From Gemmatimonadota bacterium (GTDB lineage Bacteria; Latescibacterota; UBA2968; UBA8231): a stretch of 43,434 bases of DNA. The notes beneath the pieces are model-generated. The model was not told the DNA's origin and ran no database searches. It saw only the letters and a list, made by a program, of their open reading frames with translations. The stretch lies in assembly GCA_002712305.1 (NCBI GenBank), contig PATE01000115.1, forward strand, positions 1 to 43,434, in the 5' to 3' direction. Shown piece by piece: positions 1 to 43,434 of this stretch (positions are counted from its first letter, which is position 1; every line of letters starts with the position of its first letter). The position numbers and the translations under genes are program-made.

Positions 1-24
1 GAGGGCGTAGAAAGCCTCGATCAT
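1..24 (-). CDS. Start of an unidentified gene (8 codons in window)
   Basis: An ATG at 24-22 begins a reading frame that leaves the window (MIEAFYAL...). It overlaps the stop codon of the preceding minus-strand gene in an ATGA arrangement and has a near-perfect ribosome binding site, GGAGGAG, just upstream (about 28-34 on the forward axis). This is translational coupling, so it is very probably the third gene of the operon running leftward from 3361. Eight residues are too few to name a function. Confidence 0.6.
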
Positions 25-980
25 TTCTCCTCCAGTCCGGTTGCATCGGCGTCGGCTGCATCCCGTGTCGGCGCATCTGCTTCAGAGGTGGGGGCGGTCT
101 TTTCGTCCGTCTCATCGTCCGTCATCTGGCCCGGACAGGTGTGCCCAGGCCAATCTGGCACGGACAGGTGTTCCCAGGCCAGATGCCACAGATTCTCGGC
201 CCGACTATGGAGCTCGGGTCCCTCACGGCCGGTGACATGTTCGTAAGCGTTGCCATCGATGAGCAGGCCCTCTTCTGGAGCGCTTTCGAGGATCGTTCGA
301 GCCCCATGCAAGGTTCGTGCGAAGAGCTTGTTCACGCTGTCGGAATCGAGGTCGGTGACACTGAGACCGGCCAACAACATTCCGCGAATGCCGGATAGCC
401 TTTCGATTTCATGCGCTCCCAACACCTGTCTCACAAACGTGATGGCATCGTCGGGCTGATCGAAGGCCGTCGTGAGAAAACAGGTGTCGTCTCCTTCGTC
501 GGGCAGGCTGTATTTCAGTTCTGCCTCCTGCAGTTGTGAAACAAGATCGTCCAGAAGTTCATCGGCTCCCGCGGTGGGGAACTCGATCACGAGAATCGAC
601 AACTGGCCCAGAGCCTGGGTGATCCGCTCTGTCAGCCCGAGTTGGTGTGCGACACGAACGCCCGAGGGTTCGGGAACGGGGTGGCGGTCGATACAGCTGC
701 GCAATTCGGCTTGCATCGTCTCGGGTAATTCGACGCGTAGGCGGCCGTAGAGGTCGTCCTTGTAGCGGCGTGCCGTCGCCAGCTTGTTCTCCGCCGCTCC
801 ACGCCGTGACGTCTCTACCTGAAGTTTGTCATCCAGGGTATGTTTGCGACTGCGCTCCCGTTTGATCTCCTGTGCCAACCGCATGTGACGCTCGCGAAGG
901 CGACGCATATGCAGGCTGGAGAAGAATTTCACCAGTGCAAAGATCAGGGCCGTCGCAACGGCAGACAGTCCGAGCCACAT
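21..980 (-). CDS. Membrane-anchored protein with a degenerate class III cyclase-like domain
   Basis: About 319 aa. One N-terminal transmembrane segment (residues ~3-22) is followed by a highly charged, probably coiled-coil stretch (~25-75), a globular domain (~128-250) and an acidic, disordered tail (~285-320). The globular part follows the class III nucleotide cyclase layout: a first strand ILVIEF, a central GDDTCFLTTAF strand pair, a GIRGMLLAGLSV strand, an N-x-L-F-A-R helix like the VNxAARL helix, and GLLIDGNAYEHV at the end. The two metal-binding Asp residues of active cyclases are not obvious, so it is probably a non-catalytic or sensory version; this is inference from fold pattern only. 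A GTG at 983 directly precedes the ATG at 980; the ATG is preferred because GGAG sits 7 nt upstream and it overlaps the previous gene's stop (TGATG). Confidence 0.75.
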   Translation of the reverse strand: MWLGLSAVATALIFALVKFFSSLHMRRLRERHMRLAQEIKRERSRKHTLDDKLQVETSRRGAAENKLATARRYKDDLYGRLRVELPETMQAELRSCIDRHPVPEPSGVRVAHQLGLTERITQALGQLSILVIEFPTAGADELLDDLVSQLQEAELKYSLPDEGDDTCFLTTAFDQPDDAITFVRQVLGAHEIERLSGIRGMLLAGLSVTDLDSDSVNKLFARTLHGARTILESAPEEGLLIDGNAYEHVTGREGPELHSRAENLWHLAWEHLSVPDWPGHTCPGQMTDDETDEKTAPTSEADAPTRDAADADATGLEEK

Positions 981-3361
981 CACTCGGCTCCATCATCGTG
1001 GGGAAGGGGCTCCGTATCACGCCAGCGATCGAGCAGGCCTTCCTTCTCGAGAACGGGCATGAAAGCGAACAGATCCTTCAGCATGTACGTGGAGACGCCG
1101 CCGGTATCGATGAGCCACCGGAACAGGCGATACCCCGCGTCCAGCACCTGTCGGTCTTTCGTCATCTCAATCACATGAGCCAGGGCAGGCAGGAGCATCA
1201 CCGTCGAAGAATGGGGGTTGTCGCTGATGGGCGATTCCTTGTAGTAAAAGATACCCTCCACAGTGCGTCCGTGCCGTGCGAGGTATCGAGCACCGTCGAT
1301 CAGCATTCTCCGGGCCCGCTCTTCACCTGTTGCGGCGTGAAACAGCTGTAGCCCCTGCAGAACGGAGGAGAGCATGAAAGGTGTGGAGCCTCGATTGTGG
1401 CTGCCAATCTGATCTCGCCAGCGACCGACCTCATCCTGCCAGGACTCGAGCAATTCTACCAGGGACTCCATGGCAGGAAGGAAACGCTCTTCGGGGAAGG
1501 CTTCGTAGTAGGTGCCCATCGCGGTCAGTGCCCACCCGACTCGACGCGTGCTGTAGGGCCACTGCTCGGTTTCGGCATCGAGCACCGCCTGGCGCCGGGA
1601 TTCGGTCAACGTTTCAGACCACTCATAAGGCGCCGCCCGTCGACAGTAGTCGGCGCACAACTCGGCGATCTCTCTAGCGCGTTGATAACCCGTGAGGAAG
1701 TAGAAGTCGAGAAGCGAGCCGAGCCAGGTGTGGCTCGTACGAGGTCCGCTGAGTTTCTCTTCGTCCGTGTCCGAATAATGATGGTTCTGTGACCACTCGA
1801 AATACGGTCCGCCGATCCATTCGGGGTGCTCTGTCTGATGATGGCAGGTGTCCACGTCCATCAGGTGCATGATCGCCGCCTCCCCCTCCCACATCAGACG
1901 CTGATCACCCGAGCGCACATACTGTCTGAGCATGGAGCGTGGAAGATCGTAGGCCAGGTTTTCGGTCGTGCGGGTTCGCTGGCGTCCATCGGGGTCGCGC
2001 TCGATTTGTACCACATCCCCATCGTTCACGAAACCGCGGCCATTTGGTGATGAGCAGAAACGCCGCAGGCTAAGCTCCAGGGGCCACAACGATTCGCGAA
2101 AGGGCTGAAAGGTCCCGAAAACCCCTGTGTCGGCGAATCGTTGTGAAGGCACCTGCAACAACAGAGGCATCTCCTGACTCAAGCCCCACTGATCGACACG
2201 AACGCTGCTGGTGTCCGGGGCGCCGAAGTGCAGGAAGAGTTCGTGAGTGCGAGCCATGCCCTGCGGCATGCGCAAAGGCTCATCGTGGGCCGGGTGCGGT
2301 TCGTAACCGATCTCTGTGTATCGGCGTCCGCCCTCATCGTCCGGTGTGTCCGCCAGGGGAGATACATCTGCATACAGATCCAGACCGATCTGCCAACCGT
2401 TCGTCCACCATCTCTTGGGGAAGCTCTGCCACGGTCGGCGTACCTTCAGCGTCACGGCACGATCCGCGTCTGCCACCTGTAGCCAACCGGTGCAGTTGGA
2501 CCGCCGATCGATGGTGATCTCAGGGGAAGAGTGTGTGACGCGATGACGCTCCACGTTCCACTGGGTCATCTGGAGGGGGGCATCACGATGTACGCCCACG
2601 GCCTCATCGAATTGCCAAAGTCCACTGGGAGATCCCGCCGTAGCTTGTGCGTCCTCTCCGAATGACAGGGGGAGAGCCAGCGTCATTCGCTGCAGGTGTA
2701 CTTCAGGGTGATCCTGGTCGTGTACGATGGTCAGATAAGTACGAAGGGTGGCGCTGTGAGCGAAGAAGCAGATCCGCGCGATCCAGGAGAGTATGCGCTG
2801 GCCTTCCCGGTCAAAACCCCCTTGGGCACGAAGCACCAAACGCAGAGGGTTTTCCTCTTCTACATCCAGCTCATCGACGCAACCGTCGAAGGAGTTGCCC
2901 TCGGCATCCCAGGCGATCAGATCGGAAGCCCCCGAGGACAGGTCCAGGTATTCGTCCCGCTCGCTCGAGACGGAGACGAAGAGCCGGGGCCCTGACCGTG
3001 CCACACGAGCCAACAATGCGCCCGTGGCGACATCGATTGCATCTGGCCGCTGGGTGGCCACCAGTGGAGACTTGCTGGGAGGGAAGGGTTGCACATCGTG
3101 GCCGTAGTCGATGCACAGCTCGGACTCGTCCATGGCGTCGACGTCCACCTGCGCGTCGAGGAGGGCCCAGCGAATCGATCCGTCAGGCCAGGTTGCCCGG
3201 GTCTCTGCGCTGGATGGTAGCAATCGGCCTTCAGCGTCACGCACAACCAGACGCTGAGGATCTCGTAGCTCGCCCGGGGCGAATGGAAGACCCGCTGTCA
3301 GCGGTGAGCGACGGCGAGAGACGCCGGCGGGTTCGCGCAGCTTGGCGGTCAGTTTCGGCAT
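980..3361 (-). CDS. RIFT-barrel / alpha-toroid protein, exo-rhamnogalacturonan-lyase-like
   Basis: About 793 aa from the ATG at 3361. The N-terminal ~90 residues resemble the RIFT barrel of PcRGLX/YetA-like proteins: a GLPFAPGEL segment, an RLVVRDAEGRLLPSS strand and the hallmark WPDGSIRWALL. The middle is beta-rich with many Trp/Arg residues, and the C-terminal ~300 residues are helical with an (alpha/alpha)-toroid look (repeated LLDFYFLTGY, GWALTAMGTYYEA and SSVLQGLQLFHAATG helices). This architecture is known from polysaccharide lyases and related carbohydrate-active enzymes, but no catalytic residues could be assigned. The frame stays open to a GTG at 3472; the 37 extra residues look non-conserved and contain a promoter-like pair (see 3421-3448), so the ATG is preferred. 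It is translationally coupled to the next gene and is divergent from the DUF3604 gene. Confidence 0.75.
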   Translation of the reverse strand: MPKLTAKLREPAGVSRRRSPLTAGLPFAPGELRDPQRLVVRDAEGRLLPSSAETRATWPDGSIRWALLDAQVDVDAMDESELCIDYGHDVQPFPPSKSPLVATQRPDAIDVATGALLARVARSGPRLFVSVSSERDEYLDLSSGASDLIAWDAEGNSFDGCVDELDVEEENPLRLVLRAQGGFDREGQRILSWIARICFFAHSATLRTYLTIVHDQDHPEVHLQRMTLALPLSFGEDAQATAGSPSGLWQFDEAVGVHRDAPLQMTQWNVERHRVTHSSPEITIDRRSNCTGWLQVADADRAVTLKVRRPWQSFPKRWWTNGWQIGLDLYADVSPLADTPDDEGGRRYTEIGYEPHPAHDEPLRMPQGMARTHELFLHFGAPDTSSVRVDQWGLSQEMPLLLQVPSQRFADTGVFGTFQPFRESLWPLELSLRRFCSSPNGRGFVNDGDVVQIERDPDGRQRTRTTENLAYDLPRSMLRQYVRSGDQRLMWEGEAAIMHLMDVDTCHHQTEHPEWIGGPYFEWSQNHHYSDTDEEKLSGPRTSHTWLGSLLDFYFLTGYQRAREIAELCADYCRRAAPYEWSETLTESRRQAVLDAETEQWPYSTRRVGWALTAMGTYYEAFPEERFLPAMESLVELLESWQDEVGRWRDQIGSHNRGSTPFMLSSVLQGLQLFHAATGEERARRMLIDGARYLARHGRTVEGIFYYKESPISDNPHSSTVMLLPALAHVIEMTKDRQVLDAGYRLFRWLIDTGGVSTYMLKDLFAFMPVLEKEGLLDRWRDTEPLPHDDGAE

Positions 3362-3420
3362 GGTCTGGTCAGGATTTGGGAAGACTCTTGCAAGGCGAAG
3401 ATGGCCCTGAGTCGCTGCGA

Positions 3421-3448
3421 ATGATACCCAAAAAACGGTATGCAGCAA
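3421..3448 (-). promoter_or_regulatory. Candidate sigma-70-type promoter
   Basis: On the minus strand, TTGCTG (3448-3443) and TATCAT (3426-3421) are separated by 16 nt, reminiscent of -35/-10 boxes. Transcription would start near 3414, giving a leader of about 50 nt before the ATG at 3361. The match is moderate and the consensus of this organism is unknown. Confidence 0.35.
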
Positions 3449-3585
3449 AGATCGGGGCGTGATCCAGGACACAGGCGACGGAAGGATCCAAGAGCTTCAA
3501 GCCTCGAATCAGGCGGCAGGACCGACGTAGACAGTCCAGGCAGGGACGGTTTACTTACCTCTCACAGCACGAGGTATCACACGTC

Positions 3586-3591
3586 AGGAGG
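3586..3591 (+). promoter_or_regulatory. Strong ribosome binding site that fixes a TTG start
   Basis: AGGAGG lies 7 nt upstream of a TTG codon at 3599. The open frame extends back to an ATG at 3440, but that extension is Arg/Ser/Gly-rich and unlike a protein, so the TTG is taken as the real start. Confidence 0.7.
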
Positions 3592-3598
3592 AGACAGG

Positions 3599-5827
3599 TT
3601 GGCGACAGCACCGGATGCACGGCAGATGTTTGGATGGGTAGAGTTGTCGCCACAGGATCCGGTGGTGGCGGGAAGCACCGGGTCATTTCAACTGACCTAC
3701 CACGTGGGGGAATACGGGATCGATGACGGTGGCACCGTGAAGGTCTCGGTCCGATTCGCTTCTGACTGGGGCAAACCCCAGTTCGATGATCCTAAAGGGC
3801 TCAACTACACCACGGTTCATACGGATGGCCCCGGGCGTATCCAGGCCCGATTCGATCCGAAGGGGTTTATTCGCCCTTGGCAGAAGTGCCTCGTCATCGA
3901 CAATGCCGAATGGGCCCTGTCAAAGGGAGATCGCATCACCGTCACCTATGGTGATCGATCCCAGGGCGGCCCAGGGACGGTGGCCCAGACCTTTCGCGAA
4001 TACACATTCGAGTTTCGTGTCGCTGTCGATGCCTTTGGCACGGGACAGTTCGTCGTGCTCGACGATCAGCCGACGCTCGAGATCGTACCGGCTGAGGCCG
4101 CCAAGCTCGTCGTGATCACACCGACACGGGTCGAGGTGGGGGAGCCCTTTGCGGTCGGCGTAAAGGTGGAAGACACGTGGGGGAATCCTGCTGTTGGCCA
4201 AGGGGGCCGAGTGCAGGTCGATGTCCCTGAGGGGGTCGACGGAATGCCCACATCGATCGATTTCGCCGACCAGGAGGGCGTTGTTCGAATCGAAGGGGTG
4301 CGCTGCACAAAGGCGGGTCGGTTGCTGTTTAAAGCAACCGCTGATGGACTCGACTCAGGGGAAGGTCCGCCTATCGATGTGGTCGAGCAGATGGGGCCGC
4401 TTCGGCCCTTCTGGGGTGATCTTCACGGCCAGAGTGAGGAGACGGTGGGGACCAACTCCGTGGAGGACTATTTCCGCTTCGCGAGGGATGTTTCTCTCGT
4501 GGATTTCACGGGTCACCAGGGAAACGACTTCCAGATTACGCCCGAATTCTGGGAACGGATCGGACGTTGTGCAAAGGATTTCGACGATCCGGGTCGTTTC
4601 GTCGTGTTTCCCGGGTATGAGTGGTCGGCCACGACACCCGCCGGTGGTGATCGAAATGTTCACTACCTCGAAGACGGCCAAACCATTCACCGTACGTCGC
4701 ACTGGCAGATCGCCGGCGATGAGTCCGGACGCGCCAGTGATCGATATCCCGTGGGCGAGCTCTTCGAGCAGCTGAAGAAGGGACGGCCCGCACTGGTGGT
4801 CCCCCACATCGGCGGCCGGCCGGCCAACCTCGCCTTTCACGACCCAGACCTGGAACCCATCATCGAAATCTACTCCGCCTGGGGGCAGTTCGAGTGGCTG
4901 CTTGAAGAGGCCATTGTTCGGGGCTACCAGGTGGGATTCAGCGGGGGGAGTGACGATCACAAAGGGCGTCCCGGTGCCAGCTACCCTGGCTCCAGTTCCT
5001 TTGGTGTGTATGGAGGTCTCACGTGTGTTCTCGCAGCAGAGTTGACGCGAGCGGGAATCTTCGAGGCCCTAAAGGCCCGGCGCTGCTATGCAACGAGTGG
5101 GCAACGGATTGCGCTGGATGTCAGCGCGAAGGACGATGAGGGGATCTCACGGCTCATGGGTGAGGCCTTCTCAGTGACGGGACCCGATCTCTCCATCCAT
5201 GTTGACGCGACGGGTACACACGACATCGAGGAGGTTCTCGTTGTGCGAGGCCATCCTGGCGTGGGGACTAAGGTCGTCGACAGGTTCCCGGAGACCACCG
5301 AGCGAGACAAGCGACGGCTGCGTGTAGTCTGGTCTGGTGCGCGGATCAAGGGACGAGATCGTATCGCAACGTGGGACGGCGAACTTCGTCTCGAGGGCGC
5401 CCAGATCTCTCAGGCTGATGGCTACGCCTTCGATTCAGCCGCTGAGGGCATCCGTTCGGTCAGTGCCGACCATGTGGCCTGGCAATCGGTCACTTCCGGT
5501 GATGAAGACGGGGTGATCGTCGAGCTGGCCGACGTGGGTCGTGGTGCCCGGTTGCACTTTCAATCAGCCCTGACCGAATTCCATCTCGAACTCGATCGGA
5601 TCGAGGATGGCCCCTTCGTCCATCCTGTGGGTGGAGAGGGACTGCAGGTCTGTGTCGAGTATGTTCCCCTAGGAACCGGCTCGCGCCATGTGAGCTTCGA
5701 CGCCGAGATCCCTCTGTCAGGAGACGACAAAGCCCCTTCCACGGAAGCGACCGCCGTCTATGTCCGTCTGACGCAAGTCGATGGCGCCCGAGCCTGGAGC
5801 AGCCCCTTCTACGTGAGTCGGGGGTAA
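3599..5827 (+). CDS. DUF3604 family, PHP-like metallohydrolase
   Basis: About 742 aa. An N-terminal half with Ig-like beta character (~1-265) contains the phrase LVVITPTRVEVGEPFAVGV. It is followed by a DUF3604 domain with the metal-binding motifs of PHP/amidohydrolase-like folds: GDLHGQ (D274, H276), DFTGHQ (D302, H306), FPGYEWS (E341), VPHIGG (H403) and GGSDDH (D452, D453, H454). All expected motifs are in order, so a metal-dependent hydrolase is likely. Members occur widely in bacteria and their substrates are largely undefined. No signal peptide or membrane segment is seen. The gene lies 1 nt before a glycosyltransferase gene and is divergent from a carbohydrate-active-like protein, so a glycan-related role is a reasonable inference. 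The TTG start rests on the AGGAGG site at 3586. Confidence 0.85.
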   Translation: MATAPDARQMFGWVELSPQDPVVAGSTGSFQLTYHVGEYGIDDGGTVKVSVRFASDWGKPQFDDPKGLNYTTVHTDGPGRIQARFDPKGFIRPWQKCLVIDNAEWALSKGDRITVTYGDRSQGGPGTVAQTFREYTFEFRVAVDAFGTGQFVVLDDQPTLEIVPAEAAKLVVITPTRVEVGEPFAVGVKVEDTWGNPAVGQGGRVQVDVPEGVDGMPTSIDFADQEGVVRIEGVRCTKAGRLLFKATADGLDSGEGPPIDVVEQMGPLRPFWGDLHGQSEETVGTNSVEDYFRFARDVSLVDFTGHQGNDFQITPEFWERIGRCAKDFDDPGRFVVFPGYEWSATTPAGGDRNVHYLEDGQTIHRTSHWQIAGDESGRASDRYPVGELFEQLKKGRPALVVPHIGGRPANLAFHDPDLEPIIEIYSAWGQFEWLLEEAIVRGYQVGFSGGSDDHKGRPGASYPGSSSFGVYGGLTCVLAAELTRAGIFEALKARRCYATSGQRIALDVSAKDDEGISRLMGEAFSVTGPDLSIHVDATGTHDIEEVLVVRGHPGVGTKVVDRFPETTERDKRRLRVVWSGARIKGRDRIATWDGELRLEGAQISQADGYAFDSAAEGIRSVSADHVAWQSVTSGDEDGVIVELADVGRGARLHFQSALTEFHLELDRIEDGPFVHPVGGEGLQVCVEYVPLGTGSRHVSFDAEIPLSGDDKAPSTEATAVYVRLTQVDGARAWSSPFYVSRG

Positions 5828-5828
5828 G

Positions 5829-7568
5829 GTGGTTCACGTCCACGTCACCCACGAGGCTGTGCGCAAAGTGGGCGGGATCGGCGCGGTTCTGCAGGGACTT
5901 GTCACGGCAAAGACCTATCGCGCCGCCGTGGATCGGATCATTCTGGTTGGACCCCTTGTAGATCGCCATCGACGCGATCCCCTCGGGCCCGAGGGGATCA
6001 TCCTCTACGATAACTGGCAGGGGATCTGGTCAGAAGACCACGGATCTGCTCTACGGGCCATCGAAACGGCCCGTGGTGTTCGAGTCGTCTATGGCCGTCG
6101 TCCTTTCAAGTGCCCCGATGGGACGATCTCCGAGCCCGAGATTCTTCTCGTGGACGTAGAAAGCAGCGTGCCCAACGGATTGGATGCCTTCAAGCACGTA
6201 TTGTATGAGCGATTTGGGCTCGCCTCTGATCGGCATGAAGGACAGTGGGAATTCGAGCAGTTCATGCGCCTCGCCGAGCCCGCCCTCGACGGCATCGAGG
6301 CGCTTGTGGCCGGCGTGGATTCGCCCATCTGGTTCATCGCTCACGAATTCATGGGCCTGCCCACGGCGTTGAGAGCCATCGTGTCTGAGGACCGCCGGTT
6401 TCATACCGCATTCTACGCACACGAGGTCGCTACGGCCCGAAAGATCATCGAGGGACAAGCCGGTCACGACGCGAGTTTCTACCCACTTCTGTCCAAGGCG
6501 TTGGAGCAAGAGGAGTCGGTGGAAGCTGTTTTCGGAAGCCAGGACGACTTCTTCAAACACGCTCTGGTCTGTCAGGCCATTCACTGTGACGCGATTCTTG
6601 CGGTGGGCGACCGAGTTGTCGACGAACTCAGGTTTCTCGGTGCGGGCTTTCGAGAAGCGACGATCGATCTGGTCTACAACGGACTGCCACAGGCAGAGCG
6701 TCTGCCCTTGGCGGGCAGGAAACGAGCGCGGCGGCAGCTTGCGGATGCGGCCGAGGCGCTCTTGGGATTTCGTCCGGATCTGACTTTTTCTCACGTCTCA
6801 CGCCTCGTTCCCAGCAAGGCGATGTGGAGGGACCTGCTCGTCCTGCAGCAGTTGGATCCCTTGCTCCAGGAACGTCGCCGCACGGCAGTTCTTTTCGTTC
6901 TGGCGACTGAGGCAGGGTCGCGATTACCGGCCAGCACACAACACATGCACACAGCCTACGATTGGCCCGTCGTCCACTGCGAAGGATATCCGGATCTGTC
7001 GCCGGGGGAACTGGCGTTCGATCTGCTCGTGCGCCGGCACAACACGCGGGCTCGAAACAGCCGTGTCGTGTTCATCAACCAATTTGGCTTTGACGCGCTT
7101 TCCTGCGGCGGGGCTCTTCCCAAAGCGGTCGTGTTCGACGATCTGCGCCGCGGGACGGATGCAGAATTCGGTCAGTCGATCTACGAACCGTTCGGAATTG
7201 CTCAGATCGAACCGGTGGGCTTCGGCGCTCTGAGTGTGGTTTCAGATGCGTGTGGATGTGTCGGTTTTCTAGAAACTGCGTACGCGGAAGTCGCCCAAAG
7301 ATCGGGTGGAACCGTCCCACCCGTCCACATCCTGGGCCAATACTCCCAGGGGCAACTAGAAGGGGCCGTCCCGATCGTCGGTGGCCCGAGTGCGTGGGAG
7401 GCGGCCCCAAGTCGTGTCGTTGCAGATGCACTGTTCGACGCGTTGCCGACCAATGATTCTGATCGCCAGTCACTGTTGGAGACCGGGCACGCCGTGGCCG
7501 AGATCATGTCGTGGGAGCGGGTAGTGGGAGGACAACTGCTCGCCGCCCTGAAGCGGGCGACGCGATAG
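5829..7568 (+). CDS. GT-B glycosyltransferase, starch/glycogen-synthase-like
   Basis: 579 aa from a GTG start, 1 nt after the DUF3604 stop. The N-terminus carries the nucleotide-sugar loop of GT5 enzymes (K13-V-G-G-I-G), and the C-terminal Rossmann domain has the E-x7-E motif of retaining GT-B enzymes (YEPFGIAQIEP, E453 and E461) followed by GFGALSVVSD. Both halves of a GT-B enzyme are therefore present. The length is close to glycogen synthase, but the middle is divergent: there is a long insertion around residues 85-140, and no other glycogen gene is nearby. It most likely transfers a hexose from a nucleotide sugar; donor and acceptor are unknown. The one-base spacing suggests co-translation with the DUF3604 gene. 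Confidence 0.8.
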   Translation: MVHVHVTHEAVRKVGGIGAVLQGLVTAKTYRAAVDRIILVGPLVDRHRRDPLGPEGIILYDNWQGIWSEDHGSALRAIETARGVRVVYGRRPFKCPDGTISEPEILLVDVESSVPNGLDAFKHVLYERFGLASDRHEGQWEFEQFMRLAEPALDGIEALVAGVDSPIWFIAHEFMGLPTALRAIVSEDRRFHTAFYAHEVATARKIIEGQAGHDASFYPLLSKALEQEESVEAVFGSQDDFFKHALVCQAIHCDAILAVGDRVVDELRFLGAGFREATIDLVYNGLPQAERLPLAGRKRARRQLADAAEALLGFRPDLTFSHVSRLVPSKAMWRDLLVLQQLDPLLQERRRTAVLFVLATEAGSRLPASTQHMHTAYDWPVVHCEGYPDLSPGELAFDLLVRRHNTRARNSRVVFINQFGFDALSCGGALPKAVVFDDLRRGTDAEFGQSIYEPFGIAQIEPVGFGALSVVSDACGCVGFLETAYAEVAQRSGGTVPPVHILGQYSQGQLEGAVPIVGGPSAWEAAPSRVVADALFDALPTNDSDRQSLLETGHAVAEIMSWERVVGGQLLAALKRATR

Positions 7569-7587
7569 GCGGTGCGCCGTCAGATGC

Positions 7588-7970
7588 TCAGGCCTGCTCG
7601 AGGACCTGACGCACGGTCGACAGCAAGGTCTCGACGGCCACCGGTTTTTTCAGGACCGCATGGACGCAATCTGGTTGCTCACGAGTGGCGTCGTCATCCA
7701 CCCAGCCAGAGACGATGACGATGGGAATGTCGTCGCCGCGATCTCGCAGCAGATAGAGCAGGTCCTTGCCGTCGGCCTGGCCGGGCATGTGCAGGTCGAG
7801 CAGGACCAGATCAATCGTCTCCCGTCGAGGATCTGCAGCGCCTCAGCTGCATCCGATGCCGGGATCGGAGTGAAGTCAAAGCGGCTCAAGACCTCGATCA
7901 TGAACTGGCGAATCGTCGCTTCATCGTCGACGATCAGGACGCGTGCGCTGGTTTCTGTTGTCGTCGTCAT
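7588..7970 (-). pseudogene. Response regulator receiver domain, interrupted by a 1-nt frameshift
   Basis: Starting at the ATG at 7970 the frame encodes a typical CheY-like receiver: VLIVDDEATIRQFM with the paired acidic residues D15/D16, then helix 1 and ASDAAEALQILDG. Near 7815-7825 the reading must move to another frame, where the protein resumes with IDLVLLDLHMPG (phosphoacceptor Asp), VIVSGW (Ser/Thr switch) and LKKP (conserved Lys), ending at the TGA at 7588. Adding one base, for example in the GGG run at 7823-7821, restores a 127-aa stand-alone receiver. All catalytic residues survive on either side, so a recent mutation, an assembly error or programmed frameshifting are all possible. 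It follows the PKD/FGE lipoprotein gene by 10 nt and probably shares its transcript. Confidence 0.8.
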
Positions 7971-7980
7971 AGGGTCGCCA

Positions 7981-9654
7981 TCATGGAGGCGTATCCGTGC
8001 GTGCACAGCGGAATCCAAGAACGGGCACCCGGCCATCGGGCTGAGCGCGATTGCGAACTGAGACGGTGGCTGCATCGAGGATGGCAAGATAGTGTCCTCC
8101 ACGTGCCACGCGCTGTTCGCCGCTGCTCGGCCCCTGAGGATCGCTCAGAGGGCTGACGGCGTAGTAATCAGGATTGTAGCGATCGCTGACCCATTCCATC
8201 ACATTGCCCGCAAGGTCGTGAACGCCGAAGGGGCTCTTTCCATCCCGAAAGGTGCCGACCGACGCAGTCGTACCAAGAAAATTGTTGTAGTTCAGCAGCC
8301 GAAGATCCGGATCCTGCAAGGCCAGAAGGGTAGGGTCTTCATTACCCCATGGAAACCGTCGCTGGTCATTCGGACCGCGAGCGGTTTTCTCCCATTCCGC
8401 TTCCGTCGGTAGGCGTTTGCCGGCCCACCCACAAAAAGCAGTCGCGCCGGCGAAATCAACACAGTTGATTGGGTGATCGTCGCGTTCGGTGAGGCCAAAG
8501 TTGCAGTCGGGTTGTTCTCCTGGTGTGTCGCAGGCTCCCTCCCGCACACACACGGCATACTCCGCGGCCGTCACTTCCACCGAATCGATCCAGAAGGTGC
8601 TCACATTGACGACGTGAACCGGACTCTCGCCGGCCAAGCCTGCCTCTGACCCCATCAGGAACGATCCCGCGGGGATTTCGATCATCCCCGAGCGGGCCGA
8701 ATACACCTGGTCCACGACCTCGATCACGACCGTATCGAGCAGACTCTCCGATGTCGCGTCCTCAACGATGAGGCCGAAGACATAGTCGCCGACCAGATTC
8801 GGTGTGAAGCGCGGCATCGCGTCGGTGGAATCTGAAAGGGTGACCACCTCGCCGGGGTTGTTGCCCACGATCCAACGATAGGTGATGGGGTCTCCCTCCA
8901 GGTCGCTGGAGGCCGATCCGTCGAGTGTGACCTCAAGGCCCACACCGACCGTCTGCTGGTCGCCCGCTTCGGCCACGGGCGGTTGATTGCCGGCACCGGT
9001 CACGACGATCGCCACCTCATCGGTGTGGGTTGACTGCCCATCTCTGACGGTGAGGCGAAACAGGAAGGACCCGGAGCCTGACGGCGTAAAGCGAGTCTGC
9101 GCGACCGAGGAGTCGACCAATGTGACCATTGCGGGCGCCTCGACAGGCTCCCACAGGAACTGCAGAGAGTCGCCGTCAGCATCCGAACTCGACGTGCCGT
9201 CCAGAAAGAAATTCGAACCGATGGGCAGCGTGTAGTCCAGCCCCGCTACGGCGACCGGTGGTGTGTTGTCACTGCCGGTCACGGTGATCCGAAGCGTGTC
9301 TGGCTCGCTGTTTCGGCCGTTGGCGATTACGGTCAGAACGAAGAGATAAGGTCCTGCTGTAGCCGGTGCGATTTCGACAACGGCCTCGCTCCCCAGGACG
9401 AAACTCTCCGGGTTGTCCTGACCTTGAGACCACCGGTAGCTCAACGGGTCGTCATCGTCATCACGCGAGCCGGATCCATCGAGCACCAGGGTCGTGCCCA
9501 GCGCGATCGTACGGTCCGCGCCCGTATCGGCAACCGGATCGGTGTCGGTTCGCTGCGGCGCAGGAGGTGAACTGCAGGCCAACATCGTAAGGGTGATAGC
9601 CCAACTGGCGGCCAACAATCGCCTGCGCAGTTGGGAATGGATGGCTCGTATCAT
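7981..9654 (-). CDS. PKD-repeat lipoprotein with C-terminal FGE-sulfatase-like domain
   Basis: About 557 aa from the ATG at 9654. An N-terminal signal (LLAASWAITLTMLACSS) leads to a plausible but non-ideal lipobox with Cys27. Three PKD-type Ig-like repeats follow (~40-128, 131-220, 224-315), each with the pattern PVAxAGxxxT...LDGSxSxDxDxD...YxW; the first has a run of five Asp. The C-terminal ~235 residues form an FGE-sulfatase/SUMF1-like fold: IPAGSFLMGS, AGKRLPTEAEWEKTARG, PFGVHDLAGNVMEWVSDRY, RVARGGHYL and a final LGFRCAR. The MCHRSYC cysteines of true formylglycine-generating enzyme are absent, so it probably does not make formylglycine; this fold is often used for binding or sensing. An upstream frame reaches 9774, but that extension overlaps the divergent gene and lacks protein-like character. 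Confidence 0.85.
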   Translation of the reverse strand: MIRAIHSQLRRRLLAASWAITLTMLACSSPPAPQRTDTDPVADTGADRTIALGTTLVLDGSGSRDDDDDPLSYRWSQGQDNPESFVLGSEAVVEIAPATAGPYLFVLTVIANGRNSEPDTLRITVTGSDNTPPVAVAGLDYTLPIGSNFFLDGTSSSDADGDSLQFLWEPVEAPAMVTLVDSSVAQTRFTPSGSGSFLFRLTVRDGQSTHTDEVAIVVTGAGNQPPVAEAGDQQTVGVGLEVTLDGSASSDLEGDPITYRWIVGNNPGEVVTLSDSTDAMPRFTPNLVGDYVFGLIVEDATSESLLDTVVIEVVDQVYSARSGMIEIPAGSFLMGSEAGLAGESPVHVVNVSTFWIDSVEVTAAEYAVCVREGACDTPGEQPDCNFGLTERDDHPINCVDFAGATAFCGWAGKRLPTEAEWEKTARGPNDQRRFPWGNEDPTLLALQDPDLRLLNYNNFLGTTASVGTFRDGKSPFGVHDLAGNVMEWVSDRYNPDYYAVSPLSDPQGPSSGEQRVARGGHYLAILDAATVSVRNRAQPDGRVPVLGFRCARTDTPP

Positions 9655-9713
9655 ACGTAACTTCAATGATAACATAGCGCACGAGCATCTGTCACCTGTG
9701 TATATTGAGTCGC

Positions 9714-11903
9714 ATGCCACCGCCAACGTCATCCCCCGACAACGGATCGGCCCCCGATCTGTCCGAATCGCCACCGACTGGTGAAGCGAATCTGGGCATC
9801 CTCGATGGAGAGGTGGGCCACGACGAGGTCAATCGGGCCATCACAGGTGCCGACAAGACGATCCTGTTCGGTCAGCAGACGCGCCTGCCTCATTTTCCCG
9901 AGGATCGCCGCCTGTCGCGCCTGCACGCCGGAGACGAACGCGTCCTGTTTTTCTGGCGAGTCCTCAAGAAAGTGCCAGCCAACCTCCGTCGAGCTCTGAT
10001 CGAAGCACCGATCAGTATCACCCTGGTGCAGGGCGATACGCTGCTCTGCTTCCGCGATGTGCGTCATCATCAGGCGGTTCACCTTGGACGCAGGCGGCGT
10101 ACGATCTACCTGCCCGAATTGCTGATGCTCCAGGCAGAAGAGTGCGGCTACGACTACTGGGCCATCGCCGAAGGCCTCATCTATGCCGGGTGGATGCTGC
10201 TCGACTACCTGTTGCTCGTGGACGTTCTGACCGACTTCGGCCATCGAGCCATGCGCCGCAAGAAATCAGATCCTCAGCAAGGTGCCTCCTCAGAGGGTGA
10301 CGACGGATTGACCGGTTGGAACTGGTCGGGGCTGCGTTTGAGCGAGCCCTTGCTGCGTCGCCTGGTGCAGGACAACAACCGGCACCGCAGGCAACACCCC
10401 GACCCGGGCAAGTCAGAAGTCGAAGAATTCATCGCCGGCTACCGATCTGCTCTGATTCGCGTGGAGGGGCTCAATGTCTGGTCTCACGAGCCCTGGGAGA
10501 TCGGTCGCGATCTGTTCGACGTCGATCTCGAACAGCGGTGGGCTCAGATGAAGATGGAGCGCATCGCCGACATCTTCGACTATCCTCGCATGTTTCTGTT
10601 CGATCGAGATATCATCCACGGCGCAGCCAGAGATCTGGCGACCCGGCGCAGACAGCCACTGGAACCAAAGAGCTTCGCCGACGCACTCCACGATTACAAG
10701 GACGCCCTCCGCTTCGATCGGCACCCGTTGATGACGGAGTTCTGCCGAGGCATCGTGCCCAAACCGCGCGCTCTTTTCCTGCAGACGGTGGTCGAACTCG
10801 GTGTGGCGGGGCTACGTGGTTTCTTTGATGCCTATCGCCATGGCGTGCCCGAAACCCTCGATCTGGTTCATTCTCTGTGGATGTATCTGGTGTCTCTGTC
10901 CTCCGATCCGGCAGGCGTATTTGCCCATGTGGGGCGACTCAGATCCCGTGCACGCCATGTTGATGGCGTCGAGGTGGATGGGGGGCAGGTTCCCCTCAGC
11001 GAAAGGGAGATCGATCGTCATCTCACGGGGATCTATGTTCGCCTCGACCGTTTGCCCGGCTATCGCCAACTCGCCAGGCAGGTGATCGACCTTGGCGTTG
11101 GCGCCCACGACGAGTTGTTGGCGCTCATCCAGAATCATGGCCTCGAGGACGGCGATGAATGGGCCACCTTCAAGATGAAGAAGCAGGCGATCGTGGCTTG
11201 TGCGTGCGAATTGCTGGAAGGCATGGACGGCGAGGCGGATCACGGAGGCGTTGCAGATCTGGCGGCGCGCCGACGCATTCATGAGGACCTTCAACTGCAG
11301 GCCCTGGTCTCCGACCGTCCCCATCGGTTCACCTCGGATCCAAGTGCTGTGCTGATGTATTCGCGCGAATACCGGCGAACCCTCGCCGAATTCGGTCCCG
11401 CAGACCCGGATACGAATTCGCTGTTGGCAAGCATTCTGATCCGTATGGACAAAAGCGAACGATATGAAGAGTGGGTCGAGCTTATCCCTGGAATGGGGCC
11501 ACCGGCGGTGTCGGCCCTCTACGGGGTACTTGAACAGATCTCTGAACGAGACGAGCGCCGCGCACCGATCCTTCAGCGCAGTCGCCGAATCCTCGGTTCA
11601 ATCCTGCTGGAAAAGCAACTGCGCGCACGTGCTCAGCAAGGTGCTCGTCATGCCCATCTACAGGAAGAAACAGAGGTGGCACAGAACCCGACGGCGGCCG
11701 ACGATGATGGGGCTCCGAGGTTTGTGGCGCTGTATCGGGAACTGCCCATGGGAGCCAATTCGCAGGCCATGGCTGAGGAGGAAGAAGCTGCAGCCGAACC
11801 CGTGGAGGACGATGGAGTGGGGGACTCTGATCACCGGAAGAGCCCCGACACAGGCTCTTCCACCAATCCCAGTCCTGACGATGAAGAAGGAAAGGTCACG
11901 TGA
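9714..11903 (+). CDS. Uncharacterised 729-aa protein
   Basis: I do not recognise this protein. It has no signal peptide. A conserved-looking block at about residues 85-170 contains ITLVQGDTLLCFRD, a His-rich HH...H segment, RRRRTIYLPELL and a hydrophobic helix pair (AEGLIYAGWMLLDYLLLVDV). The layout of a His/Arg segment, IYLPE and then a helix where HExxH would lie faintly recalls zincin metallopeptidases, but no HExxH is present. The rest is mostly helical and rich in Arg and Asp. The last ~75 residues are acidic, low-complexity and probably disordered. A TTG at 9705 is also possible; ATG 9714 is preferred. It overlaps the DUF4384-like lipoprotein gene by 4 nt, so the two are probably functionally linked. 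The 59-bp divergent gap to the PKD/FGE gene must hold both promoters. Confidence 0.8.
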   Translation: MPPPTSSPDNGSAPDLSESPPTGEANLGILDGEVGHDEVNRAITGADKTILFGQQTRLPHFPEDRRLSRLHAGDERVLFFWRVLKKVPANLRRALIEAPISITLVQGDTLLCFRDVRHHQAVHLGRRRRTIYLPELLMLQAEECGYDYWAIAEGLIYAGWMLLDYLLLVDVLTDFGHRAMRRKKSDPQQGASSEGDDGLTGWNWSGLRLSEPLLRRLVQDNNRHRRQHPDPGKSEVEEFIAGYRSALIRVEGLNVWSHEPWEIGRDLFDVDLEQRWAQMKMERIADIFDYPRMFLFDRDIIHGAARDLATRRRQPLEPKSFADALHDYKDALRFDRHPLMTEFCRGIVPKPRALFLQTVVELGVAGLRGFFDAYRHGVPETLDLVHSLWMYLVSLSSDPAGVFAHVGRLRSRARHVDGVEVDGGQVPLSEREIDRHLTGIYVRLDRLPGYRQLARQVIDLGVGAHDELLALIQNHGLEDGDEWATFKMKKQAIVACACELLEGMDGEADHGGVADLAARRRIHEDLQLQALVSDRPHRFTSDPSAVLMYSREYRRTLAEFGPADPDTNSLLASILIRMDKSERYEEWVELIPGMGPPAVSALYGVLEQISERDERRAPILQRSRRILGSILLEKQLRARAQQGARHAHLQEETEVAQNPTAADDDGAPRFVALYRELPMGANSQAMAEEEEAAAEPVEDDGVGDSDHRKSPDTGSSTNPSPDDEEGKVT

Positions 11904-13018
11904 GCAGGGTCCTGTGGGCGGCAGCCCTGCTATGCATCGGGTGTGGCTGGCTGAATCGGGGGGTGCCTCGGGGCCCGTCGCCAGAAGCTGCTCTTCATGC
12001 GGCGATCGGTGAATGGGGTGCCGTCGACACGGTCACCGTCCTCGGTTTCCGTGATCACTGGGGAAAGTCCACTGCAGGTGTAGATGTACTGGATGCTGCG
12101 CTGCTTTCCGCGCTCGGGCATCACGGTGTCGTGATGAATCCCGATGCGGGGATCGTTGCCCCCTCAACGGAGACCCTGCGCTACCGTGACGGTGGTGTGC
12201 TACCTACCGGGTGGCAGGATCTCACCGGCGACACGACACCCCGTCACGGACTCGTCGTGGCGGGGCAGATCCGCAAGGCCGACGCGTGGACCTATCTGCG
12301 GTTGGCTTTGGCCGATGCGACGACGGGCCAACTGCGGGCGCACGGCACCACACGAATCTCACAGCAGAGGCTCGACGATCTGGTCGCCTCGGCGTTGGAG
12401 GATACGGTCGGTGCTTTACAACCGGTGGACGTGGTGTACCACGTGGTCGGGCGGCGGGACAAGGCAGGATTTGCGGAGCTGATCGACGTCGAAGAAGGAG
12501 TCACTCTCATCGAAGGCGATCGGCTGCAGATCCGACTGAAGACGGATCAGGACTGCGAAGTGTTCGCCTTCCTCTACGCGTCCGAGGGTGGGGAGCGCCG
12601 AAATCTCCTCGATCCTCAGCGGGTCTACGAAGGGCGATGGAACTACGGACCGGCGGAGAACTCGTGGATTACGCTGACCGAGGGTGATCAGGTCTACACT
12701 CTGTATCTGTTGGTCGCACCTCGAATCGATGAGGATCGCTCAGCACTGTGGGAGGAGGTGACTCAGTTGCAGGCCCAGGGTCAGATCGACCGCATGTCCG
12801 GGCTCGAACTGGTCGATGACGCGCTGGCTGGTTTTCTGCCGCAAGCCGTGTCCACCATCGATTCAACCCTCGTTCTGCGGGGGAACGAAGGTCTGCAGCG
12901 TGCCGAAGAACCAGAGACCTTTGCCTACGTCGACGGCACGGTGTTTGAGCATCATGCAGACATTCTGCAGGGCGTCGCCATGATCAGAGCGATCAGTTTT
13001 CACGTTCGCTTCGAATAG
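11900..13018 (+). CDS. Putative lipoprotein with DUF4384-like domain
   Basis: 372 aa from a GTG start that overlaps the previous stop by 4 nt, with AAGGAAAG upstream. The short N-terminal hydrophobic stretch ends in CIGCGW, a likely but atypical lipobox (Cys15). Residues ~40-175 resemble TolB-N/curli-assembly-like lipoproteins that normalise to 'xxVxVLGFxD' and enumerate parameters. Residues ~200-290 match the DUF4384 pattern: a GDRLQIRLKTDQDCEVFAFLY strand pair, NLLDPQRVY, then ITLTEGDQVYTLYLLVAP. DUF4384 domains are commonly found in secreted or periplasmic proteins of Myxococcota and relatives, often next to kinases or peptidases; function is not established. It is probably a periplasmic or outer-membrane partner of the unknown 729-aa protein. 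Confidence 0.75.
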   Translation: MSRVLWAAALLCIGCGWLNRGVPRGPSPEAALHAAIGEWGAVDTVTVLGFRDHWGKSTAGVDVLDAALLSALGHHGVVMNPDAGIVAPSTETLRYRDGGVLPTGWQDLTGDTTPRHGLVVAGQIRKADAWTYLRLALADATTGQLRAHGTTRISQQRLDDLVASALEDTVGALQPVDVVYHVVGRRDKAGFAELIDVEEGVTLIEGDRLQIRLKTDQDCEVFAFLYASEGGERRNLLDPQRVYEGRWNYGPAENSWITLTEGDQVYTLYLLVAPRIDEDRSALWEEVTQLQAQGQIDRMSGLELVDDALAGFLPQAVSTIDSTLVLRGNEGLQRAEEPETFAYVDGTVFEHHADILQGVAMIRAISFHVRFE

Positions 13019-13027
13019 CACAGAGTC

Positions 13028-14188
13028 TTGATCTATCTCGATCACAACGCGACGACGCCGATTCGGCCCGAAGTCCGCACGGCGATGTTGCCCTTCTTCG
13101 ACGAGTCCTTTGGCAATCCCTCCTCGCCCCATACCGTTGGTCGCCGAGTGGCTGACGCCGTTGACGGATCTCGAGCACAGGTGGCAGATGCTCTCGGTGT
13201 CGCCACGGATACAATCCATTTCACATCGGGGGGGACCGAGGCGGACAACTGGGCGCTGAAGGGCGTATTGGACGCGCATTGGCTGAAGCATCGTTCCCAC
13301 GGGCGCCTGGTCACGAGTTCGACGGAGCACCACGCGGTGCTGGATACGGCCAACACCTTGGCCCGACACGGCGTGACGGTGGCCTATCAGCCCGTCGATG
13401 AGAATGGAATCGTCGATGTGCAGGCCCTTATGGAGACCGTCGCTGCATCACCGGCACCCCAGTTGGTTTCACTTTTGCATGCCAACAATGAAACGGGGGT
13501 TCTTCAGCCGGTTGCGCAGCTAGGTGCCGCGCTGCGGGAACGGGGTGTCCTGTTCCACGTCGACGCAGTACAGAGTTTGGGCAAAGTCGATCTGCAAGAA
13601 CTGGCTCAAGTCGTCGATCTCATGTCTATATCGGCCCATAAGATCAACGGCCCTAAGGGCACGGGGGCTCTCTACATTCGCCCGGGTGTCGAGATCGAAC
13701 CCCTACTCCACGGCGGTGGACAGGAACAGGGGCGCCGGCCGGGCACGCTGCACGCTGCAGGCATTGTCGGTTTTGGCGCCGCCGTCGAGGCGGCCACGCA
13801 CGATGGCTTGGCGTCGATGGCTCGGCTGGGGGAACTGCGTGATCGACTTCAAGACGGGTTGTCTGACCTCGTGGGAGACGTGGTCGTCCATGGAGGCAAC
13901 GTCGACCGCCTCGCTCAGACCCTGAGCGTGTCGTTTGTCGGTGTCGAGGCTGAAGCGGTGTTGTTGGGACTGGATCAGGTGGGCATCGCTGCGGCCAGCG
14001 GTTCGGCCTGCACGTCGGATTCGCCTGAGCCATCGCATGTGCTTCTGGCAATGGGGGTGGAGCCCCGGGTGGCGTCCAGTGCGGTTCGTTTTAGTCTCGG
14101 CTGGGGAAACGATGAGGCACAGATCGATCAGATCCTTGAAATGCTGCCGCCCCTCATCGCCCGTCTGCGCGAGATGTCGGTCTTCTAG
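13028..14188 (+). CDS. Cysteine desulfurase (NifS/IscS family)
   Basis: 386 aa, full length for the family. It is a PLP enzyme converting cysteine to alanine and a protein-bound persulfide, feeding Fe-S cluster and thiocofactor synthesis. Visible motifs are YLDHNATTP at the N-terminus, FTSGGTEADN (PLP phosphate), the HVDAVQ aspartate region, SAHKINGPKG with the PLP lysine K205, and the catalytic cysteine C328 in GSACTSDSPEPSH. The loop around C328 and the RxxxRFSLG-type ending (SAVRFSLGWGN) suggest the NifS/IscS group rather than SufS. The start is TTG at 13028, immediately before IYLDHNATT; no better start exists. It lies 9 nt after the lipoprotein gene, with no scaffold (iscU) or regulator gene nearby. 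Confidence 0.93.
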   Translation: MIYLDHNATTPIRPEVRTAMLPFFDESFGNPSSPHTVGRRVADAVDGSRAQVADALGVATDTIHFTSGGTEADNWALKGVLDAHWLKHRSHGRLVTSSTEHHAVLDTANTLARHGVTVAYQPVDENGIVDVQALMETVAASPAPQLVSLLHANNETGVLQPVAQLGAALRERGVLFHVDAVQSLGKVDLQELAQVVDLMSISAHKINGPKGTGALYIRPGVEIEPLLHGGGQEQGRRPGTLHAAGIVGFGAAVEAATHDGLASMARLGELRDRLQDGLSDLVGDVVVHGGNVDRLAQTLSVSFVGVEAEAVLLGLDQVGIAAASGSACTSDSPEPSHVLLAMGVEPRVASSAVRFSLGWGNDEAQIDQILEMLPPLIARLREMSVF

Positions 14189-14194
14189 GTCCCC

Positions 14195-15379
14195 CTACAA
14201 CACGCTGACCACAGCCCTGCAAAGGGCGTCGACGTTGTCCGGCGTCACGCCTGCAACGTTGATTCTCCCCGAGCCGACGATGTAGACGGCATGTTCTTCG
14301 CGCAGTCTCTCTACCTGCTTTGGGTCGAGTCCGCTGAACGAGAACATCCCCTTCTGCCGGGTGATGAAGGAGAAATCCTGCGACGCCCCATGGCGCTGCA
14401 GCCCCTCGACGAGGGTCTGCCGCATCCCGTTGATGCGTTCGCGCATTTGCGTCAGTTCCGCCAGCCAATCGGCCCGCAGCCCTTCGTCACTCAGAATGCA
14501 TGTGACCAGCGCAGAGCCGTGCGCAGGGGGATTTGAGAAGCTCGTCCGCACGCAGATCTTGAGCTGACTCAAGACGGTTTCGGCACGATCTGCGCTGCCC
14601 GTGACCACCGTCAGGGCGCCCACCCGGTCTTGATACAGACCGAAGTTTTTTGAATAGGACGTGGCGACGAACATTTCCGGCACCTGCTCGCAGAACAGCC
14701 GGAGGCCGGCCGCGTCTTGCTCGAGTCCGTCGCCGAAGCCCTGGTAGGCAAAATCCACGAGGGCCAGTGCCCCTCGGTCGGCCAGCAATTTTCCTGCTGC
14801 CTGCCACGTGTCTGCGTCGAGGTCGACGCCTGAGGGGTTGTGGCAGCACGCGTGTAACAGTACCACATCACCCTTCTCGGTCTGCTGCAGGGCTTCGAGC
14901 ATGCCAGGTGCATCGAGCCCTTTCGCCTCTGAGTTGTAGTATCGATAGGACAGACACGGAACTCGCGCCGCTTCGAAGATCTTCGGGTGATTTGCCCAAG
15001 TCGGATCGGGCAGCCAGATGCGGGCATCGGGGAAATGGTTGGCGATGAAGTCTGCAGCCACCCGTAGTGCGCCCGTGCCACCGGGGGTTTGCACGGTCAC
15101 CGTGTCGGCCGAATCTGCGCGATCCTGCCCGAAGACCAGTTCACGCACGAGCCGTCCATAGGCGGGGGTGCCGTCGATGGGCAAATAGGTCTTGCTCGAG
15201 CCCGCCGCAAGAAGCCGGGCCTCGGCGGCGCGAACGACATCGAGGACGGGGGTTTTGCCTGAAGCATCACGATACTCGCCGACACCGAGGCTGATCTTGT
15301 GCGAACGGTCGTCAGCGGCGAAAGCAGCTGACAGACCCAGAATGGGATCGGGAGGGGCAGAAGGGACACGCTCGAACAC
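14195..15379 (-). CDS. Aspartate/aromatic aminotransferase, class I (AspC/TyrB type)
   Basis: 394 aa, the usual length. It transfers amino groups between aspartate or aromatic amino acids and 2-oxoglutarate, using PLP in the cytoplasm. Motifs: ISLGVGEYRD near the N-terminus, TYLPIDGTPAYG, TVQTPGGTGALR, the substrate-side WLPDPTWANH, HACCHNPSGVD, DFAYQGFGDG (PLP-binding Asp and Tyr), SYSKNFGLYQDRVG with the catalytic lysine K244, and GMFSFSGL plus GRINVAG (substrate carboxylate Arg) at the C-terminus. These are specific to the Ia subgroup represented by E. coli AspC and TyrB; sequence alone does not separate the two. It converges on the cysteine desulfurase with a 6-nt gap. Confidence 0.93.
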   Translation of the reverse strand: MFERVPSAPPDPILGLSAAFAADDRSHKISLGVGEYRDASGKTPVLDVVRAAEARLLAAGSSKTYLPIDGTPAYGRLVRELVFGQDRADSADTVTVQTPGGTGALRVAADFIANHFPDARIWLPDPTWANHPKIFEAARVPCLSYRYYNSEAKGLDAPGMLEALQQTEKGDVVLLHACCHNPSGVDLDADTWQAAGKLLADRGALALVDFAYQGFGDGLEQDAAGLRLFCEQVPEMFVATSYSKNFGLYQDRVGALTVVTGSADRAETVLSQLKICVRTSFSNPPAHGSALVTCILSDEGLRADWLAELTQMRERINGMRQTLVEGLQRHGASQDFSFITRQKGMFSFSGLDPKQVERLREEHAVYIVGSGRINVAGVTPDNVDALCRAVVSVL

Positions 15380-15420
15380 AGCGTCGCACCGTTTCTAGGC
15401 TGGCGCCAATGGAGGGTCGG

Positions 15421-15433
15421 GGCTCAAAGAGCC
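15421..15433 (-). terminator. Weak hairpin after the MCE/folA operon
   Basis: A 5-bp inverted repeat GGCTC-AAA-GAGCC lies about 20 nt beyond the folA stop in the direction of transcription. No U-tract follows, so intrinsic termination here is doubtful. Confidence 0.2.
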
Positions 15434-15453
15434 GGATGACGATAGGAGACAAT

Positions 15454-15948
15454 CTACGACGAGATGGACGTGACTCGTTCGTAGGTCAAATAACGTAATC
15501 CGTCCTCTTCTCTAACGTCAACGATCTTCCACTCTTCGGCCGACCAGACGGGGAAATAGGTGTCGCCATCATCCACGACATCGGGCACATGGGTCAGGAT
15601 CAACTGGTTGGCCACGGTCAGGGCCTGCTCATACACCCCCTGCCCCCCACAGATGTACACGGTCTCACAGGGCAGGTTGCGGCAATGCTCGAGGGCGCCG
15701 TCAAGATCATCGAACCGCAGCGCACCCTCGGCTAGTTCATACTGCTCTTGTCGCGTCAGAACCAGATTGAGTCGGCCCGGCAGGGGGCGCCGGGGGAAGG
15801 ACTCGTAGGTCTTTCGACCCATCACGCAGGGGGCGCCCATGGTGGTGCTCATGAAGTGCTGCATGTCGGCCTTGTAGTGCCACGGCATTCCGCCGGCGCG
15901 TCCGATGACATGCTGTTCGTTGAGGGCGGCAATGAGAGAAATCTTCAT
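15454..15948 (-). CDS. folA: Dihydrofolate reductase
   Basis: 164 aa, typical size. It reduces dihydrofolate to tetrahydrofolate with NADPH. Motifs: ISLIAALNEQHVIG at the N-terminus, the MPWHYKADMQHF block with the catalytic acid (ADMQHF), VMGRKTYESFP (NADPH phosphate binding), RLNLVLTRQ, and VYICGGQGVYEQAL, the GG motif; DGDTYFP matches the conserved D-T-x-FP. The ATG overlaps the stop of the upstream ABC ATPase gene by 4 nt, so it is the last gene of the MCE lipid-transport operon. No thymidylate synthase gene is nearby. That metabolic gene at the end of a transport operon is unusual but the overlap makes co-translation likely. Confidence 0.95.
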   Translation of the reverse strand: MKISLIAALNEQHVIGRAGGMPWHYKADMQHFMSTTMGAPCVMGRKTYESFPRRPLPGRLNLVLTRQEQYELAEGALRFDDLDGALEHCRNLPCETVYICGGQGVYEQALTVANQLILTHVPDVVDDGDTYFPVWSAEEWKIVDVREEDGLRYLTYERVTSISS

Positions 15949-16730
15949 CCAGCGCTTCCCGCGTTCGTTGAATCTGGATGGAAGAAGCGCTTTAGTCCCT
16001 CCAGGCTAGACTGGCGGGCATCGGTGACGGTGCCATCGTAGGCGACCCGTCCCGCGTCGAGCATGATGAGATCGCCATTGAGTCGATCGATGCTGAGCAA
16101 TTCATGCGTGACCACGACGATCCCCATGCCGAGTTGATCGTTCAGCGATAGCAGAAGCCGGTCGATGCCGGCGGCGGTCTCCGGGTCGAGGCCGGCACCG
16201 GGCTCGTCACAGAACAGGATCTCCGGTTCCAGGCTCATGGCTCGAGCGAGGGCCGCACGTTTGCGCATACCGCCTGACAACTCGCTGGGCAGCAGGTTGA
16301 CCGTGCCACCGAGGCCGACCAATTCGAGGCGGGTGCGGACCAGATCGTCGACGTAGTCGGCAGCCAACTCCGTGTGCATCTGCAGGGGGAGCGCCACATT
16401 CTCACCCACAGTGAGAGAATTCAGCAAGGCGCCATACTGAAACATGACTCCCACGCGCTTGAGTAGACGCGCCTGCTCCGACTCAGGCAGTTCGTGCATC
16501 GGTTCACCGAGCAGGCGGACTTGCCCCGACTTGGGTGACACCAATCCGATGATGGTCTTGAGCAAGGTGCTCTTGCCACACCCTGAACCGCCCACGATGC
16601 ACAGGACGGCACCATCCTCCACCCACACATCGACCCCATCCAGTACGCGATGCTCGTCATCGTCGGTGCCATACGAGACACAGAGGTTCTCGACTTCGAC
16701 AACGGCCTGAGATGAAGTAGACGTCGGCAT
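15945..16730 (-). CDS. MCE-system ABC transporter ATPase (MlaF-like)
   Basis: 261 aa ATP-binding subunit of an MlaFEDB-type phospholipid transporter at the inner membrane. All ABC motifs are visible: Walker A GGSGCGKST (47-55), Q-loop Q98 in MFQYGAL (the FQxGAL form typical of MlaF/Ttg2A), signature LSGGMRKRAALARA (151-164), Walker B ILFCDEP (171-177) with GAGLDP, and the H-loop VVVTHE. The C-terminal tail (EGLKRFFH) is like MlaF, where it contacts the partner. It lies 6 nt downstream of the MlaE-like permease gene and overlaps folA by 4 nt. Confidence 0.93.
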   Translation of the reverse strand: MPTSTSSQAVVEVENLCVSYGTDDDEHRVLDGVDVWVEDGAVLCIVGGSGCGKSTLLKTIIGLVSPKSGQVRLLGEPMHELPESEQARLLKRVGVMFQYGALLNSLTVGENVALPLQMHTELAADYVDDLVRTRLELVGLGGTVNLLPSELSGGMRKRAALARAMSLEPEILFCDEPGAGLDPETAAGIDRLLLSLNDQLGMGIVVVTHELLSIDRLNGDLIMLDAGRVAYDGTVTDARQSSLEGLKRFFHPDSTNAGSAG

Positions 16731-16736
16731 GTGTTT

Positions 16737-17894
16737 CTACCGCAGGTAGAAGATCAACCCCCAGGTCAGATCCAGGACGATGATGGCGAAAATGGAACTG
16801 ACCACGGCTGACGTCGTCGCATTGCCCACCCCTGCGGCGCCACCGCGGAACTGCAGTCCGCGAAACACGGAGATGATCGTAATCACCCAGGCGAAGGAGA
16901 GGGATTTGATCAGCCCTGTGATGATATCCTTCAGCAACAATGCGTTTGTGACGCGGTTGAAGAAGGTGGCTGGGGAGATGTCCAGAGAAAGAACGCCCGT
17001 GACCGTTCCACCCAGAAGCCCCACGAAGTCTGCCATGATCGTCAGCAGAGGGACGCTGAGCAGCATGGCCCACATCTTGGGGACGGCCACGAGTTTCAGT
17101 GGATCGATGGCCATCGTGCGCAGCGCGTCGATCTCTTCGGTGAACTTCATCGTCGCGATTTCGGCGGCGAAGGCGGACCCGGATCGTCCCGCGATCATGA
17201 TCGCAGTCATGAGCGGTCCCAACTCTCGAGTGATCCCGATGGCCAGCAGGTCGGCCACCAGAACGTTGGCGCCGAACTGCCGGAGCTGAGCCGCCGCTTG
17301 AAGGGTCGACACGCCTCCCACGAGAAACAGAACGAGGGTAACGATGGTCAGTCCCTGGGCGCCGATGATGCTGGCCTGCTCGACAAACGAACCGCGGCGC
17401 ATCCCACGCTGTTGAAAGAGGCTTGTGAAGGTGGCCCAGGTGAGATCGGACATGACGTAGAGGAACTGCAAAGCTGCATTGACGTCGCGGAAGGCTCGGT
17501 CACCGACGCGATCGAGCAGATGTTCAGCGGTCTCCTCGATCTGCTTCGGCTCATGAGCCTCGGCCCCAGGCTTGGCCCCAGACTCAGACTCAGACTCGAC
17601 AACAACCTCCGTGGAGGCCTTTGCCACCGCCTCATAGAAGCCCAGCAGAGACTCGGGAAGGTGACCCACCTCGATTTGCCGTCCGAGCGTCGCTGCAACG
17701 ACCGGCAACCGTCGAACCCATACGGCGCCACCGGTGTCGATGCGGTCGACGGTGCTCAGATCGATCCGCAGGCCTGAAGCGGGGTTGGTGAGCAGGAGTC
17801 GGCGCAACTCGGCATCGGCGTCGGCGACGCTGGCCACCGTCAAGGCACCCGAGACGCGAAGGACGTCGTCGCTCAGTTCGAGGCGCGCCGTCAT
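16737..17894 (-). CDS. STAS-MlaE fusion permease of an MCE lipid transporter
   Basis: 385 aa. Residues 1-~95 form a STAS domain of the MlaB type (LSDDVLRVSGALTVASV, then IDLSTVDRIDTGGAVWV). An acidic linker (~100-125), encoded partly by a hexanucleotide repeat (17581-17597), precedes an MlaE/DUF140 permease (~130-385) with five or six membrane segments and the characteristic IGITRELGPLMTAIMIAGRSGSAFAAE and MKFTEEIDALRTM coupling-helix blocks. In E. coli MlaB and MlaE are separate subunits; here they are fused, an arrangement also found elsewhere. Its partners are the adjacent ATPase, MCE protein, lipoprotein and barrel. Confidence 0.92.
   Translation of the reverse strand: MTARLELSDDVLRVSGALTVASVADADAELRRLLLTNPASGLRIDLSTVDRIDTGGAVWVRRLPVVAATLGRQIEVGHLPESLLGFYEAVAKASTEVVVESESESGAKPGAEAHEPKQIEETAEHLLDRVGDRAFRDVNAALQFLYVMSDLTWATFTSLFQQRGMRRGSFVEQASIIGAQGLTIVTLVLFLVGGVSTLQAAAQLRQFGANVLVADLLAIGITRELGPLMTAIMIAGRSGSAFAAEIATMKFTEEIDALRTMAIDPLKLVAVPKMWAMLLSVPLLTIMADFVGLLGGTVTGVLSLDISPATFFNRVTNALLLKDIITGLIKSLSFAWVITIISVFRGLQFRGGAAGVGNATTSAVVSSIFAIIVLDLTWGLIFYLR
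17581..17597. repeat. Short hexanucleotide tandem repeat in the STAS-MlaE linker
   Basis: GACTCA is repeated almost three times (17581-17597), coding for SESESE in the linker between STAS domain and permease. Copy-number change in steps of six would keep the frame, so it would alter only linker length. Confidence 0.5.
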
Positions 17895-17901
17895 GGCGGG
17901 A

Positions 17902-19416
17902 TCAGAAGAAGCGGGAGAAGCGCAGCAGGACCTGCTCGCGACCCTGGGTATCGTCGAGCGTCTGGTTGCGTTCCAGGTCTGCGACGAGATCGAGGTTGAT
18001 GAAACTGGTCAACACGATGCGCAGTCGATTCTTCCACGTGAAAAACCAGTCTGCGCGGTCTCGTGAGGTCATGAGCAGATCGAACTCGGAGTCGAGGTTT
18101 ACGTAGCGTGAAAGACGTGCATCCATGATCAGCAGCGCTTCGAGTCCGGTGCTGGATGTCGACTCCAGTTCGGTGATGGTACGCTGGTCGTCGACTTCAC
18201 CGAGTTTGAAGTTGTCCGTCACCAGGGTTTGCTGTGCGCCCACACCCAGACGAAGGTCCATGTTGAGGGCAAAGCTGCGGATCAACTGTGAGTTGATGCC
18301 CACACCTTCACGAAAGGTGAGAGGCGAAAGGGCTGGGGCCAGGGTCAGTTCCTCACGGCTCTGGAGTGTATCGACGGCGCCGCTCTTCAGGGTGCGCACC
18401 ACGTCTTGAGGGGATGCGAAACGCGCATCATCTGAAAACAGTGTGGTCTGCACAACGCCACGCAGATAAGGCCCAAAGCGCGGTGACAATCTGCGGATAT
18501 ACGTGGCCCGTACTTCGGCGCGATCCGTACTCTTTCTCAGATCTTCACCCTCTTCTTTCGTCGCCCCTTCCTCTAGAATGACCCGGATGCTGGCAAAGTC
18601 ACGATCGGTACTGTAGCGGGTTCGATTGAAGACCTGCACTGTGAAGTTGAGGGAGGCCCGATCGTCACCACCGGTGTTCTGGGAGGTGTTCAGCTGAGCC
18701 GCCCCCGACAATTCGGTCTGCGAGACAACCGATGTCGCCGAGCGAAAGGCCTGGGATTGCTCTACGAGGCGCGGGTAGAAACCGATGAAGTCTCCCGATC
18801 CTGAATCAAAGATGAGATTTCTCTGGGTGAGGGTTCCGGGCTGCAGCTGCACACTGAACTTGCGGATCGTCGTGAAAGACTCACCCACTCGGACGATGTG
18901 ATAGACGCCTGGTTTGAGCAGCCACGTGCGTACTCGTTCGCCGCGTTCCTCTTCGATTCCGAAACCGAGACCATAGGTCTCACCCGTGGTGGCATCGAGG
19001 ATCTCGTAGCTCTCGTTGACGGCGGTTCGTGTATTGTCGAGCACGTCGATGACCAGACCGGACCAGTCCGGTTTCAGCAACGTCCGTTCGCCATCGAAGA
19101 TCGGTACGGTCTTGCTGAATCGCTGCGCGATCGCACCGGATCCGAAAAACAGCTCATAGGTACCCGGGTCGAGCGGGATCCCGATCCCGGGTGACGCAGA
19201 TGAAACGATCCGGCCGTCACGCCAGATCTGATAGCTCGGTTCATTGCCCAGGGTCATGGCCGGGACGAAGAGCAGTCCCTTGCCTTTCGGGATCAACACC
19301 TGATCCTGCTGCAACTGAGCCCGGGCCGGCAGCGCGGTCCACGTGCTCTCGTCAGCCGATGCAAGCACGACCGATCCGATAAGCAGAGCCGCTGCAATTC
19401 CGCTTCGTCGGCTCAT
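17902..19416 (-). CDS. Predicted outer-membrane beta-barrel protein of the MCE operon
   Basis: 504 aa with an N-terminal signal peptide (SGIAAALLIGSVVLASA, residues ~5-21). Residues ~22-210 are beta-rich and look like small Ig/PEGA-like modules (PLDPGTYELFFGSG, LLKPGVYHIVRVG, each ending a GxY strand). Residues ~210-504 alternate polar and hydrophobic residues with many Tyr/Phe/Arg and end in RFSRFF, the aromatic C-terminus expected of a Bam-inserted barrel. I do not recognise the family. Its place between the auxiliary lipoprotein (4-nt overlap) and the STAS-MlaE gene (7-nt gap) suggests an outer-membrane partner for lipid exchange, which is inference. Confidence 0.75.
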   Translation of the reverse strand: MSRRSGIAAALLIGSVVLASADESTWTALPARAQLQQDQVLIPKGKGLLFVPAMTLGNEPSYQIWRDGRIVSSASPGIGIPLDPGTYELFFGSGAIAQRFSKTVPIFDGERTLLKPDWSGLVIDVLDNTRTAVNESYEILDATTGETYGLGFGIEEERGERVRTWLLKPGVYHIVRVGESFTTIRKFSVQLQPGTLTQRNLIFDSGSGDFIGFYPRLVEQSQAFRSATSVVSQTELSGAAQLNTSQNTGGDDRASLNFTVQVFNRTRYSTDRDFASIRVILEEGATKEEGEDLRKSTDRAEVRATYIRRLSPRFGPYLRGVVQTTLFSDDARFASPQDVVRTLKSGAVDTLQSREELTLAPALSPLTFREGVGINSQLIRSFALNMDLRLGVGAQQTLVTDNFKLGEVDDQRTITELESTSSTGLEALLIMDARLSRYVNLDSEFDLLMTSRDRADWFFTWKNRLRIVLTSFINLDLVADLERNQTLDDTQGREQVLLRFSRFF

Positions 19417-20228
19417 GGCTCCTCCTGCGTAATCAGCGTTCCGGGCAGCACGACGTAGTCTTTCGTCGAGCGTGGCATCTCCTCTTCCTGGGCCTTGGGG
19501 AGCGTGTCCACGGCGGCATCGCCATTCTGATTGTCGAGCAGGACAGCAATGTCTCGGCCCTCAGCCTGCAGCTTGCGCAGCAACATCCGGCGGTCAATCT
19601 CGTAGATCGAACGCTCCACGTTGAAGCGCAGCAACTCGCGCAGGGCGCGGACGGAGATCACGGGATCTCGATCGAAGACCTCCTCCTCGACGGGGTCGAA
19701 ATTCCGCTGCCAGATGATCGTATTCTGCCGGTCGAGCAACTGCATGCTCACGTCAAGCGTAACAAACCATCGATCTCCGCTGTCATGGCGCTCGATGGCG
19801 GCAACGGAGCCCGTGAGTGTAAAGTCGGGGGCGTCGTCGAGGAATTCCTGACGAACATCGGTGAACAGCTGCGCTTGCTTCAGGTAGGATTCGACGGCGT
19901 CGGTGATCATATCACTCGGGCGAACACCCCACACATTGTCGGGGTCGAAGCGAACCTCCTCCGGGGAGAGGCGGAAGACGATCTGGTCGCGTTCGTAGAA
20001 GCGAGAGACGGAAAACTCTTCGAGCTGCACTCGATATTCGTATGGCCGTTCCGACAGGGGCATGGACAGACGCAGCGGAAGAGCTTCGATGACGAATTGA
20101 CGCCTGACACGTCGTTCTGCCTTGCCGCCGATCAACTGGGTGCAGGAAGACAACCACAGGCAAGCGCCCAGACAAATGGGGAGGATCCAGATTCTGCCAA
20201 CGAAGTTTCGCATCTTGACCACGCTCAT
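19413..20228 (-). CDS. ABC-type transport auxiliary lipoprotein (PqiC-like)
   Basis: 271 aa. A signal sequence ends in the lipobox LSSC (Cys29), so this is a lipoprotein. The body matches the auxiliary lipoprotein family of MCE systems (PqiC/YmbA type): a YRVQLEEFSVSRFYERDQIVFRLS segment corresponds to the 'xxVxxFxVxxxYxxxxIVYR' start, followed by a DMITDAVESYLKQAQLFTDV helix, a TLTGSVAAIERHD strand and a VSMQLLDRQNTIIWQRNFD segment. The C-terminal ~45 residues are disordered. In PqiABC the lipoprotein sits at the outer membrane. Four-nt overlaps on both sides tie it to the MCE gene and the barrel gene. Confidence 0.85.
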   Translation of the reverse strand: MSVVKMRNFVGRIWILPICLGACLWLSSCTQLIGGKAERRVRRQFVIEALPLRLSMPLSERPYEYRVQLEEFSVSRFYERDQIVFRLSPEEVRFDPDNVWGVRPSDMITDAVESYLKQAQLFTDVRQEFLDDAPDFTLTGSVAAIERHDSGDRWFVTLDVSMQLLDRQNTIIWQRNFDPVEEEVFDRDPVISVRALRELLRFNVERSIYEIDRRMLLRKLQAEGRDIAVLLDNQNGDAAVDTLPKAQEEEMPRSTKDYVVLPGTLITQEEP

Positions 20229-21193
20229 TCCTCACGACCTCGAATCAGGATCGACGGATCTTCACGAATCAATTCCGTCGCCTGTCTCACGTTGAGCAGC
20301 GTTTCCTCGAGATTCTCCATAGCATCGAGAAGACTCTTTCGCCCCTGAAGAACGGTCCGATCGATGTGCAGAGCTGTCGTGTCGATATTGCCCGCCATCG
20401 TGGTCAGTTGTGTCATCAACTCGGGCAAAGGCCCCTCCAACTGATGCCGAAGAGCTTTCACGGCCAGGTGCAGATCGTTGGCGGTCTCTCGCATCTGCTC
20501 GGAGGCCACCGCATGATGCAGAGAATCCATGGTGGCTCGCATGTTCTGCGTCGTGGCTGCGAGATGTTCCGTCATGGCTGCCATATTACGGATCGAGGCG
20601 TGCAGCTCGTTTTCGTTTTCGGATAGGAGCGTGTTCGCCGTCTCCATCACATTGCCGCCCGAGGTGAGCAGGCGATTGAACTGGTGCTGATTCTCGGGGT
20701 TGGTCAACTCTCCGAGATTCGAGATGAGCATCTCGATCTTGTTCAGTAGAACATCCGCCCGTTCCTCCATGTTGGCGAAAAAGGTCCCCTTCGCAGGAAT
20801 GGTCGAACCTGGTGGCAGGGGAGGCGAGTCGTTCGAACCGGCAACCAGTTCAATGTATTTGAGCCCCGTCACGCCCTGGCTGAACAACAGAGCCTGCGTA
20901 TCCTGCCGGATGGCATTGGGAATCTTCTTCGCCTCGAGAGAGATGTCGACGACGATGAGACTGATGTCTTCGGCAGAGACGCGTGTGTTTTCGACGCGAC
21001 CCACGGTAACGCCCTGATACTTCACCGGGTCGCCGGCGGTGAGCCCGCCAATCGATCGCTCGAACTCGATGCTGTAGTCAATCCGCTGGCGCAAAAGCTG
21101 AGCACCCGCGACGACGAGCAGGAATCCCGCCAGCACACAGGAGCTGAAGATGAGGAACAGTGCGAGGCGGATCTTCTGGGCTCGGGTAGCCAA
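20225..21193 (-). CDS. MCE-domain protein (MlaD-like)
   Basis: 322 aa. A single N-terminal transmembrane segment (~10-33, LALFLIFSSCVLAGFLLVVAGA) is followed by one MCE domain (~38-115: YSIEFERSIGGLTAGDPVKYQGVTVG and later ALLFSQGVTGLKYIEL), which forms the hexameric periplasmic lipid tunnel in MlaD. Residues ~145-310 are long helices with repeated Asn/Thr/Met, as in PqiB/Mce-type tails that may extend the tunnel toward the outer membrane. The start appears to be TTG at 21193: no in-frame ATG precedes the transmembrane segment, and no strong ribosome binding site is visible. It is the first gene of the six-gene operon and overlaps the auxiliary lipoprotein gene by 4 nt. Confidence 0.93.
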   Translation of the reverse strand: MATRAQKIRLALFLIFSSCVLAGFLLVVAGAQLLRQRIDYSIEFERSIGGLTAGDPVKYQGVTVGRVENTRVSAEDISLIVVDISLEAKKIPNAIRQDTQALLFSQGVTGLKYIELVAGSNDSPPLPPGSTIPAKGTFFANMEERADVLLNKIEMLISNLGELTNPENQHQFNRLLTSGGNVMETANTLLSENENELHASIRNMAAMTEHLAATTQNMRATMDSLHHAVASEQMRETANDLHLAVKALRHQLEGPLPELMTQLTTMAGNIDTTALHIDRTVLQGRKSLLDAMENLEETLLNVRQATELIREDPSILIRGREE

Positions 21194-21383
21194 ACCATGT
21201 GTCGACGTGAAGAGAGAAGAGATCCGTGATGGTGATACTCGAGTGCACGATCAAGTTTCGTCATGCACTCCAGCCAACCGCGAGATTGCTGGTTCATCCA
21301 GCAGCCACGACGGGCGCCCAATATGATGAAACGGGTGAACTCATACAAGGCGTTGAACCAAGGTGAGTGTGATTCTCAAGGCG

Positions 21384-21480
21384 GTGACCGTGGTCACACA
21401 TCCTATCCTTTGCCAACCGGTGGGCCACGGTGGCCGTGTCAGATGGGTTGGGTCTCCGTGCCAGAGATGTTGGTTAACCA
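21384..21480. repeat. Cluster of three short palindromes upstream of the MCE operon
   Basis: The 288-nt gap between the lipid-kinase stop and the MCE start contains GTGACC-GT-GGTCAC (21384-21397), GGCCAC-G-GTGGCC (21423-21435) and TGGTTAACCA (21471-21480). None is followed by a T-run in the minus-strand direction. They could be operators for the MCE operon or 3'-end structures of the kinase transcript; no other gene-like content was seen in the gap. Confidence 0.35.
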
Positions 21481-21481
21481 G

Positions 21482-22411
21482 TCAGGGGTCAAGGGGTCGC
21501 GGGGCCAGAACGGTCAACGCCTCTGGGATCACCTGCAGCATCGCAGGTGTGTGCGCGAGACGTTCGCCGTCGGCGTGTAGCACTTGCCCAACGCCGTCGA
21601 GGGACTCGACACGCAACCAGGACGTGCGTTCGACGCGCACGGCCGCGTTGCCGATGTGGCGACCGCGTAGCGCCCGTGGAAGGAGCCTCATGATGGAGAG
21701 CCGGGACATCGAGCCGTCGACGATGACGATGTCGAGCAGTCCGTCCGTCGGCTGAGCGTCGGGAGCAATCTGAATGCCGCCGCCGTAAGAGGCGGTATTG
21801 GCCGTCGCCACCAGCCAGCAGGAACTCTCGATTCGACCAAAGTCTCCCTCGAGACGCAGCGGGCGAGGCCGATACGTGGCCAAGGTCTTCAACGTCGTCC
21901 ATACATAACCGATCGTCCCAGGGAGCCTGACGCGGCCGGTGAGTTTCGCTTCGCTCACCTCGGCATCGAGACCCACGGCGGCCACCGTGACAAATCGGCG
22001 TTCACCACAGCCAACCAGATCGATACGCCGCGAATGCCCCGCGAGAAGGATGTCGATGGCCTCCGGCCCAGTTGGAATTCCCACGGCTCTGCACAGATCA
22101 TTTCCACTGCCACTGGGAAGGAAACCGATCGGAACCTCGGCTGGAATGGGGGCCTGCAGGACTTCGTTGATTGTGCCATCACCACCGGCGATCACGATCG
22201 TCGTTGTGTCATCGGCCAGGGCCTGCTTCGCCGCCTCCGTGGACTGACCGACTGCGTGCCCCCACAGGACATTCGTCTCGATACCCGCTTTGCCAAGGGC
22301 AACCGAGCAACGTTCGACGGCCTGCCGAGCCCGTCCACGCCCCGCATAAGCATTGGCGATGATGGTCCAGGGGCCCTGTGCCGCTGAGTTTGTCATCACC
22401 GGCATGGACAT
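21482..22411 (-). CDS. Diacylglycerol-kinase-family lipid kinase (YegS/DgkB-like)
   Basis: 309 aa. N-terminal catalytic domain with IIANAYAGRGRARQ, the nucleotide-binding IVIAGGDGTINEVL and FLPSGSGNDLCRAVG, all diagnostic of the DAGK catalytic fold. The C-terminal beta domain contains AAVGLDAEVSEA, YGGGIQIAPDAQPTDGLLDI and LHADGE, which supply the remaining metal and substrate residues. Such enzymes phosphorylate diacylglycerol or related lipids with ATP at the membrane surface. It lies 288 nt upstream of the MCE operon in the same direction and starts back-to-back with the plus-strand lipid genes. The exact start (ATG 22411, 22405 or 22396) cannot be chosen because no clear ribosome binding site is seen. 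Confidence 0.9.
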   Translation of the reverse strand: MSMPVMTNSAAQGPWTIIANAYAGRGRARQAVERCSVALGKAGIETNVLWGHAVGQSTEAAKQALADDTTTIVIAGGDGTINEVLQAPIPAEVPIGFLPSGSGNDLCRAVGIPTGPEAIDILLAGHSRRIDLVGCGERRFVTVAAVGLDAEVSEAKLTGRVRLPGTIGYVWTTLKTLATYRPRPLRLEGDFGRIESSCWLVATANTASYGGGIQIAPDAQPTDGLLDIVIVDGSMSRLSIMRLLPRALRGRHIGNAAVRVERTSWLRVESLDGVGQVLHADGERLAHTPAMLQVIPEALTVLAPRPLDP

Positions 22412-22446
22412 CGTGAGAGGGAGAATGGTCTCTGGTCTGTCATGGG

Positions 22447-22770
22447 ATGGGCAAGATAGGGAGTGGGGCCTCCGGTGCCGATCTCGGCTCTTTGGGGCGG
22501 CCCCAGGTCGCCCGGCGCGTCGGGGGCGACTACTTTCAGGTCAAGATGAGGAAGAAGCGACTCAGCGGCGAAGACCTACGGCGGTCCATCAAGGACCAGG
22601 TTCGCCATCCCTATATCACAGGGCAGGGCCTAGATAAAAGTGATGATGAACGTGATTCGGAAGGTCGCGATTCATCGGCATCCGAAGGCGCTGGTACGTC
22701 CGAGGCGGCGAACTCGGAGCCAGCGTGGTCAGCGTCTGACCAGACCGACCCAGACCGGAGCGACTCCTGA
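22447..22770 (+). CDS. Possible small protein with basic centre and acidic tail
   Basis: A 107-aa frame in the 578-nt gap between the lipid kinase and the ElbD-like gene. The first ~60 codons have high third-position GC and code for a basic segment (VKMRKKRLSGEDLRRSIKD), whereas the tail is Ser/Asp/Glu-rich and disordered. No homology is recognised and no convincing ribosome binding site precedes the ATG. The tail's codon use is less gene-like, so the true end could differ. From 22771 to 22989 I see nothing definite. Confidence 0.4.
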   Translation: MGKIGSGASGADLGSLGRPQVARRVGGDYFQVKMRKKRLSGEDLRRSIKDQVRHPYITGQGLDKSDDERDSEGRDSSASEGAGTSEAANSEPAWSASDQTDPDRSDS

Positions 22771-22989
22771 CGCGCTGAGCAGTCGGCCTCTTGCACAGGG
22801 CCCGCAAGACTGGCCAGGTAGAGGGCTCGGCTCACAGGGGGGTCCATGGCGCCAACTCGAGGTGCGCACTATATTCCGCAATCGCCGTAACTTGCAGTTT
22901 CCGCTCCGTTTACGGCGTATTTCTCGTCCTGATACGGCGTCTCGCTGCTGCCCTCCTGCCATGTCTCCCCAACCCATGCTCATTGAACG

Positions 22990-25900
22990 ATGATCCGCCA
23001 ATATTTCCGTGGTCGCTGCCTTCTGGTCACGGGCGGAACCGGTTTTGTCGGTCAGGCGCTGATCGCCAAGATCCTGACCGGTCTTGGAGACGAGGTGGAG
23101 CGGATCTATGCAATCATCCGGCCTCGCCGCCGGGCGGATGGGCAGATCGTGGAGCCCGCACAGCGATTGATCGAACTGTATGAGTCCTCTCTGTTCGACG
23201 CCTTACGCAGCGATCCGGATCGATGGGAGAGCCTGAAGCAGAAGGTCATCCCCATCGCCATCGACGAGCGGCAAGCGGATCTGGGACTGTCACCGGAGGA
23301 TCGTCAGCGGATCGTGGCCGAAGTGGACACGATCTTCAACAGTGCCGCCACGGTGGTATTCGATGAGCCCCTCAGCGTTTCGCTGCAGGCCAATATCGAT
23401 GGACCCATGGCACTGCTTGAACTCGCCCATGAGAGTGCCAAGAAGCATGGCAAACAGGTGCACTTCGTCCACGTGTCCACCGCCTACGTCAACGGTCAGC
23501 GACATGGGGTCATCGCCGACGAGGAACTGCCCCTCGATCGGGATATGCGGCAGGTCATCGACGGTTTGCCACCAGGCTACGATCCCATCGCCGATATTGC
23601 GGACTGCCGTGCCGTGTGCGAACGAACCGAGCAGCAGTCTCGATCCGATGAACACATCCGCCGATTCAAACGAGAGATTCTGGCACAGCACAAGAGCCTT
23701 TCCCGGAAACTGACCAAGAGCCGTCTGGATCGACTGACCGAGGAGCGCCGTCAGCGCTGGGTCGATCGGCGTCTTGTCGACGAGGGGATGGAACGCGCAC
23801 GAGCTCACGGCTGGAACGATGTGTACACCTATACCAAAGCCGTTGGTGAGCAGGTGCTCACGCTGAATCGAGGCTCCCTGCCCCTGGTCATCGTTCGACC
23901 GAGCATCATCGAGAGCAGTCTGCAGGAGCCGGAGCCGGGTTGGATCACCGGGCTCAAGGTGATGGATCCGCTGCTGGCCGCTTACGGTCGCGGAATGGTG
24001 CCGGATTTTCCTGCTCGACCCGATGTCATCCTCGATCTGATTCCCGTGGACAAGGTGGTCAATTCCACCCTCGCTGCTGCGACGACAGCCAACGCCGAGC
24101 AGGTCCTCGTCTACCACATCTCTACAGGCGACGAGAATCCTGTTCGAGTACACGAAGTATTCGAGCACGTGCGTGGCCACTTTCTCGCCATGCCCATGAT
24201 CGATCGCGATGGCAAGTCGCCGAAGCTGCCCCAATGGCGATATCCATCGGTGCGCATGTTCCGGTTCATCTTCCATCTGTTGTACATGTGGCCGATTCAA
24301 CTGCGCGAGTGGTTTGGTAGCAGGACGCCCTTCTACACGATATCTAGTCGGCAGCGGCGTTTTCTGGGTACGGCGAAGGTTCGCCTGCAGCGGGTGCTCT
24401 ACTACACGGACATCTATCACCCCTACACGAATCTCGATTGCCGCTTCAAGACGACGTCGACGCGGACGCTCTTCGAAGCGCTCCCCGCCGATGAGCAGCG
24501 TGCCTTCAACCTGGATGTGCGCGGCATCGATTGGGCCCACTATATCGGCAAGGTCCACATCGCCGGCCTGCGGCGGCATGTGCTGCGTGAAGATCTGGAC
24601 AGGGAACTGCCCGAATCGCCAGATGAGCTGGGCGCCATCGAGCAGCGTCTGCATGCAGAGGAGCAGATTCACACGCTTGCAGATCTGCTGCGTTGGTCAT
24701 GTGAACGTCACGCCGGTCGCGTGGCGCTGCAGATCCAGCGCCAGGGGCATCTGGAATGTTGGACCTACGATCAACTGGTCGTGGAGGTAGGGCGTCGCGC
24801 TGGTCACTGGCAGCGGCTCGGACTCGCAGCAGGTGATCGTGTGCTGCTGCAGGGCGCCAACGGCCCGGAGTGGGTGCAGTCCTACTTCGCCGCCACCATT
24901 TCCGGTCTCGCTGTCGTGCCCGTGGATCCGCAGACCCAGGTCGACGAGATCGAGCGGTTGATCGAGTACGTCGATGCTCGCGCCCTGATCGCTGAACCTC
25001 AGGTGCTCAGTGCCGTCCACGATGCCGATCTGGCCAGGATCGAGCTCCACAGCGGCCGCATGAATGACCAGCCGATTACCGACGGCCCCTTCGACGAGCC
25101 AGCGATCGACCCACAGATGGAGGCCTCCATCATCTTCACGTCGGGGACCCTGGTGGATCCGCGAGGGGTGGTGCTCACCCACGCTAACTTCGTCGCCGAC
25201 GTGCTGGCCCTGGCCGAAGTGCAACCTGTGGATTCGACAGATCAAATCCTGTCGCTCCTGCCGCTTCATCACGGCCTCGAGTTCACAGGAGGGTTGTTGA
25301 TGTCTCTGTGGGGCGGGGCCACGACGAGTTTTCTCGATGGCCTCAACAGTCGTCGAATCGTGGAGACGATGACGGCGACGGGCACGACGGCCCTGATCGC
25401 GGTGCCGCGGATCCTTCAACTGCTCGTGGATCGCCTGCGCCGGGTTGCACCGGCCGGGGCCGCGGGTGAGGGACCCGAGGCAGAGGCGTTGAAGCGGCTT
25501 CGATTGGTCGTCAGTGGCGGTGCTCCATTGAGCGGCCGTCTGTTCGACGCCTGCGAGGAGCTGGGTTTCCATGTCCACGAAGGCTACGGACTTACCGAGG
25601 CGGCACCCATCGTGACCGTCAATCCGCCCGGCCGCCCCCGTCGCGGCTCGGTGGGCCAGGCGCTGCCAGGGATCGAGATCCGTATCGATTCAGCCACAGA
25701 GATTGGAGATGGTGGTGACGTGCCGCTCGGTGAAGTGCTGGTGAGAGGCGGAAACGTTATGGCCGGTTACCTCGGGCGCCCAGACATCACCGAGACGTGC
25801 CTCGCCGACGGGTGGCTGCACACAGGGGACTTGGGTTACCTCGATACGGAGGGGTATCTGTATCTCGAGGGTCGCGCGAAGGATCTGATCCTCACCGGCG

Positions 25901-27234
25901 CGGGCAAGAATGTGTATCCGGAGGAAGTGGAAGCCCTCTACGGGGATCTACCGCAGGTGGCCGAACTCGCCGTGGTGGGTGTTCCGTCACCGCGAACCGG
26001 GGGTGAAGAGGTGCGAGCCGTCGCCGTTCTGAATCGACAGGCCACCCAGGACGACGGGGAGGCGGCTCAAGCGCAACTGCGCGAACAGGTCTATGCAAGG
26101 GCTCGACAGTTGCCCACGTATCAGCGAATCCAACGCCTGCATTTGCGCGATCGTTCTCTGCCACGGCTGGACAACGGCACGCCAGATCGGCACGCTCTCG
26201 TTGCGGAACTGATGGCCGATCCTGATCGACCTGCACAGGCGGTGGGTGTGGAACCATGGGAACGACCGATCTATGCATGGTTCCACCAGCACACGGGTCT
26301 CGAGACGGATGAGATTCGAGCCCTCGCCACGGCGCCGTTGGATACACTGCTGGATTCGCTCATGGTCGCCGAGTTTGCGGCCTGGCTCGAGCCCCATGTC
26401 GGCGAACAGCAGATGATGGGACTGGATCGAAGTCAGGTGAGTCTTGCCGACCTGTTTGGACGTTGGCGGGAGGTCCTGTCATCGGAAGACGTCTCAACAG
26501 AGTTGACGTCCCAGATGGAGCAGGATTCATCTCTCGGCGCGACGTACTGGAATCAAGCGGTGGCGACGCCTCAGGCTGCAGGTGCAGGGATGGGGCTGGT
26601 CCGGCGTGGGTTGTGGTCCATGGCCTCTGTGCCGCTGCGGAGATACCTGTCTCTGCGCGTCGATGGACTCCAACACCTGCCAACGGACGGTCCGTGCCTG
26701 TTCGCGGCCAACCATGTGAGTGATCTGGATGCCGTCGCCATCCAGCTGGCTCTGCGTTCGCGCACAGGCAACCTCGTGGTGGCCGTCGAAGGCCCCGTCG
26801 TCGAACGCCAGGGGTGGGAGGTCGGCTGGTGGTCGTGGATGCTCGGGGCCATGCGGCTGGATCGCTGCGAGCGACTCGAGGATGGAATCGGGCGGCTGGC
26901 GGGCACTCTGCAATCAGGAAAGTCCATCTTGTTGTTTCCCGAAGGGAGACGCTCGCCGAGCGGGCATCTGAGGGGGTTCAAGAGCGGGGTGGGGCTACTG
27001 GCTCTCGAACTGAACTGTGCCGTCATTCCCATTCACGTGGCCGGCAGTCTCGACGTGTTGCCTGGCAGCAGCCGACGTCCGCGTCGTCACCCGGTTCACG
27101 TGCGCATCGGTCCACCGGTCATGCCTGCTGGTTTTGAGCAGCGTCCGGGATTGTCGACCTACGAGCGCTATCGAGAGCTGACCGAAGCGGTACGAACTCA
27201 AGTCGCCGATCTCGGCGATCGAGCCTCTGACTGA
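22990..27234 (+). CDS. ElbD-like multidomain enzyme: fatty acyl reductase, acyl ligase, carrier, acyltransferase
   Basis: 1414 aa with four recognisable units. (1) A fatty-acyl-CoA reductase of the extended SDR type: GGTGFVG (15-21) for NAD(P), VHVSTAYVNGQ, the catalytic Y279-x3-K283, then a FAR C-terminal domain around residues 440-500. (2) An acyl adenylating domain (~555-1075): IIFTSGTLVDPRG (~714-726), EGYGLTEAAP, DGWLHTGDLG and the A10-type GAGKNVYPEE (K973). (3) A small carrier-like domain with LLDSLMVAE, Ser1123 being the phosphopantetheine candidate. (4) A PlsC-type acyltransferase with NHVSDLD (H1242, D1247) and FPEGRRS (1316-1322). The same set of activities occurs in Myxococcus xanthus ElbD, which makes alkyl ether lipids (Lorenzen et al., Nat Chem Biol 2014). 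An ether-lipid or fatty-alcohol product is therefore likely. It precedes lgt by 26 nt. Confidence 0.93.
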   Translation: MIRQYFRGRCLLVTGGTGFVGQALIAKILTGLGDEVERIYAIIRPRRRADGQIVEPAQRLIELYESSLFDALRSDPDRWESLKQKVIPIAIDERQADLGLSPEDRQRIVAEVDTIFNSAATVVFDEPLSVSLQANIDGPMALLELAHESAKKHGKQVHFVHVSTAYVNGQRHGVIADEELPLDRDMRQVIDGLPPGYDPIADIADCRAVCERTEQQSRSDEHIRRFKREILAQHKSLSRKLTKSRLDRLTEERRQRWVDRRLVDEGMERARAHGWNDVYTYTKAVGEQVLTLNRGSLPLVIVRPSIIESSLQEPEPGWITGLKVMDPLLAAYGRGMVPDFPARPDVILDLIPVDKVVNSTLAAATTANAEQVLVYHISTGDENPVRVHEVFEHVRGHFLAMPMIDRDGKSPKLPQWRYPSVRMFRFIFHLLYMWPIQLREWFGSRTPFYTISSRQRRFLGTAKVRLQRVLYYTDIYHPYTNLDCRFKTTSTRTLFEALPADEQRAFNLDVRGIDWAHYIGKVHIAGLRRHVLREDLDRELPESPDELGAIEQRLHAEEQIHTLADLLRWSCERHAGRVALQIQRQGHLECWTYDQLVVEVGRRAGHWQRLGLAAGDRVLLQGANGPEWVQSYFAATISGLAVVPVDPQTQVDEIERLIEYVDARALIAEPQVLSAVHDADLARIELHSGRMNDQPITDGPFDEPAIDPQMEASIIFTSGTLVDPRGVVLTHANFVADVLALAEVQPVDSTDQILSLLPLHHGLEFTGGLLMSLWGGATTSFLDGLNSRRIVETMTATGTTALIAVPRILQLLVDRLRRVAPAGAAGEGPEAEALKRLRLVVSGGAPLSGRLFDACEELGFHVHEGYGLTEAAPIVTVNPPGRPRRGSVGQALPGIEIRIDSATEIGDGGDVPLGEVLVRGGNVMAGYLGRPDITETCLADGWLHTGDLGYLDTEGYLYLEGRAKDLILTGAGKNVYPEEVEALYGDLPQVAELAVVGVPSPRTGGEEVRAVAVLNRQATQDDGEAAQAQLREQVYARARQLPTYQRIQRLHLRDRSLPRLDNGTPDRHALVAELMADPDRPAQAVGVEPWERPIYAWFHQHTGLETDEIRALATAPLDTLLDSLMVAEFAAWLEPHVGEQQMMGLDRSQVSLADLFGRWREVLSSEDVSTELTSQMEQDSSLGATYWNQAVATPQAAGAGMGLVRRGLWSMASVPLRRYLSLRVDGLQHLPTDGPCLFAANHVSDLDAVAIQLALRSRTGNLVVAVEGPVVERQGWEVGWWSWMLGAMRLDRCERLEDGIGRLAGTLQSGKSILLFPEGRRSPSGHLRGFKSGVGLLALELNCAVIPIHVAGSLDVLPGSSRRPRRHPVHVRIGPPVMPAGFEQRPGLSTYERYRELTEAVRTQVADLGDRASD

Positions 27235-27260
27235 CATTGGATTGCTGACGGAAGCAGAGC

Positions 27261-28037
27261 ATGTATCCCTATTGGCTTGAAATTGGCTCGTTCAAACTGC
27301 CCACCTTCGGTCCCATGGTGGTCTTGGGATTCCTTGTGGCCCACGCCGTGATCAAACGAGAGTTGCTGCGTCGGGAGCTGGACCCCGAACTGGCCTCAAA
27401 CCTGATCACGGCCGCCGTCGTTGGCGGGCTCGTCGGCGCGAAGGGATACTTCGTCCTGTTTGAACTGCCTCCCTGGGCCAGTTGGGGAGATAGTTTCCGC
27501 GCCATCTTTTCGGGCAGTGGTCTCACCTGGCACGGAGGATTCATCGTCGCCACCGGCTCGGTGATCTGGACGATCCGCCGATATGAGGCACCCCTGGCGC
27601 ACGTGGCCGACGCGGTGGGGCTGGGACTGGCCCTCGGCTACGGAATCGGTCGCATCGGCTGTCAACTGGCCGGAGATGGGGACTACGGGATTCCGACGGA
27701 TCTTCCCTGGGGGATGGCGTATCCTAACGGTGTTGTGCCGACCACCGAAATCGTCCATCCCGCCCCGGTGTATGAGACGCTCTCCGGCGCTTCGATTTTC
27801 GCCCTGCTATGGGGGACCCGTCGATGGCTTGCCAACTGGCCCGGTCTCAGTTTCAGCATCTATCTCATGCTGGCTGGCTTGTCACGGGTTCTGGTCGAAT
27901 CCATTCGCCTCAATCCTCAAGTCGCCTTTGGCCTGACCGCCGCCCAGTTGGTGAGTCTTGCCATGATGTTCGCTGGACTGACCATCGCCAGTCGATTGCT
28001 CACACGCCCGCCGAGCGAACAAGACACCGTCTCATGA
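27261..28037 (+). CDS. lgt: Prolipoprotein diacylglyceryl transferase
   Basis: 258 aa integral inner-membrane enzyme that moves diacylglycerol from phosphatidylglycerol to the lipobox cysteine of prolipoproteins. Visible signatures are the SGLTWHGGFI loop (His-Gly-Gly), ALGYGIGRIGCQLAGDGDYG with the essential Arg, WGMAYPNG, and HPAPVYE, followed by the late-helix R in LSRVLVESIR. About seven transmembrane helices can be traced. A GGAAG ribosome binding site sits 6 nt before the ATG. It may act on the lipoproteins encoded elsewhere in the window. Confidence 0.95.
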   Translation: MYPYWLEIGSFKLPTFGPMVVLGFLVAHAVIKRELLRRELDPELASNLITAAVVGGLVGAKGYFVLFELPPWASWGDSFRAIFSGSGLTWHGGFIVATGSVIWTIRRYEAPLAHVADAVGLGLALGYGIGRIGCQLAGDGDYGIPTDLPWGMAYPNGVVPTTEIVHPAPVYETLSGASIFALLWGTRRWLANWPGLSFSIYLMLAGLSRVLVESIRLNPQVAFGLTAAQLVSLAMMFAGLTIASRLLTRPPSEQDTVS

Positions 28038-28068
28038 CGACTGCCTCGAATTAGAAGGAGCTGCAACC

Positions 28069-29559
28069 GTGGCCGAGCGGCCCAGATACCGAAGAGTCTC
28101 TGCCTTGAAGACGGCGGCCGATGTGCGCCAGCACCTGGCTGACCTCGACGGCGACTTGCCCGTCGATGATGACATTCTCAGAGCACCGGACTCACCGCTG
28201 GCATCGTCGCTGCGGGTGGGGGACGATCTCGTGGCGGGCAATCGATTCTGCATTCACCCCATGGAAGGGTGGGACGGAACCGAAGACGGTCTGCCAACCG
28301 ATAATGTGCGCCGGCGCTGGAGAAATTTCGGGATTTCGGGGGCGAAACTGATCTGGGGCGGGGAAGCGTGTGCCGTTGTCCCCGAGGGGCGTGCCAATCC
28401 GAATCAGCTGATGGCACGTGAAGAATCACGCCAGGGACTGGCCGAACTCCACACGCTGATCTTCGACGCGCACCGTGAGCGTTTCGGCGACACCGATGAC
28501 TTCATCGTCGGCCTGCAGTTGACACACTCGGGTCGGTTCTGTCGACCCTTCAGCAAGGCGCGGATGGAACCGGTCATCGCGCACCACCATCCGATTCTGG
28601 ATCGCAAGTTCCATGTCGATGCCGACCAGCCTCTCATTACCGACGACGAGTTGCGCCGACTCATCGACTGCTACATCACCGGTGCCAAGATCGTTCACGA
28701 TATTGGCTATCACTTCGTCGATGTGAAGCACTGCCACGGATATCTGGGTCACGAACTGCTCGGAGCGCACACGCGCCCCGGCGACTTCGGTGGTTCCTTC
28801 GAGAATCGGACACGGTTCCTGCGCGAGATCGTGGCCGGGATCCGTGCTGCCACTGGTGGTGGTGGGAATCCGATCGCGATTGGTGTGAGACTCTCTGCTT
28901 TCGACTTCGTGCCTTTCATGCCTGATCCGACCGGTGCGGTCGGGAGCAAACTCGGGCCGGGCATTCCAGAGGATTTCAGCGACTGCCTTCCGTACGACTA
29001 CGGGTTTGGTGTCGATGCCGATGATCCTCTCGCAATCAACTTCGCCGAGACCTTTCGTTTTCTGGATCTGTTGGGCGAACTCGACATCACATTGGTGAAC
29101 CTGTCCTGTGGTTCACCTTACTACAATCCGCACATTCAGCGACCGGCCCTGTTTCCGCCCAGCGACGGGTATCAACCCCCCGAAGACCCACTGGTCGGCG
29201 TTGCACGTCAGGTGAATGCGGTGAAAGCGATCAAGCAGAGATACTCCGATCTGGCCATCGTCGGTTCGGGCTATTCGTATCTGCAGGAATATCTGCCTCA
29301 CGTGGGCCAGGCCCTCGTACGCGATGGGGCCGTCGATTCGATCGGGCTGGGTCGCATGGTGCTGTCCTATCCCGATCTGCCTGCAGACGTACTCGAGAAG
29401 GGGGCGATGACGAGAAAGCTCATCTGCCGCACCTTCTCCGATTGTACAACGGCACCACGCAATGGCATGATCTCCGGGTGTTATCCGCTGGACGCCTACT
29501 ACAAGGATCTGCCTGAAGCGACCCAACTGAAGGAACTGAAGGCGGTCGCCGGCGACTGA
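28069..29559 (+). CDS. Old-yellow-enzyme-family FMN oxidoreductase
   Basis: 496 aa from a GTG start with AAGGAG 10 nt upstream. It has the TIM-barrel features of NADH:flavin oxidoreductases: NRFCIHPMEGWDG (FMN), GAKLIWGGEACAV, LQLTHSGRFCRP with the substrate His/Gly residues, GYHFVDVKHCHGYLGHELL with the H-x-C/H-x-H catalytic pattern, FENRTRFLREIV (flavin-facing Arg), VNLSCGSPYYNP and the phosphate loop GLGRMVLSYPD. It is about 100 residues longer than compact OYEs but lacks the FAD/NAD halves and [4Fe-4S] cysteines of dienoyl-CoA reductases. Its substrate is unknown. The PIG-L deacetylase gene follows by 28 nt. Confidence 0.88.
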   Translation: MAERPRYRRVSALKTAADVRQHLADLDGDLPVDDDILRAPDSPLASSLRVGDDLVAGNRFCIHPMEGWDGTEDGLPTDNVRRRWRNFGISGAKLIWGGEACAVVPEGRANPNQLMAREESRQGLAELHTLIFDAHRERFGDTDDFIVGLQLTHSGRFCRPFSKARMEPVIAHHHPILDRKFHVDADQPLITDDELRRLIDCYITGAKIVHDIGYHFVDVKHCHGYLGHELLGAHTRPGDFGGSFENRTRFLREIVAGIRAATGGGGNPIAIGVRLSAFDFVPFMPDPTGAVGSKLGPGIPEDFSDCLPYDYGFGVDADDPLAINFAETFRFLDLLGELDITLVNLSCGSPYYNPHIQRPALFPPSDGYQPPEDPLVGVARQVNAVKAIKQRYSDLAIVGSGYSYLQEYLPHVGQALVRDGAVDSIGLGRMVLSYPDLPADVLEKGAMTRKLICRTFSDCTTAPRNGMISGCYPLDAYYKDLPEATQLKELKAVAGD

Positions 29560-29587
29560 ACACACGCCACGACAAGGGAAGCCGATC

Positions 29588-30505
29588 ATGCACGATGGAT
29601 GGTTTGAAGAAGACACGACGCACGGCCCAGTTCGCGTAGACACCTTCGACGAGTCGAGGCCACATGAAGGCAAGGTCCTCGGCATTGTGCAGGCCCATGC
29701 AGACGACATGCCCCTGTGTTCCGGGGGGCTGGTGGCCAAACTCGTTGCTGAGGGGTACAAGGCTTTCATCATTCAGACGACCAATGACGAAAAGTGTGGC
29801 CCCGGGTCGAGTGGTGATGCCATCAAGAGCAACGAGGTCGATGTCGATGCTCTGGCGAAAAGTCTCGGCATCGAAGACGTCTTCAATCTGGGCTATCGGA
29901 ATCATCGCCAGGAAGAGAACTCGATGCTTGAGCAGCGCTGTCGGCTGATCTTCCTGTTTCGTCATCTACAGGTGGATACGGTGATGAGTTTCCACCCGTG
30001 GGCGCGTTGGGAAGAGAATCCCGACCACTACATCACGGGGCAGTTGGTGGAGTCGGCGTGCTGGATGGCGGGTATGGGGAAGGACTATCCCGAACAGGTG
30101 CAGGCGGGGATGAAGCCACACGGCGTGCGGGACAAGTATTACTGGGTCATGCGGCCGGGGTCGCCCTACAACCACGTGACAGACATCGCGCCCTTCCTGG
30201 GTGAGAAGATCGCCTCCATGTCGACGAACAAGTCACAGGGACCGGCGGGCGCTCATGGGCGCAGGTTGAAGGAGCGCCTCGCCAAGGAAGGTCTGAAGTT
30301 GCCAGAGTTCGGCGACGACGATGAAGAGGCCGATCGTGCCTACATCCGGCTGTTCGGGATGGAAGAACACAAGCGAATGGGTAAGCCCTACGACTTGGAA
30401 TACGCCGAGTATCACTACTACTTCCCACCGGGGGGGACCTTCCCATATCACGACACGGCAGGCAAGATCGAGGCGTATGTGAAGGACAATGCGGTGAAGT
30501 TGTAG
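29588..30505 (+). CDS. PIG-L/LmbE family deacetylase
   Basis: 305 aa. The zinc-dependent N-acetylglucosaminyl deacetylase fold begins with VLGIVQAHADDMPLCSGG, where H37 and D40 match the AHPDD motif of the family, and continues with YKAFIIQTTNDEK, DVFNLGYRNHR, and HPWARWEENPDHYITG, in which the distal DH supplies the third zinc ligand. Family members remove acetyl groups from GlcNAc-inositol, bacillithiol precursors or other amino sugars. The AGGGAAG site lies 8 nt before the ATG. The C-terminal ~80 residues include a YAEYHYYFPPGGTFPYHD motif not seen in the mycothiol/bacillithiol enzymes, so a different substrate is possible. Confidence 0.9.
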   Translation: MHDGWFEEDTTHGPVRVDTFDESRPHEGKVLGIVQAHADDMPLCSGGLVAKLVAEGYKAFIIQTTNDEKCGPGSSGDAIKSNEVDVDALAKSLGIEDVFNLGYRNHRQEENSMLEQRCRLIFLFRHLQVDTVMSFHPWARWEENPDHYITGQLVESACWMAGMGKDYPEQVQAGMKPHGVRDKYYWVMRPGSPYNHVTDIAPFLGEKIASMSTNKSQGPAGAHGRRLKERLAKEGLKLPEFGDDDEEADRAYIRLFGMEEHKRMGKPYDLEYAEYHYYFPPGGTFPYHDTAGKIEAYVKDNAVKL

Positions 30506-30518
30506 GGCGGCTCAGGCC

Positions 30519-32198
30519 CTATCCGGTCACGGCGCCCGTCGATGCCGAGGAGACCAGCTTCGCATATTTGGCCATAACACCCGTCGTGTAGTTGGGTGTC
30601 GGTGCCGACCAATTCGCCTTCCGGGCAGACAAATGCTCATCGCTGAGGGCCACGTCGATGGTGAAGGCCTCGTTGTCGATGGTGACCTCGTCGCCATCTT
30701 GAATCAGCGCGATGGGACCTCCTTTGGCCGCCTCGGGGGAGACGTGGCCAATCATCAGGCCTCGTGTCGCGCCAGAGAAACGACCGTCCGTCACCAGGGC
30801 CACCGTTTCGCCAAGACCGGCGCCCATGATGGCCCCTGTCACGTGCAGCATCTCCCGCATGCCCGGTCCACCGACAGGACCCTCGTAACGGATCACGACG
30901 ACATCACCGTCGACGATGTCTCCTGCCTGGATGGCAGGGACCACATCCTCTTCCCGCTCGAAGACCTTTGCCGGGCCCACGTGCCGTGATCGCTCGTGGC
31001 CAGCGAGCTTCACCACACAGCCCTCCGGTGCGAGATTACCACGCAGGATGACGAGACCACCAGTCATCTTGATTGGCTTTTCGGCGGGGCGAACGACCTG
31101 CTGTCCTTTTGTTTCGACGGCATCGGCCGCTTCTTCACCGACGGTGCGACCTGTCACCGTGATGCAGTCCCGGTGCAGGCAGTTACGTTCCCGCATTCGC
31201 TCGGCCACCAACGCGATCCCACCCGCCTCGTGCAGATCAGAGGCGACGAACAGGCCTCCTGGTTTCAGACTCACCATCAGTGGTGTGCGCTGCGAGATGG
31301 TCTGGAAATCCTCAAGGGTCAGATCGATGCCGAATTCGTGGGCGATGGCGAGAAAGTGCAGCACGCCATTCGTCGAACCTCCCGTGGTGGCGATGGAGGC
31401 GATGGCATTCTCGATCGATTCGCGAGTGACGATGTCACTGGGCCTGAGGCCGCGCTGTACCACATCGACGGCGAGGCGGCCTACTTCACGGGCCATCTCG
31501 GGTTTGGCCGGGTCTGTCGCTGGAATCGAGCCCGAACCCATCTTCGCCAGCCCCAGCAGTTCGACGGCTGTCGCCATCGTGTTGGCTGTGAACTGACCCC
31601 CGCAGGAACCGGCTCCCGGGCAGGCGCTCTGCTCGATCGCCGTCAGTTCGTCGGCGTCGATCTTCCCCTTGCCGTGAGCCCCGATCGCTTCGAAGACATC
31701 CTGGATCGTGAGATCACGCCCATCATGGTGGCCTGGCATGATCGAGCCACCATAGAGAATCACCGAAGGCACATCGAGTCGACCCAGGGCGAGGATGGCG
31801 CCCGGTGTGGTCTTGTCGCAGCCCGTGAGGGCTACGACACCGTCGAGCATGTGACCGCGTGCAACCAATTCGATGGAATCGGCGATCACCTCCCGACTGA
31901 CCAGTGAGGCCTTCATGCCTTCGGTGCCCATCGTGATGCCGTCAGAGACGGTGATCGTGTTGTATTCCAGAGGGGTGCCGCCCGCCTCGCGCACCCCCTC
32001 CTTCACGTACTCGGCCAGCTCCCGGAGGTTGTAGTTGCAGGGGCCGATCTCCGTCCACGTGTTGGCGATACCGATGAGAGGCTTGTCCAGATCGCTCTGG
32101 TTGTAGCCAGCGGCCCGATACATGGCTCGTGCTCCGGCCCGACCGGGACCGGCGACAATGGTGCGACTGGGGCGATCCTGTTCAGGTGATGCGGGCAT
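30519..32198 (-). CDS. ilvD: Dihydroxy-acid dehydratase
   Basis: 559 aa, full length. It dehydrates 2,3-dihydroxy-isovalerate and -methylvalerate in valine, isoleucine and leucine synthesis. The Fe-S cluster cysteines are C54 (GPCNYN), C127 (ALTGCDKTTPGAI) and C199 (CPGAGSCGGQFTANTM), consistent with a [2Fe-2S] class enzyme. Other hallmarks are SDGITMGTEGMKASL, GGSTNGVLH, GPVGGPGMREM and TDGRFSGATRGLMIGHVSPEAA. An AGGAAAG site precedes the ATG. No other ilv genes are nearby, and it converges on the PIG-L gene with a 13-nt gap. Confidence 0.96.
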   Translation of the reverse strand: MPASPEQDRPSRTIVAGPGRAGARAMYRAAGYNQSDLDKPLIGIANTWTEIGPCNYNLRELAEYVKEGVREAGGTPLEYNTITVSDGITMGTEGMKASLVSREVIADSIELVARGHMLDGVVALTGCDKTTPGAILALGRLDVPSVILYGGSIMPGHHDGRDLTIQDVFEAIGAHGKGKIDADELTAIEQSACPGAGSCGGQFTANTMATAVELLGLAKMGSGSIPATDPAKPEMAREVGRLAVDVVQRGLRPSDIVTRESIENAIASIATTGGSTNGVLHFLAIAHEFGIDLTLEDFQTISQRTPLMVSLKPGGLFVASDLHEAGGIALVAERMRERNCLHRDCITVTGRTVGEEAADAVETKGQQVVRPAEKPIKMTGGLVILRGNLAPEGCVVKLAGHERSRHVGPAKVFEREEDVVPAIQAGDIVDGDVVVIRYEGPVGGPGMREMLHVTGAIMGAGLGETVALVTDGRFSGATRGLMIGHVSPEAAKGGPIALIQDGDEVTIDNEAFTIDVALSDEHLSARKANWSAPTPNYTTGVMAKYAKLVSSASTGAVTG

Positions 32199-32250
32199 TG
32201 TGCGACTTTCCTATGAGGTCGGATAGCGTCGGGGTGGTTGGCGTGGGTCG

Positions 32251-33543
32251 TCAGCCAGCGTCAGCCAGACAAGCACGCTTCTTCGCTTCCACGTTGAAAA
32301 CGTCCATCTGGTTGTCGTGAAGGACGCGACTGGCGACGGCGATGGCGTTTGCTTCTGTCAGCAAACCCTCGTCGACCTCGGCCTGCAGTGCGCGTGTCAG
32401 CCATCGTCTGGCTTGAATCGCGTACGCCGCCGCCGACGTGGGCCAACCGGTGTCGCCGCCAAAGGCGAAGAGCTTGTTGATCGGTGCGGCATGCAGGAAA
32501 CGTCGCACGAAGTCGGCCGATGAGAAGGGATCGATCGACCACGCCCAACAGAGATCTGCATAGACATTGCGGTAGTGTTTGGTCAAAGCGACCAGTTCAC
32601 CTGAATAGGGATAGGCGATGTGCATCAGCACGAATCGGCAGTCCAGATACTTGGCCAGCAGGGGCGTCAGGTGGCCGGAACGGATTCGATCGACGGGCAT
32701 CCGATCGTTCCCAGCGTAGTACCCCGTGTGAATCTTGAACGGCAGATTGTGCTCGATGGCCAGTTCGACACCCCGTGCCCAGCACCAGTCCCCGAGGATC
32801 TGGCGCTGATCGGCGGGGGCCTTGTCGCCATCGGTGAGCACCTGAGGCAGGATGGTGGCTGCCTCGGCGTCGGACCGTTCCTGCCAGCGCAGCGTACGGG
32901 AATAGGCATGTTGGGCCTTCACGGCGATCGCGTGGGGCCCATGTCGATCGAAGATGGCCGCCATCGCTTCCCGTAGGCTCGCCAGATCGGTGACGGTGAC
33001 TCCGGTTTCTGCGTGCAGGGCCTCCGCATCGACAACACCATTGCAGAAGCCGGCCCAGCTGATGTCGTAGAAGAAGAAATCAGGGCCCGACGCATCCGGT
33101 GGACAGGGCCAGCAAAAGTCGTCCGTCTGTACGTGATCGAGACCTGCTGTCTCTTCCAGCAGTTGTCGCCGGCCGCCCGCTTGGCGCCAACCATCCAGCT
33201 TGGACTGGGCGGCCACCAGGTCGCTCGCACCAAAATCGTCGGGCATTCCGTAGAGTTCGGTCGCCAGCAGACGAACGGCCTCGCCATAACCTGTGTGGCG
33301 GATGGCGGACCACGCTGGGCCGATCGCCTCGAATCGCTCCGCCACATCCCGGTCGCTCGAACCCAGATTCGCCACGGCATCGTTGGTGGCACCTGCCGAG
33401 ATCAGGTCGGCGGGCACATAGTTCTGGAACAGGTCGCTCAACACATCTTTCGGCCCGTCCTGCACCCAGTCATTCTCTTTTCGCAGGTGCTCGTGTGTGT
33501 CGCAGACACGAATCTGCTGTATGTGTGTTGCCAGATCAGTCAT
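32251..33543 (-). CDS. Amidohydrolase-like TIM-barrel metalloenzyme
   Basis: 430 aa. The N-terminus has the binuclear-site motif of the amidohydrolase superfamily, CDTHEHLR (H17, H19), followed by a long helical region, PFKIHTGYYAG (metal-binding His on strand 5), FVLMHIAYPYSGE (strand 6) and FAFGGDTGWPTS with the late-strand Asp. The layout resembles amidohydrolase-2 and uronate-isomerase-like enzymes; the substrate cannot be told. It is 52 nt from ilvD, on the same strand. GGAAAG lies upstream of the ATG at a slightly long spacing. The gap to the divergent DUF2231 gene (33544-33724) holds no further gene. Confidence 0.85.
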   Translation of the reverse strand: MTDLATHIQQIRVCDTHEHLRKENDWVQDGPKDVLSDLFQNYVPADLISAGATNDAVANLGSSDRDVAERFEAIGPAWSAIRHTGYGEAVRLLATELYGMPDDFGASDLVAAQSKLDGWRQAGGRRQLLEETAGLDHVQTDDFCWPCPPDASGPDFFFYDISWAGFCNGVVDAEALHAETGVTVTDLASLREAMAAIFDRHGPHAIAVKAQHAYSRTLRWQERSDAEAATILPQVLTDGDKAPADQRQILGDWCWARGVELAIEHNLPFKIHTGYYAGNDRMPVDRIRSGHLTPLLAKYLDCRFVLMHIAYPYSGELVALTKHYRNVYADLCWAWSIDPFSSADFVRRFLHAAPINKLFAFGGDTGWPTSAAAYAIQARRWLTRALQAEVDEGLLTEANAIAVASRVLHDNQMDVFNVEAKKRACLADAG

Positions 33544-33724
33544 ATCCGATTGTCTTTCCGAACCTGGGCCTTGGCGAGCGTCGTTACTTCAAACAACATT
33601 CGCGACCTGTGATTCCTTCGTGATGGGGGCCGGGGATTGCTGAGATGGGGGAGGAGGTCTATCGTGAGGAGCGCTTCCAACCCTCTCCAGACCCGCCCGC
33701 GTCACCGAGATCGACGTCACATCC

Positions 33725-34159
33725 ATGCCCTGGCACCCTGCTGTCGTTCACTTTCCCATCGTGCTGCTGATCCTGGCTGTTGCAATCGACCTGGCCGCTC
33801 TGGTACGCCGCGAGCCCTCATGGCATGCGACCGCCTGGCGCCTACTTGTGGGTGGAACTGTCTGCGCTTTGGTAGCGGTTCTGACCGGTGACGCCTCTGC
33901 CGCGGCGTATCGCGAGGCGGAGGGGACGGCCGATCTGGTTCAACAACACGAGGATGCAGCCACCCTTTGTCTTCTCGTGTTTGCCGCGGTGAGTCTCGGA
34001 CGCCTACCGCTTGCCCTGGGACGTTCTACAGACTGGCTGCCGTACTGGATCGCCCTTTCTGTCGTCGGTGTTGGCCTTTTGGTCTACGCGAGCAATCTGG
34101 GCGGTGAACTGGTGTTTGTGCATGGTGTCGGCGTCTCTCTCGAAACGGCCATGCCCTAA
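33725..34159 (+). CDS. DUF2231 family membrane protein
   Basis: 144 aa with four predicted transmembrane helices. Diagnostic residues of DUF2231 proteins are HPAVVHFPIVLL near the N-terminus, the GDASAAAY turn following helix 2, a HEDAAT segment in the loop, and NLGGELVFVHGVGV at the C-terminus, with the His residues on one side of the membrane. Relatives are common beside c-type cytochromes and oxidoreductases, but no function is established. Its neighbours here (amidohydrolase, rpiA) give no clue. No strong ribosome binding site was found for the ATG. Confidence 0.8.
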   Translation: MPWHPAVVHFPIVLLILAVAIDLAALVRREPSWHATAWRLLVGGTVCALVAVLTGDASAAAYREAEGTADLVQQHEDAATLCLLVFAAVSLGRLPLALGRSTDWLPYWIALSVVGVGLLVYASNLGGELVFVHGVGVSLETAMP

Positions 34160-34198
34160 GCTCATCGACGGGGTGCAGGCAGGTCCGCGAACAGGCCG

Positions 34199-34888
34199 TC
34201 AGCGCTCCATCACACGGCACTGTCCGTCATCCTGTCCAACGATGACGATGTCGGCAAGACGGACAAATAGGCCATTGTCAACCACGCTAGGAATGGCATT
34301 GACCGACGTTTCAAGTGCCGCTGCATCCGTGATGCCTGCCTCGTCGAAGTGACAGTCGATGATGAAGTTGCCATTGTCGGTGACGAACGTGTCACCCGTG
34401 TCTCCCTGACGAAGCTCGGCGCGCCGGGACAGGTCCATCAGACGCATCTGTGCCAGCGACCAAGCGAAGGGGACGACCTCCACGGGCAGCGGTGAGCGCG
34501 TGCCAAGGCGATCCACCACCTTGCTCGGATCGACAATGATGACCTCGCGCGTGCTGGCAGCGGCGATAATCTTCTCACGCAGCAAGGCGCCACCGAGGCC
34601 TTTGACGAGATCCAACTGGGGATCCACCTCGTCAGCCCCGTCGATGGTCAAGTCGATGACGGGTTGATCCTCCAGACTCTGAATGTCGAGGCCCAGGCTC
34701 TCGCCGAGTCGCGCCGACGCGTCGGAGGTGGGCACGCACTGAATGTCGAGGCCTTCTTTTTCGGCACGTTCTCCGAGTGCGCGGATAGCGAAGTCTGCGG
34801 TGGATCCGGTGCCGAGCCCTACGACCATTCCATCGCGTACATAGGATACGGCTTTTTCGGCGGCCAGTTCTTTCAATCGATCAGACAT
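34199..34888 (-). CDS. rpiA: Ribose-5-phosphate isomerase A
   Basis: 229 aa, the usual length. It interconverts ribose-5-phosphate and ribulose-5-phosphate. Motifs: VVGLGTGSTADFAI (phosphate binding), CVPTSDAS, DLTIDGADEVDPQL with the catalytic Asp, KGLGGALLREKIIA with the conserved Lys and Glu, and VDPSKVV; PLPVEVVPFA and DNGNFIIDC complete the family pattern. The ATG is preceded by AGAGGAA. It converges on the DUF2231 gene; the GNAT gene lies 76 nt upstream in the same direction. Confidence 0.96.
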   Translation of the reverse strand: MSDRLKELAAEKAVSYVRDGMVVGLGTGSTADFAIRALGERAEKEGLDIQCVPTSDASARLGESLGLDIQSLEDQPVIDLTIDGADEVDPQLDLVKGLGGALLREKIIAAASTREVIIVDPSKVVDRLGTRSPLPVEVVPFAWSLAQMRLMDLSRRAELRQGDTGDTFVTDNGNFIIDCHFDEAGITDAAALETSVNAIPSVVDNGLFVRLADIVIVGQDDGQCRVMER

Positions 34889-34964
34889 GATGTTCCTCTG
34901 CGTAAATGACCCTCTCCCGGCGCTGCATATTCTCCTGTGGCCGCATCATCGCTTGTGAGTGCTT

Positions 34965-35438
34965 TCACAGGCGCATGAGGTAGTGAATTTGCAGCCCTAC
35001 CTCCTTGAAGCCGACGGAGGGATAGAAGTTCGAACCGACGTCGTTTTGCTGAAGGGTTTCGATTTTCGCCGCCTCCATCCCTTCCGCACGCATGAAGTCG
35101 ATGGCGTGCTCCATCAGTTGGCGGCCCACACCGGCGCCCTGGTGGGTAGGATCGACGGCGACATTGGGAATCCAGCCGATCCCCGCCTCTCGATCGAGAC
35201 GTGTGGTGATGTAACCGACCACGTCTCCGTCATCGGTCTCGAAGACAAACGCCCCTCGAGCATGGTCGCCAGCGACATCGGCATCGATATGCCGAAGCTT
35301 GCGGAAGCGCCAGTCGCGACCGTTGATCTGTCCAAAGTTCTCCTCGATGTTGCGGTCGATGGAGACCCCATCAAAGCAGATTTCCGTGATCTGTTTCAGT
35401 CGACGAAGATCGTCACAACGGTAGGGCCGAATAGGCAT
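34965..35438 (-). CDS. GNAT family N-acetyltransferase (RimI-like)
   Basis: 157 aa. The acetyl-CoA-binding motif A is clear: WIPNVAVDPTHQGAGVGRQLMEHAI, where QGAGVG holds the pyrophosphate. An early beta strand pair (GAFVFETDDGDVVGYITTRLD), ALLLETLQQNDVGSNFY-like distal part (KIETLQQNDVGSNFYPSVGF) and the terminal YLMRL match RimI-type enzymes, which acetylate protein N-termini or small amines. The substrate cannot be predicted. The start codon lies in a 25-bp tandem duplication (35427-35474); the upstream copy has its own ATG, giving a 7-codon leader frame MSIRESI that stops just before the real start. Confidence 0.88.
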   Translation of the reverse strand: MPIRPYRCDDLRRLKQITEICFDGVSIDRNIEENFGQINGRDWRFRKLRHIDADVAGDHARGAFVFETDDGDVVGYITTRLDREAGIGWIPNVAVDPTHQGAGVGRQLMEHAIDFMRAEGMEAAKIETLQQNDVGSNFYPSVGFKEVGLQIHYLMRL

Positions 35439-35474
35439 TTCAGATGGATTCCCGAATAGACATTACAGATGGAT
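35427..35474. repeat. Tandem direct repeat spanning the GNAT gene start
   Basis: Two 23-nt copies (35427-35449 and 35452-35474) differ at two positions and start 25 nt apart. The left copy contains the GNAT start codon; the right copy carries a second ATG (35463-35461) and codes for a truncated copy of the protein's first residues. It looks like a simple slipped-strand duplication and may affect translation of GNAT or expression of the divergent glycosyltransferase, whose ATG is at 35489. Confidence 0.75.
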
Positions 35475-35488
35475 CAGTGTGGAGTTGA

Positions 35489-36742
35489 ATGAGCGGATAT
35501 AGCATACCGCACACGTCCGTAGGGCGTCAATCAGAAGAGACCCAGCAGATCGTCGCCCACTGCGCGACGCCCTTTCTGACTCAGACGGGTGCGTGGATTC
35601 ATCAGCAGATCGCACAGCTGCGCCGATGGCGTCCCATCGTGTTCACCCAGGAGGCTGCTAACCAGGCACAGTTTCCCGTGGAGACCCTGATCGACGCAGG
35701 ACAGTGGCCGATACCGCGCCGGCTGGTGAACCGGGTCGTGCGGCGTTGGTCGGGGGAGTATCCCTTCTACGGCGATCTGATGCGGCAGCGAGGCGTGCGT
35801 CTCATCCACGCCCACTTTGGTTATCAAGGCTGCCGCTGTCTGCGGGCCCAGCGACAGACCGGGTTGCCGCTGATCACGACCTTCTATGGCGCCGATGCGA
35901 CATCTTTCGCTCGTCAGCCGGCCTGGCGACGACGGTACGTGGAATTGTTCGAACGGGGCGCCCTTTTTCTGGTAGAGGGCAGCGCCATGGGGCGACAGTT
36001 GGTCGAATTGGGCTGCCCGGAGGATCGCATCCGGGTCCAGCATCTGGGGGTCGACACATCTCGAATCGAGTTCACCCCCAGACAACCGTCCGCCCATCCT
36101 CACATCTTGATGTGCGGTTCGTTCCGCGAGAAGAAGGGGTTCGACGATGGATTGCGGGCCATTGGGCGGGCCCTGGCGCGACTCGATGACTCACGCCTCG
36201 GTGTTTCAGGCCCACAGGTGCAGATTACCCTGGTGGGCGAGGGGCCTGAGCGTCCGCAGATCGAAGCTGCTATCCAGGATTCGGGCCTGGAGGGACGGGT
36301 TCGTATGCCAGGGATGTTGCCCTATCAGCAAGTGATCGAACTGCTGAGCAAGTGTGATCTACTGCTGCAGCCGAGTCGAATCGCCGCCGATGGGGACAGC
36401 GAAGGGGGAGCGCCGGTGATTATGCTCGATGCGCAGGCTGCAGGTGTCCCTGTCGTGGCCACGAGACACGCAGATATCCCCGAATACGTCGTCGATGGGG
36501 TCAGCGGATTGCTCGCCGACGAGCGGGATGTGGAAGGGCTTTCCCTGCAGATTGAGGCACTTCTGAGAGAACCCGAGCGGTGGGCGGCCATGGGGAGGGC
36601 AGGCCGGGATCACGTCGAGAGCGACTATGACGCGGGAAAGCAGTGTCTTCGGCTGGAGGAAATCTACGACGCTGTGGCCGCCGGACGGGAGGTAGGGAAG
36701 ACCAGTTCGGCCCGCGAGAGTTCTGGTCCCGCCAATTCCTGA
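35489..36742 (+). CDS. Glycosyltransferase family 4 enzyme
   Basis: 417 aa GT-B enzyme. The N-terminal domain has LIHAHFGYQGC (nucleotide-side loop) and LITTFYGADATSF; the C-terminal donor domain has ILMCGSFREKKGFDDGLRA, ITLVGEGPERPQIEAA, VRMPGMLPYQQVIELLSKCDLLLQPS and the donor-binding EGGAPVIMLDAQAAGVPVVATRHADIPEYV, in which the usual second Glu of the E-x7-E motif is Asp. Such enzymes build exopolysaccharide or O-antigen units. A GTGGAG site precedes the ATG. The last 79 nt overlap the 3' end of the sulfotransferase gene on the other strand. Confidence 0.92.
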   Translation: MSGYSIPHTSVGRQSEETQQIVAHCATPFLTQTGAWIHQQIAQLRRWRPIVFTQEAANQAQFPVETLIDAGQWPIPRRLVNRVVRRWSGEYPFYGDLMRQRGVRLIHAHFGYQGCRCLRAQRQTGLPLITTFYGADATSFARQPAWRRRYVELFERGALFLVEGSAMGRQLVELGCPEDRIRVQHLGVDTSRIEFTPRQPSAHPHILMCGSFREKKGFDDGLRAIGRALARLDDSRLGVSGPQVQITLVGEGPERPQIEAAIQDSGLEGRVRMPGMLPYQQVIELLSKCDLLLQPSRIAADGDSEGGAPVIMLDAQAAGVPVVATRHADIPEYVVDGVSGLLADERDVEGLSLQIEALLREPERWAAMGRAGRDHVESDYDAGKQCLRLEEIYDAVAAGREVGKTSSARESSGPANS

Positions 36743-37608
36743 AGCGGAGTGTCACGTTCGCGATAGGCGCTTTGCTGCTGGCGAGCGCGCATCACCAGAT
36801 CTCCGTAGAGATCGAGGGCCTCCTCGCCGCGTTCGCCGGTCAATGTTGGCGGCTCGAGATGATGGACCGCCCCAGGGTCGAGCCAGCCCAGTGCTTGATC
36901 GAGCCCCTCGTTCAAGTCGAGACCACCGCAAGCAACAGCGGCACGACCCAATTCCGCACGAGCGAGGTCGGCGTCCATAAACCATTCATGCACGCTGACA
37001 TAGGCCCCCGTCTCTGCGGCGATATCCAATAGGACGTGCGCGTAGGCGATCCACATCTCCAGGGCCAGCGTCGTCTTATCGATACCCAGGGCGCCGGCCA
37101 GGGGATCGAGATCTGTTCGCGCCGCCAGAGATCGGACACAACTGGAGGGGTGTCTGGTGATGATCATCGGCCGTATGCGGCGAAAACCCAGTTCGACTAG
37201 GACCGGAAGCCAGAAAGGGAACAGCAACACCGTTCGGGGATCCTTCCATCCCCACACACGCGAAGCGCCAAATTGTGAACGGATGTAATCCTCGATCGTG
37301 CTCAGATCTTCGTCCGTACGCTCGATCATGGCGCTGATCCCAGGGATCTGAAGCAGGTCATCTCGGCGACCATAGCCTGAGAAGTGGCGCTGAATGGCCT
37401 GCAGAATCCGAACGTTCACGCCATAGAAGAACTCATTTTCCCAGAATCCTTTAGGGTTATCCGTCTGAGGGGCCATCAGAGGCTCCCCGAGCTCTACACC
37501 CATCAGCTGCAGGGCACGAGTGAACATGGAAGTACCACTGCGGTGCATCCCAAGGATCGGGATTACGCAGTCGTCGGCTGGTGCAGGAGGGGTGTCGGGC
37601 GTCTGCAT
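36664..37608 (-). CDS. Sulfotransferase family protein
   Basis: 314 aa. The 5'-phosphosulfate loop is visible as LGMHRSGTSMF (residues 19-29), and the 3'-phosphate segment as ITRHPSSCVRSL, both expected for PAPS-dependent sulfotransferases. WGWKDPR and the helical C-terminus fit the bacterial family that sulfates surface glycans. It shares its 3' end with the GT4 gene on the opposite strand (36664-36742), so the Ser/Thr/Ala-rich tail may be dispensable. It is 21 nt downstream of the MotE-like gene. A glycan target together with the neighbouring GT4 is a reasonable inference. Confidence 0.88.
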   Translation of the reverse strand: MQTPDTPPAPADDCVIPILGMHRSGTSMFTRALQLMGVELGEPLMAPQTDNPKGFWENEFFYGVNVRILQAIQRHFSGYGRRDDLLQIPGISAMIERTDEDLSTIEDYIRSQFGASRVWGWKDPRTVLLFPFWLPVLVELGFRRIRPMIITRHPSSCVRSLAARTDLDPLAGALGIDKTTLALEMWIAYAHVLLDIAAETGAYVSVHEWFMDADLARAELGRAAVACGGLDLNEGLDQALGWLDPGAVHHLEPPTLTGERGEEALDLYGDLVMRARQQQSAYRERDTPLQELAGPELSRAELVFPTSRPAATAS

Positions 37609-37629
37609 GGGCTGCTCTGTCTTAGGTGG

Positions 37630-38232
37630 TTAGCGCAGTCGTTTCTGAAGGCGAGCGCGTCGTTTTCCTGGGATCTGGTCAAGAATCGAGTTCTGCTGGG
37701 CCCTCGACAGTCGTTTCAGAGCGAGGGCGGCCAACTCGTCGTCGAGGCTCAATAGCAGGGTAGCCGCCGCAGAGGGGGCCTGCCCCTTCAGCTCGATGGC
37801 AAGTTGGTCGAGCATGGCATCGCGGCTTTTCTTCAACGCCAGCACTTGCTGACTCAGTGAGCTCTCCACACCCTCAAGGCGAGTCGAGGCCTCTGCCGCC
37901 AGGCGGCGGATCTGTTCCGGTGACAGGGCACCCTCTGCGTCAGTCACCAGATCTGCGGGCACGATCTCCGGCAGAGGAGGCGCTGTCTCCCCGGCAGGAA
38001 CGTCGGGTACGAATCGATCGGATGCGGTCTCTGTCGAGGTTGCTCGGGTCGGTGGGGCCAGGCGCTCTGGTTGCCGCAGTTCGGGCTGAGACCTCGGCGA
38101 GACGACGGTAGAGGTCGTCGGACGCCGTTTGATCGTGGGTGCAGGTTGAGCGACGTATCCGACGACGGCGAAAATGGTCGTAAAGGATCCGCACATGGCC
38201 AGGATAACGGCGATGATGGACTTGATGCTCAT
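37630..38232 (-). CDS. MotE-like periplasmic flagellar motor protein (tentative)
   Basis: 200 aa. An N-terminal hydrophobic segment (IIAVILAMCGSFTTIFAVVGYV, ~5-26) serves as an uncleaved anchor or signal; a Pro/Thr-rich spacer (~28-105) follows, then a coiled-coil helix (~110-155) and a C-terminal MgtE-N-like segment with SAAATLLLSLDDELAALALKRL and QQNSILDQIPG. That order (anchor, disordered spacer, coiled coil, MgtE-N-like end) is what MotE proteins show, which stabilise MotC in the stator. The flagellar operon starts 1.3 kb away. The match is by architecture, not by strong motifs, so the assignment is moderate. Confidence 0.65.
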   Translation of the reverse strand: MSIKSIIAVILAMCGSFTTIFAVVGYVAQPAPTIKRRPTTSTVVSPRSQPELRQPERLAPPTRATSTETASDRFVPDVPAGETAPPLPEIVPADLVTDAEGALSPEQIRRLAAEASTRLEGVESSLSQQVLALKKSRDAMLDQLAIELKGQAPSAAATLLLSLDDELAALALKRLSRAQQNSILDQIPGKRRARLQKRLR

Positions 38233-38382
38233 GGCTCCGGCTGGTGGTCGATCGCCCAGTCGACGGCAGTGAATGTCTCACGCGAGGGAGGAACAGTCTT
38301 CCCCGTCTGCGTCGCATTCCGATCAGTGACGCGTGACATGATCATCTCATAACGGAGTCGTTAAGTGATTGTGTCACAAACA

Positions 38383-38402
38383 TATTGATGTCACCATCAA
38401 TA
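38383..38402. repeat. 8-bp inverted repeat in AT-rich gap
   Basis: TATTGATG (38383-38390) and CATCAATA (38395-38402) form a perfect hairpin with a TCAC loop in the most AT-rich stretch of the 276-nt gap between the MotE-like gene and the FGE-like gene. No T-run follows on either strand, so an operator is as likely as a weak terminator. Apart from this and a sigma-54-like element at 38431 nothing else was seen in the gap. Confidence 0.35.
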
Positions 38403-38430
38403 AAACAGAATCAGCCCGTCGCTGGCAACT

Positions 38431-38446
38431 TGGTATGGGAATTGCA
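38431..38446 (+). promoter_or_regulatory. Sigma-54-like element, no obvious target
   Basis: TGGTATGGGAATTGCA has GG (38432-38433) and GC (38444-38445) separated by 10 nt, as in -24/-12 promoters. It points rightward, antisense to the FGE-like gene, and the nearest plus-strand gene (flgF) is over 1.1 kb away. It may be chance or an antisense promoter. Confidence 0.3.
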
Positions 38447-38508
38447 AAGTTCGCTCCAGCCAGGGGCGCAGACTCAGACCCGGGTTCAGGGTGTGGGAGT
38501 ATGCAGCG

Positions 38509-39189
38509 TCATTGGCTGCCGTCAGGCGCGTCCCGGCAGCAACGGAAACCGACGAGATCAAGGTGAAACTCGGCGACCAGTTCGCGGCCGTATCGACCAT
38601 CGGCGCTGGCCAGATTGAGGTTATTGAACCAGGATCCACCACGAATCACCCGCCAGCCTCGCTCCTCGTCATACCAGCTCTGCGTCCACTCCCAGACATT
38701 GCCGACCATGTCGACTGCGCCGTGGTCTGGGCCGCAATCGGCGAACGTGCCCGACGGCTGCGTGCCCTGGTCTCGTATCCAGCCCCCCTCGCCATCCGGT
38801 TGCGGGGTGTTGCACCGACCAGGAATAAACTCGATCCCATAACCAAAGGGCATGTTACGAGGGCCCCGGCACGCGGTTTCCCATTCGTGCTCCGTACAGA
38901 GGCGCTTACCTCGTTCGGTGCATAGTCGGGTCGCTTCGTCAAAGGTGACATCCACGCGGGGGTAGGCTCCGACACGGTTGGGATACTCGTACCGGTCGAC
39001 GAGAAAGCCCGCGAATCCGATCTCCGGATCTTCGGCATCCTCACCCAGGGCCGCCCCCGCACACAACCAGACAACAACCAGGACCCAGCAGACGATGCGG
39101 GCTGTGACAACGTGGCGCTCAACCAGCGGTGGGTTAGGGCCCCTTACCCCAGAAATTGCTCTGGACAGTGAAGAAAACGGGGTGGTCAC
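38509..39189 (-). CDS. FGE-sulfatase-like (SUMF1-fold) secreted protein
   Basis: About 226 aa. A hydrophobic segment (IVCWVLVVVWLCAGAALG, ~31-48) is probably a signal peptide preceded by an unusually long N-terminus, so the GTG start at 39189 is uncertain. The rest is a compact SUMF1/FGE fold: VDRYEYPNRVGAYP, EATRLCTERGKRLCTEHEWETACRG, DMVGNVWEWTQSWYD, RVIRGGSWFNN and a terminal VGFRCCR. The catalytic MCHRSYC-type cysteines of true formylglycine-generating enzyme are missing, as is the usual xxFxMG N-terminal strand. It is distantly related to the C-terminal domain of the 7981-9654 lipoprotein. It is located between motor and rod/ring flagellar genes but divergent from the flg operon. Confidence 0.82.
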   Translation of the reverse strand: MTTPFSSLSRAISGVRGPNPPLVERHVVTARIVCWVLVVVWLCAGAALGEDAEDPEIGFAGFLVDRYEYPNRVGAYPRVDVTFDEATRLCTERGKRLCTEHEWETACRGPRNMPFGYGIEFIPGRCNTPQPDGEGGWIRDQGTQPSGTFADCGPDHGAVDMVGNVWEWTQSWYDEERGWRVIRGGSWFNNLNLASADGRYGRELVAEFHLDLVGFRCCRDAPDGSQ

Positions 39190-39264
39190 GAAGACACTCC
39201 TGTATGGAACTCACGGTCGTTGGGTGGAACACCGAAAGATCTCTGATTCAAACTATCCGGCTCC

Positions 39265-39292
39265 TGCAACTCCGGCAAACGCCGGAGTTGCA
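39265..39292. promoter_or_regulatory. Perfect 12-bp inverted repeat, candidate activator site
   Basis: TGCAACTCCGGC (39265-39276) and GCCGGAGTTGCA (39281-39292) flank a 4-nt AAAC loop. No U-tract follows on either strand, arguing against a terminator. It lies about 190 bp upstream of the sigma-54-like -24/-12 element, the usual place for enhancer-binding-protein sites (FleQ/FlrC/FlbD class). A small CTGCA-TT-TGCAG repeat directly follows (39293-39304). The rest of the 378-nt gap before flgF shows no gene. Confidence 0.5.
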
Positions 39293-39463
39293 CTGCATTT
39301 GCAGAGAAGGGCCGAGTTGTCGGAGCAGGGGAAGGGCAGCAGGTCAACCACAGAACTTCCTTCCTGCAAACCGCGATGACCCCACAAAACTGATCAGACC
39401 GCCCGCACCCTCAAGTCGTGTAAAAACAATAAGTTGCCTTCCGATGTCTCGTATTCATGGTCG

Positions 39464-39479
39464 TGGCATGCCCCTTGCT
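39464..39479 (+). promoter_or_regulatory. Sigma-54-type promoter of the flg operon
   Basis: TGGCATGCCCCTTGCT closely matches the -24/-12 consensus TGGCAC-N5-TTGCW, with GG (39465-39466) and GC (39477-39478) exactly 10 nt apart. Transcription would start near 39490, about 78 nt before the flgF ATG. RpoN control of rod and ring genes is known in many flagellated Proteobacteria and is supported here by the inverted repeat upstream. Confidence 0.75.
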
Positions 39480-39567
39480 CAACGCTGGGGCAGGGACCCA
39501 TGCGATTGGTCCCATCGAATCTCAACGATGTCTTACCGCGACCCGAGTCGCCGACAGCCGAGCCACT

Positions 39568-40359
39568 ATGATCGAAGGCATTTACATCTCCGCTTCAGGC
39601 ATGTTGCCGAAGTCATCCCGGCATGAGGCGATTGCCAACAATCTCGCAAATATCGAGGTCCCCGGCTTCAAGAAGGACTCGATGTTCAATCGCGAGGTGC
39701 GCGAAGCCCGCAAACAGCATTCCGGTGACTACCCCGACTGGCGCATCAATCGTGTCGAGGGGACCTGGACCGATTTCGAGCAAGGCAAGCTTCGTCGCAC
39801 GGGCAACATGTTCAACATGGCCATCAACGGTCAGGGCTTCTTCGCCGTAGAGACGCCAGACGGTGTCCAGTACACGCGCAACGGATCCTTCGCCAGAAAT
39901 GACCAAGGCACACTTGTCAATCTGCTCGGTCACCCGGTCTTGGATGTGAATGGTGAGACGATCACAGTGCCGGGCACCTTCGAAGCACCCATCATCGACG
40001 CCTCCGGTGTGATCAAGGGACGCGATGAACTGCTGGGGATCGACTCGATCCTCGGGCAGCTACAGCTGACCGATTTCCCACAGCTTTATGACCCGGTCCA
40101 CAAGGCGCAGACGCCGTATCAACCGGTTCTGTTGAAGTCAGAGAACGGTTTCTACATCCCGCAGCCCGGGATGGTCCAGCAGGCAGCAGATGAGTTTGAG
40201 CTGGCACAGGGGTTCCTCGAAGAGGCGAATGTGAACTCCGTACTCGAGATGGTGAAGATGATCGATGTCTACCGCTCCTATGAGGCCGACCAGCGCGCGA
40301 TCCAGGTGCAGGATTCGACCCTCGATCGAGCGGTGAACGACATCGGAGTTGTGCGGTAA
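39568..40359 (+). CDS. flgF: Flagellar basal-body rod protein FlgF
   Basis: 263 aa from ATG 39568, the point where the conserved N-terminus begins (MIEGIYISASGM); the frame is open upstream to 39457 but that part contains the promoter. Family marks are HEAIANNLANIEVPGFKKD (the N-terminal rod-protein motif), the D1-type MFNMAINGQGFFAVETPDG and YTRNGSFARNDQGTLVNLLG, and a C-terminal helix ending in MVKMIDVYRSYEADQRAIQ that forms the coiled-coil bundle of rod proteins. FlgF is the last proximal rod component before FlgG. No strong ribosome binding site is seen. Confidence 0.9.
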   Translation: MIEGIYISASGMLPKSSRHEAIANNLANIEVPGFKKDSMFNREVREARKQHSGDYPDWRINRVEGTWTDFEQGKLRRTGNMFNMAINGQGFFAVETPDGVQYTRNGSFARNDQGTLVNLLGHPVLDVNGETITVPGTFEAPIIDASGVIKGRDELLGIDSILGQLQLTDFPQLYDPVHKAQTPYQPVLLKSENGFYIPQPGMVQQAADEFELAQGFLEEANVNSVLEMVKMIDVYRSYEADQRAIQVQDSTLDRAVNDIGVVR

Positions 40360-40449
40360 CAGGTACACAGGGTCCACAGAGCAGGTTGGTGGGTAGGCGC
40401 TCACCGACGCCCGATTGAGACGACGGAATAGAGGATATAGGAGACGACG

Positions 40450-41238
40450 ATGAGCAGGGCCCTGTATACAGCAGCGACGGGCATGATCGCCCAGCAGATG
40501 AACGTGGATAACATCGCCAACAACTTGGCGAATGTGAACACGACGGGATACAAGAAGAGCAAGATTGAGTTCCAGGATCTGCTCTATCAGCAGCTGCGAC
40601 TGGCTGGTGCCACGCAGGCGGAGGGGGCACAGGTGCCCGTCGAGTTGCAGATCGGTTATGGAACGCGTCCGGTCGCCACGCAGCGCATTTTCTCACAGGG
40701 CACCGTGATCTCCACCAACAATCCCCTCGACATGTCGATTGACGGTGACGGATTCCTGCAGATCACACTGCCGGACGGCACCATCTCTTACACGCGTGAC
40801 GGAGCTCTGAAGAAATCGGCTGAAGGCACAATCGTGACCTCCGATGGCTACACCGTTGAACCGCAGGTGACAATTCCCGCCGACGCGACGGCAATCAATA
40901 TCTCGTCCAATGGTGAGGTGTCGGTGAAGATCCCTGGTGACCCCGCCCTGCAGACCGTGGGTCAGTTGGAACTGGCTCGCTTCGTCAATCCCGCCGGTCT
41001 GAGGACGATCGGTCGGAATCTGTTTCTCGAAACCGAGGCTTCCGGTGTCCCGCAGAGTGGACAGCCGGATACCGAGGGGTACGGCAAGTTGAGCCAGGGA
41101 TTCCTCGAACTGTCCAACGTCGAGGTCGTCGATGAGATGGTCAATATGATCGTCGCTCAACGTGCCTACGAGATCAATGCCAGAGCCATCCAGACGTCAG
41201 AAGAGATGCTCGCTAACGCCAACAGTCTGAAACGATAG
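40450..41238 (+). CDS. flgG: Flagellar distal rod protein FlgG
   Basis: 262 aa, the normal length. Motifs: LYTAATGMIAQQMNVDNIANNLANVNTTGYKKSKIEFQDLLYQ with the long N-terminal rod motif, RIFSQGTVISTNNPLDMSIDGDGFLQITLPDGTISYTRDG, GRNLFLET, and QGFLELSNVEVVDEMVNMIVAQRAYEINARAIQTSEEM, the C-terminal coiled coil. TAGGAGA lies 6 nt upstream of the ATG. The 90-nt gap to flgF contains no gene. It builds the distal rod that spans the periplasm through the P- and L-rings encoded downstream. Confidence 0.97.
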   Translation: MSRALYTAATGMIAQQMNVDNIANNLANVNTTGYKKSKIEFQDLLYQQLRLAGATQAEGAQVPVELQIGYGTRPVATQRIFSQGTVISTNNPLDMSIDGDGFLQITLPDGTISYTRDGALKKSAEGTIVTSDGYTVEPQVTIPADATAINISSNGEVSVKIPGDPALQTVGQLELARFVNPAGLRTIGRNLFLETEASGVPQSGQPDTEGYGKLSQGFLELSNVEVVDEMVNMIVAQRAYEINARAIQTSEEMLANANSLKR

Positions 41239-41247
41239 TCACCAACC

Positions 41248-42051
41248 ATGTCTCGAATTCGTCCACTTGATGTCGCCTTTGTCCTGGCCGCACTCGCCTT
41301 CGCCATCGTTACGGCAGCGAGTGCCCAAACTGGGGTCCAGACTGGGGTCAGGGCTACGGCCCCGGAGGCGCAGGATCTGCTGCCCACGACGGTGGTGGTG
41401 CCGCAGGACATCATCCGCAGCGTGGTCACCAACTATGTCCGTGAGCAGTTGGCCAACGATGTCAATTTGGACCCGGATGTGCGGATTGAGATCGATGTGC
41501 GCTGGAAGCAGGATGTGCTTCTGGAGACGCCCGGCGTCGTCGACTATCACGTGCGCAAGCTGTCGAATCGTCCCTTCCGAGGGCCCACAGTGACCCGCCT
41601 TGAGATTTCAGTCGACGATGCACTCGTACGCACCCTCGCCATCACTGTGGACACACGACTGTTTCGCGACGTGGTGGTCACGGCGCGCACCCTGCGCCGG
41701 GCAGAGCTGCTGCTCGAAGAGGGTGCCGTCGAGATCGAAGAGCGCGACATCACTCAACTCAAGCATGGATTCTATACGTCGCTCGAGGAGCTGGAACTGA
41801 TTCAGTCGAGTCGGCCCATCGGCGCGGGAGATGTCATTACGCATCGACACGCTGAGCCGGTACCGGTGATTCATCGCGGAGATGAGATCGTCATGCTCGT
41901 CCGCAGCACACACATGAGTTTGGAAGCCGTCGGTGAGGCCCTGCAGGATGGCGGCATCGGTGAGAAGATCCGGGTTCGCAATGGCGAATCGGGCAAGGTT
42001 GTTCGTGGTCATATCATCGAGCCCGGTCTCGTAGAGATTCAAGGTCTATGA
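41248..42051 (+). CDS. flgA: P-ring assembly chaperone FlgA
   Basis: 267 aa. N-terminal hydrophobic segment (PLDVAFVLAALAFAIVTAASAQ) as signal peptide; a short tandem QTGVQTGV follows. The C-terminal half is a SAF-like domain typical of FlgA: VVVTARTLRRAELLLEEGAVEIEERDIT, RPIGAGDVITHRHAEPVPVIHRGDEI, then VMLVRSTHMSLEAVGEALQDGGIGEKIRVRNGESGKVVRG. FlgA helps FlgI assemble the P-ring in the periplasm. The gene lies 9 nt after flgG and overlaps flgH by 4 nt. Confidence 0.92.
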   Translation: MSRIRPLDVAFVLAALAFAIVTAASAQTGVQTGVRATAPEAQDLLPTTVVVPQDIIRSVVTNYVREQLANDVNLDPDVRIEIDVRWKQDVLLETPGVVDYHVRKLSNRPFRGPTVTRLEISVDDALVRTLAITVDTRLFRDVVVTARTLRRAELLLEEGAVEIEERDITQLKHGFYTSLEELELIQSSRPIGAGDVITHRHAEPVPVIHRGDEIVMLVRSTHMSLEAVGEALQDGGIGEKIRVRNGESGKVVRGHIIEPGLVEIQGL

Positions 42052-42617
42052 TGCGAAGCCTGGTAGTGGTCTTGTTCGCGAGTCTGATGGCCGGTGGTTC
42101 ACACGCCCAGCCAGGATCAATGTTTTCCGATCCGAAGGCGGCGGCTGTGGGGGACGCGGTGACCGTCATCATCTCGGAGAACGCGTCAGCCTCGAACAAT
42201 CTGTCCACGTCAACGGAGAAGTCGAATCAGCTTCAAGTCGGCAGCAACGTGCCGGCGGCGGGCAATATCCTCGACTTCGTTCCGCTGCATGCGCTCGACA
42301 GTGACTTCGACAACTCCTACGAGGGCACCGCTTCGACCTCGCGCAGTGCGCGACTCACAGCACGAATGACGGTCTCCGTAATCGAACGTCTACCGAATGG
42401 TGATCTGGTCCTGGACGGCGTGCGAACGCTGAAGATCAACGGGGAGACTGAAGCGATTCACCTGAGTGGATCGGTAAATCCAGCTCTGATTCGTGCAGAC
42501 AATACCGTGCGATCGTCCAGTATCAGTGATCTCAATATCGAATACACCGGCAAGGGTTCCATGACCCAGGGAACGCGCCCCGGCATCTTCGTCCGTTTCG
42601 TCAACTGGCTGTTCTGA
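42048..42617 (+). CDS. flgH: Flagellar L-ring protein FlgH (without lipobox)
   Basis: 189 aa. L-ring features are SMFSDPKAAAVGDAVTVIISENASASNNLSTSTEK, an SDFDNSYEGTASTSRSARLTARMTVSVIE segment, LPNGDLVLDGVRTLKINGETEAIHLSGSV, and the ending NWLF. Classical FlgH is an outer-membrane lipoprotein of about 230 aa; this protein is shorter and has no cysteine anywhere, so the N-terminus (RSLVVVLFASLMAGGSHAQ) is a plain signal peptide. How its ring is anchored is unclear. The ATG overlaps flgA by 4 nt. Confidence 0.92.
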   Translation: MMRSLVVVLFASLMAGGSHAQPGSMFSDPKAAAVGDAVTVIISENASASNNLSTSTEKSNQLQVGSNVPAAGNILDFVPLHALDSDFDNSYEGTASTSRSARLTARMTVSVIERLPNGDLVLDGVRTLKINGETEAIHLSGSVNPALIRADNTVRSSSISDLNIEYTGKGSMTQGTRPGIFVRFVNWLF

Positions 42618-42640
42618 CCGCAGGGAAGCGCAAAAACGCC

Positions 42641-43434
42641 ATGCATCGTCTGACCACCTTCTTCCTTTTCACAACCCTCCTGTTGTGGCCCGCTGTAAGT
42701 GCCCATGCAGCTACGTCGGTTCGGATCAAAGACCTCGCCCGACTCCAGGTGGGCCAGGAGATTCCGCTGACCGGAATGGGACTCGTCATCGGGTTGGAGG
42801 GTACAGGTGATGGCCGGCAGGCAAGTTTCACGCTTCGCATGCTCGCGAACATGATGAATCGTCTCAATGTCACCGTTGATCCCAACGCGATTCGTGTGCG
42901 CAACGTCGCGGCTGTAAGTGCCACAGCCATTCTGTCGCCATACGATCGCAAAGGCAATCACATCGATGTGCAGGTGGCGTCGCTCGGTGATGCTGGGTCG
43001 CTGCAGGGCGGCACGCTACTGCTGACCCCGATGGCCGGCCCAGACGGCAAGGTCTACGTCCAGGTCCAAGGCCCGATCAGCATTGGCGGCTTCAACCTCG
43101 GAGGCGGTGGTGGTGGGACGGTTCGCAAGAATCACTCCGTCGTCGGCACGATTCCCAATGGTGGAATGGTGGTCAACGAGCCCGAACGACTCATCGACGT
43201 AAATGGACATGTGCAGCTCACACTCTATGAACCCGACTGGACGACGGCTGCACGCACGGCGTGGGCGATCGACGAGTATTTCGGCGAGTTCGGACTTGCG
43301 CAGGCCGTTGATGCGGGAACCATCCAGGTTCGCCTCGATCCGCAGTTTTCCCAGTCTCATTTGATGACCGAATTCATGGCCGACATCGAGAAGATCACGG
43401 TTGTGCCCGATCTGCCCGCTCGTGTGGTCGTGAA
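42641..43434 (+). CDS. flgI: Flagellar P-ring protein FlgI (5' part)
   Basis: Partial: 264 codons before the window ends, with no stop. The signal peptide (LTTFFLFTTLLLWPAVSAHA) is cleaved before ATSVRIKDLARLQV. FlgI marks: LTGMGLVIGLEGTGDGR, MLANMMNRLNVTVDPNAIRVRNVAAVSATA, LGDAGSLQGGTLLLTPM, and GGGGGTVRKNHSVVGTIPNGGMVV. The protein forms the periplasmic peptidoglycan-associated ring around the rod. An AGGGAAG site lies 13 nt before the ATG. It starts 23 nt after flgH. Confidence 0.95.
   Translation, partial: MHRLTTFFLFTTLLLWPAVSAHAATSVRIKDLARLQVGQEIPLTGMGLVIGLEGTGDGRQASFTLRMLANMMNRLNVTVDPNAIRVRNVAAVSATAILSPYDRKGNHIDVQVASLGDAGSLQGGTLLLTPMAGPDGKVYVQVQGPISIGGFNLGGGGGGTVRKNHSVVGTIPNGGMVVNEPERLIDVNGHVQLTLYEPDWTTAARTAWAIDEYFGEFGLAQAVDAGTIQVRLDPQFSQSHLMTEFMADIEKITVVPDLPARVVV

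Follow-up and report, generated by a model that had tools for sequence, protein, structure and literature searches.

Gene content of the locus

The window, by which we mean the whole 43,434-nucleotide stretch of DNA analysed here, is contig C115 of a 4.77-Mb genome (G000; 91% complete), and a genome-wide pattern scan identified UBA8231, a Latescibacterota metagenome-assembled genome, as the nearest named relative of this genome. The region of interest consists of 4 genes on one strand and a divergent block upstream of them:

14195..22411, minus strand: divergent block from a YegS-like lipid kinase to an aminotransferase, kept as a neighbour by most of the family
22990..27234, plus strand: ElbD-like four-domain megaenzyme, 1414 aa (Pfam domains; full-length homologue of the ElbD of canonical elb operons)
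27261..28037, plus strand: lgt of a divergent type, 'GRIGCQLAGDGDYG' (PF01790, 4e-42)
28069..29559, plus strand: OYE-like FMN oxidoreductase, 496 aa (PF00724, 5e-16)
29588..30505, plus strand: PIG-L deacetylase, accessory (PF02585, 2e-13), next to OYE in genera g1 and g5 alone

The ElbD–lgt, lgt–OYE, and OYE–PIG-L gaps are 26, 31, and 28 nt, respectively. The coordinates, strand, lengths, and 26–31-nt gaps had been given in a preliminary description of this DNA, and all proved exact on re-reading. Scans for promoters and terminators revealed no signal above chance. The divergent block encodes a YegS-like lipid kinase, MlaD, an ABC_trans_aux lipoprotein, a 504-aa protein, MlaE, MlaF, DHFR, and an aminotransferase; in most of the family, although not in g4, its genes for the lipid kinase and Mla transport occupy this upstream position in divergent orientation. 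The 504-aa protein (17902–19416), which has no Pfam match, is located within the Mla-like operon, is 48%–90% conserved across the family, and may be a transport component.

Domain organization of the megaenzyme

The 1414-aa protein contains the 4 units described previously, including the DSL serine Ser1123, in the order FAR, AMP-binding, ACP-like, and PlsC:

22990..24594, plus strand: FAR domain, aa 1–535 (PF07993, PF03015; GGTGFVG at 15, Tyr279, Lys283)
24667..26214, plus strand: acyl-AMP ligase domain, aa 560–1075 (PF00501, PF13193)
26257..26469, plus strand: ACP-like carrier domain, aa 1090–1160 (Ser1123 codon at 26356–26358; AlphaFold model matches ACPs)
26635..27189, plus strand: PlsC acyltransferase domain, aa 1216–1400 (PF01553; NHVSDLD and FPEGRRS intact in the window)

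The FAR part matches the Pfam families NAD_binding_4 (residues 13–359, 3e-59) and Sterile (residues 467–534), and its closest PDB match is the fatty acyl-CoA reductase 7eoz; the catalytic residues Tyr279 and Lys283 are kept in every relative sequence covering that region. The ligase part contains AMP-binding (residues 568–928, 2e-65) and AMP-binding_C (residues 979–1062), with the GD of its TGD motif present in 21/21 relatives, and the PlsC part matches Acyltransferase (residues 1222–1349, 9e-19). No carrier domain model scored in the Pfam scan of the megaenzyme. Ser1123, which is situated in LDSLMVAE, is invariant in the 21 relatives that cover the site. In an AlphaFold model of the carrier region (mean pLDDT 67.7, two sequences), this serine is located at the start of helix II, and the top 8 structural matches are all acyl carrier proteins (Z 4.7–6.8; next row 2.4). 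The plain Foldseek E-values for the model are weak, and the predicted ACP likeness of residues 1090–1160 is therefore support, short of proof.

The HX4D motif of the PlsC domain is destroyed in all 4 g5 genomes and in G003, and in G002 and G006 the FAR stands alone, immediately 5′ of lgt. In the FAR tree, G002 and G006 are separately nested in the ElbD clade (SH-aLRT 95 and 100; all our trees come from fast searches for which SH-aLRT is the only support measure), which points to 2 losses of the C-terminal half, one in each lineage. Because these 2 lineages dropped everything after the FAR, and g5 and G003 dropped the PlsC motif, the FAR domain is, judging from these sequences, the conserved core of the megaenzyme, that is to say, its constant part is the FAR domain and not the fused tail.

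Relationship to ElbD

The likeness to ElbD that had been proposed is borne out along the entire protein, which is a full-length collinear homologue of ElbD inside canonical elbA–E operons. As references, we used the proteins in myxobacterial genomes with a canonical elb operon, standing in for ElbD of M. xanthus; identity to the ElbD of one of them (G091) is 34% over residues 3–1410. Around the myxobacterial homologues, the genes encode an epimerase, a HAD protein, a LarA-like protein, and a further epimerase, matching the elbA-B-C-(D)-E arrangement published for M. xanthus (PMC9131029). With a threshold of E <= 1e-15, the window FAR domain found a single place per genome in 16/18 myxobacterial genomes; this place is ElbD in the 15 genomes with an open frame read, and in G107 it lies within a 2108-aa frame. 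ElbD of M. xanthus (elbA–E, MIBiG BGC0000871) has the same 4 activities in the same order as the window's megaenzyme. By architecture and homology, therefore, the sequence-based assignment to the ElbD type holds.

Comparison with the M. xanthus system also revealed differences: (i) no HAD (elbB), LarA-like (elbC), or epimerase (elbE) gene lies beside the window's gene, where lgt and OYE are found instead, and these 3 neighbours are absent near the megaenzyme throughout the family and variable even among myxobacteria; (ii) the window's genome lacks CarF (described below); and (iii) in the FAR tree, the window-type FAR is closest to the stand-alone FARs of AGPS operons. In the trees of both halves, the Latescibacterota are apart from myxobacterial ElbD, with few other lineages, a pattern that fits one fusion or two.

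The description of ElbD and its domains goes back to Lorenzen et al. 2014, as cited in PMC9131029. The architecture also occurs in NRPS-like ether-lipid clusters of sponge Acidobacteriota and Poribacteria (PMC9426513). These clusters, compared by description only, likewise belong to uncultured bacteria and share the core enzyme architecture of the window; the genes reported beside them encode hydrolases/dehydratases, oxidoreductases, and fatty acid synthesis enzymes, with lgt unmentioned (PMC9426513). ElbD hits were reported in 50 of 92 Black Sea Latescibacterota MAGs, and the same paper cautions that Pontiella has ElbD hits yet yielded no ether lipids (PMC11868695). The ElbD-type enzyme is thus known; what is new is its arrangement with lgt and OYE, the connection to an AGPS pathway, and the candidate protein X (described below).

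FAR operons in sister families and the AGPS pathway genes

In the sister families f2, f3, and f4, the FAR orthologue is a stand-alone protein (40%–43% identity to window residues 1–535) encoded by the first gene of a FAR–X–AGPS–SDR operon, often with a lipid kinase gene next. The FAR, AGPS, and SDR of this operon are the reductase, synthase, and reductase of the animal ether-lipid route. In the open-access literature, we found no paper that mentions this operon or the linkage of lgt and OYE. In f3 (L063, L064, L066, L068, and L074), the operon faces genes sized like a fab/ACP cluster (putative).

In the window's genome, AGPS, SDR, and X are located away from the megaenzyme, with AGPS (63% identity) at C64:1497–3314, the SDR adjoining it, and X at C48:14522–16447. 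The AGPS matches guinea-pig AGPS over 565 residues (E 1.3e-148); it has the FAD domain, the active-site Tyr, and the HHH motif, with TQTY and SHHHG kept. The SDR family is too broad for assigning an activity. An AGPS match is present in 20/24 family genomes. In g4, where the genomes keep the ElbD-type megaenzyme, lgt, OYE, and X, a clear AGPS is missing from 4 of the 5; the coupling of megaenzyme and AGPS is thus not universal.

X is a protein of about 650 aa found in 45 of the 46 genomes of the class (for example, L060:10607–12625). A Pfam scan of X gave no family above threshold, and a PDB profile search gave no real match. Its HX4D motif is invariant ('THQSLLDH', an H473 and D478-type site), PF01553 was matched below threshold in 3/3 members tested, and motif I is its only segment to align with E. 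coli PlsB. These features tie X weakly to acyltransferases and make it a candidate for a divergent PlsB/GNPAT-like DHAP acyltransferase. We also considered ElbC as the counterpart of X and rejected it; ElbC of a canonical elb operon (L070:6140–7750) has a lactate racemase N-terminal (LarA-like) domain. In G004 (L112:9866–10561), and apparently in G003 (C151:776–1108), X is immediately followed by a PIG-L family gene belonging to a different subfamily, and in g6 and g7 a window-type PIG-L gene is found no more than about 10 kb from X.

PF10520 (CarF/PEDS1) was detected in 3/3 myxobacterial controls and in none of 6 Latescibacterota genomes, the window's included, and we rejected a plasmalogen reading on this ground. 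Since the desaturase was not detected, alkyl rather than vinyl ether lipids would be expected as far as the CarF/PEDS1 route is concerned, and plasmalogens made by that route are unlikely.

Proposed pathway

We consider it fairly likely that the 1414-aa ElbD-type enzyme supplies the fatty alcohol, and probably the sn-2 acyl chain, for alkyl ether phospholipids. The FAR–X–AGPS–SDR operons of the sister families and the AGPS and SDR in the window's genome support the ether-lipid role. Alongside the domains, motifs, gene order, AGPS identity, and sister-family operon, which are observed, we infer the following reactions: (i) the AMP-binding domain would activate a fatty acid and load it onto the phosphopantetheine of Ser1123; (ii) the FAR domain would convert the bound acyl chain to the fatty alcohol; (iii) the PlsB/GNPAT-like X, encoded elsewhere in the genome, would provide acyl-DHAP; (iv) AGPS would replace the acyl chain with the fatty alcohol, yielding alkyl-DHAP; (v) the SDR beside AGPS would reduce alkyl-DHAP to alkyl-glycerol-3-phosphate; and (vi) the PlsC domain would add the second chain. 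In vitro, no alcohol product of ElbD was detected (PMC9131029).

The animal route runs through FAR1, GNPAT, AGPS, and an acyl/alkyl-DHAP reductase. FAR, AGPS, and SDR are all present in the window's genome, the AGPS is strongly similar, and the GNPAT-like candidate X adjoins FAR in the sister families; by contrast, the FAR of the window's family is fused to an acyl ligase, an ACP, and a PlsC domain, and X is very divergent. Under this proposal, an AGPS pathway resembling that of animals would, in an uncultured phylum, include an ElbD-type enzyme, with X as a candidate bacterial DHAP acyltransferase (GNPAT). FAR-type enzymes feeding AGPS have been proposed for other bacteria (PMC11948995).

The family's ElbD might instead be independent of AGPS, as appears to be largely the case in M. 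xanthus, with AGPS belonging to a separate pathway. In M. xanthus, most ether lipid comes via ElbD and little is lost in the AGPS mutant (PMC9131029), and the g4 genomes without a clear AGPS are in keeping with such a route. We nevertheless regard it as unlikely for this family: the orthologous sister FAR shares an operon with AGPS and SDR, most family genomes retain AGPS, and elbB, elbC, and elbE are not near the megaenzyme gene. A different destination for the fatty alcohol, such as wax esters or a hydrophobic storage lipid, is most improbable. FAR domains do feed wax esters too, and farA often occurs without a wax synthase and has other roles (PMC11948995), but AGPS and SDR co-occur with the megaenzyme and share the FAR operon in the sister families.

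In our proposal for alkyl ether phospholipids, lgt and the OYE flavoenzyme would be co-transcribed operon mates of the ElbD-type enzyme, and PIG-L would be accessory.

Conservation of the ElbD–lgt–OYE gene order

Among 24 family genomes, 21 are informative for the genes downstream of ElbD/FAR; G016 and G019, which end at contig edges, and G005, which is split over 2 contigs in a manner consistent with the full gene string, are outside this set. The ElbD/FAR–lgt–OYE order is kept in 20/21 informative genomes. G003 is a real exception, with neither lgt nor OYE beside the megaenzyme; in this genome (L052 and L185), a canonical-type lgt takes the place of the linked one, and the PlsC motif is gone. 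An adjacency conserved in this way within a bacterial family cannot be due to chance. Only g1 and g5 have PIG-L after OYE (with the string complete in G000, G001, G012, and G015); its place is taken by an SDR in g6 and g7, a creatininase in g4, and other genes elsewhere. An MmeI-like restriction-modification protein is encoded downstream of OYE–SDR in G021 (L045:1408–4206), and ORFs of similar size occupy this position in G020, G024, and G010.

The preliminary description had treated the 4 genes as one string. The ElbD–lgt–OYE part of that claim stood, and the gene order ruled out PIG-L as a core part; because PIG-L joined in 2 genera only, "4 genes as one system" is unsupported. Nor did we find support for the lipid-modifying role that had been proposed for the 4 genes, given the replacement of PIG-L and the separation of lgt and OYE from the FAR operon in the sister families. 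A dedicated pathway in which ElbD, lgt, OYE, and PIG-L make and tailor a new ether or alkyl lipid would suit the single strand, the short gaps, and the 4 complete strings, and G005 is consistent with it; it is nonetheless very unlikely, as PIG-L is elsewhere in other genera, lgt is single-copy in most genomes (described below), and OYE stands alone in the sister families, outside the FAR operon.

From these comparisons, the ElbD–lgt–OYE trio is a conserved but family-limited operon. There is a nearly even chance that it is an inherited operon without joint function, a reading compatible with the ether-lipid role of the enzyme. The trio occurs in one family only, and lgt lies apart from FAR and OYE in 15 sister-family genomes. 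Against this, the trio outlasts (i) a divergence to 43%–75% identity; (ii) the replacement of both flanks in g4; and (iii) the removal of everything after the FAR domain in G002 and G006, and its genes overlap by 1–4 nt in g7.

The linked lgt

Most family genomes, among them 2 single-contig assemblies, have the linked lgt as their only copy. Second matches are of the canonical type in G020, a partial copy in G011, and a long divergent copy in G012; that of G005 is one gene split over 2 contigs. The linked type is distinct from the canonical lgt found in f4 and some of f3. It keeps Arg143, Arg239, and Glu243 (E. coli numbering) on the PF01790 fold, and has Phe at position 26 (canonical Tyr) and Cys at position 146 (canonical Asn) in 20/20 sequences. 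Position 103 is His in 5/20, the window among them, and Tyr in 15/20. In some sister genomes, the only Lgt shows these substitutions at positions 103 and 146 too, and these residues therefore do not define Lgt membership.

A second, lipoprotein-tailoring lgt was rejected for most genomes, where the gene is single-copy; the linked lgt is therefore likelier to be a general than a tailoring enzyme, and is probably the housekeeping lipoprotein enzyme. Such a general Lgt would use the phosphatidylglycerol pool with ether lipids in it, and a special substrate for the divergent lgt is possible. As the ElbD–lgt–OYE trio is conserved, a link of lipid supply with lipoprotein acylation, which, like co-transcription, we infer, is also possible. 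In its strongest form, ether-lipid synthesis and lipoprotein lipidation would be one unit, with an Lgt suited to alkyl-acyl phosphatidylglycerol and ether-linked glyceryl anchors, which we consider distinctly unlikely. If lgt is truly tied to the ether-lipid supply, lipoproteins with ether-linked anchors are a testable prediction. A divergent and a canonical lgt were found in one assembly, G046 (L187 on contig C33 and L188 on contig C37).
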